From contig JAAYAD010000096.1 of assembly GCA_012719545.1 (NCBI GenBank), positions 1-64,000 on the forward strand: a DNA stretch of 64,000 nt, written 5' to 3'. Under the pieces are notes generated by a model. That model searched no databases. It was not told the origin of the DNA and was given only the letters and a program-made list of their open reading frames with translations. Position 1 is the first letter of the stretch. Each line of letters starts with the position of its first letter. The translations under genes and the position numbers were made by a program. Below are positions 1-64,000 of the stretch, piece after piece. This DNA is from Clostridiaceae bacterium. GTDB lineage: Bacteria > Bacillota > Clostridia > DSM-8532.

Positions 1-89
1 ATGCCCAAAACAACAAGGCAGTTTCAAAATATCTAGTTTTTCATGTGTATTTTCAGAAACTCGTATGGATTTTCTCTAAACTTGGACGT

Positions 90-142
90 AAAAAAGGGAA
101 CTGTCCCAAAATTTTTACTTATTTTGAGACAGCCCCTTTTTT
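90..142 (-). terminator. Terminator after the HU gene
   Basis: Imperfect inverted arms lie at 90-112 and 121-142 with an 8-base loop. Read on the minus strand the second arm ends in a run of T. It sits 27 bases past the HU stop codon, so it is the expected intrinsic terminator. The A and T runs at both ends make it potentially bidirectional. Confidence 0.75.
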
Positions 143-168
143 ACAATTAATTTTTTCAAATTTTTAAA

Positions 169-444
169 TTAGCCGTTAACTTTTTCTTTAAGAGTCTTTC
201 CAGCCTTAAATACAGGTACTTTTGAAGCCGGTATAGTAATTGTTTCTTTTGTCTGGGGATTGCGTCCCTTTCTAGCAGCTCTGTTCTTGGTCTCAAATGT
301 ACCGAAACCAACAAGAACTACTTTTTCACCGTTAGCCAGAGTTTCCCCAACAACTGAAACGAGGGCATCAATAGCAGCCTCGCTATCTTTCTTTGTAAGG
401 CCAGACTGTTGAGCAACAGCACTGATAAGATCAGCTTTGTTCAT
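169..444 (-). CDS. hup: HU family DNA-binding protein
   Basis: This 91-residue protein is a histone-like nucleoid protein that bends and compacts DNA as a dimer. It has the family's full length, starts [10 protein letters not shown], and carries the DNA-binding arm region with [20 protein letters not shown] near residues 46-65, followed by the [12 protein letters not shown] ending. ATG at 444 is preceded on the minus strand by AGGAGG at good spacing. It is a single gene with its own promoter and terminator, divergent from the 863-1498 gene. HU versus IHF is not in doubt at this length and sequence. Confidence 0.97.
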
Positions 445-477
445 TAAGGATTACCTCCTGCACAAAATTTCGTTCTA

Positions 478-506
478 ATTCTATAACGTGAACCTGTTAA
501 AGTCAA
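478..506 (-). promoter_or_regulatory. Promoter of the HU gene
   Basis: On the minus strand TTGACT (501-506) is followed after 17 bases by TAGAAT (478-483). Both are near-consensus for the housekeeping sigma factor, and the site lies about 35 bases before the HU start. Confidence 0.75.
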
Positions 507-787
507 GTGTTCATGCGCATATTTCGCTAAAATGACTTTGAAAAAGTTAATTTTGCACCCAAAAAATCAAAATGACAAAATAATATGGCACTGATTAAGG
601 ACTATTTTGATAAGCCAGTGTAAAAGTTTTGATAGCTTTGTTTGAAATTCACAGATGAAATTCACAGATTGTAATACGAAGATTAATATTGAGAAAAAAG
701 AAATAAAAAATAATTAAAAAATTGATTATCCATGACATTACCTTTTTAAAGCATGATGCTTTTAAACATAAGGAGATTCGCAATAGT
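507..787. other. Divergent intergenic region with 13-bp tandem repeat
   Basis: This AT-rich stretch lies between HU and the next gene. It holds two back-to-back copies of GAAATTCACAGAT (644-656 and 657-669) and a small inverted repeat AAGCAT-G-ATGCTT at 749-761. An open frame extends upstream to 722, but the promoter at 788-816 lies inside it, so this part is read as non-coding. Confidence 0.5.
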
Positions 788-816
788 TTGATTCTCGAGG
801 TAAAACGTTATATAAT
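788..816 (+). promoter_or_regulatory. Promoter for the 863-birA-coaX group
   Basis: TTGATT (788-793), a 17-base spacer, then TATAAT (811-816). Transcription would start near 823, about 40 bases before the ATG at 863. This supports the 863 start and argues against the longer frame from 722. Confidence 0.75.
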
Positions 817-862
817 ACATTTACGTATTGGGACAACTATTTCCTTGCAAAGGAGTCTTAGA

Positions 863-1498
863 ATGGCTGGGCTCTATTTTTACGCACCAAGGGATAAAAT
901 AAGCGAAATTGTCAGCTGCGGTCTTAAACTGTCGGAATGGTATGACCGCCAGATTATTTTGCCTGGTCATAGCGGTGAAAGAAGGTTATTAAAAGCCCAT
1001 TTAAATCCAAGGGATAATGAAGTAAGGCTTAAGGATCCAAATTATCGCTGTTTAAGGCTTGAAGTGGATGCAAACTACTGTATTGTCGGGGATGCAACAC
1101 TTTATGAAATGGGTCTTAAAGAGCCTGAATTAATGGAGAGGTATAAAAACACTCTTACGCCACTTAAGGATTACCGTTTTGGAACCTTTCGGGAGCCCGA
1201 AGTGCTTGTAATGACTTCCGTTTTGCCGGATTCAATCGAAGTTGCAGGCATTGCCATGGATATTCCCATATTGTATGAAAGTTCCTCAGCTCTTTACCTT
1301 AGCAATATCCTCGAAAAGCACGAGGAGACCTGGAATGATTCGGGGAACCATCTTCTTTACGCATATTATCTCTACCTTGAATCAAAGGGCAGGGTCACGC
1401 AGTTTAAGGATAAGGAGCATGCAGTATTCTTTCACAGGGACAGCAAGGAATATGTAGTGCTAAAAATCCCTAAGGAGGAATCGGACGTTGGAGGGTAA
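863..1498 (+). CDS. Hypothetical protein with DarT-like ADP-ribosyltransferase architecture
   Basis: This 211-residue protein has no function I can assign firmly. ATG 863 is chosen because AAAGGAG lies 8-14 bases upstream and a consensus promoter sits at 788-816. Four blocks appear in the order seen in DarT/DUF4433 enzymes: an N-terminal LYFYAPRDKISEIVSCGL (DarT has a similar 'H-x-T-H-x-DNL-x-x-I-x-x-GL' block), LNPRDNEV, a strand followed by YCIVGDATLYE, and a C-terminal REPEVLVMTSVLPDSIE matching the DarT 'AE-[IV]-LV' strand that carries the catalytic Glu. The first-block histidine is missing. The gene overlaps birA by 11 bases, so the two are probably co-transcribed. No DarG-like macrodomain antitoxin is visible nearby. 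The fold assignment is inference. Confidence 0.5.
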   Translation: MAGLYFYAPRDKISEIVSCGLKLSEWYDRQIILPGHSGERRLLKAHLNPRDNEVRLKDPNYRCLRLEVDANYCIVGDATLYEMGLKEPELMERYKNTLTPLKDYRFGTFREPEVLVMTSVLPDSIEVAGIAMDIPILYESSSALYLSNILEKHEETWNDSGNHLLYAYYLYLESKGRVTQFKDKEHAVFFHRDSKEYVVLKIPKEESDVGG

Positions 1499-2483
1499 GG
1501 AAGAAATTTGCGCATCGGATATTATATCCATCCTGCATAAAGCCTCCGGTCAATATGTATCAGGGGAATATTTGAGCAAATGCCTCGGAATCACCAGAAC
1601 AGCTGTCTGGAAACGGATAGGCGTGTTAAAAAAAGAAGGCTATAATATTGAGGCCTCTACCAGAAAGGGATACAGGCTTGTATCACCCGATTTGCCATAT
1701 GGCAAGGCTGCCATACAGCAGCACCTTAATACGCGTTTATTCGGGCGCAGCATGGAGTTTTTCAGGGAAATTGATTCAACCAACAACTATTTGAAACGCC
1801 TTGCCAATGAGGGTGCCGCCGAAGGAACCGTTGTTGTGGCAGACTGCCAGATTCAGGGTCGGGGAAGACTTGGACGAGGCTGGGTATCAGAGCCCGGACA
1901 GGGCATATGGATGAGTGTTCTTACAAGGCCTTGTCTTCATCCAAACGATGTACAGATTTTTACCCTGGCGGCTTCAGCTGCCGTATGCAACGCTCTTGAC
2001 GCTTTCGGCATTTCAGGAATGGGCATTAAATGGCCCAATGATATAATGATAAATGGGAAAAAGGTTTGCGGTATCTTAACAGAGCTTGCGGCCGAAGCAG
2101 AAAGAGTGCTGTGGGTTGTTACCGGAATAGGAATCAATGTTAATCAATTAAGCTTCCCGACTGAAATTGAAAGCATTGCAACCTCGTTGAGACTTAATGC
2201 CGGCTCACAGGATGTATTGGACAGAAGCAGGCTTGCAGCTATGATATTAAATGAACTGGAGATAATTTATAATAAGTTTATTGAAAGCGGAGCCGAAATT
2301 ATTATTGATAACTGGAAACGTTGGAATATCACACTTGGCAAAAGAGTTCGGCTTGTCTTTAAAGGAGAGTCTTTAGAGGCTACTGCATATGATATCCTAA
2401 GCGACGGAAGACTTGTGGCAATTAAGGATGACGGGACAAAGCTGGAGGCTGTGTCCGGAGAAATATCATTAAGAGAAGTATAG
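1488..2483 (+). CDS. birA: Bifunctional biotin-[acetyl-CoA-carboxylase] ligase / biotin operon repressor
   Basis: This 331-residue protein activates biotin to biotinyl-AMP and attaches it to biotin-carrier proteins; the HTH-bearing type also represses biotin genes. Residues about 9-66 form a winged HTH (YLSKCLGITRTAVWKRI). The catalytic domain has GRGRLGRGW at 124-132 and KWPNDI at 181-186, and a small SH3-like C-terminal domain follows from about 283. The start is TTG at 1488, nine bases after AAGGAGG (1472-1478), so it begins inside the end of the upstream gene. All group II BirA domains are present. No biotin synthesis gene is in the window. Confidence 0.95.
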   Translation: MEGKEEICASDIISILHKASGQYVSGEYLSKCLGITRTAVWKRIGVLKKEGYNIEASTRKGYRLVSPDLPYGKAAIQQHLNTRLFGRSMEFFREIDSTNNYLKRLANEGAAEGTVVVADCQIQGRGRLGRGWVSEPGQGIWMSVLTRPCLHPNDVQIFTLAASAAVCNALDAFGISGMGIKWPNDIMINGKKVCGILTELAAEAERVLWVVTGIGINVNQLSFPTEIESIATSLRLNAGSQDVLDRSRLAAMILNELEIIYNKFIESGAEIIIDNWKRWNITLGKRVRLVFKGESLEATAYDILSDGRLVAIKDDGTKLEAVSGEISLREV

Positions 2484-2604
2484 TAAAATATTATGAGTTT
2501 GCGCTGCGTTGATTTATGAAAATACTTAATCCAATCAGAGCATCCTGGGACTTGCAGAATTCATGAGGAATAAACATATCGCGACTCTTTGCATGGAGGT
2601 TTTT

Positions 2605-3000
2605 ATGGAACAACTGAATACAAATCAGAATAACACTCAGGACATTCAAACCAAAACAGGTGCACAGAACCTCGACAAAAAAGCAAATTACGCCAAAAAC
2701 ACCAATTCGGAAAGAAACCGCCATAACTCTAAATTTGCTCAGAAGTCTGGCCGAGGCAAGGGAACTGAGCGAACCAAGGAGGGACAGGTTATGAAATCTC
2801 AGAATCAGTCTTTTGGCAACGGTTCGACTACTTCTCAGGGACGTTTTTCAAAGAGAAACGGACAGAACGGTGAAGGTAACGGAAAATACAAGGCCAACCG
2901 CGTTGAAACCATTGAAGACATTATGGCAGACATTGAAAGAGTAGAAAAGGATATTCAGTTTGAAATTAAGCAGATCCGTGCAATAAAGCTGGGTCTGTAG
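2605..3000 (+). CDS. Low-complexity hypothetical protein before coaX
   Basis: 131 residues if started at ATG 2605, which follows GGAGG at 2595-2599; the frame is open from 2563 but lacks a ribosome-binding site there. The first 95 residues are rich in Asn, Gln, Lys, Arg, Gly and Ser and look disordered. The last 35 (ETIEDIMADIERVEKDIQ and on to the end) form a charged amphipathic helix. The strong positive charge would suit nucleic-acid or ribosome binding, but this is a guess. It lies 12 bases before coaX and so is probably co-transcribed with it. Confidence 0.65.
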   Translation: MEQLNTNQNNTQDIQTKTGAQNLDKKANYAKNTNSERNRHNSKFAQKSGRGKGTERTKEGQVMKSQNQSFGNGSTTSQGRFSKRNGQNGEGNGKYKANRVETIEDIMADIERVEKDIQFEIKQIRAIKLGL

Positions 3001-3012
3001 AAAGAGGTAGAA

Positions 3013-3786
3013 ATGCTTCTTGCTATTGATGTGGGAAATACCAACATATCCATAGGTGTTTTTAAAGACGATGTTCTTTTAGGCAACTGGCGCATGTCTA
3101 CAATTAAAGAGCGGACATCGGATGAGATAGGCATGTTTTTGATGGGGCTTTTCAATCAGGCCGGCATACGTCCTGATGAAATTCATGATGCAATTATGTG
3201 CTCCGTTGTTCCGCCTGCCACTCATTCCATAGTCAATGCCATAAAGAAATATGTCGGCAGAAATCCCATATTGGTCGGAACCGGCGTTAAGACAGGCATC
3301 AATATCAAATATGAGAATCCCAGAGAAGTTGGTTCCGACAAAATTGTCAATGCAGTTGGAGCATTGAAGCTGTATGGCGGTCCCGTTATAATAGTTGATT
3401 TCGGAACTGCCACTACTTTTTGTGCGGTAAATTCAAAAAGAGATTACCTGGGAGGTATTATCTGCCCGGGTATTAAAATATCTGCGGAAGCGCTTTTTGA
3501 TAAGGCTTCCATTTTACCGAGAATAGAAATAGCAAAGCCCAAAAGAATTATTGGAAGAACAACTGTAAGCAGTATGCAGTCCGGAATTGTCTATGGTTTT
3601 GTAGGTCAGGTGGATTATATTGTTTCTCTTATGAAAAAGGAAATGGGAGAGGACAATATTAAGACCGTGGCAACCGGAGGAATGGCAAAATTAATAGCTG
3701 CTGAATCAAAATCCATAGATATAGTCAATCCTCTCTTAACTCTTGAAGGATTAAAAACTGTCTATGAATTAAATTCCAGAGTCTAA
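3013..3786 (+). CDS. coaX: Type III pantothenate kinase
   Basis: This 257-residue enzyme phosphorylates pantothenate, the first step of coenzyme A synthesis. It belongs to the actin/hexokinase-like ASKHA fold, shown by DVGNTNISIG at 6-15 (phosphate 1 loop), the central IVDFGTATTFCAV (phosphate 2) and VATGGMAKLI near the C terminus (adenosine motif). Length is normal. ATG 3013 follows AGAGGT. CoaX enzymes are insensitive to CoA feedback and need a monovalent cation. The gene follows birA and the low-complexity gene at short spacing. Confidence 0.95.
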   Translation: MLLAIDVGNTNISIGVFKDDVLLGNWRMSTIKERTSDEIGMFLMGLFNQAGIRPDEIHDAIMCSVVPPATHSIVNAIKKYVGRNPILVGTGVKTGINIKYENPREVGSDKIVNAVGALKLYGGPVIIVDFGTATTFCAVNSKRDYLGGIICPGIKISAEALFDKASILPRIEIAKPKRIIGRTTVSSMQSGIVYGFVGQVDYIVSLMKKEMGEDNIKTVATGGMAKLIAAESKSIDIVNPLLTLEGLKTVYELNSRV

Positions 3787-3904
3787 AAGATAAGAAAAGT
3801 GCAAAAAATAATAAATTATTAAGCAATAGCGAATATTAGTGAGATATTTTGGCAAAATTAACGACTACGGCGTTATTTGGTCAAAAACTTCACAATTCAC
3901 TTAT

Positions 3905-3933
3905 TTGATTCTCAATAGCAAATTGATTAATAT
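3905..3933 (+). promoter_or_regulatory. groESL promoter
   Basis: TTGATT (3905-3910), 17-base spacer, TAATAT (3928-3933). The predicted start site falls inside the CIRCE element that follows immediately, the standard arrangement for HrcA repression. Confidence 0.8.
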
Positions 3934-3937
3934 GGTA

Positions 3938-3964
3938 TTAGCACTCAATGGCATTGAGTGCTAA
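3938..3964 (+). promoter_or_regulatory. CIRCE operator (HrcA binding site)
   Basis: A perfect TTAGCACTC - 9 bases - GAGTGCTAA inverted repeat, identical to the CIRCE consensus. HrcA binds it and represses groESL until heat shock. It is the only CIRCE I see in the window; lon at 16082 has none. Confidence 0.97.
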
Positions 3965-4006
3965 CAAGATAATAGCCCCGTTACGGGTAAGATACAAGGA
4001 GGTTAG

Positions 4007-4282
<276 letters not shown>

Positions 4283-4296
4283 TAGGAGGGAAATAA

Positions 4297-5931
<1,635 letters not shown>

Positions 5932-5974
5932 GCCAAGGTAAATATTAGTTCATACTTTAACCGTATATATAGAT

Positions 5975-6003
5975 GGGGGCATTCATGCCCCCGTTTTATT
6001 TTT
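5975..6003 (+). terminator. groESL terminator
   Basis: Stem GGGGGC / GCCCCC with a six-base loop (5975-5992), then GTTTTATTTTTG. It lies 43 bases after the groEL stop. Confidence 0.9.
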
Positions 6004-6259
6004 GTTTACAATTGTAATAGAGTTCCATATACTAATGTATAGTTGTTTTACAGGCACTTAAATAAAGTTAGGCTGCCTCAGCGATTTTTTAAATCTATAT
6101 TTTTTAGGTTATGTTTTTTTAATTTATTAACATATTTAAGACTAAAATTTATTATGCTAATGTAGTGTGCAATGTTAGTTTCAAAAATAACGGAATGCTT
6201 TTTTAGCAACCGGTAATTGAATAACAGATTGCCCAATTTATATTGAATGGAGAATAACT
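6004..6259. other. AT-rich intergenic spacer
   Basis: About 255 bases of AT-rich sequence between the groEL terminator and the methyltransferase gene. I see no RNA gene or convincing ORF. A weak promoter-like pair, TTGAAT (6217-6222) and TATATT (6239-6244), sits very near the GTG start and is not trusted. Confidence 0.4.
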
Positions 6260-6859
6260 GTGGAACATTATTATACTGAAAAACCCCAGTCAGAAATTAA
6301 GGAAAACCGCTTCAGACATGAGATAAACGGAAAAAAGCTTGATTTTGTCTCTGTGAGCGGTGTCTTTGCATTTGGAGGCGGAGTGGACAAAGCATCCCAG
6401 CTCTTAATTGAAAATTTCAGACCATCCGGTGCCAGCAACTTTCTTTTGGATGTTGGCTGCGGCTATGGTCCTATATCCCTCTATATAAAAGCCAGATATC
6501 CGCACATCCAGGTTACAGCCGTTGATATCAATGAACGGGCTGTTACCTATACAAAACTCAATGCCGAGAGAAACAACCTTGACATAGAGGTTATGAAAAG
6601 TGACCTTTATGAAAAGCTTGAGGGAAGATTTTTCGGAGATATCGTATCAAATCCTCCAATAGCAGCGGGTAAAGCGGTAAATATCCGGCTTATCAAAGAG
6701 GCATATGATCATCTTCTTAAAGGCGGAGCTTTGTGGCTTGTAGCCTATCATAACAAGGGCGGAGAAACCCTCAGAAATATCATGAAGGAAACCTTCGGCA
6801 ATGCTGAGGATGTGGAAAAAAGCGGAGGAATAAGGGTATACCGTTCTGTAAAAGAATGA
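6260..6859 (+). CDS. Class I SAM-dependent methyltransferase (RsmC-like small-subunit type)
   Basis: This 199-residue protein is a single MTS-type methyltransferase domain. It has the SAM-binding motif DVGCGYGPISLY near residues 63-74, an acidic loop AVDINERAV, and the catalytic SNPPI motif near 130-134, which is typical of enzymes that methylate exocyclic amino groups of RNA bases. E. coli RsmC and RlmG carry an extra N-terminal half that this protein lacks, so its substrate is uncertain. The start is GTG at 6260 after GGAG. It stands alone between groEL and hydF. Confidence 0.85.
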   Translation: MEHYYTEKPQSEIKENRFRHEINGKKLDFVSVSGVFAFGGGVDKASQLLIENFRPSGASNFLLDVGCGYGPISLYIKARYPHIQVTAVDINERAVTYTKLNAERNNLDIEVMKSDLYEKLEGRFFGDIVSNPPIAAGKAVNIRLIKEAYDHLLKGGALWLVAYHNKGGETLRNIMKETFGNAEDVEKSGGIRVYRSVKE

Positions 6860-7202
6860 TCTGCCCCAAAAAAACATCTGCAGAATTTAAGTCAAAACAA
6901 CGGATCGCCTCAAGGGAGCGCTTTCTAATTTGTGCCATACTGCAGTCCATGCCATGATACATCCCGGAGGCATCACTACCTCTGGATATATGTGACAGGT
7001 TAGTGGATTTAATTCCTGCTGTATATATTCCAGTATGCTTATATGCTGGAAAATACAGCCCTGGGCCATGATTGTATTGCACATGAAACTTGTTTTTGAT
7101 AGAATATTAACAAAGCTGCCCTATCCCAAGGTACGTTCCTGAAGGAGACGGGAGCATTGTAAATAATATAATCCTGGCAGAAAAGAACTATCTAATCTGG
7201 AA
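6860..7202. other. Intergenic region with inverted repeat
   Basis: About 340 bases with no gene I can support. A notable inverted repeat spans 7018-7057 (CTGTAT ... ATACAG enclosing TTCCAG ... CTGGAA). A TATAAT at 7167-7172 lacks a matching -35. Short open frames on the minus strand have no ribosome-binding site and no recognisable protein. Confidence 0.4.
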
Positions 7203-7272
7203 GGAAGCGCATACATAAGGCAAAGGGGTCTTTATGGCTTTTTCTTTCGGAAAGCCGTTTTTTTATGCTTCC
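7203..7272 (+). promoter_or_regulatory. Structured leader with terminator-like hairpin before hydF
   Basis: An outer stem pairs 7203-7213 with 7264-7272 (GGAAGC...GCTTCC). Inside it, GGCTTT / AAAGCC closes a small loop and is followed by GTTTTTTT, the shape of an intrinsic terminator. The hydF start is only 24 bases beyond. It could stop readthrough or act as an attenuator; the sequence alone cannot tell which. Confidence 0.5.
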
Positions 7273-7296
7273 TTCATCTAAAAAGGAGAATGGAAC

Positions 7297-8496
7297 ATGA
7301 ATGAGACACCACTTGCCAACAGAAAACATATTGCAGTTTACGGAAACATGAATTCCGGCAAATCTTCTCTTGTAAATGCCCTTACAGGACAGGAAATTTC
7401 CATTGTTTCACCTGTTAAAGGAACAACTACCGACCCTGTGAAAAAGGCTATGGAACTTATTCCTTACGGACCTGTGGTTTTTATAGACACAGCAGGTCTT
7501 GATGATTCGGGCGATCTTGGCACAATGCGTGCCGAAAGAAGCAAGGCAGTTCTTAGGGAAACAGATTTGGCTCTGTATGTTATTGACCCAACCAATGAAG
7601 ACGGGAATATAGATGAAATGACAAAGCTTTTCTCCCGTTATAAAACTCCTTATGTTATAGTAATCAATAAAACTGATATAGCTTCAAAGGATATTGTCCA
7701 AAAAATCAAGGAACGATATCCGAATGCTATTGAAGTGTCGGCTTCAACCGGGGAAGGAATTGACGTATTAAGGGAGAAACTGGCTAACATACTCAAAGAG
7801 GGGGATGAAGAAGAGACTTATGTTGGGCACCTTCTTCCGTCGGGTTCAAAGGTAATACTTGTTGTTCCCGTGGATTCAGAAGCTCCCAAAGGAAGGCTCA
7901 TACTTCCCCAGGTGCAGGTTATAAGAGATTGCCTGGATCACGGAATTAAAAGTTATGTTGTAAGGGATGTTGAATTGAAATCCGCATTGGAGGACATGCC
8001 AAATGTGGATCTGGTCATAACCGACTCACAGGCCTTTGCCAGAGTTAACGAAATTGTTCCTGAAAACATTATGCTCACCAGCTTTTCAATGCTGTTTGCA
8101 TATCAGAAAGGAAATTTTGACGTTTTCCTGAAAGGCGTGGAGGAGCTTGACAATTTGAAAGAGGGTTCACGGATTTTAATTGCCGAAAGCTGCACCCACA
8201 ATCACACCCATGAAGACATAGGCCGTGTTAAAATTCCAAGGCTTGTAAACAAATACACAGGGTATAATCTGAATTATGATTTCTGCGCAGGCCGGGATTT
8301 CCCAAAAGACTTAAAGGACTATGATCTTGTTATTCATTGCGGTTCCTGCATGATAAACAAAAAGGCTCTTTCCTCAAGAATAATTGAGTGCCTTGAAAGC
8401 GGTGTGCCAATAACCAATTACGGAATAGTTCTGTCAAAAGTAAATGGTATTCTGGAAAGGACCGTGCAAATATTCAAAAGAGCCGGCAAAATCTGA
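7297..8496 (+). CDS. hydF: [FeFe] hydrogenase H-cluster maturation GTPase HydF
   Basis: This 399-residue scaffold protein assembles the diiron subcluster made by HydE and HydG and delivers it to the [FeFe] hydrogenase. The N-terminal GTPase domain has GNMNSGKS (16-23), DTAGLDD (64-70) and NKTD (124-127). The C-terminal part carries the iron-sulfur ligand motif: C299-x-H301 and, 45 residues on, H347-C348-x-x-C351. ATG 7297 follows AAAAGGAG. HydE, HydG and the hydrogenase are not in the window, so hydF stands alone here. The gene implies an anaerobe that makes or uses hydrogen. Confidence 0.97.
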   Translation: MNETPLANRKHIAVYGNMNSGKSSLVNALTGQEISIVSPVKGTTTDPVKKAMELIPYGPVVFIDTAGLDDSGDLGTMRAERSKAVLRETDLALYVIDPTNEDGNIDEMTKLFSRYKTPYVIVINKTDIASKDIVQKIKERYPNAIEVSASTGEGIDVLREKLANILKEGDEEETYVGHLLPSGSKVILVVPVDSEAPKGRLILPQVQVIRDCLDHGIKSYVVRDVELKSALEDMPNVDLVITDSQAFARVNEIVPENIMLTSFSMLFAYQKGNFDVFLKGVEELDNLKEGSRILIAESCTHNHTHEDIGRVKIPRLVNKYTGYNLNYDFCAGRDFPKDLKDYDLVIHCGSCMINKKALSSRIIECLESGVPITNYGIVLSKVNGILERTVQIFKRAGKI

Positions 8497-8664
8497 TGCA
8501 AGGACAAATTGATGATAAACCGGAGGCTTCAGTAAGCAATTACATATTGAGCAAGGTCTAACAAAGTAGTAAGAATGAAAATAGAGGTAAATACCGGTAA
8601 TATAGAATAAGTGAAAAATAAGCTGATTTAATCAATGAAACCTGTTTTGGAGATATTATAGAAA
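8497..8664. other. Spacer after hydF
   Basis: An AT-rich stretch of about 170 bases. I see no terminator, RNA gene or ORF of note in it; the next recognisable element is the palindrome at 8665. Confidence 0.4.
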
Positions 8665-8684
8665 GAGCGCTCTTAAGAGCGCTC
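8665..8684. promoter_or_regulatory. 20-bp perfect palindrome upstream of the str-operon promoter
   Basis: Two copies of the 8-bp palindrome GAGCGCTC flank TTAA, so the whole 20 bases are also palindromic. There is no T run after it, so it is not a typical terminator. It ends 21 bases before the -35 box at 8706, a place where an activator or repressor dimer could bind. Confidence 0.6.
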
Positions 8685-8705
8685 AAATGATTGAAAATCA
8701 AATGC

Positions 8706-8735
8706 TTGACAACATTAAACGGCCGGTGATACAAT
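8706..8735 (+). promoter_or_regulatory. Promoter of the L7Ae-rpsL-rpsG-fusA operon
   Basis: Consensus TTGACA (8706-8711), 18-base spacer, TACAAT (8730-8735). The leader to the GTG at 8853 is about 110 bases and contains a hairpin GCAAAC...GTTTGC near 8746-8763. In most Firmicutes these genes are read from rpoBC; here they have their own promoter. Confidence 0.85.
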
Positions 8736-8852
8736 TATTTAGCGTGCAAACGCATATGTTTGCATGTCTTTGTGTTGTTGCGATTTACCAGGGCTTCCAA
8801 TAGATGGAGCACTGCTGTTATATAGCATAACACAGGGTTTGGAGGATTTAAA

Positions 8853-9098
8853 GTGTTAGAGTTGCTGAAAAAAAAAGAAAAGGTTGTTGGTATTAAACAA
8901 ACCAGGAAGGCAGCCGAACAGGATAAACTTGAAATGGTCATTATTGCAGACGATGCAGATCGGAGAATAGTAGACCAGATTAAGCAGCTTTGCGAAGAAA
9001 AGTCTATTAAGGTATGCAATGTAGATTCAATGAAGCAGCTTGGAAAAGCAGCGGGAATTGATGTAGCCGCAGCAGTGGTTGGAATTTTAAAGGTCTAA
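8853..9098 (+). CDS. rplGB: L7Ae/L30e family ribosomal protein (YbxF type)
   Basis: This 81-residue protein belongs to the L7Ae/L30e/Gadd45 RNA-binding family, whose Bacillus members bind kink-turn RNA. The pattern GIKQTRKAAEQDKLEMVIIADDAD, then a buried helix and a VVGILKV ending, matches YbxF (the usual gene between rpoC and rpsL). The start is GTG at 8853, after GGAGG. It keeps its place immediately before rpsL although rpoC is absent upstream. Its exact cellular role is poorly known. Confidence 0.88.
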   Translation: MLELLKKKEKVVGIKQTRKAAEQDKLEMVIIADDADRRIVDQIKQLCEEKSIKVCNVDSMKQLGKAAGIDVAAAVVGILKV

Positions 9099-9161
9099 TC
9101 AGGAATTAACGCCATTGACGTTAGTTTAGATATTTTTTTATGAGGAGGTGAATTGAAAGGG

Positions 9162-9575
9162 ATGCCAACGTTTAATCAGCTTGTAAGAAAGAACAGAAAG
9201 AAGGTTACCTACAAGTCTACAGCACCGGCTTTGCAGGTGGGTATGAACACTCTGAAGAAGAAGCCTACAAAGATAAGCTCTCCTCAGAAGAGAGGCGTTT
9301 GCACCGTTGTTAAGACAACAACCCCCAAGAAGCCTAACTCCGCTCTCCGTAAGGTTGCGAGAGTTCGTCTTGTAAACGGTATCGAGGTAACCGCTTACAT
9401 TCCGGGTATCGGCCACAATCTCCAGGAGCACAGCGTTGTTCTTATCAGAGGCGGCCGTGTTAAGGACCTCCCCGGTGTAAGATATCACATCATCCGTGGT
9501 ACACTTGATACTGCCGGCGTTGCAAACCGCAAGCAGGGCAGATCCAAGTATGGTGCTAAGCGTGCCAAGAAGTAA
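9162..9575 (+). CDS. rpsL: 30S ribosomal protein S12
   Basis: This 137-residue protein sits at the decoding centre and affects translational accuracy; streptomycin-resistance mutations fall in it in other bacteria. It begins with the universal [12 protein letters not shown], and has [17 protein letters not shown] and the [13 protein letters not shown] segment. A TTG nine bases upstream is also in frame, but it is too close to the AGGAGG at 9143-9148, and the ATG at 9162 gives the conserved N terminus. The loop around the two classic streptomycin lysines looks wild type. Confidence 0.98.
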
Positions 9576-10206
<631 letters not shown>

Positions 10207-10253
10207 TTTAAAACGCAGTAATCAATGCAGCATTTATCGAAAGGAGGGTATCG

Positions 10254-12335
10254 ATGGCCAGACAATTCAGCTTGGAGAATACTAGAAACATCGGTATTAT
10301 GGCACACATCGACGCAGGTAAAACAACCACCACCGAACGTATTTTGTTCTATACCGGTCGTACGCATAAGTTGGGCGAAACTCACGAAGGTTCTGCAACA
10401 ATGGACTGGATGGAGCAGGAGCAGGAAAGAGGCATTACCATCACTTCCGCTGCTACTACCGCTCAATGGAAGCATTGCCGCATAAACATTATTGATACAC
10501 CTGGACATGTTGACTTTACTGTTGAAGTTGAACGGTCCTTAAGAGTACTTGACGGCTCAGTTACACTCTTCTGCGCCAAGGGTGGCGTTGAGCCCCAGTC
10601 GGAGACTGTATGGAGACAGGCAGATAAATACAAGGTTCCCCGTATTGCATATGTAAATAAGATGGACATTATGGGAGCCGACTTCTATCGCTGCGTTCAG
10701 ATGATTAAGGACAGACTTAAGGCAAACGCAGTTCCCATTCAGCTTCCGATAGGCAAGGAAGATCACTTTACCGGAATTATTGACCTCGTAAGAATGAAGG
10801 CCAGGATCTATAAGGATGATCTTGGTAAGGAATTTGAAGATGTTGAGATTCCGGAAGACATGAAGGAATTGGCTGATGAATACCGTTTCAAGATGGTAGA
10901 AGCCATTGCAGAGCTTGACGAGGAGCTCCTTAATAAATACCTTGAGGGTGAAGAACTCACTGAGGAAGAGCTTAAGCAGGGAATCAGAAAGGCAACTATT
11001 GCAAATGCAATTGTTCCTGTAACTTGCGGTTCATCTTACAGAAACAAGGGTGTACAGATGCTTCTGGACGCCGTAGTTGACTATCTGCCTTCACCTGTTG
11101 ATATTCCACCCATTCAGGGTAAAAAGATGGGCACAGAAGAGGACGACGAAAGAATTGCTTCCGATGAAGCACCATTCTCTGCCCTTGCATTTAAAATTAT
11201 GGCAGACCCCTATGTAGGTAGGCTCACATTCTTCCGCGTTTATTCCGGTGTACTGGATTCAGGATCTTACGTTCTTAACTCCACCAAGAATAAGCGTGAA
11301 AGAGTAGGCCGTATCCTGCAGATGCACGCTAACCACCGTGAAGACATCGACAAGGTGTACTCAGGTGATATAGCAGCTGCTGTTGGTCTTAAGTTCACAA
11401 CTACAGGCGACACCCTGTGTGACGAGAACAATCCTATAATACTTGAGTCTATGGAGTTCCCGGAGCCTGTTATCAATATTGCCATTGAGCCTAAGACGAA
11501 GGCCGGGCAGGAGAAAATGGGCATTGCTCTTCAGAAGCTTGCTGAAGAAGACCCAACCTTCAGGGTATATACTGATCAGGAAACAGGTCAGACCATCATT
11601 GCAGGTATGGGTGAACTTCACCTTGAAATCATCGTTGACCGTCTTTTGAGGGAGTTCAAGGTAGAAGCCAATGTAGGTAAGCCCCAGGTATCCTATAAGG
11701 AAACCATCCGCAAGGCTGTCAGGGCTGAAGGCAAATTCGTACGTCAGTCCGGTGGTAAGGGTCAGTACGGACATTGCGTTATTGAGGTTGAGCCCCTTGA
11801 ACCCGGCAAAGGCTATGAATTTGTTAACAAGATTGTGGGTGGTGTTATTCCCAAGGAATACATCCCTGCTGTTGACGCCGGTATCCGTGACGCTATGAAC
11901 AGTGGTGTAATCGCAGGATATCAGGTTCTTGACGTAAGAGTAACACTTGTTGACGGTTCATACCACGAAGTTGACTCTTCAGAAATGGCGTTTAAGGTAG
12001 CCGGTTCCATGGCCTTCAAGGAAGCTATGAGAAAAGCTGATCCAGTGCTTCTTGAACCAATTATGAAGGTTGACGTTACAACCCCCGATGAATACATGGG
12101 CGATGTTATGGGTGACCTTAACTCCCGCCGTGGAAGAATCGAGGGTATGGAAGCAAATGCTGGTGCACAGAACATTCATGCATTTGTACCACTGTCTGAA
12201 ATGTTCGGTTATGCAACAGACCTTCGTTCAAAGACACAGGGTCGTGCTACCTACACCATGACACCTTCACATTACGAACAGGTTCCCAAGAGCATGCAGG
12301 AAGAGATTGCGGAAGGCAGAAAGCCCAAAGCTTAA
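10254..12335 (+). CDS. fusA: Elongation factor G
   Basis: This 693-residue GTPase drives ribosomal translocation and, with RRF, ribosome recycling. The G domain shows [15 protein letters not shown] (about 17-31), DTPGHVDF and NKMD in order, followed by domains II-V of normal length; the tail-end region has the [18 protein letters not shown] segment of domain IV. ATG 10254 follows AAGGAGGG. It is last in the transcript from 8706 before the separate tuf promoter. Confidence 0.99.
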
Positions 12336-12339
12336 ACTA

Positions 12340-12368
12340 TTGCTTAAATTAATCAATAATTGTATAAT
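12340..12368 (+). promoter_or_regulatory. Dedicated tuf promoter
   Basis: TTGCTT (12340-12345), 17-base spacer, TATAAT (12363-12368) with a TG immediately before it. The predicted start near 12375 coincides with a short hairpin, GAATCA-TCAG-TGATTC (12375-12390), which would sit at the 5' end of the mRNA. Confidence 0.75.
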
Positions 12369-12413
12369 TTTTTTGAATCATCAGTGATTCAAATGAAGGA
12401 GGTTTATTAACAA

Positions 12414-13619
<1,206 letters not shown>

Positions 13620-13634
13620 TTAATGTATTTTACA

Positions 13635-13727
13635 TGGTTCCCCTTTCTTAAGGGCGAACCGGGTAAAATATCATGAAGAATTATTGCCGGCAGATGGCCA
13701 TATTGGTTATCTGCCGGTTTTGTTTTG
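13635..13727 (+). terminator. Terminator pair after tuf
   Basis: A first hairpin lies at 13635-13660 (GGTTC...GAACC with CCTT/AAGG inside). A second, stronger one pairs CCGGCAGAT (13687-13695) with ATCTGCCGG (13709-13717) and is followed by TTTTGTTTT. The second hairpin has a near-copy at 15668-15705. Confidence 0.88.
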
Positions 13728-13770
13728 GTTTTGCAGCAATGAAATTTCTGTATTTTTTATTTACAGTATT

Positions 13771-13779
13771 TGTTATAAT
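13771..13779 (+). promoter_or_regulatory. Extended -10 promoter for deoD
   Basis: TGTTATAAT gives an extended -10 element about 68 bases before the deoD ATG. No good -35 box sits at 16-18 bases upstream, which is common for extended -10 promoters. Confidence 0.5.
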
Positions 13780-13846
13780 CAAAAGTGAAAATACTAATCA
13801 ATATGTTTTGCAGAATTGGAGAACTTAAGGTCACAGGAGGATAATT

Positions 13847-14554
13847 ATGAATAAAACACCTCACATTGAAGTTGACAGGGAAGGAGTCATTGCAAAAACG
13901 GTACTTCTTCCGGGAGATCCGCTAAGAGCAAAATTCATTGCCGAAAAATACCTTGATGATGTTATTCAGTTTAACAAGGTAAGAAATATGTTCGGGTTTA
14001 CCGGAACCTACAAGGGCAGGAAAGTCTCTGTCATGGGCACCGGAATGGGAATGCCCTCCATAGGCATTTATTCATACGAGCTTATCCACAATTACGGGGT
14101 TGAAAACCTTATAAGAGTAGGATCCTGCGGAAGTTATCAGGAACATGTGAAAGTAAGGGACGTTATCATTGCCATGGGAGCTTCCACCAATTCGAATTAC
14201 GCAAGCCAGTACAATCTTCCCGGTACTTTTGCGCCCACAGCATCATGGAAACTTCTTAAAAAGGCAGTTGAAGTAGCTGAGCAGAAAAACATAGAAGTTA
14301 AAGTAGGAAACATATTATCGTCTGATATTTTCTATAATGCCGACCCCGATGCATGGAAAAGGTGGGCCGACATGGGTATTTTGGCTGTGGAAATGGAAGC
14401 TGCCGCCCTCTATATGAATGCAGCAAGGGCAGGGGCAAACGCCCTTTGTATTCTGACTGTTTCAGATTCCCTTGTAACCCATGAGGAAACTACTTCCGAA
14501 GAAAGGGAAAAATCCTTCACTCAGATGGTTGAAATAGCTCTTGAACTGGCATGA
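13847..14554 (+). CDS. deoD: Purine-nucleoside phosphorylase, DeoD type
   Basis: This 235-residue enzyme splits purine (deoxy)nucleosides with phosphate for base salvage. It is the hexameric trimer-of-dimers type: [20 protein letters not shown] at the start, the phosphate-binding VGSCG-like RVGSCGSYQ, and the substrate motif [12 protein letters not shown] with catalytic Asp in [14 protein letters not shown] precedes ATG 13847. It is not part of a pentose or deo operon here; its neighbours are a broken gene and a DUF4256 gene. Confidence 0.96.
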
Positions 14555-14627
14555 TAATAAGCAAGACAAAAATTTTACGGCCCGTCCCAATGAGGACGGG
14601 CCTAAGCTTAAGAAAGTGGAAGGGACA

Positions 14628-15018
14628 ATGGATATGAAAAAAGCCTTTGTTTCTTTACTGGTTTTGGGGTTAATTATATTAGGGCTTCTAAGTTTTTGGC
14701 TATTAATAAATGAGAAAAACGAGCCGCCAGCCTTTGTAGTCAACGGAAAGACAGTGTGGTTTCATTATAAAAATAATAAGATACAGGCAGACGATAATTT
14801 TTTTGGACCAATAGGCCCCAACTATTTTTTGATGTACTCGGATAAAAAATATATATACCAGTGTATATTTGACCAATCTGATGGGTGTCCTGGATTATGA
14901 TTACTCAAACTATGAGTTTAAGATAATTGACGCCTATTTTTAGGATTTAAGAGACGAGGGATTTGCTTATTCAAATCTTCTGGAAGGATTTCAATATGAG
15001 AAGTCAGTATTTACATAG
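14628..15018 (+). pseudogene. Broken small membrane-anchored protein gene
   Basis: The intact part (14628-14900) encodes 90 residues: a short charged start, one hydrophobic helix (AFVSLLVLGLIILGLLSFWL) and an extracytoplasmic piece. It stops at 14900 in a run that reads on smoothly one frame over: from 14881 the +1 frame gives GVLDYDYSNYEF, then a TAG at 14941-14943 and a further open stretch to a TAG at 15016-15018. One frameshift plus one stop best explain this. The alternative is a genuine 90-residue protein with non-coding sequence after it. ATG 14628 follows GGAAGGG. Confidence 0.5.
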
Positions 15019-15046
15019 ATTCTCCTGACTTTTAAGAAAGGTTGTA

Positions 15047-15613
15047 ATGGATATGAATAGAAAGGAATTGCTACAGGAACAAAAGGAAGAACTCATTAAA
15101 GTGTTGAAAGCCCGTTTTGATAAGAATATGAAACGCCATGAAGACATTGAATGGGATAAAGTGCTGGAAAGGCTTGAAGCCAATCCCGATAAATTGTGGT
15201 CTCTTAACGAAATGGAAAGAACCGGGGGCGAACCCGATGTTATTGGTTATGATGATAAATTGCAACAATACATCTTTTGTGACTGTGCGGCTGAGAGTCC
15301 CAAAGGACGAAGAAGCCTTTGCTATGACGAGGAAGCCTTGGAGTCAAGAAAAGAACATAAACCTTCGGGAAGTGCCGCAGGACTGGCAAAAGCCATGGGC
15401 ATCGAGCTTTTGAAAGAGGAACAGTATAGGCAGCTTCAAAAGCTTGGACCTTTTGATACCAAAACCTCCAGTTGGATTAAGACGCCTGAGGATATAAGAA
15501 AGCAAGGCGGAGCCATTTTTGGGGATTACCGGTATGGTCATGTTTTCATATATCACAATGGTGCAGAGTCCTACTACAGTTCCAGAGGGTTCCGGGGATT
15601 ATTAATGGTATAG
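15047..15613 (+). CDS. DUF4256 family protein
   Basis: This 188-residue soluble protein matches the DUF4256 family in length and pattern: an N-terminal helix pair, GGEPDVIGYDD, CDCAAESPKGRRSLCYDEEAL with three conserved cysteines, then LQKLGPFDTKTSSWIKTP, YRYGHVFIYHNGA and the ending SRGFRGLLMV. The biochemical function is unknown. The start may be ATG 15047 or 15053; both follow AAAGG. It is read in the same direction as deoD and ends just before a terminator that copies the one after tuf. Confidence 0.85.
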   Translation: MDMNRKELLQEQKEELIKVLKARFDKNMKRHEDIEWDKVLERLEANPDKLWSLNEMERTGGEPDVIGYDDKLQQYIFCDCAAESPKGRRSLCYDEEALESRKEHKPSGSAAGLAKAMGIELLKEEQYRQLQKLGPFDTKTSSWIKTPEDIRKQGGAIFGDYRYGHVFIYHNGAESYYSSRGFRGLLMV

Positions 15614-15663
15614 AATATCAGAAAAAAGATGGCTTCAATTCAGGGGCCGATAAAGAAGCTATT

Positions 15664-15705
15664 ATTTGCCGGCAGATAAATAAATTGTCTGCCGGTTTTG
15701 TTTTG
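15664..15705 (+). terminator. Terminator after the DUF4256 gene
   Basis: TTGCCGGCAGAT pairs with TCTGCCGG across an AT-rich loop and is followed by TTTTGTTTTGG. Both arms and the T tract match the second tuf terminator (13686-13727), while the loop differs. Confidence 0.88.
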
Positions 15706-15980
15706 GCACCGGCAATTAGGGAACATTCAATAAAACATACGGCAAATACAGCGAAAGAATACATATACACTTATATTGCTTTCTGTAATTAAGCTTGTAC
15801 CTTCAAACAAAAAATGGGTATAAATTTCATATAAGCAAATCTGAAAAATTAGGTGTCTAATTCACATTCTGTACGGCCTTTTGCCATGTTCTTTAACCAA
15901 CAAAGGAACTCAGTTCTTACAGGTATGTGCAGTAATTGTAGTTTTATTACAATTGCCATCAATACTGGAAAAAGAAACAT
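15706..15980. other. Intergenic region before lon
   Basis: About 275 AT-rich bases with no ORF or RNA gene that I can support. A small inverted repeat ATTGTA...TACAAT lies near 15935-15955. There is no CIRCE and no recognisable CtsR heptad repeat in it. Confidence 0.4.
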
Positions 15981-16009
15981 TTGAAATAGTCAGTTTGTAC
16001 TTATATAAT
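15981..16009 (+). promoter_or_regulatory. lon promoter
   Basis: TTGAAA (15981-15986), exactly 17 bases, TATAAT (16004-16009). The leader to ATG 16082 is about 65 bases. Confidence 0.8.
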
Positions 16010-16081
16010 AATACTTACTGTGACTGAATACAGACTTAAAGTTATAGATTAAGGCCTTACGGGTATGAAAGGGATGATAAA

Positions 16082-18514
16082 ATGAGTAGTAAGACAACCA
16101 GGAAGAAGACAGCGAAAGACAATATAATAAAGAACATGCCTATGCTCCCTTTGAGAGGTTTAGTGGTTTATCCATTCATGATACTCCATTTTGACGTGGG
16201 CCGCCTGAAGTCAATTAAGGCTATTGAAGAGGCCATGCTTAAGGATCAGAAAATCTTTCTCACCGCTCAGAAGGATCCTAATATAGAAAACCCTGAATAT
16301 GACGAAATCAACACCGTTGGAACCATAGCCAACATAAAGCAGCTTATCAGGCTTCCCGGAGATACAATCAGAGTTCTTGTTGAAGGTATCGAAAGGGCTG
16401 AAATTGTTAACTTTATTCAGGACGAGCCTTATTACATAGCTGATGTGAAGATCCTTAAATCAAGCGTGCTTCAGAGCAGGAACTCTGAAGTTCAGGCCCT
16501 TGCCCGCCAGGCAATGGAGCACTTTGAGAGATATGCAAAACTCTCTGGCAAGATTACTCCTGACGCGTCATTGTCAATTGCCAATATCAACGACTTGACA
16601 AGGCTTCCGGACCTTATTGCGTCAAACCTTGACATTTCCAATGAAATGAAGCAGGAGATTCTTGAGGAGCTTTCACCAAAGAAGCGTCTTAAGAAGCTTC
16701 TTGACATCATGGCAAAGGAAAATGAGATTCTTGAAATAGAGAAAAATATCAGCAACAAGGTACGCCAGCAGATTGACAAGAACCAGAGGGAATACTACCT
16801 GCGTGAGCAGATAAAGGCAATCCAGAAGGAGCTGGGAGACTCTGACCTTGAATCCGAGGTTGAGGAATACAGATCAAGGATTAATGAGTCAAACATGCCT
16901 GAGGAAGCAAAGAAAAAGGCATTGAAGGAAGTTGACAGACTGTCCCGTATGCATTCCACTTCAGCGGAAAGCGGAGTTATCCGTACCTGGCTGGATCTTG
17001 TTCTGGAGCTTCCATGGGATAAGAAGACCGAAGAAAGACTGGATGTTCAGCATGCCGCTGAAATCCTTGACAGGGATCACTATGGCCTTGAAAAGGTCAA
17101 GGAGAGAATCCTTGAGTATCTGGCAGTGCGTAAAATGACAAAGAGCCTTCATGGTCCAATTATATGCCTTGCCGGACCTCCGGGCGTAGGTAAGACATCA
17201 ATTGCAAGGTCAATTGCAGAAGCCCTTAACAGAAATTATGTAAGGATGTCCCTGGGTGGCGTCCGTGATGAAGCAGAAATCAGAGGACACAGAAGAACCT
17301 ATGTAGGTTCCATGCCAGGCAGAATTATAAATGCCATCAGACAGGCGGGCTCATCCAATCCTCTCATATTGCTTGATGAGATTGATAAAATGTCCAGTGA
17401 TTACAGGGGAGATCCGGCGTCAGCAATGCTTGAAGTGCTGGATGGAGAGCAGAATAAGGAATTCAGGGATCATTACCTTGAGCTTCCATATGATTTGTCG
17501 GATGTGTTGTTCCTTACAACCGCCAACTATAAGGGAAATATCCCCAAGCCTCTGCTTGACCGTATGGAAGTTATAGATATAACCGGCTATACAGAAGATG
17601 AAAAGACCAATATCGCACTTAAGTATCTGGTTCCCAAGCAGCTTGCCCTTCATGGTGTTGAGCCTTCAAAGGTGCGCATTGATGAATCGGCAGTCCGCGA
17701 GGTAATTGTTCACTATACCTCCGAAGCGGGAGTCAGAAACCTTGAAAGAAAAATTGCCTCAATAATACGAAAGGCAACAAAGCAGATAGTTACAAATGAA
17801 AAGAAGACTGTCCGCATTACAGCCAATAACGTAAAGGCTTATCTTGGCCCAAGAATATACCTCTACGACAAGGCCAACGAAGTTGATGAGGTGGGCGTTG
17901 TAAGAGGACTTGCATGGACTCCCAATGGCGGAGATACCATGCCCGTTGAGGTAAATATTATGCCGGGAAGCGGAAGCCTTGAACTTACAGGGCAGCTGGG
18001 CGATGTTATGAAGGAATCCGCCCACATTGCCAAGAGCTATATCCGCTCAGCGGCTTTAAGGTACGGAATTGATGCTGAATTCCACAAGAAGTATGACATT
18101 CACATCCACGTACCTGAGGGAGCGGTTCCCAAGGACGGACCTTCAGCGGGAATCACCATTACAACAGCAATGGTGTCGGCTCTTACCAATAATCCTGCAA
18201 GAAAGAATGTGGCTATGACAGGTGAGGTTACCTTAAGAGGTAAGGTTCTTCCCATAGGCGGACTTAAGGAAAAGGTGCTTGCAGCCCACAGAGCAGGAAT
18301 CAGCACAGTTCTTATTCCTGTTGACAATAAAAAGGATATAGACGAGATTCCTGAAAACATAAGAAAGGTCGTGCGCCTGATACCTGTATCCCACATGGAT
18401 GAAGTATTAAAGCATGCCCTTGTTAAAAAGCCCATTCCTAAGAAGGAACAGCCCGGCGAAATTATGGTATTAAGCCAGGCAGCGGAAGAAGCGGCCGTGA
18501 CGCTGGAAAATTAA
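16082..18514 (+). CDS. lon: ATP-dependent endopeptidase Lon (LonA)
   Basis: This 810-residue AAA+ protease degrades damaged and regulatory proteins in the cytosol. In order: an N-terminal substrate-binding LON domain ([20 protein letters not shown] onward), coiled region, Walker [10 protein letters not shown] near residue 365, Walker [12 protein letters not shown], and the serine-lysine protease domain with DGPSAGITI (Ser about 687) and [14 protein letters not shown] (Lys about 729). Length is normal. ATG 16082 has only a weak AAGGGATG ribosome site. It has its own promoter and terminator. Confidence 0.98.
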
Positions 18515-18593
18515 CAGGACAAAGAGCAGTTGATTTGACATCTGCCCTAAAATAAACTGTGTTAAGGAACTAAATAATATATGCTATAATATG

Positions 18594-18622
18594 AGCAGGC
18601 TTAAAAGCCTGCTTTATTTTTT
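18594..18622 (+). terminator. lon terminator
   Basis: AGCAGGCT-TAAA-AGCCTGCT (18594-18613) followed by TTATTTTTTG. A TATAAT just upstream (18585-18590) would start transcripts inside the hairpin and is ignored. Confidence 0.9.
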
Positions 18623-18669
18623 GCGCTGATTTGTAAGGCCGGCATTAATTTTATAGTTTTGGAGGAAAT

Positions 18670-19851
18670 ATGCTTGTTATTAAAAATGCAAGAATAATTA
18701 CAATGGCAAATAACAGCCAGTCAAATGGCTATATAATATGTGATAATGGCAAGATTAAGGATATCGGCCCCATGCATGGCATGCCTTTTGTTTCCGCCTC
18801 GGACACTGTAATAGACGCACAAGGGATGTTTCTTATGCCGGGTCTCATTGACAGCCATTGCCATATTGGAATGGTGGAAGACTCTGTTGGCTTTGAGGGT
18901 GATGATGTTAATGAGATGGTTGACCCAATAACTCCTCACTTAAGGGCCATAGACGGTATAAATCATGCCGACAGGGCCTTTGAGGAAGCAAGACAGGCCG
19001 GAATTACCACGGTAGTAACAGGCCCCGGAAGTTCCAACGTAATAGGCGGCCAGTTTGCAGCTCTAAAAACCTATGGCCGGACAGTTGATGAAATGGTTAT
19101 AAAGGCGCCCTGTGCCATGAAAATAGCATTTGGCGAGAATCCTAAGACGGTTTATAATGAAAAGCACCAGGCGCCCACCACCCGTATGACTACGGCGGCC
19201 ATGCTTCGTGAGCAGCTGTTTAAGGCAAAAGAATACTATGAAGCTTTGATGGAATATGAAAACAACAAGGAAGAGAACGAAAAGCCTGAGTTTGATATGA
19301 AGCTTCATTCCCTGATTCCTGTAATCAAGGGTGAGCTTGTGGTCAAGGCTCATGCCCACAGGGCTGATGACATTCTCACCGCCATCCGCATTGCAAAGGA
19401 ATTTAATCTGGACATGACCCTGGACCACTGCACCGAGGGCTGGATGATTGCTGATATATTGAAGGAATACGGTTATGATATTATTGTAGGGCCGGTACTT
19501 ACCGGAAGATCCAAAATTGAGCTTAAGAACCAGTCCCTCAAGGCTCCCGGCATTATGCAAAAGGCAGGACTTAATGTGTCGATAATGACGGATCATCCCG
19601 AGGTTCCAATCCAGCACCTGATGCTTTGTGCGGCATTGGCTGTAAGGGAGGGCATGGATTCTTATGAAGCCCTTAAGGCTGTAACAATTAATGCGGCTAA
19701 AAGCGTCCGCCTTGATGACAGAATAGGCAGTCTTGAGGTTGGAAAAGATGCCGATATGGTTCTGTTCACCGATCATCCCGTAAATTACATGAGCAAGGTT
19801 AAAATGACCATTATAAATGGCCAGGTTGTCTATGAAAATCATGAGGTATAA
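18670..19851 (+). CDS. Amidohydrolase family protein
   Basis: This 393-residue metal-dependent hydrolase has the usual amidohydrolase layout: an N-terminal beta-sandwich (MLVIKNARIITMANN), the metal-binding GLIDSHCHIG (HxH), then GELVVKAHAHRADD, TLDHCTEGW and MTDHPEVP supplying later metal ligands, and a C-terminal sandwich ending NYMSKVKMTIINGQVVYEN. It resembles imidazolonepropionase-like hydrolases. The substrate cannot be read from the sequence. TTGGAGGAAAT precedes ATG 18670. It lies just 5 bases before tsaE and may head that operon. Confidence 0.88.
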   Translation: MLVIKNARIITMANNSQSNGYIICDNGKIKDIGPMHGMPFVSASDTVIDAQGMFLMPGLIDSHCHIGMVEDSVGFEGDDVNEMVDPITPHLRAIDGINHADRAFEEARQAGITTVVTGPGSSNVIGGQFAALKTYGRTVDEMVIKAPCAMKIAFGENPKTVYNEKHQAPTTRMTTAAMLREQLFKAKEYYEALMEYENNKEENEKPEFDMKLHSLIPVIKGELVVKAHAHRADDILTAIRIAKEFNLDMTLDHCTEGWMIADILKEYGYDIIVGPVLTGRSKIELKNQSLKAPGIMQKAGLNVSIMTDHPEVPIQHLMLCAALAVREGMDSYEALKAVTINAAKSVRLDDRIGSLEVGKDADMVLFTDHPVNYMSKVKMTIINGQVVYENHEV

Positions 19852-19856
19852 AAAGG

Positions 19857-20294
19857 ATGGAAGCAATAAGACAATATAGAACCAATTCGGAAGAAGAAAC
19901 CTTTGAGCTGGGTAAAAAACTTTCCCAGGAAATAAAACCGGGACAAGCCATAAGTCTGGAAGGCGATCTTGGAACGGGCAAAACTGCCATGACCAAAGGT
20001 ATTGCAGCAGGCCTTGGCATAAAGGGCCCTATTACCAGCCCCACTTTTACAATTGTTAATACCTACGAAGGAGACGTTACCTTCCACCACTTTGACGTAT
20101 ACAGGGTGGATGATGCCGATGAGCTTTATGCCATAGGCTGGGACGAATATTTCTCTGACGATGCCGTAACGGTGGTCGAATGGGGGGACAGGGTTATTGA
20201 CATTCTCCCTCCCGATACAATAAGGATTAAGATTACACGAGACTCTACGAATCCCGATACACGCATATTTAACATTGAAAGGCAGGATACCTGA
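19857..20294 (+). CDS. tsaE: tRNA threonylcarbamoyladenosine biosynthesis ATPase TsaE
   Basis: This 145-residue ATPase works with TsaB and TsaD to make the t6A37 modification of ANN-decoding tRNAs. It shows the P-loop GDLGTGKT (36-43), the ITSPTFTIVNTYEG segment, FHHFDVYRVDDADEL and VEWGDRV, all typical. ATG 19857 follows AAAAGG. Its stop overlaps the tsaB start by one base (TGATG), indicating coupled translation. Confidence 0.97.
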   Translation: MEAIRQYRTNSEEETFELGKKLSQEIKPGQAISLEGDLGTGKTAMTKGIAAGLGIKGPITSPTFTIVNTYEGDVTFHHFDVYRVDDADELYAIGWDEYFSDDAVTVVEWGDRVIDILPPDTIRIKITRDSTNPDTRIFNIERQDT

Positions 20295-20989
20295 TGCTAA
20301 CTCTTGCTGTTGAAACCTCAGGTCTTACCGCATCGGCTTCGGTTGTTGAAAACGGAAAAGTTATTGCGGAGCTGAACCTTCAGTACGGCAAGACCCATTC
20401 CCAAAAGATTATTCCCATGCTGAAAACCATGCTTGGCATGATAAATAAGGATTTCAAGGATATAGATTTGTTTGCCGCATCAACAGGACCGGGTTCCTTT
20501 ACAGGACTAAGAATAGGTGTGGTTACAATAAAGGGCCTTGCATATTCACTGAACAAACCTGTTTGCGGAATACCAACCCTTGATTCCCTTGCCTTTCTGG
20601 TGCCCGATTTTAAGGGAGTAATTTCGCCCATGCTGGATGCAAGGAACAATCAGGTATACACGGCTCTTTACCGCAAAGAAAACGGTAACCTTGAAAAGAT
20701 AATTTATGAAGAAGGAATTTTAATTGATGACTGGATTAAAAAACTTGAAGAATATGATGAAGTCATGATTTTGGGTGACGGAGCCCCATTGCATTACGAG
20801 AGAATGAATGAAGCCTTAAAAGGCAGGGTTACAATTGCCCCTCCGGCCTTTTTCTTTCCAAGGGCTGCCGCAACCGCAATTCTTGCGGAAAAAGCTTATT
20901 ATGAGAATAAAGCAATGAGCCCCTTTGACTTAAACCCGCTTTATGTTCGAAAATCCCAGGCCGAGAGAATGAAGGAGCTTAAATCATGA
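20294..20989 (+). CDS. tsaB: tRNA threonylcarbamoyladenosine biosynthesis protein TsaB
   Basis: This 231-residue ASKHA-fold protein is the non-catalytic partner that binds TsaD and TsaE for t6A formation. It begins MLTLAVETSGLTASASVV and has the conserved AASTGPGSFTGLRIGV motif and DARNNQVYTALYR. It ends in an ATGA overlap with rimI. TsaD itself is not in this window. Confidence 0.97.
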   Translation: MLTLAVETSGLTASASVVENGKVIAELNLQYGKTHSQKIIPMLKTMLGMINKDFKDIDLFAASTGPGSFTGLRIGVVTIKGLAYSLNKPVCGIPTLDSLAFLVPDFKGVISPMLDARNNQVYTALYRKENGNLEKIIYEEGILIDDWIKKLEEYDEVMILGDGAPLHYERMNEALKGRVTIAPPAFFFPRAAATAILAEKAYYENKAMSPFDLNPLYVRKSQAERMKELKS

Positions 20990-21459
20990 CCATGATGGAA
21001 CATGATAATACAAGCCAGCCTGTCGTAAGGATAATGGAATACAAGGACATTGACAGCATCCTGGATCTGGAGCATAAATGCTTTTCATTGCCATGGTCCA
21101 AAGGCATGTTTGAAGATGAACTTGTAAATCCCAATGCCATCTATCTTGTCCTTGAAATTTCAGGCCGGATTTGTGGCTATGCAGGCATGTGGAAAATCAT
21201 CAACGAAGGGCATATAACAAATGTTGCGGTTCATCCGGACTATAGAAGAAAAGGCTACGGGACACTTCTGATAAAAAGCCTTATTCAATATGCCATGGAT
21301 AACGGAATAGAGGCACTTACCCTTGAGGTAAGGGTAAGCAACACAGCCGCCATCTCCCTGTATGAAAGCCTTGGTTTTCGTGTGGAGGGAAGAAGAAAAC
21401 GCTATTATTCAGACAACAACGAAGATGCTTACATAATGTGGCTTTTTTTAAACCAATGA
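20986..21459 (+). CDS. rimI: Ribosomal protein S18 alanine N-acetyltransferase RimI
   Basis: This 157-residue GNAT enzyme acetylates the N-terminal alanine of S18 in known cases. The acetyl-CoA-binding motif A is HPDYRRKGYGTLLI, followed by VSNTAAISLYESLGF, the usual RimI signature. ATG 20986 overlaps the tsaB stop by four bases; ATG 20992 is an alternative. The tsaE-tsaB-rimI order is widespread in Firmicutes. Confidence 0.95.
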   Translation: MTMMEHDNTSQPVVRIMEYKDIDSILDLEHKCFSLPWSKGMFEDELVNPNAIYLVLEISGRICGYAGMWKIINEGHITNVAVHPDYRRKGYGTLLIKSLIQYAMDNGIEALTLEVRVSNTAAISLYESLGFRVEGRRKRYYSDNNEDAYIMWLFLNQ

Positions 21460-21488
21460 GTTTTAATTGATACAGTTAATTAAATGCC

Positions 21489-21554
21489 GCCCCCGTTCAT
21501 ATTTTTGCACTTCCGTTTATAAAATGTAAAATGGTACGGAAAATGAACGGGGGC
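21489..21554 (+). promoter_or_regulatory. Large hairpin over the ribosome-binding site of the LonB-like gene
   Basis: GCCCCCGTTCAT (21489-21500) pairs perfectly with ATGAACGGGGGC (21543-21554), and an inner TTCCGT/ACGGAA pair (21511-21516, 21536-21541) extends the stem. The 3' arm includes the GGGGG that acts as ribosome-binding site for ATG 21562. A promoter candidate, TTGCAC (21505-21510) and TAAAAT (21527-21532) at 16 bases, lies inside the loop. No T run follows, so a terminator is unlikely. Confidence 0.65.
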
Positions 21555-21561
21555 ACTTCAT

Positions 21562-23967
21562 ATGGCGGTTGCACCGTTAAGCGCCGACTCTTTGAGAAGG
21601 GTGTGCGACCCTTCCATTTTTAAATTCCAGGACACATCTTACTTAACTCCTTCTAAAGATCTCATTGGACAGGAAAGAGCAGTAAGGGCATCAAGGTTTG
21701 CCCTTTCAATTCCACAGGACGGATACAATCTCTATATGGCAGGAAAATCCGGAACAGGAAAAACAAGGTATGCACTGCAGCTTGCCCAGAAGCACGCAAG
21801 GCAGATGCCCGTACCCGATGACTGGTGCTATGTCTATAATTTTGAGGATCCCAGCCGGCCAAAGGCCATAAATCTTCCCGCGGGAAAGGGAAGAGAGTTT
21901 AAAAAGGACATGGAGGAATTCTCCAAAAAAATTGAACAAGAGATTGTAAAAGCCTTTGAAGGTGAAGACTACGAGACTGAGAGGGAAAGGATTCTAAAAG
22001 AATTCCGGACCAAAAAAGCTGAATATGTCATGGCGCTTAATCAAAAGGCCCAGGAGCGGGGATTCAAAGTAAGGCTTTCAAGCTCGGGTCTGTATTTCAT
22101 GCCCGTTGTTGATGGAGAGCCCATGGACGAAGATGATTACAAGCTTCTGGACGAGGATGTAAAGTTAGAGCTTGCCAGGGCATCGGAAGCTCTTCAGGCT
22201 GAAACTGCCGATATTATCCGTAAAATCAGGGAAATTGAGCTTGAGGCCGAAGATGCAGTAAGGGAATGGGAAGGCCAGATTGCGCTATATGCTGTGGGAA
22301 TACATATTGACGACCTGAAAGCTAAGTACGGAAAATTCCCTCTTGTTATAAATTATCTGGATAACGTAAAAGAAGATATTCTTTCGAATCTTGAGCAGCT
22401 TATTGGCACAAACCTTGCCGATGACCAGCAGAATATCTTATATCAGATTATGCTGAAAAGAACAGGCGAAGATAACCCTTACGACAGATACAAGGTCAAT
22501 CTCATAGTGGATAACAGCCGGCTACAGGGAGCACCCGTCATTCTGGACTACAACCCTACCTATTATAACTTAATTGGCAGATGCGAATATGAAAATGAAT
22601 TCGGAACCATGACAACCGACTATACCCTCATAAGGCCGGGCCTTTTCCATCAGGCCAACGGAGGCTTTTTAATCTTACAGGCAAGTGATGTTCTTTACAA
22701 TCCCCAGGCCTTTGAGGCAATAAAGAGGACTCTAAAAACAAGGCAGATTATTATTGAAAATATCAAGGAGCAGATGGGACTTTCTGCAGTATCGGCAATA
22801 AAACCGGAACCCATACCGATTAATGTCAAGATTATTCTGGTGGGAAGCGAAGAGATTTATTATCTGCTCTACAATTACGACAAGGACTTTAAGAAGTACT
22901 TTAAAATAAAGGCTGATTTTGAAGAAGCCATGGACTGGAATGAGGAAAACGTCCTTCGCATAGCCCAGTTTATAGGAGCCTATTGCAGAAAGGAAGGACT
23001 GAGACATTTTGACAGGACGGGTGTTGCCGCCGTTATAAATTACGCTTCGTGGCTTGTCCAGGACCAGAATAAGCTGACCACCCGTTTTTCAAATATAATA
23101 AATATCCTTGTGGAGGCCGACGCCTGGGCTAAAATTGACGGCTCATCCCTGGTGACCGGAAAGCATGTGGAAAGAGCCATAAGAGAGAAGAAGAGGCGCT
23201 CAAATAAGCTTGATGAGCAGCTTCTTTCCATGATAAAAGACGGTACCATACTCATTGACACAGATGGATACGCAGTGGGTCAGATTAACGGCCTTGCGGT
23301 GATTGACATGGGTGATTACGCCTTTGGAAAGCCCAGCCGTATTACAGCCACCACATACATGGGAAAAACCGGTATTATAGATATAGAACGTGAGGTTGAA
23401 ACAGGAGGAGTGACCCATTCAAAGGGTGTGCTTATTTTAAGCGGATATATAGGCAAGAAATATGCCCAGGACATACCTTTATCCCTTGCAGCAAGCATAT
23501 GTTTTGAACAGCTCTATGGCGGCATTGAAGGGGATAGTGCTTCGTCCACTGAGCTGTTTGCAATACTTTCAAGCCTTTCGGACCTGCCTGTTTATCAGGG
23601 GATAGCCGTAACAGGCTCTGTTAACCAGCATGGCTTTATCCAGCCCATTGGAGGAGCAACCTTTAAAATTGAGGGCTTTTTTGAAATATGCAGGATGAAC
23701 GGGCTGAATGGAAAGCAGGGGGTTATTATTCCCTATCAGAATGTGAGAAATCTTGTACTTTCAGATGAAGTTGTTGAGGCGGTAAGAAAAGGGCAGTTCC
23801 ACATTTATCCCATAAAGACCGTTGACGAGGGCATAGAGATTTTAACGGGAGTGCCAGCTGGAGAAAGGCTTCCCGACGGATCATACCCTCCCGGTACGGT
23901 TAACGGCCGGATATACAATAAGCTTCGCTATTTTGCCGAGACTACGGCCAAATACAGAACCAACTGA
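21562..23967 (+). CDS. Lon-family ATP-dependent protease (LonB/LonC-like, AAA_32 type)
   Basis: This 801-residue protein is distinct from the LonA at 16082. It lacks the LON substrate domain and starts with an ATPase module: AGKSGTGKTRYALQL near residues 59-73. A long helical insert follows, then VNLIVDNSRLQGAP, a lid domain, and a C-terminal S16 peptidase domain with EGDSASSTELFAILSSLSD (catalytic Ser near 660) and GGATFKIEGFFEIC (Lys near 700). This architecture matches the PF13654 group of bacterial Lon homologues. Its substrates are unknown. The ATG lies behind a stem that hides its ribosome-binding site. Confidence 0.93.
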   Translation: MAVAPLSADSLRRVCDPSIFKFQDTSYLTPSKDLIGQERAVRASRFALSIPQDGYNLYMAGKSGTGKTRYALQLAQKHARQMPVPDDWCYVYNFEDPSRPKAINLPAGKGREFKKDMEEFSKKIEQEIVKAFEGEDYETERERILKEFRTKKAEYVMALNQKAQERGFKVRLSSSGLYFMPVVDGEPMDEDDYKLLDEDVKLELARASEALQAETADIIRKIREIELEAEDAVREWEGQIALYAVGIHIDDLKAKYGKFPLVINYLDNVKEDILSNLEQLIGTNLADDQQNILYQIMLKRTGEDNPYDRYKVNLIVDNSRLQGAPVILDYNPTYYNLIGRCEYENEFGTMTTDYTLIRPGLFHQANGGFLILQASDVLYNPQAFEAIKRTLKTRQIIIENIKEQMGLSAVSAIKPEPIPINVKIILVGSEEIYYLLYNYDKDFKKYFKIKADFEEAMDWNEENVLRIAQFIGAYCRKEGLRHFDRTGVAAVINYASWLVQDQNKLTTRFSNIINILVEADAWAKIDGSSLVTGKHVERAIREKKRRSNKLDEQLLSMIKDGTILIDTDGYAVGQINGLAVIDMGDYAFGKPSRITATTYMGKTGIIDIEREVETGGVTHSKGVLILSGYIGKKYAQDIPLSLAASICFEQLYGGIEGDSASSTELFAILSSLSDLPVYQGIAVTGSVNQHGFIQPIGGATFKIEGFFEICRMNGLNGKQGVIIPYQNVRNLVLSDEVVEAVRKGQFHIYPIKTVDEGIEILTGVPAGERLPDGSYPPGTVNGRIYNKLRYFAETTAKYRTN

Positions 23968-24010
23968 AAAGAAATGTAAAAAATTTGCTTATATGAGTAA
24001 AGATAATACG

Positions 24011-24040
24011 TTCATTAGACATATGGGAATTTTTTATAAT
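24011..24040 (+). promoter_or_regulatory. Possible promoter of the sugar importer operon
   Basis: TATAAT at 24035-24040 with a weak TTCATT 18 bases upstream (24011-24016). The weak -35 would fit activation by the YesN-type regulator encoded downstream, which is inference. Confidence 0.5.
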
Positions 24041-24070
24041 GGGTACATAAGAAAAACAGGAGGGATGAAT

Positions 24071-25405
24071 ATGAGGAAAACCTTAAAGAGGGTATTCGCG
24101 CTCATTTTAAGCCTGGTTGTGGCTTTCGCTTTAATTGGATGCGGAGGACAAAATACAGCATCATCCGACGATGGAAATGCTACAACCCAGCCTGAACCCA
24201 GCCAGAGCGGAAGCCCTTCACAGGAAGAAATTAAATTGACACTCTGGAGTATTTCAACAGAAAGCGATGCATTCCACAATGCATATACTCAGGCAATCAA
24301 AGACTACGAGGAAAAGCATCCCGGAATAAAAATCGTTCATGAAACCTTTGAAAATGAATCCTATAAGACCAAGATAAAATCAGCAGTTGCAGCAAATGAG
24401 CTTCCTGACCTCTTTTATACATGGGGCGGCGGTTTTTCCAAGTCCTTTGTAGAGTCAGGAAAGGTATTGCCCATAGATAAATACTATACTGAAGAGTATC
24501 AGGCTCAGCTTTCCAGGGCTGCTTTAGGAAATGCAACCTACGGCGGCGTTTTGTACGGAGCTACATATACAACCCCAATTTCTTTGCTGTTCTACAACAA
24601 GGCGATGTTTGACAAATACGGGTTAAAGGCTCCTACATCCTTTGATGAGCTTGTCCATGTTTGCAGAACCTTCCTGGACAACGGAATCAAGCCCTTTGGT
24701 GTAAGCGTAAAGGATACATGGGTTCTTGCAATGACTCATGACGCTCTTACACTGAAATCTGCCGGACCTGAAAAGACTGCCAAGGCTATCACCAGAAATG
24801 GTGTAAGCTATAATGATCCTGATTTTTTGGCATCTGCCACAAAGCTTAAGGAACTCATAGACATGGGAGCATATATTGACGGAGCTACCGGCCTTTCCAA
24901 CGACGAGGCATGCGCGAACTTCTACAACGGAACTGTTCCCATGTACATTACAGGAAGCTGGATGGCAGGTTCCATTATGACCGATGCAGAAAACCCTGCA
25001 GACTTTGATGTAACCCCCATACCCGTTATAAACAGCAATAATGCAAAAATCACCGATTTCATGGGCGGTGCCGCAGATACCATTATGGTAAGCGCATCGA
25101 CAAAATACCCCGATGTAGCCGGAAATGCAGTATTTGAGCTTACAAGAAGCATATCCAAATACGCATATCTGGACGGAGCAGGAATTCCTGCCTGGGAAGT
25201 TGATTATGACGACAGCTCAGTAAACCCCATTACCGCCAAAATTGCAAAACTTGCCAATGAAGCCACATCATTCACTCTCTGGTTTGATACCCTGATGGAA
25301 GCCAATGATGCAGGAGAATATCTGTCATTGCTTCAGCAGCTTTACGTTGGCGAAATAACACCTCAGGAATTTGTAGAGGCTATGGCAGCCCAGCTGGAAA
25401 GCTGA
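24071..25405 (+). CDS. Extracellular sugar-binding lipoprotein of an ABC importer
   Basis: This 444-residue solute-binding protein (family 1 type) captures a sugar outside the cell for the permeases that follow. A signal peptide with lipobox LIGC places the acylated cysteine at residue 24; a Ser/Gln/Pro-rich linker follows, then the mature domain with LTLWSISTESDAFHN, DLFYTWGGGFSKSF and GSWMAGSIM, typical of oligosaccharide binders. ATG 24071 is preferred over 24065, which abuts the AGGAGGG. The ligand is not predictable; the xyl and kdg genes downstream make a xylan- or uronate-derived sugar plausible. Confidence 0.92.
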   Translation: MRKTLKRVFALILSLVVAFALIGCGGQNTASSDDGNATTQPEPSQSGSPSQEEIKLTLWSISTESDAFHNAYTQAIKDYEEKHPGIKIVHETFENESYKTKIKSAVAANELPDLFYTWGGGFSKSFVESGKVLPIDKYYTEEYQAQLSRAALGNATYGGVLYGATYTTPISLLFYNKAMFDKYGLKAPTSFDELVHVCRTFLDNGIKPFGVSVKDTWVLAMTHDALTLKSAGPEKTAKAITRNGVSYNDPDFLASATKLKELIDMGAYIDGATGLSNDEACANFYNGTVPMYITGSWMAGSIMTDAENPADFDVTPIPVINSNNAKITDFMGGAADTIMVSASTKYPDVAGNAVFELTRSISKYAYLDGAGIPAWEVDYDDSSVNPITAKIAKLANEATSFTLWFDTLMEANDAGEYLSLLQQLYVGEITPQEFVEAMAAQLES

Positions 25406-25438
25406 CAGATTAGGAAAAATTAATTGAGCTATTGTCCT

Positions 25439-25489
25439 GAAAACCTTCCATGAGGTGCTTTAAAATAAAGTGCCTCTGGCAGGTTTTCA
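25439..25489 (+). promoter_or_regulatory. Intercistronic stem-loop between binding protein and permeases
   Basis: GAAAACCT at the left end pairs with AGGTTTTC at the right. Inside, GAGGTGCTTTA (25452-25462) pairs with TAAAGTGCCTC (25466-25476) with two G-U pairs. Such hairpins often stabilise the upstream message or partly stop transcription, giving more binding protein than permease. Confidence 0.65.
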
Positions 25490-25542
25490 TTGCTATAACC
25501 GCTTCTTTAAAGACATAATGCTTTCTTCAGGAGAGAATGGAA

Positions 25543-26427
25543 ATGGAAAAAGCCAGACGCAATAAATTAGCAATATTTATCTTTATGCTTCCGGCGGTAT
25601 TGTTGTTTTCGCTGATAATCATACTGCCCATATTCATGTCTTCCTATTACAGCCTCCTTAATTGGGATGGTATGACCAAAGGAACCTTTGTAGGCTTAAA
25701 AAATTACATGGAGCTTTTCACAAGCAAATCGGTCAATTTTCCAAGGGCAGTCAGCAATGCCATACTGCTTGCGGCCCTGTCAACATTTATACAACTGCCA
25801 ATCGCCCTGTTTTTGGCACTCGTTCTGGCAAGGGGCGTAAAATGGGAAAAAACCTTTGTCTCCATCTACTTTATCCCTGTACTCATGTCCACAACAGTAA
25901 TAGGACAGTTGTGGCTTAAGATATACAACCCTGATTACGGCCTCGTTAACGTGCTTTTAAGAAGCATTGGCCTTGAGCATTTGCAAAGGGTATGGCTGGG
26001 AGACAAAAAAACAGCTCTGATTGCTGTGTTTATCCCCCTTTTGTGGCAGTATATAGGCTACCACATGCTTCTTATGTATGCAGGAATAAAGTCAATGAGC
26101 CCTGAATTAAGAGAAGCGGCAAAAATTGACGGGGCAACCGAGGCAGGCATTGACTGGTACATAACTATCCCCCTTTTAAAACCAGTTATCAGAACATGTG
26201 TGATATTTGCCGTCACAGGATCCCTTAAAGCCTTTGACCTAATCTACATACTTACAAACGGCGGCCCTGCCCACGCCAGCGAGGTGCCAAGCACTTTGCT
26301 TGTGTCAATGATAATCGGCAGAAACAGATATGGTTTTGGAAGCGCCATTGCGGTGAGCATCATTTTCCTGTGCTTCTTCTTTGCAATTGTCATTCGCAAA
26401 CTCTTTAAAACAGAGGAGGTGGTATAA
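25543..26427 (+). CDS. Sugar ABC transporter permease (MalF/UgpA type)
   Basis: This protein of about 294 residues has six predicted membrane helices, beginning LAIFIFMLPAVLLFSLIIIL, and the cytoplasmic EAA loop EAAKIDGATEAGIDWYITIP that docks with the ATPase. ATG 25543 is chosen because AGGAGA is only two bases before the alternative ATG at 25537. Its stop overlaps the second permease start by one base. No ATPase gene accompanies it, so a shared MsmX/UgpC-type ATPase elsewhere is likely. Confidence 0.93.
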   Translation: MEKARRNKLAIFIFMLPAVLLFSLIIILPIFMSSYYSLLNWDGMTKGTFVGLKNYMELFTSKSVNFPRAVSNAILLAALSTFIQLPIALFLALVLARGVKWEKTFVSIYFIPVLMSTTVIGQLWLKIYNPDYGLVNVLLRSIGLEHLQRVWLGDKKTALIAVFIPLLWQYIGYHMLLMYAGIKSMSPELREAAKIDGATEAGIDWYITIPLLKPVIRTCVIFAVTGSLKAFDLIYILTNGGPAHASEVPSTLLVSMIIGRNRYGFGSAIAVSIIFLCFFFAIVIRKLFKTEEVV

Positions 26428-27269
26428 TGAACAGAATACAGGAAAAAGGCGGTATAGGACGCAAGCTTATTACGGGTTTTCTGATTATCTGGGCATTAAT
26501 TCAGCTGTTTCCCCTGTATTGGATGTTCACCTTCTCTTTAAAGGACAACAGCGAAATATTCGGGGAAAACATTATTGGCCTTCCCAGAAAGTGGCTGTGG
26601 GGAAATTACACGGCTGCCCTGACCACAGGAAAAGTTGGCCTGTATTTCCTTAACAGTATCCTTGTTACCGGCTGCACCATAGTATTGACCACAATCATTG
26701 CCTTAATGGCCACCTATGCCCTTACAAGGCTTGTATGGAAGGGAAGAAAAGTTGTAAACAACATTTTCATGCTGGGTCTCACGGTGCCGGTTCATGCCTC
26801 CATACTGCCCATACTGATTATTCTGCGTAATTTAAAAATGACCAACTCCTATCAGGCATTGATAATACCATATTCGGCCTTTGCGCTGTCCATGGCGCTT
26901 CTTATTGCCAACAGCTTCATAGAAGGAATCCCTAAGGAGCTTGAAGAGGCGGCATTCATTGACGGGTGCGGAGTATACGGAATCTTTGCCCGTATCATTC
27001 TTCCCCTTATGGCTCCCGCACTTGCTACCATTGCAATATTCATTTACCTTCAGGCATGGAACGAATTAATGTTTGCCGTCATATTCATCAGTGATTCCAA
27101 ATACAGGACGCTTTCGGTAGGAATCCAGACCCTTTCTGGAACATACACCACCGATTGGGGTCCCATTGGCGCAGCCCTTGTAATTGCTACAATACCCACA
27201 TTGATTATCTATAGCCTCATGAGCGTAAAAATTCAGGAAAGCCTGGTGATCGGAGCCGTCAAGGGATAA
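26427..27269 (+). CDS. Sugar ABC transporter permease (MalG/UgpE type)
   Basis: This 280-residue inner-membrane protein is the partner of the preceding permease. It has six helices, with the typical PLYWMFTFSLKDNSEI near the N terminus, and the EAA loop EEAAFIDGCGVYGIFARIIL. GAGGAGGT precedes the ATG, which shares one base with the upstream stop (TAATG). Binding protein, MalF type and MalG type follow the classic order of carbohydrate importers. Confidence 0.94.
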   Translation: MNRIQEKGGIGRKLITGFLIIWALIQLFPLYWMFTFSLKDNSEIFGENIIGLPRKWLWGNYTAALTTGKVGLYFLNSILVTGCTIVLTTIIALMATYALTRLVWKGRKVVNNIFMLGLTVPVHASILPILIILRNLKMTNSYQALIIPYSAFALSMALLIANSFIEGIPKELEEAAFIDGCGVYGIFARIILPLMAPALATIAIFIYLQAWNELMFAVIFISDSKYRTLSVGIQTLSGTYTTDWGPIGAALVIATIPTLIIYSLMSVKIQESLVIGAVKG

Positions 27270-27327
27270 TGAAGCCTTTGCAATAATGGCAAAGAAGCCA
27301 TTAGAGAAAGCCTAAGCTCAGATATGC

Positions 27328-27356
27328 TTTAATTATGGGCCAATGTAGAGTATAAT
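27328..27356 (+). promoter_or_regulatory. Possible promoter of the two-component genes
   Basis: TTTAAT (27328-27333), 17 bases, TATAAT (27351-27356), about 48 bases before the kinase ATG. A small AATGGC...GCCATT hairpin (27285-27302) follows the permease stop and may limit readthrough. Confidence 0.5.
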
Positions 27357-27403
27357 CCATACTGACAAAAAGTTAAGGGATACTTTTCAGGGAGCGTCAT
27401 TTT

Positions 27404-29137
27404 ATGGGAAAACGTGTCGCCGGAAAGCTTAAAAGGTGGTTTTCCTCCCGCAAACTGAAGCAAAAAGTGAGGTATCTGGTGCTTGCCATCATTGCCCTCT
27501 ATTTGCTTCTGTTCTTCTTTATTTATATGTTTTTCATAGAAAAGAGCATGATGAACTATACCCTGGAAAGCAACTACAAGACCATGGTTTCCATCGGAAA
27601 CAACCTTAACAGCGAACTTAATACCATAAAAAGCATGAGCCAGCTTATTATGACCAACAGCAACATAGCGGCTTATCTTATGAACGACTCCACCCCCGGC
27701 TCCAGGTATGCCCACAATGCCATTACGTCTATTTATGACATATCCAATAACTTCAACTACATAAACTCAATATACCTTTATAGGCTTAACTGGCAATCCG
27801 TACATATTGCAAGGGGAATCACCTATGTCAACACCGCCATAATGAAGGAGGATGCCTGGCTAAAAGAGGTTTATGATGCAAACGGCGGCTGCGTTATAAG
27901 AATTAACGGAAACGGAGCGTATATTACCAAATCGGGAGAACCCTTAATTTCAATGATAAGGGTTGTAAATGATATAGACACCCAAAAACCCATTGGCTTG
28001 CTGGTTGTTAACCTGTCTTCCAAAATCCTTGAGGATTCCTATAAGGATATGGAGGGTAACGGAAAGCAGTTCTATTACTGCGACGAGAGCTTTAAACCCA
28101 TAAGATCCGTAAAAATGCTGACAGAGCTCAATAAATTGGAGATTACGGGTGAGAGGTTCAACCAGACAACCACGGGAAATTTGGGAAATAAAAAAATAGT
28201 ATCATATTACCACATTCCCAATACCCCGTTTATAATTGTCGGTATTGAGAAAATGTCATATGCCGACGCAATTCCAAGTAAATTAGGATGGGTTACTGTG
28301 GCGCTGGCCGCACTTACCATCTTCTCTCTGACATTTGTAAGTATTTTTATTTCACGGTATATTACAAGTCCCATAGAGAGGCTTGTCCAGTCCATGGACA
28401 TAGTTAAGAGAGGATGGCTTAAAAGGGTGAGCCTATCCCTTCCGGATGATGAAATCGGGCGGCTTAAAGACAGTTACAATAATATGCTGGTGGAAATCAA
28501 CAACCTTATAAGCCAGCTCATAGAAAAGGAAAAAAAGATGCAGAAAGCGGAGCTTGACGCTTTGCAGGAGCAGATTAAGCCCCATTTTCTGTACAACACG
28601 CTGGACACAATTGCATATCTGGCCTTAATGGAGCCCTCCGAAAAGGTATATGATGCCATTGTCACCCTGGGGAATTTCTACCGGAAATTTTTAAGCAGCG
28701 GAAGCAAGGAAATTTCGCTGCGGGAAGAAATAGGAATTGTCAAAGACTATCTTAAGCTTCAGAAGCTGAGGTACGAAGATGTCTTTGAAGACGAATACGA
28801 ACTGGATGAAAGTTTGCTTGATAAAATGGTGCCAAAATTAATTCTGCAGCCCCTTGTTGAAAACAGCCTGTACCACGGCCTTCGCCCAAAAGGTGAGAAG
28901 GGAGTTATAAAGATATCGGTATTTAAAAAGGAAGACAAAATCCACATAGTTATTTTCGACAACGGCATAGGCATGAATGAAGAAAGGCTTTCAAGGATTA
29001 TGGACAACAGCAGAAACAGTTTTGGCTTTAAAGGGACAATTGAAAGAATTCAATATTATTTCGGCACTGACGATGTATACGACATAGAAAGCGTTGAGGG
29101 ATGGTATACCCGGGTGGATATAAAAATTCCCATATAG
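27404..29137 (+). CDS. Sensor histidine kinase, YesM family
   Basis: This 577-residue membrane kinase has a first membrane helix at about 24-46, an extracytoplasmic sensor domain to about 290, a second helix near 293-313 (TVALAALTIFSLTFVSIFI), a HAMP linker, the His_kinase domain with QIKPHFLYNTLDTIAYL (phospho-His near 393) and a C-terminal ATPase domain with LVENSLYHGL and FDNGIGM. GGGAG precedes ATG 27404. Kinases of this family usually sense extracellular sugars, often through a binding protein. It is followed at once by its AraC-type regulator. Confidence 0.94.
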   Translation: MGKRVAGKLKRWFSSRKLKQKVRYLVLAIIALYLLLFFFIYMFFIEKSMMNYTLESNYKTMVSIGNNLNSELNTIKSMSQLIMTNSNIAAYLMNDSTPGSRYAHNAITSIYDISNNFNYINSIYLYRLNWQSVHIARGITYVNTAIMKEDAWLKEVYDANGGCVIRINGNGAYITKSGEPLISMIRVVNDIDTQKPIGLLVVNLSSKILEDSYKDMEGNGKQFYYCDESFKPIRSVKMLTELNKLEITGERFNQTTTGNLGNKKIVSYYHIPNTPFIIVGIEKMSYADAIPSKLGWVTVALAALTIFSLTFVSIFISRYITSPIERLVQSMDIVKRGWLKRVSLSLPDDEIGRLKDSYNNMLVEINNLISQLIEKEKKMQKAELDALQEQIKPHFLYNTLDTIAYLALMEPSEKVYDAIVTLGNFYRKFLSSGSKEISLREEIGIVKDYLKLQKLRYEDVFEDEYELDESLLDKMVPKLILQPLVENSLYHGLRPKGEKGVIKISVFKKEDKIHIVIFDNGIGMNEERLSRIMDNSRNSFGFKGTIERIQYYFGTDDVYDIESVEGWYTRVDIKIPI

Positions 29138-29148
29138 GAGGCTTTTCC

Positions 29149-29886
29149 ATGGTTAGGGTAATGATAATTGATGATGAGAAGGCAATCAGAAGTCTTCTAA
29201 AAATTACACTGGAGAGGGAAAAACCCCTTATTGAGGTTGTTGGGGAAGCTGCCAGCGGTATTGAGGCCATAAATACCATTGATATCTATAAGCCGGACAT
29301 AGCATTTGTGGATATAAAAATGCCCTTCATGGACGGCATAGAATTCAGCAGGCTGGCAATTAAACGGTATCCCGATTTGAAAATTATTATCCTTACAGCC
29401 CTGAAAGACTTTGAACATGCCAGAAAATGCATAGGCATCGGAGTCAGCGACTACCTTTTAAAGCCCATATCATATGAGGAAATAAAGAATACTTTAAAAA
29501 AGGTTATAGGACAAATCAAAAAACAGCCTGAAAGTGACGAATCCTGTGACTTTACGGCAGATGACGGTTCCTCCGTTGCCCGGATTAAGGATTATATTGC
29601 CTGCAATTACCGGGATCCTGAGATAAATTTGACTTCCATTGCCCAGAAGTTCGGCTTTAATGCCAGCTATTTAAGCCGGCTCTTTAAGCAAAAGACCGGT
29701 ACCGGGCTCAATGATTTTCTTTTAAAGTGCAGGATGGAAAAGGCAATCTCCTATGCTAGAACCGGAACATTAATGTATGTGACTGCCAATGAGGTAGGAA
29801 TCCCGGATCCCAATTACTTCGGGAAATGCTTCAAAAAGTATACCGGAAAAGCCTATTCGGAGTACTTAAAAAATCCTGTCGGCTGA
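29149..29886 (+). CDS. Response regulator with AraC-type DNA-binding domain, YesN family
   Basis: This 245-residue regulator has a receiver domain with acidic pocket DD at 8-9, phospho-acceptor D55 in FVDIKMPFMDG, and LKPISYEE. From about residue 145 an AraC double HTH follows (INLTSIAQKFGFNASYLSRL and VTANEVGIPDPNYFGKCFKK). ATG 29149 is chosen because AGGAGG sits 9 bases upstream; the frame is open further inside the kinase gene. It most likely controls the adjacent importer operon, a typical arrangement but not proven here. Confidence 0.94.
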   Translation: MVRVMIIDDEKAIRSLLKITLEREKPLIEVVGEAASGIEAINTIDIYKPDIAFVDIKMPFMDGIEFSRLAIKRYPDLKIIILTALKDFEHARKCIGIGVSDYLLKPISYEEIKNTLKKVIGQIKKQPESDESCDFTADDGSSVARIKDYIACNYRDPEINLTSIAQKFGFNASYLSRLFKQKTGTGLNDFLLKCRMEKAISYARTGTLMYVTANEVGIPDPNYFGKCFKKYTGKAYSEYLKNPVG

Positions 29887-30003
29887 AAAATACCTGGATA
29901 TTGGGTGCGTTTCGGGACAGCCTAATAACAGGCAGAATAATTTAATTTTCATTAGTTTTCTCATTCTGCTGAGAATTTATTTTAGAAAAGTTATTAAGAC
30001 CAC
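29887..30003. other. Spacer before xylB
   Basis: AT-rich spacer with an inverted repeat GCAGAAT (29932-29938) and ATTCTGC (29963-29969) flanking a 24-base loop. It could be a weak transcript end for the regulator gene. No ORF is apparent. Confidence 0.4.
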
Positions 30004-30032
30004 TTTAAAAAGTTCTTTAAAAAGTGTATACT
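30004..30032 (+). promoter_or_regulatory. xylB promoter
   Basis: TTTAAA (30004-30009), 17 bases, TATACT (30027-30032). The -10 box touches the inverted repeat at 30032-30052, so a bound repressor would block the start site. Confidence 0.6.
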
Positions 30033-30052
30033 TATTAATGTCACATTAATAA
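30032..30052. promoter_or_regulatory. Candidate operator for a xylose regulator
   Basis: TTATTAATG-TCA-CATTAATAA is a perfect 9-3-9 inverted repeat placed over the predicted transcription start of xylB. It is a good candidate site for the ROK-family repressor encoded at 31675. It does not look like the Bacillus XylR consensus and no second copy is seen before xylA. Confidence 0.6.
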
Positions 30053-30075
30053 GTTTTGGGCGGAGGGATCCCTAT

Positions 30076-31608
30076 ATGGCATTTTTACTTGGAATTGACA
30101 TTGGTACGTCAGGTACAAAAACAGTCTTATTCGATGAAACAGGAAAAACAATAGCAAGCGACACTCAGGAATATCCGCTGTACCAACCCAAGAACGGTTG
30201 GGCTGAGCAGGATCCGGAGGACTGGAAAAGGGCAACTTTTGTATCCATCAGGAATGTCCTGAACAAAAGCGGAGTTAACCCGGAAGATGTTAAGGGTGTG
30301 GGACTTTCAGGCCAGATGCACGGTGCGGTTCTTCTTGACAAGGACAATAATGTCTTGAGAAAGGCAATCATCTGGTGCGACCAGAGAAGTGCCGCCGAAT
30401 GCGAGGAAATTACCGCAAAAGTAGGCGCAAAAAGGCTCATTGAAATCACTGCAAACCCTGCTCTCACAGGTTTTACCGCATCAAAGGTTATGTGGGTGAA
30501 AAATAACGAGCCTGAAATTTTCGAAAAGATTAGAAAAATTCTGCTTCCTAAGGACTATATCCGCTTCTGCCTTACCGGCGAATATGCAACAGAAGTGTCA
30601 GACGCAAGCGGTATGCAGTTTTTGGATGTGCCTAACCGCTGCTGGAGTGATGAGGTTCTTTCAAAGCTTGGCCTTAATAAAGACATGCTTGGAAAGGTCT
30701 ATGAGTCACAGGAAGTAACCGGAACCATAACCAGAATCGTTGCAGAAATTACTGGACTTAAAGAGGGTACTCCCGTTGTGGGCGGTGCCGGAGATCAGGC
30801 AGCTGCTGCGGTAGGAAACGGTATAGTTAAGGAAGGCGTAATTTCATCAACCATTGGTACTTCTGGCGTTGTATTTGCCTATACCGACAAGGTAAGCATT
30901 GACCCTCTGGGACGCGTTCACACCTTCTGCCATGCGGTACCCAATACATGGCACATCATGGGTGTTACCCAGGGAGCAGGCCTTTCACTTCAGTGGTTCA
31001 GAAATAACTTCTGCCAGCCTGAAATGGCTTCTGCAAATCTTATAGATACAGACGTATATCAACTTCTTGACAAGGCTGCCGATTTGTCGGGAGTAGGTGC
31101 CAACGGCCTTGTTTATCTGCCATATCTTATGGGAGAGAGAACACCCCACCTTGATCCTGACTGCAGAGGAGTCTTCTTTGGTCTTTCAGCCAAGCATACA
31201 AAACGCGACATGCTGAGAGCTATTATGGAAGGTGTTGCATTCAGCCTTCGTGACTGCCTTGAGATTATTAAGAGCATGGGCGTTGATGTGCAGGAGGTAA
31301 GAGCATCCGGCGGAGGCGGAAAGAGTCCTCTGTGGCGCCGCATACAGGCCGATGTATTTGGAACACCTATTTATACAATAAGCTCCAGTGAGGGCGGCGC
31401 ATTGGGAGTTGCACTTTTGGCAGGAGTAGGCGCAGGAGTTTATAAGAGTGTAGCCGAAGCCTGTGATGCTACCATCAAGGTTGTTACAAAGCAGGACTTA
31501 AACAGTGAAAACCACAAGGTTTATGACGGATATTACAAGCTTTACAACAACCTTTACAATTCACTTAAGAATGACTTCAAGGTTCTTGCGGGACTTAACA
31601 AGGCATAA
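30076..31608 (+). CDS. xylB: Xylulokinase
   Basis: This 510-residue FGGY kinase phosphorylates D-xylulose to xylulose 5-phosphate, which enters the pentose phosphate pathway. The N-terminal FGGY half starts LLGIDIGTSGTKTVLFDETG and has GLSGQMHGAVLLD with the active-site region; the C-terminal half has GGAGDQAAAAVGNGIV and ASGGGGKSPLWRRIQADVFG. Length is standard. GGGCGGAGGG precedes ATG 30076. It is followed by the ROK regulator and xylA. Confidence 0.95.
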   Translation: MAFLLGIDIGTSGTKTVLFDETGKTIASDTQEYPLYQPKNGWAEQDPEDWKRATFVSIRNVLNKSGVNPEDVKGVGLSGQMHGAVLLDKDNNVLRKAIIWCDQRSAAECEEITAKVGAKRLIEITANPALTGFTASKVMWVKNNEPEIFEKIRKILLPKDYIRFCLTGEYATEVSDASGMQFLDVPNRCWSDEVLSKLGLNKDMLGKVYESQEVTGTITRIVAEITGLKEGTPVVGGAGDQAAAAVGNGIVKEGVISSTIGTSGVVFAYTDKVSIDPLGRVHTFCHAVPNTWHIMGVTQGAGLSLQWFRNNFCQPEMASANLIDTDVYQLLDKAADLSGVGANGLVYLPYLMGERTPHLDPDCRGVFFGLSAKHTKRDMLRAIMEGVAFSLRDCLEIIKSMGVDVQEVRASGGGGKSPLWRRIQADVFGTPIYTISSSEGGALGVALLAGVGAGVYKSVAEACDATIKVVTKQDLNSENHKVYDGYYKLYNNLYNSLKNDFKVLAGLNKA

Positions 31609-31635
31609 CGTTTACCTGAAAAACCGACAATTAAA

Positions 31636-31655
31636 AGGGCATAATACCTTGCCCT
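31636..31655 (+). other. Small hairpin between xylB and the ROK gene
   Basis: AGGGCA (31636-31641) pairs with TGCCCT (31650-31655). There is no T run, so it is more likely a message-stability element than a terminator. Confidence 0.4.
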
Positions 31656-31674
31656 GCATTGGGGAGATTTTTGC

Positions 31675-32853
31675 TTGAAAAAGCGGATTACTGGGAACAA
31701 TCAGTTCATTAAGGAAATGAACAAATCCATTGTTCTGGATTTGATAAGAGTTACAAAAGGCATATCCAGAAAGCTTCTGGCTGATTCTACCGGCCTTTCT
31801 CCTACAGCATCGGGAGCGATAGTTCGCTCCCTGCTGCAGGAAGGGTACATACGAGAAATCGGGGAAGGTGAATCCTCCGGAGGAAGAAAGCCCATAATCC
31901 TTGAACTCAATCCCCGTTCCTATTTCTCCTTTGGCTTCGACATAGACATGCGCTTTATATATACCGTTGTTCTGGACATTACAGGAGAAGTAATATACAG
32001 AAATAAAATTTTAAACAATACTGAACTTTCGGTGAACCAGGCGCTTTCAATCCTTGGCGGGGAATTCAAAAAGGCTGTTGAAAATCTTAATATTGACAAA
32101 AGCAGGATTCTGGGCGTAGGAGTTTCAGTCCCGGGCATGCTGGATATAAAAAGCAAAAGAATCATACTGGCGCCTAACCTGGGCTGGTCCGATGCGGAGC
32201 TTTTAGAACCTCTGCAGGAAAAGGTGGGAGTGACTGTATACCTGGACAATGAATCCATGTGTTCGGCATCCTGCGAGAACTGGCTGGGGCTCTGCAGGGA
32301 AGTTGAAGATTTTATATGCATCAATATTGAGTCGGGTATTGGTTCCGGTATGTTTATGAGGGGGAAAATGTACCGCGGCTTTTCAGGAAGTGCAGGAGAA
32401 GTCGGACACATCCGGGTGGACGAAAACGGTATTCCCTGCAAATGTGGTAACAAAGGCTGCCTTGAAACCATCGCTTCAATAAAGGGAATGGTGGAAAGGG
32501 CATTACATAAGAAGATAATCACTGAGTCTGACTCCGACAAAGCCTTTGAAACCCTGCTTAAAAAAGCTAAAAGCGGAGATACTGAAAGTCTTGGCATTTT
32601 CCACGATGCAGCCATAAGCTTGGGCAAAGCTGTGGCAAATCTCATCAACACCATTAATCCACAAAAGATAGTGCTTGGCAAGAGATTTTCCGAATATTCG
32701 GAACTTGTTATAGACACTATCAGAGAAACGGCTTTAAAATACGCACTTCCCTATCCTTCCGAGCGGACTGAAATTATTCCGTCCAGCTTTGGAGAAGATT
32801 CTTCAGCATTGGGCGCAGCTATAATTCCCTTAAGAAAATTGTTCGGAAGATAG
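31675..32853 (+). CDS. ROK family transcriptional repressor (XylR-like)
   Basis: This 392-residue protein has an N-terminal winged HTH (GISRKLLADSTGLSPTASGA, with SSGGRKP after the wing) and a C-terminal ROK sugar-kinase-like domain with VGVSVPGMLD, NIESGIGSGMF, GSAGEVGHIRVDENG and the zinc motif CKCGNKGCLETIAS. Position between xylB and xylA argues for a xylose-responsive repressor; in Firmicutes XylR proteins of this type release DNA on binding xylose. The start is TTG at 31675 after GGGGAG. Confidence 0.88.
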   Translation: MKKRITGNNQFIKEMNKSIVLDLIRVTKGISRKLLADSTGLSPTASGAIVRSLLQEGYIREIGEGESSGGRKPIILELNPRSYFSFGFDIDMRFIYTVVLDITGEVIYRNKILNNTELSVNQALSILGGEFKKAVENLNIDKSRILGVGVSVPGMLDIKSKRIILAPNLGWSDAELLEPLQEKVGVTVYLDNESMCSASCENWLGLCREVEDFICINIESGIGSGMFMRGKMYRGFSGSAGEVGHIRVDENGIPCKCGNKGCLETIASIKGMVERALHKKIITESDSDKAFETLLKKAKSGDTESLGIFHDAAISLGKAVANLINTINPQKIVLGKRFSEYSELVIDTIRETALKYALPYPSERTEIIPSSFGEDSSALGAAIIPLRKLFGR

Positions 32854-32990
32854 AATTAAAGTGGGCATATGCAGCCGGACAATTTAAGACGAAACGCCCC
32901 TAAAATGCTTTCTATAAGCCAACCTAAAAATAAAGATAGAGATTTAAATTAATATGATATGCGCGGAATATTTAGTAAGGAGGCATTATT

Positions 32991-34313
32991 ATGTCGGAGT
33001 ATTTCAAAGGAATTGGTAAAATCAAGTATGAGGGTCCCCAGTCTGACAATCCTCTGGCCTTCAAATACTACAATCCGGAGGAAGTAATAGACGGAAAGAC
33101 CATGAAAGAGCATCTTCGTTTTGCCGTGGCTTACTGGCACACCTACCAGGCCAGGGGAGCGGATCCCTTTGGCGTTGGCACGGCAATAAGGCCATGGGAC
33201 GGTGTAAGTGATCCCATGGATTTGGCTTATGCCAAGGTTGAGGCTAATTTCGAATTTTGTGAGAAGCTGGACATTCCCTTCTTCTGCTTCCATGACAGGG
33301 ACATCTCCTCTGAAGCCGACACACTTTCTGAAACCAACAAGCGCCTTGACAAAGTGGTTGAAAAAATCAAGGACAGAATGAAATCAAGCGATGTAAAGCT
33401 TTTATGGGGAACAGCAAATCTATTCAGCAACCCAAGGTTCATGCACGGCGCATCTACTTCATGCAGTGCGGACGTATTCGCATATGCTGCAGCTCAGGTT
33501 AAAAAGGCTCTGGAGATTACCAAGGAACTTAATGGACAAAACTATGTATTCTGGGGCGGCAGGGAAGGATACGAAACACTCCTTAATACCGATATGAAGC
33601 TTGAACTGGACAATCTGGCGCGCTTCCTTTCAATGGCTGTTGACTACGCAAAAGAGATAGGCTTTGACGGTCAATTCTTAATTGAACCCAAGCCGAAGGA
33701 GCCCACCAAGCACCAGTATGACTTTGACGCAGCGACAGTTCTGGGCTTCTTAAAGAATTACGGTCTGGAAAAGTATTTTAAACTTAACATTGAAGCAAAC
33801 CATGCCACACTTGCCCAGCACACCTTCCAGCATGAGCTCAGAGTTGCAAGAATAAACAATGCCCTTGGCTCCATAGACGCAAACCAGGGGGACCTTCTCC
33901 TTGGATGGGACACCGACCAGTTCCCCACCAATATCTATGACACAACCCTGGCTATGTACGAAGTAATTATGGCCGGAGGCTTTGACAAGGGCGGCCTTAA
34001 CTTTGACTCCAAGGTAAGAAGAGCATCCTTTGAGCCCGAGGATCTGTTCTATGGACATATTGCAGGAATGGACGCTTTTGCAAGGGGCTTTAAGGTAGCA
34101 CACAGGCTTGTCAAGGACGGAGTCTATGAGAAGTTTATTAAGGAAAGATACAGCAGCTTCGAAAAGGGTATAGGACTTGATATAGTTTCAGGTAAAGTCG
34201 GATTTAAGGAGCTTGAAGCTTATACCCTGCAAAATGGCGAGCCCAGACTTTCTTCCGGACGCCAGGAGATGCTTGAATCGATTCTTAACCAGTACATCAT
34301 TGAGACAAAGTAG
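32991..34313 (+). CDS. xylA: Xylose isomerase
   Basis: This 440-residue TIM-barrel enzyme interconverts D-xylose and D-xylulose, and in many bacteria also glucose and fructose. It is the longer class II form, beginning [20 protein letters not shown]. Catalytic and metal residues are in [33 protein letters not shown] and [17 protein letters not shown] precedes ATG 32991. No clear promoter lies in the 137-base spacer from the ROK gene, so it may be co-transcribed from xylB. Confidence 0.98.
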
Positions 34314-34360
34314 TTTATACTAATAATTATCCCAATAACTTGATATACTTATAAACAACA

Positions 34361-34394
34361 CCGCTACGGCATAATCTGCCGTAGCGGGCATTTT
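34361..34394 (+). terminator. xylA terminator
   Basis: CCGCTACGGCA (34361-34371) pairs perfectly with TGCCGTAGCGG (34377-34387), then GCATTTTAT. It separates the xyl genes from the KDPG genes, yet the next start is only about 33 bases beyond, so some readthrough or a nearby promoter is needed for expression of the next gene. Confidence 0.75.
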
Positions 34395-34426
34395 ATAAGC
34401 CTATGGGAGATTGCGAGGTAGATGAT

Positions 34427-35392
34427 ATGAATGATGTGCTGAAGAAACTTTCCGATATCGGAATTATTCCGGTTGCAAAAATTGATGATGCACAAAAAGC
34501 AGTTCCAATAGCAAAAGCCTTGTGTGACGGAGGACTTCCCTGCATAGAGGTGACCTTCAGAACTGATAAGGCCGAAGAGTCCATACGCCGAATCACCGAA
34601 TCCCTTCCTCATGTGCTTGTGGGTGCAGGAACGGTTCTTACAACTGAGCAGGCGGACAGAGCGGTGGAAGCCGGTGCAAAATTCATTGTAAGCCCGGGGT
34701 TTAATACAAAGCTTGTATCACACTGTCTGGAAAAAAATATAACTGTTATTCCCGGGTGCTCAAGCCCCACTGACATTGAGGCTGCCATGAGCTTTGGATT
34801 TGATGTTGTAAAATTCTTTCCTGCCGAAGCTTTAGGCGGAGTTAAGTATATAAAGGCTGTTTCGGCCCCATACAGCGGCATTAAATTCATCCCCACAGGG
34901 GGAATAAATGAGAAAAATCTCAATGAATATCTTTCCTGCCCTAATGTCATAGCCTGCGGAGGCAGTTGGATGCTGAAGGAATCCCTGATGCAGGAAGGAG
35001 CTTTCGACCAGATTACAGCTCTTACAAGGGAAGCCGTAAAAGCAATGATGGGCTTTGAACTTATACATGTGGGAATTAACTGTGAAAATGATTCCGAAGC
35101 ATACCAGACTGCAGTACTCCTTTGTAACCTTTTCGGCCTTGAGCCAAGAGAAACGAATCTTGCAATTTTTGCAGGAAAATACTTTGAGGTTATGAAAACA
35201 CCTTACCGGGGCAAGAACGGGCATATTGCCATTGGAACCAATTGCCTTGAAAGAGGCGTGGCATATATGGAGTCCCGGGGTTTTAAGATGGATATTGAGG
35301 GAGCAAGTAAGGATAAAGAAGGAAAGCTGACAGGACCTGTTTACTTTGAGCAGGAAATCGGCGGATTTGCATTCCACTTGATACAGAAGTAA
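34427..35392 (+). CDS. eda: KDPG/KHG aldolase fused to a C-terminal VOC-like domain
   Basis: Residues 1 to about 208 form a class I aldolase that cleaves 2-keto-3-deoxy-6-phosphogluconate to pyruvate and glyceraldehyde 3-phosphate: E41 in CIEVTFRT, GAGTVLT, Schiff-base K129 in FDVVKFFPAEALGG and PTGGI. Residues about 210-321 form a glyoxalase/VOC-like domain (ELIHVGINCENDSEA, GHIAIGTNCLERGVAYMESR, GGFAFHLIQK). Ordinary Eda proteins end near 210 residues. ATG 34427 with GAGGT is preferred over 34403, which has no ribosome-binding site. The added domain's role is unknown. The gene overlaps the kdgK region end to end. Confidence 0.9.
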   Translation: MNDVLKKLSDIGIIPVAKIDDAQKAVPIAKALCDGGLPCIEVTFRTDKAEESIRRITESLPHVLVGAGTVLTTEQADRAVEAGAKFIVSPGFNTKLVSHCLEKNITVIPGCSSPTDIEAAMSFGFDVVKFFPAEALGGVKYIKAVSAPYSGIKFIPTGGINEKNLNEYLSCPNVIACGGSWMLKESLMQEGAFDQITALTREAVKAMMGFELIHVGINCENDSEAYQTAVLLCNLFGLEPRETNLAIFAGKYFEVMKTPYRGKNGHIAIGTNCLERGVAYMESRGFKMDIEGASKDKEGKLTGPVYFEQEIGGFAFHLIQK

Positions 35393-35406
35393 TGGGGGTA
35401 AGGAAA

Positions 35407-36429
35407 ATGGCTGGAATAGTAACGTTCGGTGAAATCATGCTCAGGCTTGCGCCCGAGGGGTATTTAAGGTTTGTTCAGGCAGATAAGTTCTGCGCAACTT
35501 ACGGGGGCGGCGAAGCAAATGTAGCCGTTTCCCTGGCCAATTTCGGCATGGATGTAAAATTCGTCACAAAACTTCCCAAGAACGATATAGGTCAGGCTGC
35601 AATCAATTCCTTAAGACGTTTCGGCGTAAATACCGACAGTATTGTACGGGGCGGGGACAGAATTGGCATTTACTTTCTTGAAAAAGGTGCATCCCAGCGC
35701 CCGTCAAAGGTAATTTACGACCGTGCCAACTCATCAATTGCCACAGCTTCCCGGGATGAATTTGACTGGGACAAAATTTTTCAGGGAGCCGAGTGGTTTC
35801 ATTTTACAGGCATTACTCCCGCAATAAGCGACAATGCGGCATTAATTTGTGCCGATGCCTGCAAAGCTGCCAAAAAACGGGGCATGACCGTAAGTTGCGA
35901 TCTCAATTATCGCAAGAATCTGTGGAGCCGTGAAAAAGCAGGCAAGGAAATGTCTGAGCTTATGGAATATGTTGACGTGTGCATTGCAAACGAAGAAGAC
36001 GCAGGCGATGTTTTCGGAATCTGGGCTGATAATACCGATATTACCGGGGGCAGGCTGTCCGAGGAAGGCTATAAGAGCGTTGCCAAAAAACTGAAAGACA
36101 AATTTGATTTCAAATATGTCGCTATCACTTTACGCTCCTCAATTTCCGCAAACGACAACAATTGGGCGGCAATGCTCTATGACGGAGCAGAATACCATTT
36201 CTCCAAAACCTATGCAATACATATTGTGGATCGTGTTGGAGGCGGGGATAGCTTTGGAGCAGGGCTTATCTACTCGCTTATGACCGGGAAAGATCCAAAA
36301 AAGGCTTTAGAATTTGCAGTTGCCGCAAGCTGCCTTAAGCACACCATTGAGGGCGATTTCAATATGGTTAGCGTAGCGGAGGTAACTAAGCTTATGGAAG
36401 GCGACGGAACAGGACGCGTACAGAGATAG
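35407..36429 (+). CDS. kdgK: 2-keto-3-deoxygluconate kinase (PfkB family)
   Basis: This 340-residue ribokinase-like enzyme has GGGEANVAVSLANFGMDVKF near the N terminus (sugar-binding), an adenine-binding middle and the catalytic GGGDSFGAGLIYSLM near residue 280. Immediately after the KDPG aldolase its expected reaction is phosphorylation of 2-keto-3-deoxygluconate to KDPG, the last step before aldolase in uronate breakdown. ATG 35407 follows GGGGGTAAGG; an in-frame ATG at 35392 overlaps the eda stop. Fructokinase or another PfkB activity cannot be excluded from sequence alone. Confidence 0.88.
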   Translation: MAGIVTFGEIMLRLAPEGYLRFVQADKFCATYGGGEANVAVSLANFGMDVKFVTKLPKNDIGQAAINSLRRFGVNTDSIVRGGDRIGIYFLEKGASQRPSKVIYDRANSSIATASRDEFDWDKIFQGAEWFHFTGITPAISDNAALICADACKAAKKRGMTVSCDLNYRKNLWSREKAGKEMSELMEYVDVCIANEEDAGDVFGIWADNTDITGGRLSEEGYKSVAKKLKDKFDFKYVAITLRSSISANDNNWAAMLYDGAEYHFSKTYAIHIVDRVGGGDSFGAGLIYSLMTGKDPKKALEFAVAASCLKHTIEGDFNMVSVAEVTKLMEGDGTGRVQR

Positions 36430-36693
36430 TGATTTTATTTCTTAACAGGCAGGTCAACGGTAATTTTGACCGGACATTAATCCTGTCGGTGCTAAAAAAA
36501 TTTTGGCCATAAAAAACACTTGACAGTCTTAAAAATATAGGGTAATTATATTACATTTTATATAAATACATTTTATATAGATGCTTTTACATACCCACTA
36601 TAACTAAAAATTTTTAAATTAATACTTGCTGATTAAATATATTTTGCCCTCAACCAGAGGCTCGCTGCTTTCCATAAGCATGTAAAAAAACTG
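36430..36693. other. Intergenic region before the S10 cluster
   Basis: It holds a hairpin GGTCAA...TTGACC at about 36451-36472 and another, ACCG-ACA/TGTCGGT, just beyond it, likely the kdgK transcript end. A second promoter-like pair, TTGACA (36520-36525) and TAATTA (36543-36548), sits upstream of the better promoter at 36694. No ORF is convincing. Confidence 0.45.
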
Positions 36694-36722
36694 TTGCATT
36701 CGTAATTAATATGTTATATAAT
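36694..36722 (+). promoter_or_regulatory. S10 operon promoter
   Basis: TTGCAT (36694-36699), 17 bases, TATAAT (36717-36722). The transcript would carry an untranslated leader of about 255 bases before rpsJ, long for a ribosomal operon unless it is regulatory. Confidence 0.75.
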
Positions 36723-36872
36723 ATCTCATGCTGTGACATGGCATACGATGAAGCTGCAGATGGCAGGTGAAACAGACTGGGAACTGCGGTGGAGAATGTC
36801 CGATTCAGAGAAACCGGGCGACAAGTCACTGTACATCATACATGTATCTGTTTTTATGTGTGTTTGTATTGT

Positions 36873-36900
36873 GCTCAGGTTTTCGGATCTGGGCTTTTTA
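36873..36900 (+). promoter_or_regulatory. Terminator-like hairpin in the S10 leader
   Basis: GCTCAGG (36873-36879) pairs with TCTGGGC (36888-36894) with two G-U pairs and is followed by TTTTTA. It lies between the promoter and rpsJ and could act as an attenuator for the whole ribosomal cluster. Confidence 0.5.
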
Positions 36901-36983
36901 TATGATTAAATATGAAACACCCGGCAGAGTGTACAGGAAAAAGCTTGTTGCGCCAGAAAACGTATTCGTAAGGAGGCTTATGT

Positions 36984-37295
36984 ATGGCGAACAAACAAAA
37001 AATCAGAATCAGGCTGAAGGCATTTGATCACCAGATCATCGATCAGTCGGCGGAGAAAATCGTCGAGACTGCTAAGAGAACAGGCGCCAAGGTATCCGGC
37101 CCCGTTCCGCTGCCTACAAGAAAAGAAATTATCACAATCCTCAGAGCTCCTCACAAGTATAAGGATTCTCGTGAGCAGTTCGAGATGAAGACCCACAAGA
37201 GACTTATTGACATCTTGATGCCCACCCCGAAGACTGTTGACGCTCTTATGAGACTGGATCTTCCCGCTGGTGTGGATATCGAAATCAAGCTGTAA
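36984..37295 (+). CDS. rpsJ: 30S ribosomal protein S10
   Basis: This 103-residue protein of the 30S head also takes part in transcription antitermination as NusE. It begins [20 protein letters not shown] and has [19 protein letters not shown] and [18 protein letters not shown] precedes ATG 36984. It opens the S10-spc-alpha cluster. In relatives it usually follows tuf directly; here tuf is 23 kb upstream. Confidence 0.98.
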
Positions 37296-37318
37296 TTTTA
37301 AATTTCAAATATTGTTAT

Positions 37319-37336
37319 GTTCAGTTTGAACTGAAC
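37319..37336. other. Palindrome between rpsJ and rplC
   Basis: GTTCAGTT-TG-AACTGAAC is an 8-2-8 perfect inverted repeat in the 65-base spacer. It has no T run and may stabilise or separate the rpsJ message. Confidence 0.45.
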
Positions 37337-37360
37337 CAATGACAGGAGGTATTTTTTACA

Positions 37361-37993
37361 ATGAAAAAGTGCATTTTAGGTAAAAAAATCGGTATGACAC
37401 AGGTTTTCGACGAAAACGGTGCTGTTATTCCCGTAACTGTGGTTTTAGCAGGTCCCGTATCAGTTATTCAGAAAAAGACTGTGGAAATCGATGGCTACAA
37501 TGCTATTAAAGTCGGATTTGAGGATATTTCCGAGAAAAAAGTTAACAAGCCTTTGAAGGGTCAATTCGAGAAGGCTAATGTTACACCCAAGAGATATATG
37601 AGAGAATTCAAGCTTGATGATATTTCAGGCTATGAGGTAGGCAATGTAATCAAGGTTGAGGATATGTTCCAGAACGGTGATAAAGTTGACGTATCAGGCA
37701 TTTCCAAAGGTAAGGGATATGCAGGTACCGTTAAGAGGTTCGGAACAGCCCGCGGCCGTATGACACACGGTTCAGGCTATCACAGAGGACTTGGTTCGAT
37801 GGGTGCTCACTCCGATCCCAGCCGTATTTTCAAAGGTAAGGTAATGCCTGGCCATATGGGCGCTGAAAAGGTAACCGTACAGAATCTTACAGTTGTAAGG
37901 GTTGACGCTGAGAGAGGTCTTTTGCTGATTAAAGGTGCGGTTCCAGGTCCCAAGGGCGGCCTCCTCGTTATTAAGGATTCGGTCAAGGCTTAA
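37361..37993 (+). CDS. rplC: 50S ribosomal protein L3
   Basis: This 210-residue protein binds near the peptidyl transferase centre and starts 50S assembly. It begins [20 protein letters not shown], with the loop [20 protein letters not shown] and [15 protein letters not shown] that reaches the active site. AGGAGG precedes ATG 37361. Full length. Confidence 0.98.
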
Positions 37994-38024
37994 TAAAGAA
38001 CTGGTTCGGAAGGAGGAAACATAG

Positions 38025-38648
38025 ATGCCAATAGTAGATGTTTACAATATCAAAGGCCAAAAGGTCGGAGACATAAACTTAAGCGATGATATCTTCGGAG
38101 TGGATGTAAATACAGTAGCAATGCACAGTGCAGTTGTGAACATTCTTGCCAACGCAAGACAGGGCACACAGTCCACAAAGACCAAATCTGAGGTCAGAGG
38201 CGGCGGCAGGAAGCCCTGGAGACAAAAGGGAACAGGCCGTGCACGTCACGGAAGCATCCGTTCCGCACAGTGGGTTGGCGGCGGTATCGTATTAGGTCCC
38301 AAGCCCAGAAGCTACAGCTACACACTGCCTAAGAAGGTTAAGAGACTTGCTCTTAAGAGTGCTCTTACCACCAAGGTTAATGACAACAACATAATCGTTC
38401 TTGATGATCTTAAGCTTGAAGCCATCAAGACAAAGGAAATGGCTAATATTCTTAACAACCTTAAGGTTGATTCATCAGCTCTGATAGTTCTTCCCGACCT
38501 TGACAAGAAAGTTATTCTGTCGGCAAGAAACTTGGAAAATGTCAAAACATCGACCTACAACACAATTAACACTTACGATGTCCTGAGATATAACAAGTTC
38601 ATTGTAACCAAGGATGCCGTAGCCAAGATTGAGGAGGTGTTCGCGTAA
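38025..38648 (+). CDS. rplD: 50S ribosomal protein L4
   Basis: This 207-residue protein lines the peptide exit tunnel; in gamma-proteobacteria it also represses the S10 operon. The extended loop is visible in [20 protein letters not shown], then [29 protein letters not shown] precedes ATG 38025. Its stop overlaps the rplW start (TAATG). Confidence 0.98.
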
Positions 38649-39001
38649 TGAAATTCGCAGAAGATATAATTATTCGCCCTTACATTACTGAGAAGAGCAA
38701 TATGGAAATAGCTGAGGGCAAATACACCTTTATTGTTGATAAAAAGGCTACAAAGACTGAGATTAAGCATGCAGTCGAAAAGCTTTTTGGAGTTAAGGTC
38801 ATCAACGTAAACACCGTTAATTACGACGGTAAGGAAAAGCGCATGGGCGTTCACGTTGGAAAGACAGAATCCTTTAAGAAGGCAATTGTTAAGATTGATA
38901 CCGATCCTAAGCCCGTAACCTATGCAACAAAGGGCGGTAAGGTAGTGACCAATACCAAGAAGTATAAGACTTCTATTGAAGAATTTGGAGTAGCTCAATA
39001 A
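38648..39001 (+). CDS. rplW: 50S ribosomal protein L23
   Basis: This 117-residue protein sits at the exit tunnel and is the docking site for trigger factor and SRP. It shows [40 protein letters not shown] and the [14 protein letters not shown] loop. The N terminus (MKFAEDI) is slightly longer than in E. coli. ATG 38648 shares its first base with the rplD stop. Confidence 0.97.
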
Positions 39002-39087
39002 AAAAAGTAGCCCGGCTGGTCGGAATATAGGCCCCACAGTCAGCCTGAGAACGACAAGACCGGAAATATCATAAAGGAGTGGAAGTA

Positions 39088-39921
39088 ATGCCAATTAAAA
39101 AGTACAATCCGACATCTCCTGCAAGAAGATTCATGACTGTATCTACATTTGAGGGGATAACAAAGAAGGAGCCCGAAAAGAGCCTTCTTGCTCCGCTTAA
39201 AAAGAAAGGCGGAAGGAACTCCTACGGAAGAATTACTGTTCGTCATCATGGCGGCGGTGCAAAGCAAAAGTACAGAATCATTGATTTCAAAAGAGATAAG
39301 GATGGAATTCCCGGTAAGGTAGCCGCTATTGAATACGATCCTAACAGATCTGCAAATATAGCCCTTATCGTATATGCCGACGGTGAAAAGAGATACATTA
39401 TCGCTCCCGACGGATTGAATGTTGGAGATAAGGTATTTTCAGGACCCGATGCCGATATTAAGCCAGGCAACTGTCTGCCACTGGAATTCATCCCTGTTGG
39501 TACCGTAATTCACAACATCGAGCTTAAGCCTGGAAAGGGCGGTCAGCTTGTAAGGGCAGCAGGAAACCTTGCCCAGCTTATGGCGAAGGAAGGCAAATAT
39601 GCACAGGTAAGACTTCCTTCCGGTGAAGTAAGAAAGATCGATATTCGCTGCAGAGCTTCAATTGGACAGGTTGGTAACCTTGACCATGAAAATATCTCCA
39701 TAGGTAAGGCCGGAAGAAAACGCTGGATGGGTATAAGACCAACTGTCCGCGGTGTTGTTATGAACCCCAATGACCATCCTCACGGCGGTGGTGAAGGTAA
39801 ATCTCCTATCGGTATGCCAAGCCCAGTAACACCTTGGGGTAAACCGACTCTCGGTTATAAGACCCGTAAGAAGAACAAGCAAAGCAACAAGCTGATTGTG
39901 AAGAGACGCAACGGCAAGTAA
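39088..39921 (+). CDS. rplB: 50S ribosomal protein L2
   Basis: This 277-residue protein is needed for subunit joining and peptidyl transfer. It begins [18 protein letters not shown] and has the universally conserved [14 protein letters not shown] segment. A GTG nine bases upstream is in frame but overlaps the AAAGGAG ribosome site, so ATG 39088 is used. Confidence 0.98.
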
Positions 39922-39944
39922 GATGCAAGAAGGAGGTTAGTACC

Positions 39945-40229
39945 GTGAGTAGATCGTTGAAGAAAGAGCCCTTTGTTGACAAGAAGCTCTTGAAAAGAAT
40001 CGAAGAAATGAATGAAAAGAACGAGAAAAAGGTCCTGAAGACCTGGTCACGTGCATCAACCATCTATCCTCAGATGGTGGGACATACAATAGCTGTTCAC
40101 GACGGACGTAAGCATGTTCCTGTATATATATCTGAAGATATGGTCGGACATAAACTTGGTGAATTTGCACCTACCCGTACCTACAGAGGACACGGTAAGG
40201 ATGAAAAGAGCACCAAACTCAAGAAGTAA
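39945..40229 (+). CDS. rpsS: 30S ribosomal protein S19
   Basis: This 94-residue head protein starts with GTG at 39945 ([19 protein letters not shown]) after AGGAGG. It contains [20 protein letters not shown] and [13 protein letters not shown], both highly conserved. Length is standard. Confidence 0.98.
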
Positions 40230-40259
40230 TACTCAGCAAGATTGGAAGGAGGAATGGAC

Positions 40260-40739
40260 TTGGGCAAGAAAGTAATGTCTAAGAATGAGCTCCTTGAAAA
40301 GAAGGAGGAGCTTCTTGAAAAATATAGCAAGATCCATAGAAAAGCTGATAAGCTTCCCATCCTGACCAAAAAAGAGAGAAAAGCTCTTGGAATAGGCAAG
40401 GATGAAGGAAGAGCCGTTGTTAAATATGCAAGGGTTTCAACTAGAAAGGCCAAACTGGTTATTGATTTGATTCGCAATAAAGGAATTGATGAGGCTTATG
40501 GGATACTGAAGTATATGCCCAGAAACGCGTCCGAGATTCTTTATAAGCTTCTTAAATCTGCTGAGGCCAATGCTGTTAACAATAATCAGTTAAATAGAGA
40601 CAATCTCTATGTGGCTGAAGTATATGCAGATCAGGGCCCAACCCTTAAAAGGATTATGCCAAGGGCACAGGGCAGAGCATTCCGAATTCGCAAGAGAACC
40701 AGCCACATCACATTGGTTCTCAAGGAAAGGGCTAAATAG
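40260..40739 (+). CDS. rplV: 50S ribosomal protein L22 with a 50-residue N-terminal extension
   Basis: The conserved L22 domain, which lines the exit tunnel, begins only near residue 51 ([20 protein letters not shown]) and ends with the tunnel loop [17 protein letters not shown]. The first 50 residues are a highly charged, helix-prone segment ([20 protein letters not shown]). Typical L22 is about 110 residues; this is 159. The TTG at 40260, seven bases after GGAAGGAGG, best fits; ATG 40254 is too close and ATG 40275 too far. Even the 40275 start leaves about 45 extra residues. Confidence 0.92.
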
Positions 40740-40750
40740 GAGGTTGCAAT

Positions 40751-41416
40751 ATGGGCCAAAAAGTTAATCCGCATGGACTTAGAATAGGAATTATAAAGGA
40801 CTGGGATACCAAGTGGTATGCAGGCACTAAAGATTTCAGCAACTTCCTCGTGGAAGACGTAAAGATTCGCAAGTTCTTAAAGAATAAGCTTTACATCGCT
40901 GGAATCGCCAGAATTGAAATCGAACGTGCTGCAAACAAGGTTAAGATTAACATTCATACTGCTAAACCCGGTATTGTAATCGGAAAGCAGGGTGCCGGTA
41001 TCGAAGCTCTCAGAAAAGAAGTTGAAAAGCTCACCGGCAAGAGCGTTCTTCTTAACATAACAGAAATCAGAACTCCTGAGCTCAATGCTCAGCTTGTGGC
41101 TGAAAATATAGCTGCTCAGCTCGAGAAGCGTGTTTCATTCCGTCGCGCTATGAAGCAGGCAATGTCAAGAACCATGAAGTTCGGTGCCAAAGGTATTAAG
41201 ACCGCTGTTTCAGGAAGACTTGGTGGTGCTGAAATTGCCAGAACAGAGCATTACGCAGAAGGTACTATACCTCTTCAGACTCTTCGTGCAGACATTGACT
41301 ATGGTTTTGCTGAAGCAAATACAACCTATGGTAAGATCGGCGTGAAGGTTTGGATTTACAAGGGTGAAGTTCTTCCCACCAAGAAGAAGGAGAAAAAGGA
41401 AGGGGGAGACAAATAA
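40751..41416 (+). CDS. rpsC: 30S ribosomal protein S3
   Basis: This 221-residue protein lies at the mRNA entry site and helps unwind mRNA. It begins [20 protein letters not shown], has the KH-domain [17 protein letters not shown], and [27 protein letters not shown] precedes ATG 40751. The tail is Lys-rich as usual. Confidence 0.98.
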
Positions 41417-41418
41417 TT

Positions 41419-41856
41419 ATGTTGATGCCAAAGAGAGTTAAGTATAGAAGGGTTCAGAGAGGACGCATGAAAGGTAAGGCAACTCGCGGTAACGTTATTT
41501 CCAACGGCGAGTATGGTCTCCAGGCTATTGAACCCGCATGGATCACAAGCAATCAGATAGAGGCCGCCCGTGTTGCTATGACACGTTTTGTTAAGAGAGG
41601 CGGAAATGTTTGGATTAAGATTTTCCCCGATAAGCCGGTAACAAAGAAGCCTGCAGAAACCCGTATGGGTTCCGGTAAGGGTTCTCCCGAATACTGGGTT
41701 GCAGTTGTAAAGCCCGGCCGCGTTCTCTTTGAAATTGCAGGTGTTCCGGAAGAGACAGCAAGAGAGGCGTTAAGACTTGCTTCTCACAAATTGCCCGTTA
41801 AGTGCAAGATAATTGCTCGTGGGGAAGAGGTAGGTGTGGATAATGAAGGCGTCTGA
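41419..41856 (+). CDS. rplP: 50S ribosomal protein L16
   Basis: This 145-residue protein contacts A-site t[23 protein letters not shown] at the start, [20 protein letters not shown] and [13 protein letters not shown] are all canonical. It begins two bases after the rpsC stop and overlaps rpmC by 14 bases. Confidence 0.98.
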
Positions 41857-42055
41857 ATTAAAAATGCTTAGAGAAAAGACACGTGAAGAGCTCGAGAAAG
41901 AGCTTGCTGAACTTAAGGCCGAATTGTTCAAGTTAAGATTCCAGCATGCTACAAACCAGCTTGAAAATCCCATGAAGCTTAAGGAAGTCAAGAAGGATAT
42001 CGCACGTGTAAAGACAATTATCCGTGAAATGGAACTTGGAATTAAGAGGAACTGA
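41843..42055 (+). CDS. rpmC: 50S ribosomal protein L29
   Basis: This 70-residue, mostly helical protein sits by the exit tunnel next to L23. It starts [20 protein letters not shown] and has the conserved [23 protein letters not shown] 41843 is preferred over GTG 41834 because of the upstream GAGGT spacing and the conserved start. It overlaps the rplP end. Confidence 0.97.
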
Positions 42056-42093
42056 TTAGTAGGCGCTAATTACCGGAAGGAGGTTTGTTCCGC

Positions 42094-42351
42094 GTGGCTC
42101 AAAGAGGCTTGAGAAAAACCATGGTTGGTGAAGTTGTTAGTGATAAAATGGATAAGACCATTGTTGTGGCTGTTGTGGACAGTGTAAAGCATCCTCTTTA
42201 CAAAAAGATTATGAAGAGGACATATAAGCTTAAGGCTCACGACGAAAACAACGAATGTCGTGTAGGCGACCGCGTAGAAGTTATGGAAACCAGACCACTC
42301 AGCAAGGACAAGAGATGGAGACTGGTCAGAATTGTTGAAAAAGCGAAGTAA
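42094..42351 (+). CDS. rpsQ: 30S ribosomal protein S17
   Basis: This 85-residue OB-fold protein is a primary 16S rRNA binder. It reads [40 protein letters not shown] and [14 protein letters not shown]. The start is GTG at 42094, nine bases after GGAAGGAGGT; an in-frame TTG at 42085 overlaps that site and is rejected. Confidence 0.97.
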
Positions 42352-42367
42352 GAGGAGGCGTTAAGTA

Positions 42368-42736
42368 ATGATTCAGGCACAGACATATTTGAGGTCTGCT
42401 GATAACACTGGCGCCAAGGAATTGATGTGCATTAAGGTCCTCGGCGGCTCAAAAAGGAAATATGCCAATATAGGCGATGTTATAGTTTGTTCAGTTAAAA
42501 ATGCAACACCCGGCGGTGTTGTTAAGAAAGGCGATGTTGTTAGAGCGGTAATCGTACGTTCTGTTAAGGGTATAAAAAGAGCCGATGGAACTACAATTCG
42601 CTTTGATGATAACGCAGCCGTTATTCTCAAAGATGATGGTAATCCCAGAGGAACCCGTATTTTTGGACCAGTAGCAAGAGAGTTGAGAGAAAAGGATTAC
42701 ATGAAGATAATTTCTCTGGCCCCAGAAGTACTGTAA
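42368..42736 (+). CDS. rplN: 50S ribosomal protein L14
   Basis: This 122-residue protein bridges the subunits. [39 protein letters not shown] and [20 protein letters not shown] are canonical. AGAGGAGG precedes ATG 42368. Length is exactly that of most bacteria. Confidence 0.98.
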
Positions 42737-42753
42737 GGAAGGAGGCTTGACAA

Positions 42754-43101
42754 ATGGCTAATAAGGTTCACGTTAAAAAAGGCGATACAGTATACGTACT
42801 GAGCGGTAAGGACCGTGGTAAAAAAGGTAAGGTTCTTTCAGTTGATTCCTCCAGCCGCAGAGTCCTTGTAGAAGGTGTCAACATAATTACAAAGCATGTT
42901 AAGCCAAGGCCAAACCAAGGCATCCAGGGTGGGATTATTCATCAGGAAGCACCCATTTATGCCGATAAGGTAATGTTCGTTTGCAAAAGCTGCGGAAAAC
43001 CTACAAAAGTTGGCAGAAAGGTACTCGATAACGGCAACAGAGCAAGGGTTTGCAAGAAATGCGGCGAAGTAATAGACATTATCGGAGAAGGGAAGGAGTA
43101 A
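42754..43101 (+). CDS. rplX: 50S ribosomal protein L24 (zinc-ribbon form)
   Basis: This 115-residue assembly initiator has a KOW motif ([20 protein letters not shown]) at the N terminus. The C-terminal half contains two CxxC pairs ([11 protein letters not shown] and CKKCGEV), enough for a zinc ribbon. GGAAGGAGG precedes ATG 42754. Confidence 0.97.
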
Positions 43102-43124
43102 ATCCTTAAGGAGGTTGACGAGAC

Positions 43125-43667
43125 ATGCCAAGATTGCTTGACAAGTACAATAAAGAGGTTGCTCAGGCTCTGCAGGCGAAATTCGGCTATAAAAGCCCAA
43201 TGCAGATACCCAAACTTGTTAAGGTTGTACTTAACATGGGTGTAGGAGACGTAAAAGACAACCCTAAGGCCATTGAAAATGCTGCAAACGAACTTGCGTT
43301 GATTACAGGTCAGAAGCCTGTTATAACCAAGGCTAAGAAGTCAGTTGCTGCATTCAAGGTCCGTGAGGGTATGAATATAGGATGCAAGGTTACACTTCGT
43401 GGCTCAAGAATGTACGAGTTTGTTGATAAACTCTTCAATGTAGCTCTTCCCAGAGTTAGGGACTTTAGAGGGATTGGTGCTAATTCCTTTGATGGTCGCG
43501 GTAACTTCTCAATGGGGATAAAGGAACAATTGATCTTCCCGGAAATTGAATACGATAAGGTAGACAAGATCCGCGGAATGGATATAACCTTTGTAACAAC
43601 TGCCAAGACCGATGAAGAAGCAAAGGAACTGCTGACACTTCTCGGCCTGCCATTTGCAAAGAGCTAA
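43125..43667 (+). CDS. rplE: 50S ribosomal protein L5
   Basis: This 180-residue protein binds 5S rRNA and P-site tRNA. It shows [40 protein letters not shown] and [27 protein letters not shown] precedes ATG 43125. Full length. Confidence 0.98.
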
Positions 43668-43680
43668 AGGAGGTAATTAA

Positions 43681-43866
43681 ATGGCTAAGAAGTCAATGAT
43701 TATTAAGCAGCAGAGAAAACCGAAGTTTTCCACTAGGTATTATAATCGCTGCAAGCTCTGCGGCAGACCTCACGCATATATGAGGAAGTTCGGAATCTGC
43801 CGTCTTTGCTTCAGAGAATTAGCATACAAGGGCCAGATACCAGGTGTTAAGAAAGCAAGCTGGTAA
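43681..43866 (+). CDS. rpsZ: 30S ribosomal protein S14, zinc-binding type Z
   Basis: This 61-residue short S14 has four cysteines in [20 protein letters not shown] (CxxC, then CxxC), which bind zinc. The ending [11 protein letters not shown] is universal for the type. AAGGAGG precedes ATG 43681. Confidence 0.98.
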
Positions 43867-43890
43867 TTGAGCGAAAGGAGGTCTGTAATA

Positions 43891-44289
43891 ATGCATGCAA
43901 CCGACGTGATTGCAGATATGCTTACAAGAATAAGAAATGCCGCAGCTTCAAAGCATCAGACTGTGGATATTCCATCATCAAATATAAAGAAGCAGATCGC
44001 AAAAATTCTTCTTGATGAAGGATATATTAAGGATTTCGTAGAAATAGATGACAAAAAGCAGGGTATTATAAGAATCACCCTTAAGTATGTTGAAAACAAG
44101 AAGAATGTAATTACCGGTATAAAGAGAATCAGCAAGCCCGGATTGAGGGTTTATGCAGGTAAGGATGAACTTCCCAAGGTTCTCGGCGGTTTAGGTATAG
44201 CTATTGTTTCAACATCAAAAGGCATTATGACCGACAAGGAAGCCAGGAAACTCGGCGTAGGCGGAGAAGTTCTTGCCTTTGTATGGTAA
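43891..44289 (+). CDS. rpsH: 30S ribosomal protein S8
   Basis: This 132-residue protein binds the central 16S rRNA domain and, in E. coli, represses the spc operon. It starts [20 protein letters not shown] after an initial MHAT and ends [20 protein letters not shown] and on. ATG 43891 follows AAAGGAGGT; the frame is open upstream without a better start. Confidence 0.98.
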
Positions 44290-44364
44290 GCCTTAAATAT
44301 ATTAAGAAGTTATAGTTCTGAAAAGGGCGTAATGCTCTCAATCTAAGGACTGGAGGTGCAATTC

Positions 44365-44913
44365 ATGTCACGTATAGGAAGAATGCCTGTTGAGATTCCG
44401 GCAGGCGTAGAGGTAAAGCTTAATGGAAACAGTCTGACCGTTAAAGGACCAAAGGGAACCTTAAGCGCGGACTTCCATAAAAACATGAAAATAACACAGG
44501 AAGGTAACACAATTGTTGTTACCCGTCCTAATGATGACAAGCTTAACAGGTCACTTCACGGCCTTACACGAGCTCTCATTGCCAATATGGTGACTGGTGT
44601 GACAAAAGGCTTTGAAAAGACTCTTGAAATTGTTGGTGTCGGCTACAGAGCACAGAAGCAGGGAAAGAAGCTTATACTTAACCTTGGATATTCTCATCCT
44701 GTTGAGATGGAAGAGCCTGCTGGCATCACCATTGAGGTTCCCCAGCAGGACAGAATTATTGTTAAGGGAGCCGACAAGCAGCTTGTAGGCGAAGTTGCTG
44801 CAAAAATCCGTGAGAAGCGTCCGCCTGAGCCATATAAGGGCAAAGGTATCAAGTACGCCGGAGAGGTCATCATCCGCAAGGAAGGCAAGGCCGGCGCTAA
44901 AGGTAAGAAATAA
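44365..44913 (+). CDS. rplF: 50S ribosomal protein L6
   Basis: This 182-residue protein near the GTPase-associated centre reads [20 protein letters not shown] and later [23 protein letters not shown] 44365 follows GGAGGTG; the in-frame TTG at 44356 is too close to that site. Confidence 0.98.
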
Positions 44914-44933
44914 GAGAGGGGAGTGAGTGTGCA

Positions 44934-45302
44934 ATGATTAAAAGTATCGACAAGAACAAGGTAAGACTCCGCAAGCATGCACGTGTACGCAAGAAGATTT
45001 CCGGCACACCGGAAAGACCGCGTCTGTGCGTATTCAGGAGCTCCAAGCATATATATGCCCAGATTATCGATGATGTCAACAGCACCACTCTGGTTGCAGC
45101 ATCCACTCTGGATGAAGCTCTCAAGGGAAAGCTTAAGTATACAGGCAATAAGGAAGCCGCAAGAGAAGTAGGCAAGCTTATTGGAAATAAGGCACTTGAA
45201 AAAGGAATTAAAACTGTAGTGTTCGATAGAGGCGGTTACCTTTTCCATGGCAGGGTCAAGGAACTCGCTGACGGCGCAAGAGAAGCCGGCCTCGAATTCT
45301 GA
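44934..45302 (+). CDS. rplR: 50S ribosomal protein L18
   Basis: This 122-residue 5S rRNA-binding protein has [32 protein letters not shown] and the C-terminal [23 protein letters not shown] 44934 follows GAGGGGAG. Confidence 0.98.
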
Positions 45303-45333
45303 TAACGGCTTTTTGTAGAAGGAGGGGAACAAA

Positions 45334-45834
45334 TTGCAGAAAATTGATCCAAGCACACTGGACCTTAAGGAAAAGGTTGTCAATATCGGCCGTGTAACAA
45401 AGGTCGTTAAGGGTGGTAGAAATTTCAGATTCAGCGCCCTTGTAGTTGTTGGTGATGAAAACGGCTATGTAGGAGTTGGCAGCGGAAAGGCAGCAGAAAT
45501 TCCTGATGCAATCCGCAAGGGTATCGAAGATGCCAAGAAGAATCTTATATATGTGCCTATCGTGGGTTCCACCATTCCCCATGAAGCATTTGGCGAGTTC
45601 GGCGCAGGCAAGGTATTGCTTAAGCCGGCTAAGGAAGGTACCGGTGTTATTGCCGGTGGCCCTGTAAGAGCGGTTCTTGAGCTTGCAGGTATTCGTGATA
45701 TTTATACAAAATCCTTAGGCTCCAACAATCCTACCAATATGGTGCGTGCTACTATAGACGGCCTTTCTCAGTTAAGGACTGCTGAACAGATCGCAAAATT
45801 GAGAGGAAAGAGCGTTGAGGAAATCCTTGGATAG
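45334..45834 (+). CDS. rpsE: 30S ribosomal protein S5
   Basis: This 166-residue protein at the mRNA entry affects decoding accuracy. It has [20 protein letters not shown] (spectinomycin-sensitive loop region), [13 protein letters not shown] and [15 protein letters not shown]. The start is TTG at 45334 after GGAGGGG. Confidence 0.97.
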
Positions 45835-45847
45835 GAGGTAGCTTTCA

Positions 45848-46027
45848 ATGGGCGACTTGAGAATTACTCTTGTTAAGAGTACAATAAAATGCAAAGAAGA
45901 TCAGAAGGCTACGGTTGCCGCTCTTGGTCTTCGCAAGATTGGGCAGACTGTTGAACAGAAAGACAATGCTCAAATTCGCGGAATGATTCATAAAGTATCA
46001 CACCTTTTAAAGGTTGAAGAAATATAA
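45848..46027 (+). CDS. rpmD: 50S ribosomal protein L30
   Basis: This short gene encodes 59 residues starting [20 protein letters not shown], followed by [20 protein letters not shown] and [14 protein letters not shown]. Family length is about 60. AGGAGG (45834 region) precedes ATG 45848. It sits between rpsE and rplO as in other Firmicutes. Confidence 0.97.
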
Positions 46028-46041
46028 AGGAGGTGCAGCCA

Positions 46042-46482
46042 GTGAACTTGTTTGAATTAAAACCTGGAGCACCGAAACAGGCTCCAAAGCGCAAGGGTAG
46101 AGGACATGGTACCGGTAACGGTAAAACTGCCGGCAGAGGTCACAAGGGCCAGAACGCAAGAGCGGGCGGCGGCGTAAGACCCGGTTTTGAAGGCGGTCAG
46201 ATGCCTTTATTCAGAAGAATACCCAAGAGGGGCTTCAATAACTACGAGTTCAGAAAAGTTTACACAGAAGTTAAGCTCTCTGATCTCGAGAGATTTGATA
46301 ACGGTACAGAAGTTACTGCAGAGCTCTTGAAAGAAGCAGGAGTAATTAAGAAGATAAATGACGGTATAGTTGTTCTGGGCAACGGAAATCTCACTAAGAA
46401 GCTTACTGTTAAAGCAGCCAGGTTTACCAAGACAGCATCTGAGAAGATCGAAGCATTAGGAGGAAAGGCTGAGGTGATTTAA
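46042..46482 (+). CDS. rplO: 50S ribosomal protein L15
   Basis: This 146-residue late-assembly protein has the glycine-rich N-terminal extension ([20 protein letters not shown]) and [12 protein letters not shown]. The start is GTG at 46042; another GTG at 46033 lies within the AAAGGAGGTG site. The stop is immediately followed by the secY ATG. Confidence 0.97.
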
Positions 46483-47778
46483 ATGGAGAGCGTTTTCTCG
46501 CCATTACGAAGTGCCTGGAGGATCGCCGACCTAAGGAAAAAGCTGATAGTAACTGCTTTATTGTTGCTGGTGTATCGTTTAGGCGTTTACATCCCGGTTC
46601 CCGGTATGAATGCTAGTGCGCTTGCTGCAATGATTAACACCCAAAGCGGCGGACTCTTTGGATTTATGAACATTATTGGCGGCGGAGCATTTACCAATGC
46701 CAGTATTTTTGCAATGTCGATAACTCCGTATATTAATGCATCCATTATCCTTCAGCTTTTAACCATTGCAATACCTGCTCTGGAAAGGTTGCAGAAAGAG
46801 GGAGAAGAGGGAAGAAAGAAGCTCGCCCAATGGACACGCTACGGAACCGTCATTTTAGGTTTCCTGCAGGCAACCTTCATGTATATTGGATTCAGAAATG
46901 CCATTACTCAGCGTAATGTAATGTCCTTCCTTACCATAACCCTGGCTCTGACAGCAGGAACCGCATTTATTATGTGGCTCGGTGAGCAGATTAATGAGTA
47001 TGGTATAGGAAACGGAATTTCCCTCATTATCTTTGTAAACATTCTTTCAAGAGGACTTGTTGCCTTCAGTGCCCTGTATAACATCATCAGGGGTTACGCA
47101 CAGGAAGGTCAGCTGGCAATAGGTGTTCTTATAGTAGTAGGAATAGTTGCCGTATTTGTTGCGGTAGTGGTAATGGTTATCTTTGTTACCCAGGCTGAAA
47201 GAAGAATTCCCGTACAATACGCAAAGCGTGTTGTGGGACGCAAGATGTATGGAGGACAAAGCACCCATATACCTATCAAGGTAAATGTGGCCGGCGTGGT
47301 TCCTATAATTTTTGCCATGTCATTGCTTTCATTCTTCCCAACCATCATCGGCCTTGTAGCACCTAATACACAAAACAAATTCCTGCTCGGCTTGATGAAT
47401 TTCAGCAGCAATCCGCTGTATATGTTGGTTATGGCTTTACTCGTTCTCTTCTTTACATTCTTCTATACAATGATGGTATTTAACCCAATAGAGCTGGCCA
47501 ACAACATCAGGAAAAACGGTGGATTCATTCCTGGTATCAGACCTGGTAAGCCTACCAGCGATTATATTATGAATGTACTGAAGCGTGTAACATGGTTCGG
47601 TGCATTATTCCTTGCACTTGTTACTATTCTGCCCAGCCTTCTTGAGCTTATTACAGGTGTAAAGAATATGTGGTTTGGAGGTACATCTCTCCTCATTATG
47701 GTAGGTGTGGCTCTTGAAACTGCCAAACAGATTGAGTCCCAGCTTATGATGAGACATTACAAGGGATTCCTTGAATAA
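46483..47778 (+). CDS. secY: Preprotein translocase subunit SecY
   Basis: This 431-residue protein is the channel subunit of the Sec translocon, with ten predicted membrane helices. Recognisable parts are LRKKLIVTALLLLVYRLGVY, the plug-region IIGGGAFTNASIFAMSITPY, IQLLTI-like helices and the cytoplasmic QAERRIPVQYAKRVVGRKMY loop that binds SecA and ribosomes. ATG 46483 abuts the rplO stop, with AGGTG upstream. Confidence 0.99.
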   Translation: MESVFSPLRSAWRIADLRKKLIVTALLLLVYRLGVYIPVPGMNASALAAMINTQSGGLFGFMNIIGGGAFTNASIFAMSITPYINASIILQLLTIAIPALERLQKEGEEGRKKLAQWTRYGTVILGFLQATFMYIGFRNAITQRNVMSFLTITLALTAGTAFIMWLGEQINEYGIGNGISLIIFVNILSRGLVAFSALYNIIRGYAQEGQLAIGVLIVVGIVAVFVAVVVMVIFVTQAERRIPVQYAKRVVGRKMYGGQSTHIPIKVNVAGVVPIIFAMSLLSFFPTIIGLVAPNTQNKFLLGLMNFSSNPLYMLVMALLVLFFTFFYTMMVFNPIELANNIRKNGGFIPGIRPGKPTSDYIMNVLKRVTWFGALFLALVTILPSLLELITGVKNMWFGGTSLLIMVGVALETAKQIESQLMMRHYKGFLE

Positions 47779-47798
47779 TAAAAAATTATCTGTGTGCA

Positions 47799-47832
47799 CG
47801 CAAGGCGGAATACATTTGTAATCCGCTTTGCG
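47799..47832 (+). other. Hairpin between secY and adk
   Basis: CGCAAGGCGGA (47799-47809) pairs with TCCGCTTTGCG (47822-47832) with one G-U pair. No T run follows, so complete termination is unlikely; it may be a processing or stability element. Confidence 0.5.
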
Positions 47833-47892
47833 ACGCATGCTGATATGGGGAATTTTCCTTAATGAATTTTTATCATAGAGGAAGCGTATTTT

Positions 47893-48540
47893 ATGAGGAT
47901 GATTCTATTGGGGCCGCCGGGGGCCGGAAAAGGCACACAGGCAGCAAATCTTTCTATAGCTCTTAAAATACCGCATATCTCAACGGGCGATATTTTCAGA
48001 GCCAATATAAAGGAAGGCACACCATTAGGAGTACTTGCCAAAACATATATAGATGCCGGAAAGCTTGTACCCGATGATGTAACCATTGGCATAGTTGAAA
48101 AGAGATTAGAGAACAAGGACTGCGTAAATGGTTTTTTGATGGACGGTTTTCCCAGAACAATTCCGCAGGCTGAGAAATTTGACGCTATGCTTGAAAAGAT
48201 GGGCAGATCCGTTGATTTGGTTATCAACATAGAGGTTCCCGATGACCTTATAGTCAAGAGAATGTCAGGAAGAAGGATGTGTTCCTGCGGAAGGACATAC
48301 CATGTTGATAACAATCCTCCCCAAAAGGAAGGAATCTGTGATGCCTGCGGCAATAAGCTTTACATAAGGGAAGACGACCGTGAGGAAACCGTCAAGGAAA
48401 GGCTTAAAACATATCACCAGCAGACAAGTCCCTTAATTGACTACTATAAGAAAAAAGGGATTCTGGTTAATGTAGACGGTACAAAATCCATAGACGATAC
48501 TTCCCGGGAAATCCTTGAACTTATAAAAAATCATGCATAA
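47893..48540 (+). CDS. adk: Adenylate kinase
   Basis: This 215-residue enzyme balances ATP, ADP and AMP. It shows the P-loop [25 protein letters not shown] and the long lid with a zinc site formed by CSCGRTYH and CDACG. Only a weak GAGG site precedes ATG 47893. It lies between secY and map as in most Firmicutes. Confidence 0.98.
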
Positions 48541-48576
48541 ACTGCAAACAGGCATAAATAGCATCGAGGATATAAA

Positions 48577-49344
48577 ATGATTGTATTAAGATCTCAGAGA
48601 GAACTGGATAAATTAAGGCGTGCCGGTGAGGTGGTGGCCAAGGTACACCAGAGGATGGCAGAACTCATTGCACCTGGCATAACCACACTGGAGCTTGACA
48701 GGGCAGCCGAGGAGGTAATTCGCAAGGCAGGAGCAATTCCGTCCTTTAAGGGTGTTCCATGTCCTTATGGAGGAATTGACTTCCCAGGCTCAATCTGTGC
48801 ATCAATTAATCATCAGGTTATACATGGCATACCGGGCAAAACGGTTCTTAGAGATGGGGACATAATAAGCATTGATGTCGGTGCCATATTGGACGGCTAC
48901 CATGGGGACGCTGCCAGAACCTATCCTGTGGGAAATATATCCCAGGAAGCAAAGGATTTGATTTTCCACACGGAAGAGGCCTTCAACAGAGGTATGGCAT
49001 GTGCAGTGGAAGGCAAAAGAATAAGGGATATTTCAACGGCTGTCCAGGAGTATGCTGAAAGCCATGGCTATTCTGTTGTCCGTGACTTTGTAGGACATGG
49101 AATAGGAACCGAAATGCATGAGGAACCCCAGATACCCAACTATCGCACTGCTGAACGCGGTCCAAGGATTTTAAACGGCATGGTCCTTGCCATTGAACCT
49201 ATGATAAATATAGGAACCTGGAAAGTAAAAGTACTGGATGACAAATGGACAGTGGTAACAGCTGACGGAAAACTGTCGGCTCACCATGAAAATACTGTGG
49301 CAGTGACACCTAAAGGACCGGAAATATTGACCAGATTATATTAA
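48577..49344 (+). CDS. map: Type I methionine aminopeptidase
   Basis: This 255-residue cytosolic metalloenzyme removes initiator methionine. The five metal ligands of the family are visible in order: DVGAILDGYHGDAAR (two Asp), VGHGIGTEMHEEP (His), AIEPM (Glu) and HHENTVAVT (Glu). No SH3 or zinc-finger extension. It starts ATG 48577 with GAGGATAT upstream. Confidence 0.97.
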   Translation: MIVLRSQRELDKLRRAGEVVAKVHQRMAELIAPGITTLELDRAAEEVIRKAGAIPSFKGVPCPYGGIDFPGSICASINHQVIHGIPGKTVLRDGDIISIDVGAILDGYHGDAARTYPVGNISQEAKDLIFHTEEAFNRGMACAVEGKRIRDISTAVQEYAESHGYSVVRDFVGHGIGTEMHEEPQIPNYRTAERGPRILNGMVLAIEPMINIGTWKVKVLDDKWTVVTADGKLSAHHENTVAVTPKGPEILTRLY

Positions 49345-49479
49345 AAATCACGAAAAAAGAGAAGAATCTTGAAAAAGGACTTAATTTGATATACAATATA
49401 TACTTGCTGTGATTAAATCTGTCTTTATGCAGCAAAATAGCTTGATTAAGCAATGCAGATACGAAGTTTATAAATTGGT

Positions 49480-49803
49480 ATGATTAAACAAAATGATGAT
49501 AAACCCTTGGATACAATAATAGGTCGTTTTGTATGGTCAAAAGCAGGCCGTGATAAAGGCAAGCTATTTATCATTGTTGATATTGCCGATGATAATCATG
49601 TGCTGATTGCCGACGGTGCATTAAGACGCATCAGCAATCCAAAGAAGAAGAAACTAAAGCACCTGAACATAACCAATGTATCCGATGAGTATATATCTCA
49701 GGCAGTATTGATGAAGAAGAAGCTAAATGACGCTGACCTTCAGAAAGCTGTTTTAAGATATTATGATGAACATGAAAACAATTTACTGAGTGGGGAGGAG
49801 TAG
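49480..49803 (+). CDS. KOW-domain RNA-binding protein (L14e/L6e/L27e-like)
   Basis: This 107-residue protein carries an N-terminal KOW-type fold, GRFVWSKAGRDKGKLFIIVD, a motif shared with archaeal L14e and widespread in Firmicutes between map and infA. A basic KKKKLKHLN segment follows. The function is unproven; ribosome-linked RNA binding is the best guess. ATG 49480 lacks a clear ribosome-binding site, so the start is uncertain. Confidence 0.85.
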   Translation: MIKQNDDKPLDTIIGRFVWSKAGRDKGKLFIIVDIADDNHVLIADGALRRISNPKKKKLKHLNITNVSDEYISQAVLMKKKLNDADLQKAVLRYYDEHENNLLSGEE

Positions 49804-49806
49804 AAT

Positions 49807-50025
49807 TTGTCGAAGGAAGATGTAATTGAACTGGAAGGAACGGTGCTGGAAGCGCTTCCAAATGCAACGTTCAAGGTTCAGCTCGAAAACGGACATGTCA
49901 TTCTCGCCCATATATCAGGAAAACTTAGAATGAATTATATACGTATACTTCCAGGGGATAAGGTGACCGTTGAAATGTCAACCTACGACTTATCTCGCGG
50001 TCGCATTACGTGGAGATGCAAGTAA
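49807..50025 (+). CDS. infA: Translation initiation factor IF-1
   Basis: This 72-residue S1-like OB-fold protein binds the A site during initiation. It reads [40 protein letters not shown] and [12 protein letters not shown]. The start is TTG at 49807 after GGGGAGGAG, only three bases past the KOW gene stop. Confidence 0.98.
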
Positions 50026-50054
50026 GCAGCCATAAGGACAGGAGGATCAATACA

Positions 50055-50168
50055 ATGAAAGTAAAACCATCAGTTAAAAGAATATGCGAAAAGTGTAAAG
50101 TTATTCGCAGAAAAGGTCGCGTAATGGTTATATGCGACAATCCTAAGCACAAGCAAAGACAAGGATAA
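50055..50168 (+). CDS. rpmJ: 50S ribosomal protein L36 (zinc-binding form)
   Basis: A 37-residue gene: [20 protein letters not shown], then [17 protein letters not shown]. The CxxC, C and H ligands of the zinc-containing form are all present. AGGAGG precedes ATG 50055. It follows infA as usual. Confidence 0.97.
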
Positions 50169-50175
50169 TTAACCC

Positions 50176-50206
50176 GCAACCGACAGAAAAGAATACTGTC
50201 GGTTGC
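50176..50206 (+). other. Hairpin after rpmJ
   Basis: GCAACCGACAG (50176-50186) pairs perfectly with CTGTCGGTTGC (50196-50206). It is followed by ATATTGC rather than a T run, so it may be a weak terminator or a processing site. Confidence 0.6.
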
Positions 50207-50245
50207 ATATTGCAAAATAGGCAGATAATTTCCATAGCGGCTGAG

Positions 50246-50276
50246 CCTTTATATTTTTTTGAAAAAAGTATAAAGG
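50246..50276 (+). promoter_or_regulatory. Near-perfect 31-base palindrome in the rpsM leader
   Basis: Arms 50246-50260 and 50262-50276 pair over 15 positions with one G-U pair. It lies 85 bases before rpsM, in a 192-base gap within an otherwise tight gene string. The alpha operon is a known target of S4 feedback in other bacteria; a role for this element is inference. Confidence 0.5.
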
Positions 50277-50360
50277 TTTATGGAAATTTTTATATATAGA
50301 TCAATTTTAGACAATAATAAGTAAATAGGTTACGCAAGTACCATTCGGAGGTGTAGTAAT

Positions 50361-50729
50361 TTGGCTCGTATTGCAGGTGTTGACTTGCCAAGGGATAAAA
50401 GAGTAGAAATCGGGCTTACGTATATCTTCGGGATTGGAAGAACCCGTTCAAATGAAATATTGAAGAAGACGGGCATTAATCCCGACACACGTATACGCGA
50501 TCTTACTGATGATGAGATTGCAAGGCTCCGTGACACAATTGAAAAGAATTATACAGTTGAAGGCGACCTCAGAAGAGAGATTGCACTTAATATAAAGCGC
50601 CTTATAGAAATAAGGTGTTATCGTGGAATCAGGCATAGAATGGGACTTCCTGTTCGTGGTCAGAGAACAAAGACCAACGCCAGAACTCGTAAGGGTCCCA
50701 GAAAGACTATTGCCAACAAGAAGAAGTAA
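50361..50729 (+). CDS. rpsM: 30S ribosomal protein S13
   Basis: This 122-residue protein contacts P-site tRNA and the 50S subunit. It starts [20 protein letters not shown] after TTG-encoded Met and ends [20 protein letters not shown] and Lys. The TTG at 50361 follows GGAGGTG. It opens the alpha part of the cluster. Confidence 0.98.
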
Positions 50730-50748
50730 TGGGGAGGTCGAGAAGTAG

Positions 50749-51147
50749 ATGGCAGCGGCTAAAGTTGTAAGAAGATCTAGGAAAAAGAGAGAAAAGAAAA
50801 ATATCGAGCGTGGCGCAGCCCACATTCGTTCATCCTTTAATAATACAATAGTAACAATAACCGATGTCCAGGGTAACGCTATTTCCTGGGCAAGCGCTGG
50901 CGGCCTTGGCTTCAGAGGTTCCAGAAAGAGCACTCCCTTTGCTGCTCAGCAGGCTGCTGAAACTGCAGCAAAGGCAGCTATGGAACACGGCCTCAAAACT
51001 GTATCAGTTTATGTAAAAGGCCCGGGTGCTGGTCGTGAGGCTGCAATCCGTGCACTCCAGGCGGCTGGATTAGAGGTTAACCTTATTAAGGACGTAACTC
51101 CAATTCCGCACAATGGTTGCAGACCGCCTAAGAGAAGAAGAGTTTAA
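50749..51147 (+). CDS. rpsK: 30S ribosomal protein S11
   Basis: This 132-residue platform protein has the usual basic N terminus, [39 protein letters not shown] and ends [24 protein letters not shown] precedes ATG 50749. Confidence 0.98.
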
Positions 51148-51164
51148 TGGAGGTGTAAGGATAG

Positions 51165-51791
51165 ATGGCGAGATATACAGATGCATCTTGCAAGCTCTGC
51201 AGAAGAGAAGGTATGAAACTCTTCTTAAAGGGCGAGAGATGTTATTCAAATAAATGCGCTATTGCAAGAAGGCCCTATGCTCCCGGTCAGCATGGCGCTC
51301 AGAAGAAGAAATTGTCTGAATATGGTGTTCAGCTTCGTGAAAAGCAGAAGGCAAAGAGATTCTATGGTATTCTTGAGAGCCAGTTCAGAAAGTATTTTGA
51401 AATGGCTAACCGCAAGAAGGGTGTTACCGGTGAAAACCTTCTGCAATTGCTTGAAAGCAGACTTGACAATGTTGTTTATAGAATGGGATTTGGCACAACC
51501 AGGGCTGAAGCCCGTCAGCTTGTAACTCATGGCCATTTTGATGTGAACGGAAAGAGACTCAACATTCCTTCATACCTTGTAAAGGTTGGCGACACAATCA
51601 GCGTAAGAGAGGACAGCAAGAAGTCTCCCCGTTTCAAGGAAATACTCGAAGTTACCGGCTCCAAAGTTGTTCCCAAGTGGCTTGAAGTAGATCAGGAAAA
51701 CTTAAAGGGTAAAGTAGTTGCATTACCTTCAAGAGAGGATATAGACCTCAATGTACAGGAGCACCTCATCGTCGAGTTGTACTCCAAGTAA
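51165..51791 (+). CDS. rpsD: 30S ribosomal protein S4 (zinc-binding form)
   Basis: This 208-residue assembly initiator contains the four-cysteine N-terminal site ([18 protein letters not shown] with a further Cys in SNKCAI), then [20 protein letters not shown] and the S4 RNA-binding domain [20 protein letters not shown]. In some bacteria it represses the alpha operon. GGAGGTG precedes ATG 51165. Confidence 0.98.
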
Positions 51792-51842
51792 TATACTTTC
51801 TGTTACCCTCATAATCTCAATAACCCAAGGAGGGTTGATTAA

Positions 51843-52790
51843 ATGATCGAAATGGAAAAGCCTAGGATTGAGTGCGTTGAAAGCTCACCGGACAATACGT
51901 ATGGCAAGTTTGTGGTAGAACCTTTGGAAAGAGGTTATGGCATTACTCTTGGAAACTCCTTGAGAAGAATCCTTCTCTCATCGCTTCCCGGAGCTGCAGT
52001 CACCTCCATTAAGATAGACGGTGTTCTCCATGAGTTTTCCACCATACCTGGAGTTGTTGAGGATGTAACCGAAATAATCCTTAACATCAAGGAACTGCGC
52101 TTGAAGCTTTTCAGCGAGCAATCCAAAACCCTGTATATTGACTACGAGGGCGAAGGCGAGATTAAGGCTTCTGACATTAAGGCCGATTCGGATGTTGAGA
52201 TATTGAATCCGGATTTGCATATTGCAACTGTCAGTGGTAATAGCAGGTTCTTTATGGAGCTCAATGTAAGCCATGGCCGTGGTTATGTTCCGGCAGAAAA
52301 GAACAAGATACCAAACCAGCCCATAGGGGTTATCCCGGTGGATTCAATTTATACACCGGTAAAGAAGGTTAATTATACCGTTGAAAATACTCGTGTAGGT
52401 CAGGTTACCGATTACGACAAACTGACCATTGAGGTTTGGACTGACGGATCAATTGCTCCCGATGAAGCAATAAGCCTTGGCGCAAAAATAATGAGCGATC
52501 ATCTTAATCTGTTTATAAACCTTACCGACAGGGCTAAGAATACCGAAGTGCTTGTTGAGAAGGGCGAGCCTCAGAGAGATAAGATTCTTGAGATGACAAT
52601 CGAAGAGCTTGATCTCTCAGTAAGATCCTACAACTGCCTCAAGAGAGCAGGAATCAATACCGTTGAAGATCTTATCAACAAGACTGAGGAAGAAATGATG
52701 AAGGTCAGAAATCTCGGGCGCAAGTCGCTTGAGGAAGTTGTTCAAAAGCTTGAAGCTTTAGGCTTGAGGCTTGCACAGTCGGAAGATTAA
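51843..52790 (+). CDS. rpoA: RNA polymerase alpha subunit
   Basis: This 315-residue subunit dimerises to start polymerase assembly. The N-terminal domain has [20 protein letters not shown] and [19 protein letters not shown]. The C-terminal domain (about 245-315), which binds UP elements and activators, has [14 protein letters not shown] and [23 protein letters not shown] precedes ATG 51843. Confidence 0.99.
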
Positions 52791-52817
52791 GTATAAAACG
52801 TAAAGGGGAGGAAAGAA

Positions 52818-53348
52818 ATGCCTGCACAAAGAAAATTAGGAAGACCTACTGACCAGCGTAAGGCAATGCTTAAGGGTCTTGTAACCTCTCTGATCCAGTT
52901 TGGGCGTATAGAGACAACTGAAGCAAGAGCGCAGGAAGTAAAGAATATTGCAGAAAAGCTTATTGCTTTGGCTGTAAAAGAATGTGATAATTTCTCATCT
53001 TCTAAGAATGTAACCATTAGCGTACCGGTTCTGGACAGCAAAGGCCGCAAGGTGCTTAAGACTGTTACATCAAAGAACGGTAGAAAGTACGAAGTGGTTG
53101 AAAGAGAAACAAAGACTGTCTTAAAGACAGTTGACGCACCATCACGTCTTGCAGCAAGACGCACAATTATGAACTGGGTCTACAAGGTTAAGGATCAGAA
53201 CGGTAAACCCGTAAGCCTTACCAATAAGCTCTTCGATGAGATTGCACCCAAGTATAAGGACAGAAAAGGCGGATATACCCGTATGTACAAGCTTGGTGCA
53301 AGAAGAGGCGACGGTGCCGAAATGGTTGTGCTTGAGCTGGTAAAATAA
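52818..53348 (+). CDS. rplQ: 50S ribosomal protein L17 with an internal insertion
   Basis: The conserved L17 parts are residues 1-55 ([20 protein letters not shown]) and about 107 to the end ([34 protein letters not shown]). Between them lies an extra Lys/Val/Thr-rich segment of about 50 residues ([20 protein letters not shown]) that short L17 proteins lack. Total 176 against about 113-127 in Bacillus and E. coli. The reading frame is intact. GGGGAGG precedes ATG 52818. Confidence 0.95.
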
Positions 53349-53470
53349 TGATTCTGCCAGATGTAATGTTTAAGGCTGAGTCAATGAATAAAGCACACAC
53401 AGCAGTTTAACAATATTGATTGAGTTGCTGTACCAGACTTTAATGCTAAATAAAGATATTTCTTTCTTAA

Positions 53471-53515
53471 AATAATGGAGAGCGGGTAAGCCGTTCTCCA
53501 TTATTGACATTTGTT
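53471..53515 (+). terminator. Terminator of the S10-spc-alpha cluster
   Basis: AATAATGGAGA (53471-53481) pairs with TCTCCATTATT (53495-53505), with further inner pairs (GCGG...CCGT). It lies 122 bases after rplQ. The TTATT arm then TTTG gives only a moderate T tract. Confidence 0.75.
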
Positions 53516-53532
53516 TAAAACCTGGCTAATCC
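53504..53532 (+). promoter_or_regulatory. Possible promoter of the ECF genes
   Basis: Consensus TTGACA (53504-53509) overlaps the terminator arm; at 17 bases the -10 would be TAATCC, a weak match. About 70 bases separate it from the ecfA start. Confidence 0.4.
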
Positions 53533-53607
53533 AAGAATGCCGGCTAATTGACTAAACTAAATAAGCTGTAGCCGGAGCCTTGAATTCTTCCAGGTAAGGT
53601 GGCTTTA

Positions 53608-55407
53608 ATGAAGGAAATGATTAAGACAATAGATGTATGCTATGAATATAAAAATATTTCAGGGCATAATCCGGCAAGAGCCGTTAACGGAATATCAATA
53701 GATATAAAACAGGGGGAATTTGTGGTTGTCCTGGGGCGCAACGGCTCCGGAAAATCCACTCTTGCCCGCCTGTTTAATGCTTTGCTTATCCCAACCGAGG
53801 GCACTGTGCTGATAGACGGCCTGGATACAAAAAACGGCGAGGTTATTTGGGATATAAGAAAGAATCTTGGTCTTGTTTTCCAGAATCCTGACAATCAGCT
53901 TGTTTCAACAACAGTCGAGGAAGATGTCGCATTTGGTCCTGAAAACTTAGGAGTCCCGCCAAAAGAAATAAGGCAAAGAGTTGATGAATCCTTAAAGATG
54001 GTGGGTATGGAGAACTATGCCCAATTTCCTCCCCATTTGCTTTCAGGAGGTCAGAAGCAAAGAATAGCCATAGCAGGAATTCTTGCAATGGAGCCTAAGT
54101 GCATAGTGCTGGACGAGGCAACATCCATGCTGGACCCTAAGGGAAGAAAAGAGGTTATGGATGTACTTGCAAAGCTTAACAAGGAAAAAGGCATTACCGT
54201 TGTACTTATCACCCACCATATGAATGAGGCAGTAGAAGCGGACCGTGTCCTTGTTATGGAGAACGGTCAAATTACACTTTCAGGTAAGCCAAGAGCTATT
54301 TTTGAGAATGTGGAAGCTTTGGTGAGAGCAGGACTGGATGTGCCAAAGGTTACCGCCCTTGCATATGAGCTTAAAAAGAAGGGCTACAGGATAAACGGAC
54401 TTCCGGTCACACTGGATGAAATGGTTTCAATTTTAAAAGAACTTCTCAATTCCAGCGGTATAGATAAAAACAGTAAATTAAATTATTCAGCCAATATTGT
54501 CCGTAATCCTGATGCAAACAAGCTTAATAACAGGGCTGACAATGAAGATATAATTGTAATTAAGGATTTAAATCATGTATATATGGCTGAGACAACCCTC
54601 GAGAAAAAGGCTCTCAAAAATATAAATCTCACCATTAAAAGAGGAGAAATACTTGGCATAATAGGCCATACCGGTTCAGGAAAGTCTACACTTGTTCAGC
54701 ATTTCAACGGAATCTTAAAGCCTACGTCAGGAAGTATTACAGTGGACGGCCTTTCTGCAGAGAAAAAAGATCTTAAGGAATTAAGGAAAAAGGTAGGCCT
54801 TGTTTTCCAGTATCCTGAGCAGCAGCTTTTTGAGGAAACAGTTTATAAAGATATTATTTTTGGCCTTAATAAATTGGGATTAACAGAGGAAGAAACGAAA
54901 AGAAGAGTATTTCATGCAATAGATCTTTTGGGCATTTCTCCCGATCTTTTGGAGAAGTCACCCTTTGAGCTTTCCGGCGGACAGAAGCGCAGGGTGGCAA
55001 TAGCAGGGGTCCTTGTTATGGAGCCCAAGGTATTGGTTCTTGACGAGCCCACTGCGGGGCTTGATCCAAAGGGCAGCAACGAAGTATTTAACATATTGTC
55101 CGAGCTTAACAGAAATGAAGGAACAACAATTGTCATAATATCTCACAATATGGACGATATAGCTGCCTTTTGCCATCGTGTGGCTGTTATGCGGGACGGC
55201 GAACTAATGATGTGCGATACGGTGGACAAGGTGTTCACAAAAGCCTCCGAACTAAAATCCTGGGGTCTTGATGTACCGCAGATTGCAGAGCTTATGGGAA
55301 GGATGGCACAGGAAGGCTATCCCATGCCTTTTGAGGCAATGACAGTGCAGGACGGGGTAAATGCCCTGGACAGCCTTATAAAGTCAGGAGGAATAGGCCA
55401 TGCTTGA
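53608..55407 (+). CDS. ecfA: Fused energy-coupling factor ATPases (EcfA1-EcfA2)
   Basis: This protein of about 599 residues contains two complete ABC ATPases. The first half has Walker [15 protein letters not shown], signature [14 protein letters not shown], Walker [14 protein letters not shown] and the ECF hallmark [13 protein letters not shown]. After a linker (about residues 275-315) the second has [42 protein letters not shown] and [12 protein letters not shown]. Most Firmicutes encode these as two genes between rplQ and ecfT. They power vitamin uptake with EcfT and exchangeable S components. ATG 53608 fits AAGGTGG best; GTG 53599 is the alternative. Confidence 0.93.
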
Positions 55408-56206
55408 CAATATTACCTTAGGACAGTATATTCCCGGCAATTCGGCTCTGCACCGTCTTGATCCGCGAACAAAGATAATATGGACAGGCATACTCATGGT
55501 TGCGGTCTTTTTACTTGAAACCTGGCAGGAGTATGTGATGATGGGGGCGTTCATCCTTATCCTGCTTATGATAAGCGATGTTCCCTTAAAACAGTCCTTA
55601 AAGGGTATAAAGCCATTATTGTTCATTCTGGTATTGACCGCCGTTCTTAATATTTTCTTTATTGGCGGAACTCCTATTTTCACAATAGGTCCTGTAAAGA
55701 TTACCTATGAGGGTATCTATTCTGCCATAAAACTTTTTGCAAGGCTTGTGATGCTGATTATATCAGCTTCTCTTATGACGCTTACCACAACCCCCATAGC
55801 CATGACTGACGGAATAGAAAAGCTTTTAAAACCCTTTGAACGAATAGGTGTTCCTGCCCATGAAATAGCTATGATGATGTCTATTGCTTTAAGGTTTATA
55901 CCAACTCTTTTGGAAGAGGCTCAGCGCATAATGAAGGCTCAGTCATCCAGGGGAGCCGATTTCGATACCGGAAGCATAGTATCTCGGGTCAAAAGCTTTA
56001 TCCCTGTTTTGGTGCCGCTTTTTGTAAGCGCTTTTAAAAGAGCGGATGAGCTGGCAGATGCAATGGAGTCACGCTGCTACCGGGGAGGCAAGGGAAGAAC
56101 CCGTTTAAAAAGCATACGTTTTACAAAGCTGGACTTATCGTCGAGCCTTATAGGAGTTGCTTTTATTGCTCTTACTTTTGGAGCCCGCTTTATATTTAAT
56201 ATTTAA
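55400..56206 (+). CDS. ecfT: Energy-coupling factor transporter transmembrane protein EcfT
   Basis: This 268-residue membrane protein joins the ATPases to substrate-binding S components. It has several membrane helices, an [20 protein letters not shown] start and the ATPase-docking motifs [20 protein letters not shown] and [17 protein letters not shown] (two Ala-Arg-Gly-like sites). ATG 55400 overlaps the ecfA stop by eight bases. No S component is in the window. Confidence 0.96.
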
Positions 56207-56235
56207 TTTATACAAGCTGCATGGAAGTGAATCAA

Positions 56236-56934
56236 ATGAAAGATTTCAAAATTGAAACACATATGCACACATCCGAGGTCAGCCGCTGCGGCAAAGTTCC
56301 AGCAAGGGATGGCATAAGACTTTACCATGAGTTAGGCTATGATGGTGTCTGCATAACCGACCATTTTTTCAAGGGATATTTTGACCAGTTTGATGATCTT
56401 ACTTGGGAGCAAAAGATCGATAGATACTTAACAGGCTATCGTGCCGCAAAGGATGAGGGGGACAAATTAAGAGTAAAAGTAATCCTGGGCATGGAGTACT
56501 GCTTTCCCGATACATGCGATGATATTCTTATATACGGCTTTGATGAAGAATTTCTTTATGAACATGAAAACATGCATCTTTTAAACGAGGATGAACTTAA
56601 GAAATTCGCAAAGGAACATAATCTTCTTCTTATCCAGGCCCACCCCTTCAGAAAGATGATTTCAAAAACCTATGACAACCTTGTAGAAGGCTTTGAAGTA
56701 TTTAACGGAAATCCAAGGCATGATTCCATGAATGACACCGCCCATCAACATGCCAAAGGGCTGAACAGCATAATGATATCCGGTTCAGACTTTCATCAGG
56801 TACAGGATGCAGGCATAGGAGGAATAATTCTTCCGCGTATTCCACGCAACTCACTTGAATTTGCCCAAATTTTAAGGGAGATTAAAGAACCGGTTCTTGT
56901 AAGGGATGGGAAGAGGGATGCTGTGGTATTTTAA
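56236..56934 (+). CDS. PHP-domain metal-dependent phosphoesterase
   Basis: This protein of about 232 residues carries a single PHP domain: KIETHMHTSEVSRCGK (HxH), GVCITDHF (DH), GMEYCFPD, IQAHPFR and SGSDFHQ supply the usual metal ligands in order. The family includes histidinol phosphatases and nucleotide phosphoesterases; the substrate is not evident. ATG 56236 follows GGAAGTGA; the in-frame ATG at 56221 lacks such a site. It follows ecfT by under 30 bases. Confidence 0.85.
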   Translation: MKDFKIETHMHTSEVSRCGKVPARDGIRLYHELGYDGVCITDHFFKGYFDQFDDLTWEQKIDRYLTGYRAAKDEGDKLRVKVILGMEYCFPDTCDDILIYGFDEEFLYEHENMHLLNEDELKKFAKEHNLLLIQAHPFRKMISKTYDNLVEGFEVFNGNPRHDSMNDTAHQHAKGLNSIMISGSDFHQVQDAGIGGIILPRIPRNSLEFAQILREIKEPVLVRDGKRDAVVF

Positions 56935-57033
56935 TACATAAGTTCTATTGATTTTTTCAGGCTGAATAATTACAATTTTGGTAGATCAATAGGACAAATG
57001 TAAAAAACTATGGCAACTTCAGGAGGTTTTACA

Positions 57034-57294
57034 TTGGAAACAAGAATATCAGCTCAGGTTGTAAAGGAAAAGAGCTATGATCCAAACTTTATAGTTAACG
57101 TTTCATATGATGACGGCAATATACGCTTCAGCAACGAATTAATTACAGTTTTGAGAAAGCCGCCCAAGGTTAACATTGAATACTCCGAGCATATAAAGCA
57201 GATCATGGGAGAAATAGATATAGCAAAAATTGAACTTGAAGTAATGAAAGCAATTGTTGAGTATCTTTTAAGCTATTTGGGAGACAGGCGCTGA
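57034..57294 (+). CDS. Small hypothetical protein
   Basis: 86 residues with the TTG start at 57034, chosen because AGGAGG (57021-57026) is seven bases upstream; ATG 57010 has none. It starts ETRISAQVVKEKSYDPNFIV and ends in a helical segment IAKIELEVMKAIVEYLLSYL. No membrane span or known motif. It ends two bases from the convergent DUF421 gene. I do not recognise the family. Confidence 0.7.
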   Translation: METRISAQVVKEKSYDPNFIVNVSYDDGNIRFSNELITVLRKPPKVNIEYSEHIKQIMGEIDIAKIELEVMKAIVEYLLSYLGDRR

Positions 57295-57296
57295 TT

Positions 57297-57983
57297 TTAT
57301 TCCAAATACTCACCTCTTTTCTGAACAAGAATACTATTGTCTTTATCTATTGAGGCATAAAATACCTGTGAATAATCTGTTATCCCCATTTCTGCAAGCT
57401 TCTGATCCACCCATTCCCTTTTTAGATTAAGTGTCTCAAGAGTTCTTCCTATCAACTTTCCGTCAATAATAAGGTCATGGCTGAAGCTTTCGGGTTTTGT
57501 CTCGATCTTAAGATCTTCTGGCGTAACAGGGCGCTTCTGGCTGTTTACTATAACGCTTAACTGGCCGTTGGTTTCAAGCAGGGCATATTCAACATCCTTA
57601 ATGCTCTGAACGCTGTTGAAGCGAAGCTGTTCCAACAAATCATTAATTGTGTACATTTCTTTCTTTAGATTCTTCTCAAGGAGCTTGCCGTGCCTGATAA
57701 GAAGAGTTGGCCTTCCGCATATGATTTCTCTTATTCTCACGCCCTTAATGGATATATAGGACATGATAAGCTGGCTTACAAGAAGCACCGCAATTGGAAT
57801 AAGGGCATGATGAATCTTTCTGTCGTCCTCTGAAAGGGGAATGGCCGCAAGTTCCGAAATCATCATAGCCACCACAAACTCAAAGGGCTGGAGCTGTCCA
57901 ATCTGCCTTTTTCCCATTACTCTCATGGTTGCCACAACGACCAGATACAAAAAAAAGGTTTTGGCAATAAGACCAAGAATCAA
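57297..57983 (-). CDS. DUF421 (YetF/YcaP-like) membrane protein
   Basis: This protein of about 228 residues has an N-terminal membrane part with three helices (ILGLIAKTFFLYLVVVATMR, PFEFVVAMMISELAAIPL and a third) holding the conserved GKRQIGQLQPFEFV motif, then a cytoplasmic domain with PTLLIRHGKLLEKNLKKEMY and LEQLRFNSVQSIKDVEYALL. TTG at 57983 has GGAGGT eight bases upstream on the minus strand; ATG 57998 is an alternative with a poor site. Function is unknown; Bacillus relatives link to sporulation and membrane state. Confidence 0.9.
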   Translation of the reverse strand: MILGLIAKTFFLYLVVVATMRVMGKRQIGQLQPFEFVVAMMISELAAIPLSEDDRKIHHALIPIAVLLVSQLIMSYISIKGVRIREIICGRPTLLIRHGKLLEKNLKKEMYTINDLLEQLRFNSVQSIKDVEYALLETNGQLSVIVNSQKRPVTPEDLKIETKPESFSHDLIIDGKLIGRTLETLNLKREWVDQKLAEMGITDYSQVFYASIDKDNSILVQKRGEYLE

Positions 57984-58163
57984 GCAAAATACCTCCATTA
58001 CCAGCTTAATTCTTTATCTATTCTGAACCGTAACCTTTTAATTGATACAAGAATCAAATCCTTCTTATATAAATAAAATTGAGTTCATTTGTCTTTCAGA
58101 TCAATTCATGCATAATAGCAGCTTCCATTTATTGTTCCGTGGAAGCATCCGGTTTTTAAAGTC

Positions 58164-58185
58164 GTGCCCTACGGGCACTTTATTT
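58164..58185. terminator. Hairpin between the GNAT and DUF421 genes
   Basis: GTGCCC-TAC-GGGCAC (58164-58178) with T-rich sequence on the plus side (TTTATTT) and a weaker T stretch on the minus side. It lies just past the end of the minus-strand GNAT gene, which it probably terminates. Confidence 0.55.
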
Positions 58186-58187
58186 AA

Positions 58188-58733
58188 TTATTCGTATATC
58201 AGGCTTTGAAGTGAGGGGCATTCTTCCCTTAAAAGAGAATAGAGCCTTAAGTTGTGATATTTTCCCCCATGAAAGGTCGCCTTTCTCATGGTGCCCTCAT
58301 AGGTAAAGCCGCATTTTTCCACTACCTTTATGCTTCCAATATTGTCTTCCATTACATTTACCTGTATGCGGTTAATGGGCCTTATTGAAAACATATAGGC
58401 GCAAAAGAGAAGGAGTGCTTCGCTTACATATCCTTTTCCCGAATCTTCTTTATTGAACAGTTCATAACCGACTTCATAACCTGACTGATAGTCAAGGCCT
58501 TTAAAATACAGGATTTCACCAACTATCCGGCCTTCCCTGTTTTCAATTATCATGCGTCCTTCTTCTAAACCCCAGAATCCGGTGCGGTTATATTCACTTA
58601 AAAATTCCTGGGCAGATTGTATGTTAAGATGCCAGTAAGGACCTTTTTCGTTGATATTATAAATAAGGTCATAAAGATAATTAACTTCTTCAGGGCGTAC
58701 AGTCCTTAAAACAACATTCTTTCCGGTAATCAT
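58188..58733 (-). CDS. GNAT family N-acetyltransferase (RimJ/RimL type)
   Basis: This 181-residue enzyme has the layout of RimJ/RimL-like acetyltransferases: ITGKNVVLRTVRPEEVNYLY at the start, GEILYFKGLDYQSGYEVGYE, the acetyl-CoA loop DSGKGYVSEALLLFCAYMFS and VMEDNIGSIKVVEKCGFTYE. ATG 58733 is chosen after AAAGGAAA on the minus strand; the frame is open 28 codons further. The substrate could be a ribosomal protein N terminus, an antibiotic or another amine. Confidence 0.88.
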   Translation of the reverse strand: MITGKNVVLRTVRPEEVNYLYDLIYNINEKGPYWHLNIQSAQEFLSEYNRTGFWGLEEGRMIIENREGRIVGEILYFKGLDYQSGYEVGYELFNKEDSGKGYVSEALLLFCAYMFSIRPINRIQVNVMEDNIGSIKVVEKCGFTYEGTMRKATFHGGKYHNLRLYSLLREECPSLQSLIYE

Positions 58734-58757
58734 TCTGAAGTTTCCTTTCAACGTTGT

Positions 58758-58790
58758 ATTGGGCAATTGACGGTGCCAATTGACCCATAA
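58758..58790. promoter_or_regulatory. Inverted repeat in the GNAT-glcK divergent region
   Basis: TGGGCAATTG and CAATTGACCCA form an inverted repeat with one bulged base. It overlaps the -35 box of the plus-strand promoter and lies over the likely start of the divergent GNAT message, so it could be a shared operator. Confidence 0.5.
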
Positions 58791-58808
58791 TTTATAATAG
58801 CATATAAT
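58780..58808 (+). promoter_or_regulatory. Promoter of the ROK glucokinase gene
   Basis: TTGACC (58780-58785), 17 bases, TATAAT (58803-58808). The leader to ATG 58918 is about 100 bases. Confidence 0.75.
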
Positions 58809-58917
58809 TAAAAACAATTATAAACATTAATATAAGTATTCTCAAAAAGGGATATTGCAATGCCACACACAGCCTTGAAAGCTTAAGATTTGCTGTATGT
58901 TGGAAGGAGGGGTCAGA

Positions 58918-59868
58918 ATGCTCCATGTGGGAGTTGACCTTGGGGGCACAAACATAGCAGCCGGCATTGTGGATAAGGAAGGCCGGATTCTTTTAAAGAG
59001 GAGTGTTCCCACCTTCAGGGAAAGAAATCCTGAAGAAATCATCCAGGATATGTGCATGCTTATAGAAAGCCTTATTGAGGAAAAGAATCTCACTTTAAGG
59101 GACATTAAAAGCATAGGTATCGGAAGCCCCGGACTTCATGACAGGCAAAATGGAATAACAATATACAACAGCAATCTGGGCTTTAATAACGTTCCTGTCC
59201 GAGACATGGTACAAAACCGCCTTAATATTCCGGTGTATCTTGAAAATGACGCCAACTGCGCTGCCATTGCCGAAAGTGTGTCCGGTGCCGCAAAAGGTGA
59301 GGAACATGCGGTCATTATAACCATCGGAACAGGAATAGGCGGCGGCGTCATAATAAATAAAAAGCTCTATACTGGCTTTAACGGTGCAGGCGGGGAGCTT
59401 GGGCACGTGGTTATTGCCCTTGATGGAGAGCCGTGCTCCTGCGGAAGAAAAGGCTGCTGGGAAGCCTATTCCTCGGCAACCGCCCTGATTAGGCAGACAA
59501 AAAAGGCAGCAGAAGAGAATACCAATTCAAAAATTTGGGAGATTATAGGCGGTAACCCGGATAAAATAGATGCCAAAACGGCCTTTGAAGCGGCAAGATT
59601 AGGGGACGAAACAGGCAGAAGTGTGGTTGAAAATTACATAGAGATCTTATCCGAAGGCCTTGCGAATATGGCCAATATATTTCAGCCGGGCGTAATTGTA
59701 ATAGGCGGCGGCGTATCAAAGGAAGGGGAAAATCTTCTTGCTCCTTTAAGGGAAAAGGTCAGGAAGAAAGCCTGCTTCTTTGAAGGCATCGGAGAGCCAA
59801 GAATTGAAGCCGCCCAAATGGGCAATGACGCAGGAATTGTAGGAGCGGCGTTTATTGCCGAATTATAA
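58918..59868 (+). CDS. glcK: ROK family glucokinase
   Basis: This 316-residue sugar kinase lacks an HTH, so it is an enzyme rather than a repressor. It has DLGGTN at 7-12, GIGSPG, YLENDANCAAIAE with the catalytic Asp, GTGIGGGVIIN, GAGGELGH and the zinc motif CSCGRKGC. It most likely phosphorylates glucose entering glycolysis; other hexoses are possible. ATG 58918 follows GGAAGGAGGGG. Confidence 0.92.
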   Translation: MLHVGVDLGGTNIAAGIVDKEGRILLKRSVPTFRERNPEEIIQDMCMLIESLIEEKNLTLRDIKSIGIGSPGLHDRQNGITIYNSNLGFNNVPVRDMVQNRLNIPVYLENDANCAAIAESVSGAAKGEEHAVIITIGTGIGGGVIINKKLYTGFNGAGGELGHVVIALDGEPCSCGRKGCWEAYSSATALIRQTKKAAEENTNSKIWEIIGGNPDKIDAKTAFEAARLGDETGRSVVENYIEILSEGLANMANIFQPGVIVIGGGVSKEGENLLAPLREKVRKKACFFEGIGEPRIEAAQMGNDAGIVGAAFIAEL

Positions 59869-59898
59869 TAAATATTACATCAAAGTGTTACGGGAACT

Positions 59899-60636
59899 AT
59901 GGAAAGAAATATAAAGCTTACAATAGAATATGACGGTTCACACTACCATGGCTGGCAGTGCCAGAAGGATGTGGCATCCGTTCAGGAGACTCTTTCAAAA
60001 GCAATAAAGAAGCTTACCGGAGAGGATATTATGCCCGAAGGAGCGGGAAGAACCGATGAAGGAGTCCACGCCTATGGCCAGGTAGCCAATTTCAGAACAA
60101 AATCAAGTATACCAGCCGAAAAATTTACCCCTGCATTAAATACACATTTGCCTGAAGATATTGTTATTGTATCTTCAGAGGAAGTAGATCCCAATTTCCA
60201 TGCCCGCTTTTCTGCCAAAGGCAAGCACTACCGATATATTGTTTTAAACAGGCCCCAAAGATCGGCAATCTGGGCAAAAAGAGCATGGCATGTCAGGGGT
60301 GAACTGGACTTTGAGGCAATGGTAAAGGCATCCCAGTATTTTGTGGGGCGCCACTCCTTTAAAGCCTTTTGTGCATCTGGACACAATATTAAGAACTTTG
60401 AAAGGACTATTTTCCTCTCCCAATGGAGAAGGGAAGGAGACCTTCTCATTTTTGACACAAAAGGCGAAGGATTTTTGTATAATATGGTACGGATAATGGT
60501 GGGCACCATGGTTGACATTGGAAAAGGCCGTTTTAAGCCCGAAGTAATTAAAGAGGCGATTGAGACGGGAGAACGCAACAATCTTGGAGTTACTGCTCCG
60601 CCATATGGGTTATATCTAATGGAAGTGTATTATTGA
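59899..60636 (+). CDS. truA: tRNA pseudouridine(38-40) synthase TruA
   Basis: This 245-residue enzyme makes pseudouridine in the anticodon stem. The catalytic D53 lies in GAGRTDEGVHAYGQVANF, with KGKHYRYIVLN and GEGFLYNMVRIMVGTMVDIG further on. The usual neighbours ecfT upstream and rplM-rpsI downstream are not adjacent. No strong ribosome-binding site is seen before ATG 59899. Confidence 0.97.
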   Translation: MERNIKLTIEYDGSHYHGWQCQKDVASVQETLSKAIKKLTGEDIMPEGAGRTDEGVHAYGQVANFRTKSSIPAEKFTPALNTHLPEDIVIVSSEEVDPNFHARFSAKGKHYRYIVLNRPQRSAIWAKRAWHVRGELDFEAMVKASQYFVGRHSFKAFCASGHNIKNFERTIFLSQWRREGDLLIFDTKGEGFLYNMVRIMVGTMVDIGKGRFKPEVIKEAIETGERNNLGVTAPPYGLYLMEVYY

Positions 60637-60691
60637 TTTTATCAACTTAGGAACTGAGGCAAAAAAGCCTGGCAAAAGGGGCGGGTAGTAT

Positions 60692-60952
60692 ATGAAAATG
60701 ACAGGAAAGCTCATTAAGGGTACAACAATTCTTGACGAAAAAGCATATGATATAGACGATAGTGAAGGAACATACCAGGAAAGGCTTGAAAAGTGCCTGG
60801 TGGAAGTTTGCGCACAACTTGGTATTGAAGTTCCCATGTGGCTCAGCAAAAACACCAGGGAATATGTCAGATTCAGGCGCACATCTTTTTATGCCGATCA
60901 GTTCTTTAATCCAGTCATCTTTGAACGGTTTGAAATAAGGGTTGACAGTTAG
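60692..60952 (+). CDS. Conserved small hypothetical protein
   Basis: 86 residues starting MKMTGKLIKGTTILDEKAYD. The middle reads LEKCLVEVCAQLGIEVPMWL and the C-terminal half has FRRTSFYADQFFN and FERFEIRV, a pattern I have seen in unnamed clostridial proteins. No cysteine cluster beyond two Cys, no membrane span. ATG 60692 has GGGGCGGG upstream. The role is unknown. Confidence 0.75.
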   Translation: MKMTGKLIKGTTILDEKAYDIDDSEGTYQERLEKCLVEVCAQLGIEVPMWLSKNTREYVRFRRTSFYADQFFNPVIFERFEIRVDS

Positions 60953-60989
60953 GCAAAAAAATTTTAAAAATAAATATTTTAAGGAATAA

Positions 60990-61022
60990 AAAAACCAATG
61001 TGCATTATTGACATTGGTTTTT
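60990..61022. terminator. Terminator after the small hypothetical gene
   Basis: AAAAACCAATGT (60990-61001) pairs perfectly with ACATTGGTTTTT (61011-61022). A and T runs at both ends make it effective in either direction. It isolates rpoB from upstream transcription. Confidence 0.88.
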
Positions 61023-61313
61023 AGCTATGGTAGAATTATTAACTGCATTGTTATGCTTGCAAGTATTGTATTCATATAACGTTTGTGCAACTTAGCTGTT
61101 CTTTTTTATTTAATTATAGCACAATTGTATGAATAGTACAATACGTGTCAATAATCTTTAAGATGGAAAATATAGATCGGGAGAATGAGGTTGGATTTGT
61201 TGTTAATTGTTATTAAATCAGGCTAACTTTAATAAATCCAGAAAGGATTTTCATCCCCTTCTATATTTTTATGTCTTTTGCACCAAAATATGCAATTCAT
61301 ACGAGGTGGTACA
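61023..61313. other. rpoB upstream region
   Basis: About 290 AT-rich bases. I see several partial promoter-like elements (for example TTGTAT near 61125) but no pair I would call. rplJ and rplL, which normally precede rpoB and carry its attenuated transcript, are absent, so a promoter must lie here. Confidence 0.45.
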
Positions 61314-64000
61314 ATGGTTCATCCAGTCAAATTGGGCAGGACTACAAGAATGAGCTTTGCCCGTATTAAAGAAGTACTAGACATGCCTAACCTGATTGAG
61401 ATCCAGAAAAATTCCTACAATCAGTTTCTTAAAGAGGGTCTTAAGGAAGTATTGAGGGATGTTTCTCCAATAACTGATTATACGGGCAACCTCATAATGG
61501 AATTCATCGGGTACACTCTTGAAACCGAAAACACTAAGTATTCCGTCGAAGAATGTAAGGAAAGGGATACGACATATTCTGCTCCTCTAAAGGTGAAGGT
61601 TCGCCTTATCAATAAGGAAACCGGCGAGGTTAAGGAACAGGAAATCTTTATGGGTGATTTCCCGCTTATGACCGAAACCGGCACCTTTGTTATCAACGGA
61701 GCTGAACGTGTTATTGTAAGCCAGCTTGTCCGTTCACCAGGCATATACTATTCCAAGGAAAAGGACAAGAGCGGCAATAACCTCTTTTCCAACACCGTTA
61801 TCCCATACCGCGGTGCATGGCTTGAATATGAGACCGACTCTGCCGAGGTCATTTATGTAAGAATAGACAGGACGCGTAAACTGCCCATCACACAGTTCTT
61901 GCGCGCTTTAGGCAACGGAACCGATGCTGAGCTCCTGAACCTTTTTGGCGAAGAACCCAAGCTCCTTTCCACCATTGCCAAGGACAGCACCAAAACAAGA
62001 GAAGAAGGTCTCTTTGAGGTGTACAAGCGTCTTCGTCCGGGAGAGCCACCCACCGAGGAAAGTGCAAGCACTCTTATCAACAACCTCTTCTTTGATCCAA
62101 AGCGTTATGATCTTTCTAACGTTGGACGCTACAAGTTCAACAAGAAGCTTTCTCTTGCATACCGCATACTGGGCCATGTTGCTGCCGAGGACATTAAGGA
62201 CGGCAACACAGGTAAAGTATTGGTCAAGGCGGGTTCAGAGATAACAGAAGAGGATGCATGGAAGATTCAGAACTCCGGCACCAATGTTGTTCATATCGAT
62301 GTTAATGGCAGAACCGTTAAGGTTATAGGTAACCTTACTGTTGATATATCAGGATATGTAAGCTTTGACCCATCAAAGGCAGGAATCAATGAAAAGGTCC
62401 GCTATGATGTGCTCAAGGCTATTCTGGATGAGTATAAGGATGCTTCCGAAGAGGAGCTTATCCGGGTTCTCAAGGATAACCGGGATAACCTTATGCCTCG
62501 CAATATTACCAAGGAAGATATTATTGCTTCCGTTAACTACATGTTTAACCTGGATCATGGCGTAGGATATACTGATGACATTGACCACCTGGGTAACCGT
62601 CGTCTGCGTTCTGTAGGAGAACTTCTTCAGAACCAGTTCCGTATTGGTCTTGCCCGTATGGAGCGTGTTGTACGCGAAAGGATGACCATTCAGGACATTG
62701 ATGCCGCAACTCCTCAGGCATTGATCAATATCCGTCCTGTTGCCGCTGCAATCAAAGAGTTCTTTGGTTCCAGCCAGTTGTCACAGTTCATGGACCAGAC
62801 CAACCCTCTGGCCGAACTTACCCATAAGCGCCGTTTAAGTGCATTGGGACCCGGAGGTCTTTCCCGTGACCGCGCAAGCTTTGAAGTGCGTGACGTTCAC
62901 CACTCCCATTATGGCCGTATGTGTCCCATTGAGACCCCTGAAGGTCCTAACATCGGTCTTATAGGTTCATTGAGTACCTATGCCCGTGTAAATGAGTACG
63001 GCTTCATTGAAACACCTTACAGAAAGGTTGTTAACGGAAGAGTTACCGACCAGTGCGAATACATGACCGCTGATGAGGAAGACATATATATCATAGCTGA
63101 AGCAAACGAACCCATCGATGAAGAGGGCCGCTTCATAAACAAGCGTGTAGGATGCCGCTTCCAGGATCAAATCATTGAGGTTGATGCATCCAAGGTTGAC
63201 TACATGGATGTTTCGCCTAAGCAGCTTGTTTCCGTTGCTACGGCTATGATCCCATTCCTTGAAAACGACGACGCTAACCGTGCCCTTATGGGTTCCAACA
63301 TGCAGCGTCAGGCAGTTCCCCTCATTAAGCCTGAAGCTCCCATCGTTGGTACAGGTATTGAATACCGTGCCGCCAAGGACTCAGGTGTATGCGTAATTGC
63401 AAAAGAGGCGGGCGTTGTTGAAAAGGTAACCGCAACTGAGATTGTGGTACGCAATGTAAAAGGACAGAAGGATCAGTATAAGCTTCTTAAATACAAGCGT
63501 TCCAACCAGGGTACCTGCATCAACCAGAGACCCATAGTAAGAAAAGGCGATAAGGTTGAAGCCGGTGATATACTGGCTGACGGACCTTCTACCGACAATG
63601 GTGAAATCTCCCTGGGTAAGAATGTCCTTGTTGGCTTCATGACCTGGGAAGGTTACAACTACGAGGACGCTATCCTTATTTCAGAAGAGCTTGTCCGCGA
63701 TGACGTATATACTTCAATTCACATAGAGGAATATGAGTCCGAAGCCCGTGACACCAAGCTCGGACCTGAAGAGATTACCCGTGATATACCCAATGTGGGC
63801 GAGGATTCATTAAAGGATCTGGATGAACGCGGAATTATCCGTATAGGTGCCGAGGTTCGTTCAGGCGATATTCTGGTTGGTAAGGTTACACCAAAGGGTG
63901 AAACCGAGCTTACCGCAGAAGAGCGCCTGCTCCGTGCAATCTTCGGTGAAAAAGCCCGTGAAGTCCGTGACACATCCTTGAGAGTACCTCACGGTGAATC
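61314..64000 (+). CDS. rpoB: RNA polymerase beta subunit (N-terminal part, runs off window)
   Basis: The gene starts at ATG 61314 after GAGGTGG and remains open to the last base, giving 895 codons of an expected 1,200 or so. It shows [40 protein letters not shown], and the rifampicin cluster [30 protein letters not shown] with the usual His and Ser residues, so nothing in it suggests resistance. [20 protein letters not shown] and [12 protein letters not shown] follow. Its normal upstream partners are missing and its usual downstream str genes are 50 kb away at 8853. Confidence 0.99.

Follow-up and report, generated by a model that had tools for sequence, protein, structure and literature searches.

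Why should the SD sequence of a Lon-family protease gene be buried in a long hairpin, between the arms of which lies part of a promoter-like site? The locus that raises this question was found in a stretch of 64 000 nucleotides from a Clostridiaceae bacterium, an uncultured relative of Thermoclostridium (contig JAAYAD010000096.1), referred to below as the window. The hairpin is, in our judgement, probably a translational lock against read-through. Message entering from rimI, the gene upstream, would carry both arms and would fold, hiding the SD sequence of the protease gene; message from the gene's own promoter, the −10 element of which would lie between the arms, would be without the 5′ arm, and its SD sequence would be freer. 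Only transcripts from the gene's own promoter would thus give rise to the protease.

Locus and encoded protein

In the window, lon, an amidohydrolase gene, tsaE, a TsaD-family (tsaB-like) gene, rimI and then the gene for a Lon-family protease of 801 residues form a co-directional run. The genes at the junction are as follows.

20986–21459, + strand: rimI (ribosomal protein S18 alanine N-acetyltransferase); TIGR01575, 1.8e-43, 147.8 bits, over the cut-off
21457–21459, + strand: rimI stop codon, from the sequence
21562–23967, + strand: Lon-family protease of LonC type, 801 residues; Pfam AAA_32, LonB_AAA-LID, LonC_helical and Lon_C

The rimI stop (21459) and ATG 21562 are separated by 102 nt. 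rimI would be the upstream source of read-through transcripts; no terminator-like site was found between it and ATG 21562 in a scan that admits loops of 3–8 nt only and cannot decide on a long-loop stem. A separate full-length Lon is encoded upstream (16082–18514). The 801-residue protein matches the LonC helical domain (PF20437) at 2.9e-21, which assigns it to the LonC subfamily, and carries the CX3GLX(G/E) insertion as CRMNGLNG at residue 710 (listed as CX3GLXG). This insertion, specific to LonC according to PMC3391209, is the feature that the window protein has in common with the MtaLonC described there. MtaLonC is characterized in the same paper as being without canonical AAA+ motifs, whereas the Walker A motif of the window protein (GKSGTGKT at residue 61) is canonical. 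On these sequence features the gene at 21562–23967 is called lonC-type (lonC below). Within its first codons, at 21596–21614, lies a terminator-like GAAGGGT/ACCCTTC followed by CATTTTT; similar letters occur in the relative L042, and this terminator-like hairpin is not generally kept among the relatives.

Structure of the hairpin

The hairpin occupies the DNA between rimI and lonC.

21489–21503, + strand: 5′ arm of the hairpin, GCCCCCGTTCATATT; sequence, fold and repeat search, with 12 perfect pairs at 21489–21500
21502–21542, + strand: inner stem and loop; fold
21540–21554, + strand: 3′ arm of the hairpin, containing the SD sequence GGGGG (21549–21553); sequence, fold and repeat search

The outer stem consists of 12 perfect pairs (21489–21500 with 21543–21554; sequence and fold) and the inner stem of six (21502–21507 with 21537–21542; fold). 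The SD sequence, 8 nt ahead of ATG 21562, is covered by the stem, and in the predicted fold of the long transcript of the window it is paired with the upstream arm. A repeat search returned the arms as 15 nt with a 93% match. The minimum free energy of 21470–21600 is −41.4 kcal/mol (z = −3.33), and none of 200 shuffles was as stable; when the DNA upstream of −22 was shuffled, an equally good SD-covering stem arose with p = 0.002. Among the 57 SD-bearing genes of the window lonC has the top stem score (32; runner-up 21), and in a survey of 324 further genes, taken from 20 other stretches of the genome, a single SD stem scores higher (38), the next scoring 28. A 12-bp stem with a 6-bp inner stem over the GGGGG before ATG 21562 had been reported in a preliminary description of this DNA, and the sequence, the fold and the chance tests bear it out.

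A dispersed repeat or mobile element was considered and rejected, the single match in the genome being the hairpin locus itself. No exact copy of the 11-nt core of the arm exists outside the hairpin, and matches with one mismatch number 24 against 29 for the reversed control. Searches of the hairpin against plasmids gave no match and against phages one weak match only (E = 0.8, one third of the query). No Rfam 15 family reached its gathering score in 21300–21800, the best being CopA with 23.4 bits against a gathering score of 60.

Conservation of the arms in relatives

The protease gene is present in 13 of the 14 genomes of the genus, and 12 of these loci have readable upstream DNA (L045, truncated there, was left out). 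In the protein tree the genus adjoins group g7, of which L041 is a member, and a supported clade unites the window with L034 and L042. An SD-pairing arm starting 65–96 nt before the ATG is found in 11 of the 12 readable orthologues, L038 being the one without, and the chosen arm is the second-best stem in L030 and the third-best in L037. The letters of the arm differ between species: GCCCCC in the window, AACACCCCC in L031, GCATTTCC in L029, AACAGACCC in L042 and a long AACAGCCGCACTTTTTAC in L034.

Stem scores with p ≤ 0.05 were obtained for 8/12 loci in the genus, L038 being counted among them by another stem, over its −35 element, against 2/16 orthologues outside the genus. When arms were swapped among the 12 species, the duplex energies of the own arms summed to −219.3 against a swap mean of −174.3 (p = 0.0008; 0.0006 with ten species and 0.0018 with eight). 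In only three species (L028, L032 and L034) does the own arm outrank the other 11 for its SD sequence, so that much of the swap signal is carried by L028 and L034. In a swap restricted to the window, L034 and L042, the true pairing came first of the six arrangements, the best possible result. Covariation was counted over nine pairs in 11 species in registers set by eye: 88.9% of the cells are paired, eight cells show double changes and 13 additional pair types occur, whereas controls with slid registers gave 55.7–66.2% paired cells and 1–5 double-change cells. Whole-arm swaps reached the observed pairing in two of 5000 trials and the observed double changes in 13 of 5000. The p values of the pairing tests are optimistic in that related species are counted as independent.

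Judged from these alignments, the pairing has been kept by compensatory change at 11 of 12 loci in one genus, with kinship uncorrected. The preliminary description had pointed to conservation of the stem in relatives as a check; this is upheld by the pairing and its compensatory changes, but the stem score is not significant one by one in four of the 12 loci (L029, L030, L033 and L037). Three species (L031, L035 and L036) have the arm without rimI upstream, the gene upstream in L031 and L036 being an FGGY kinase (Pfam), which indicates that the arm belongs to the protease gene. Where rimI is present, the arm begins about 10–15 nt after its stop in L030, L034 and L037, so that a terminating ribosome could touch it there; the gap in the window is 29 nt.

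Thermoclostridium-group orthologues have the sequence TCATATT in four of five cases and a significant SD lock in none of the five. In the folds of L039 and L041, both of this group, the SD sequence is free and is preceded by a terminator-like hairpin; on this model the L039 hairpin, positioned after the TCATATT promoter-like site, could act as an attenuator.

Promoter-like motif between the arms

Two promoter-like sites overlap in the loop region.

21497–21503, + strand: −35-like TCATATT, overlapping the 5′ arm; 14-nt spacing, 8/12 loci including the window, from alignments
21518–21525, + strand: −10-like TATAAAAT, between the arms; TCATATT-N14-TATAAAAT common to relatives
21505–21532, + strand: TTGCAC-16-TAAAAT (boxes 21505–21510 and 21527–21532), the candidate of the preliminary description; present in the sequence, not a conserved site

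The preliminary description had placed TTGCAC-16-TAAAAT inside the loop. Its letters are there, but the site that the relatives have in common is TCATATT-N14-TATAAAAT, and of this only the −10 element lies between the arms, its conserved −35 element overlapping the 5′ arm. The same holds across the loci, where the −10 element is between the arms and the −35 element adjoins or overlaps the 5′ arm. Transcription is predicted to start at about 21532–21533; the conserved promoter-like motif is thus located so that its predicted transcript would be without the 5′ arm. A promoter scan of the window gave overlapping TTCATA-18-TAAAAT and TTTGCA-17-TAAAAT, with 9 of 12 positions each.

A motif common to the relatives between the arms, TTTCATA-N12-GGTAGATARAATG (12-nt gap), was sought in the 14 genomes with up to three mismatches, a search that misses the sites of the window, L034, L037 and L042 because they are too different. 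It gave 20 matches: eight at lonC (six with no mismatch, two with two) and, away from lonC, one place with two mismatches and eleven with three. The backward control gave ten matches in all, about equal to the eleven three-mismatch places; at 0–2 mismatches the loop motif thus occurs at lonC and at one other place. The form TCATAWN-N14-NATANNNT matches 8/12 lonC loci, including the window (21497–21525). In seven of these eight the −10 element is [GT]ATARAAT, and in L033 it is GATAGAGT; as exceptions, L037 has a gap of 12 nt and L032, L034 and L042 have no match. TCATAW-N15-NATANNNT, a pattern picked after lonC had been seen, gave ten matches in 793,192 bases, a total that takes in both strands.

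Upstream of spoIIIAA in the genus, a strict search found TCATAWN- or GCATATC-N14-CATANNNT in 8/14 loci, and the ATA element and spacing of lonC match these promoters, as in the sigma-E type. ATA is also the −35 element of sigma-E promoters in Clostridium difficile, where similar −10 boxes are described for sigma-E and sigma-K, CATATTAT and CATATAAT being named (PMC3789822). Compared with the sigma-E −10 sequence CATAnnAT, the first base differs in the eight lonC loci, so that it is the −35 element and the spacing that look like sigma-E. By these two features, and with an imperfect −10 element, a sigma-E-type promoter appears likelier than a sigma-A one; a sigma-A promoter (TTCATA-18-TAAAAT, 9 of 12) may be the alternative. 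Ownership by sigma-F or sigma-G was considered and rejected, the regions upstream of spoIIR and gpr in the genus being different by eye (GAAT-type elements).

Long and short transcripts

Modelled transcripts of the window differ in the cost of opening the SD sequence by 17.6 kcal/mol (long minus short), against a mean of 4.2 and a maximum of 11.0 kcal/mol in 100 shuffles; with longer transcript ends the difference is 16.4 kcal/mol. Such differences have p ≤ 0.02 at 8/12 loci of the genus, L030, L033, L037 and L038 being not significant, and at none of 15 comparators, one of which (L053) reaches 0.03. At 37°C the model of the short transcript leaves the SD core of the window no more than 0.32 unpaired, and that of the long transcript of L030 gives 0.80 for the SD core there.

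The preliminary description had transcripts from rimI silenced and those starting in the loop translated. Pairing, motif and modelled costs favour this picture, but the cost is not significant at four of the 12 loci and the promoter had been misplaced. A message that would be locked when read through from upstream and open when started from its own promoter is the best supported reading on these models.

Alternative explanations

The stem could instead end transcription of the upstream operon as an intrinsic terminator, overlapping the promoter and the SD sequence of the next gene, with insulation at the level of RNA synthesis and not of translation. We regard this as unlikely for the locus as a whole. 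In 5/11 armed loci (L031, L034, L035, L036 and L037) at least five of the 8 nt following the stem are T, with T runs of 6–7 in L031, L034, L035 and L036, and the fold of L034 is a long hairpin followed by TTTTTT. The other six armed loci are without a T tract, however, the loops are long except in L034, and the window has three T in the 8 nt, the longest run being two, so that its stem is not followed by a T tract. Judging by these sequences, termination could operate in some relatives, alone or together with the lock, and is possibly the selected function there.

Still less probable is an operator in the DNA, an inverted repeat bound by a repressor in which RNA pairing is incidental. The idea draws on the genome itself: the two repeats with scores of 38 and 28 in the survey above resemble repressor-operator repeats by eye, at a TIGR03916 gene and a BlaI-like gene, so that the presence of an SD-covering repeat is by itself little evidence for a lock. 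At lonC, the arms are not themselves palindromic and their letters vary between species while the pairing is kept, which speaks against an operator. The first repeat, of 18 pairs around a promoter-like TATAAT, covers the SD sequence of the radical SAM DNA-repair gene at L196:3952–5194 (− strand) and by eye looks like two boxes that we take to be LexA-like; the second, an operator-like inverted repeat, covers that of a gene at L206, about 10263, presumably BlaI-like from its first residues. An RNA thermometer, in which heat would melt the hairpin and free the SD sequence of a stress protease, had been offered in the preliminary description as another reading. An SD sequence occluded in the leader (fold) and a Lon-family product would suit it, but in the modelled long transcript the SD core of the window is 0.00 unpaired at 37, 50, 60 and 70°C, and 6/12 loci, the window included, are at most 0.10 unpaired at 70°C. 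The 12-pair GC-rich stem is also much stronger than known RNA thermometers. The thermometer is not supported by the model, and we consider it very improbable.

Relation to known systems

The mechanism of the preferred reading, a translational lock against read-through, is already known from T4 gene e, I-TevI and Bacillus subtilis sigG; the LonC-type protease gene is a new user. No report of a hairpin at this protease gene was found in the literature, among open-licence papers and with several queries aimed at precedents. As described in PMC3014915 and PMC2988022, the SD sequences of T4 gene e and I-TevI are hidden in long early transcripts, and adjoining late promoters give transcripts without the 5′ part of the structure, which are translated; the stated effect for gene e is 100-fold. 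A similar arrangement is stated there for mobE of phage Aeh1, and T4 soc is listed in the same group. These are phage genes, in T4 under phage late promoters, whereas the gene here is cellular.

For B. subtilis sigG, a large hairpin over the SD sequence is proposed to block read-through messages (PMC5942855). Like lonC here, that gene lies downstream of a co-directional operon and the hairpin is impossible in transcripts from its own promoter; it encodes a sigma factor, and the gene here a LonC-type protease. A lock was also computed for the sigG genes of the genus, at the 11 loci that pass the family cut-off (the genome's own copy, L110, and L100–L109). SD-covering arms such as AACACACC and GGTGTGTT pair in ten of the 11 minimum-energy folds, L101 being the one in which they do not, and the genome's own copy has a stem score of 28. 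The arrangement differs in that the 5′ arm of lonC is upstream of and overlaps the −35 element, whereas in sigG the arm comes after a GAATA element, read by eye as the −35. If the reading holds, a cellular protease joins the phage late genes and the one sporulation sigma gene for which this translational lock is best known, and the natural compensatory variation in the arms makes the lock directly testable. With two such locks in one genus, a search for SD-covering arms flanking promoters could bring to light genes that need to be kept silent in read-through messages.

Possible link to sporulation

Sporulation timing of lonC is put forward as a hypothesis. The genus matches the families sigG, gpr, spoIIR, spoIVA and spoIIIAA. 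In a broader scheme, which we hold tentatively and with more doubt than confidence, a sigG-type lock would be used at least twice in the genus, for sigG in the forespore and for the LonC protease, with a mother-cell sigma-E promoter between and over the arms. It would keep sporulation-timed genes silent in growth, and at lonC would have evolved after the split from Thermoclostridium, at a promoter common to both. A strict link between lonC and sporulation was tried and rejected: in 61 genomes, with lonC taken at E ≤ 1e-30 and the partial match G017 counted, spoIVA is present in 27/31 genomes with lonC and 23/30 without, no clear association. If true, the hypothesis would tie a Lon-family protease to the sporulation programme of Thermoclostridium relatives in a way that can be tested. 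In C. difficile a sporulation sigma factor, sigma-K, controls the Lon-type protease CD0564 (PMC3789822), whereas the −35 element of the candidate promoter here is sigma-E-like and not sigma-K-like.
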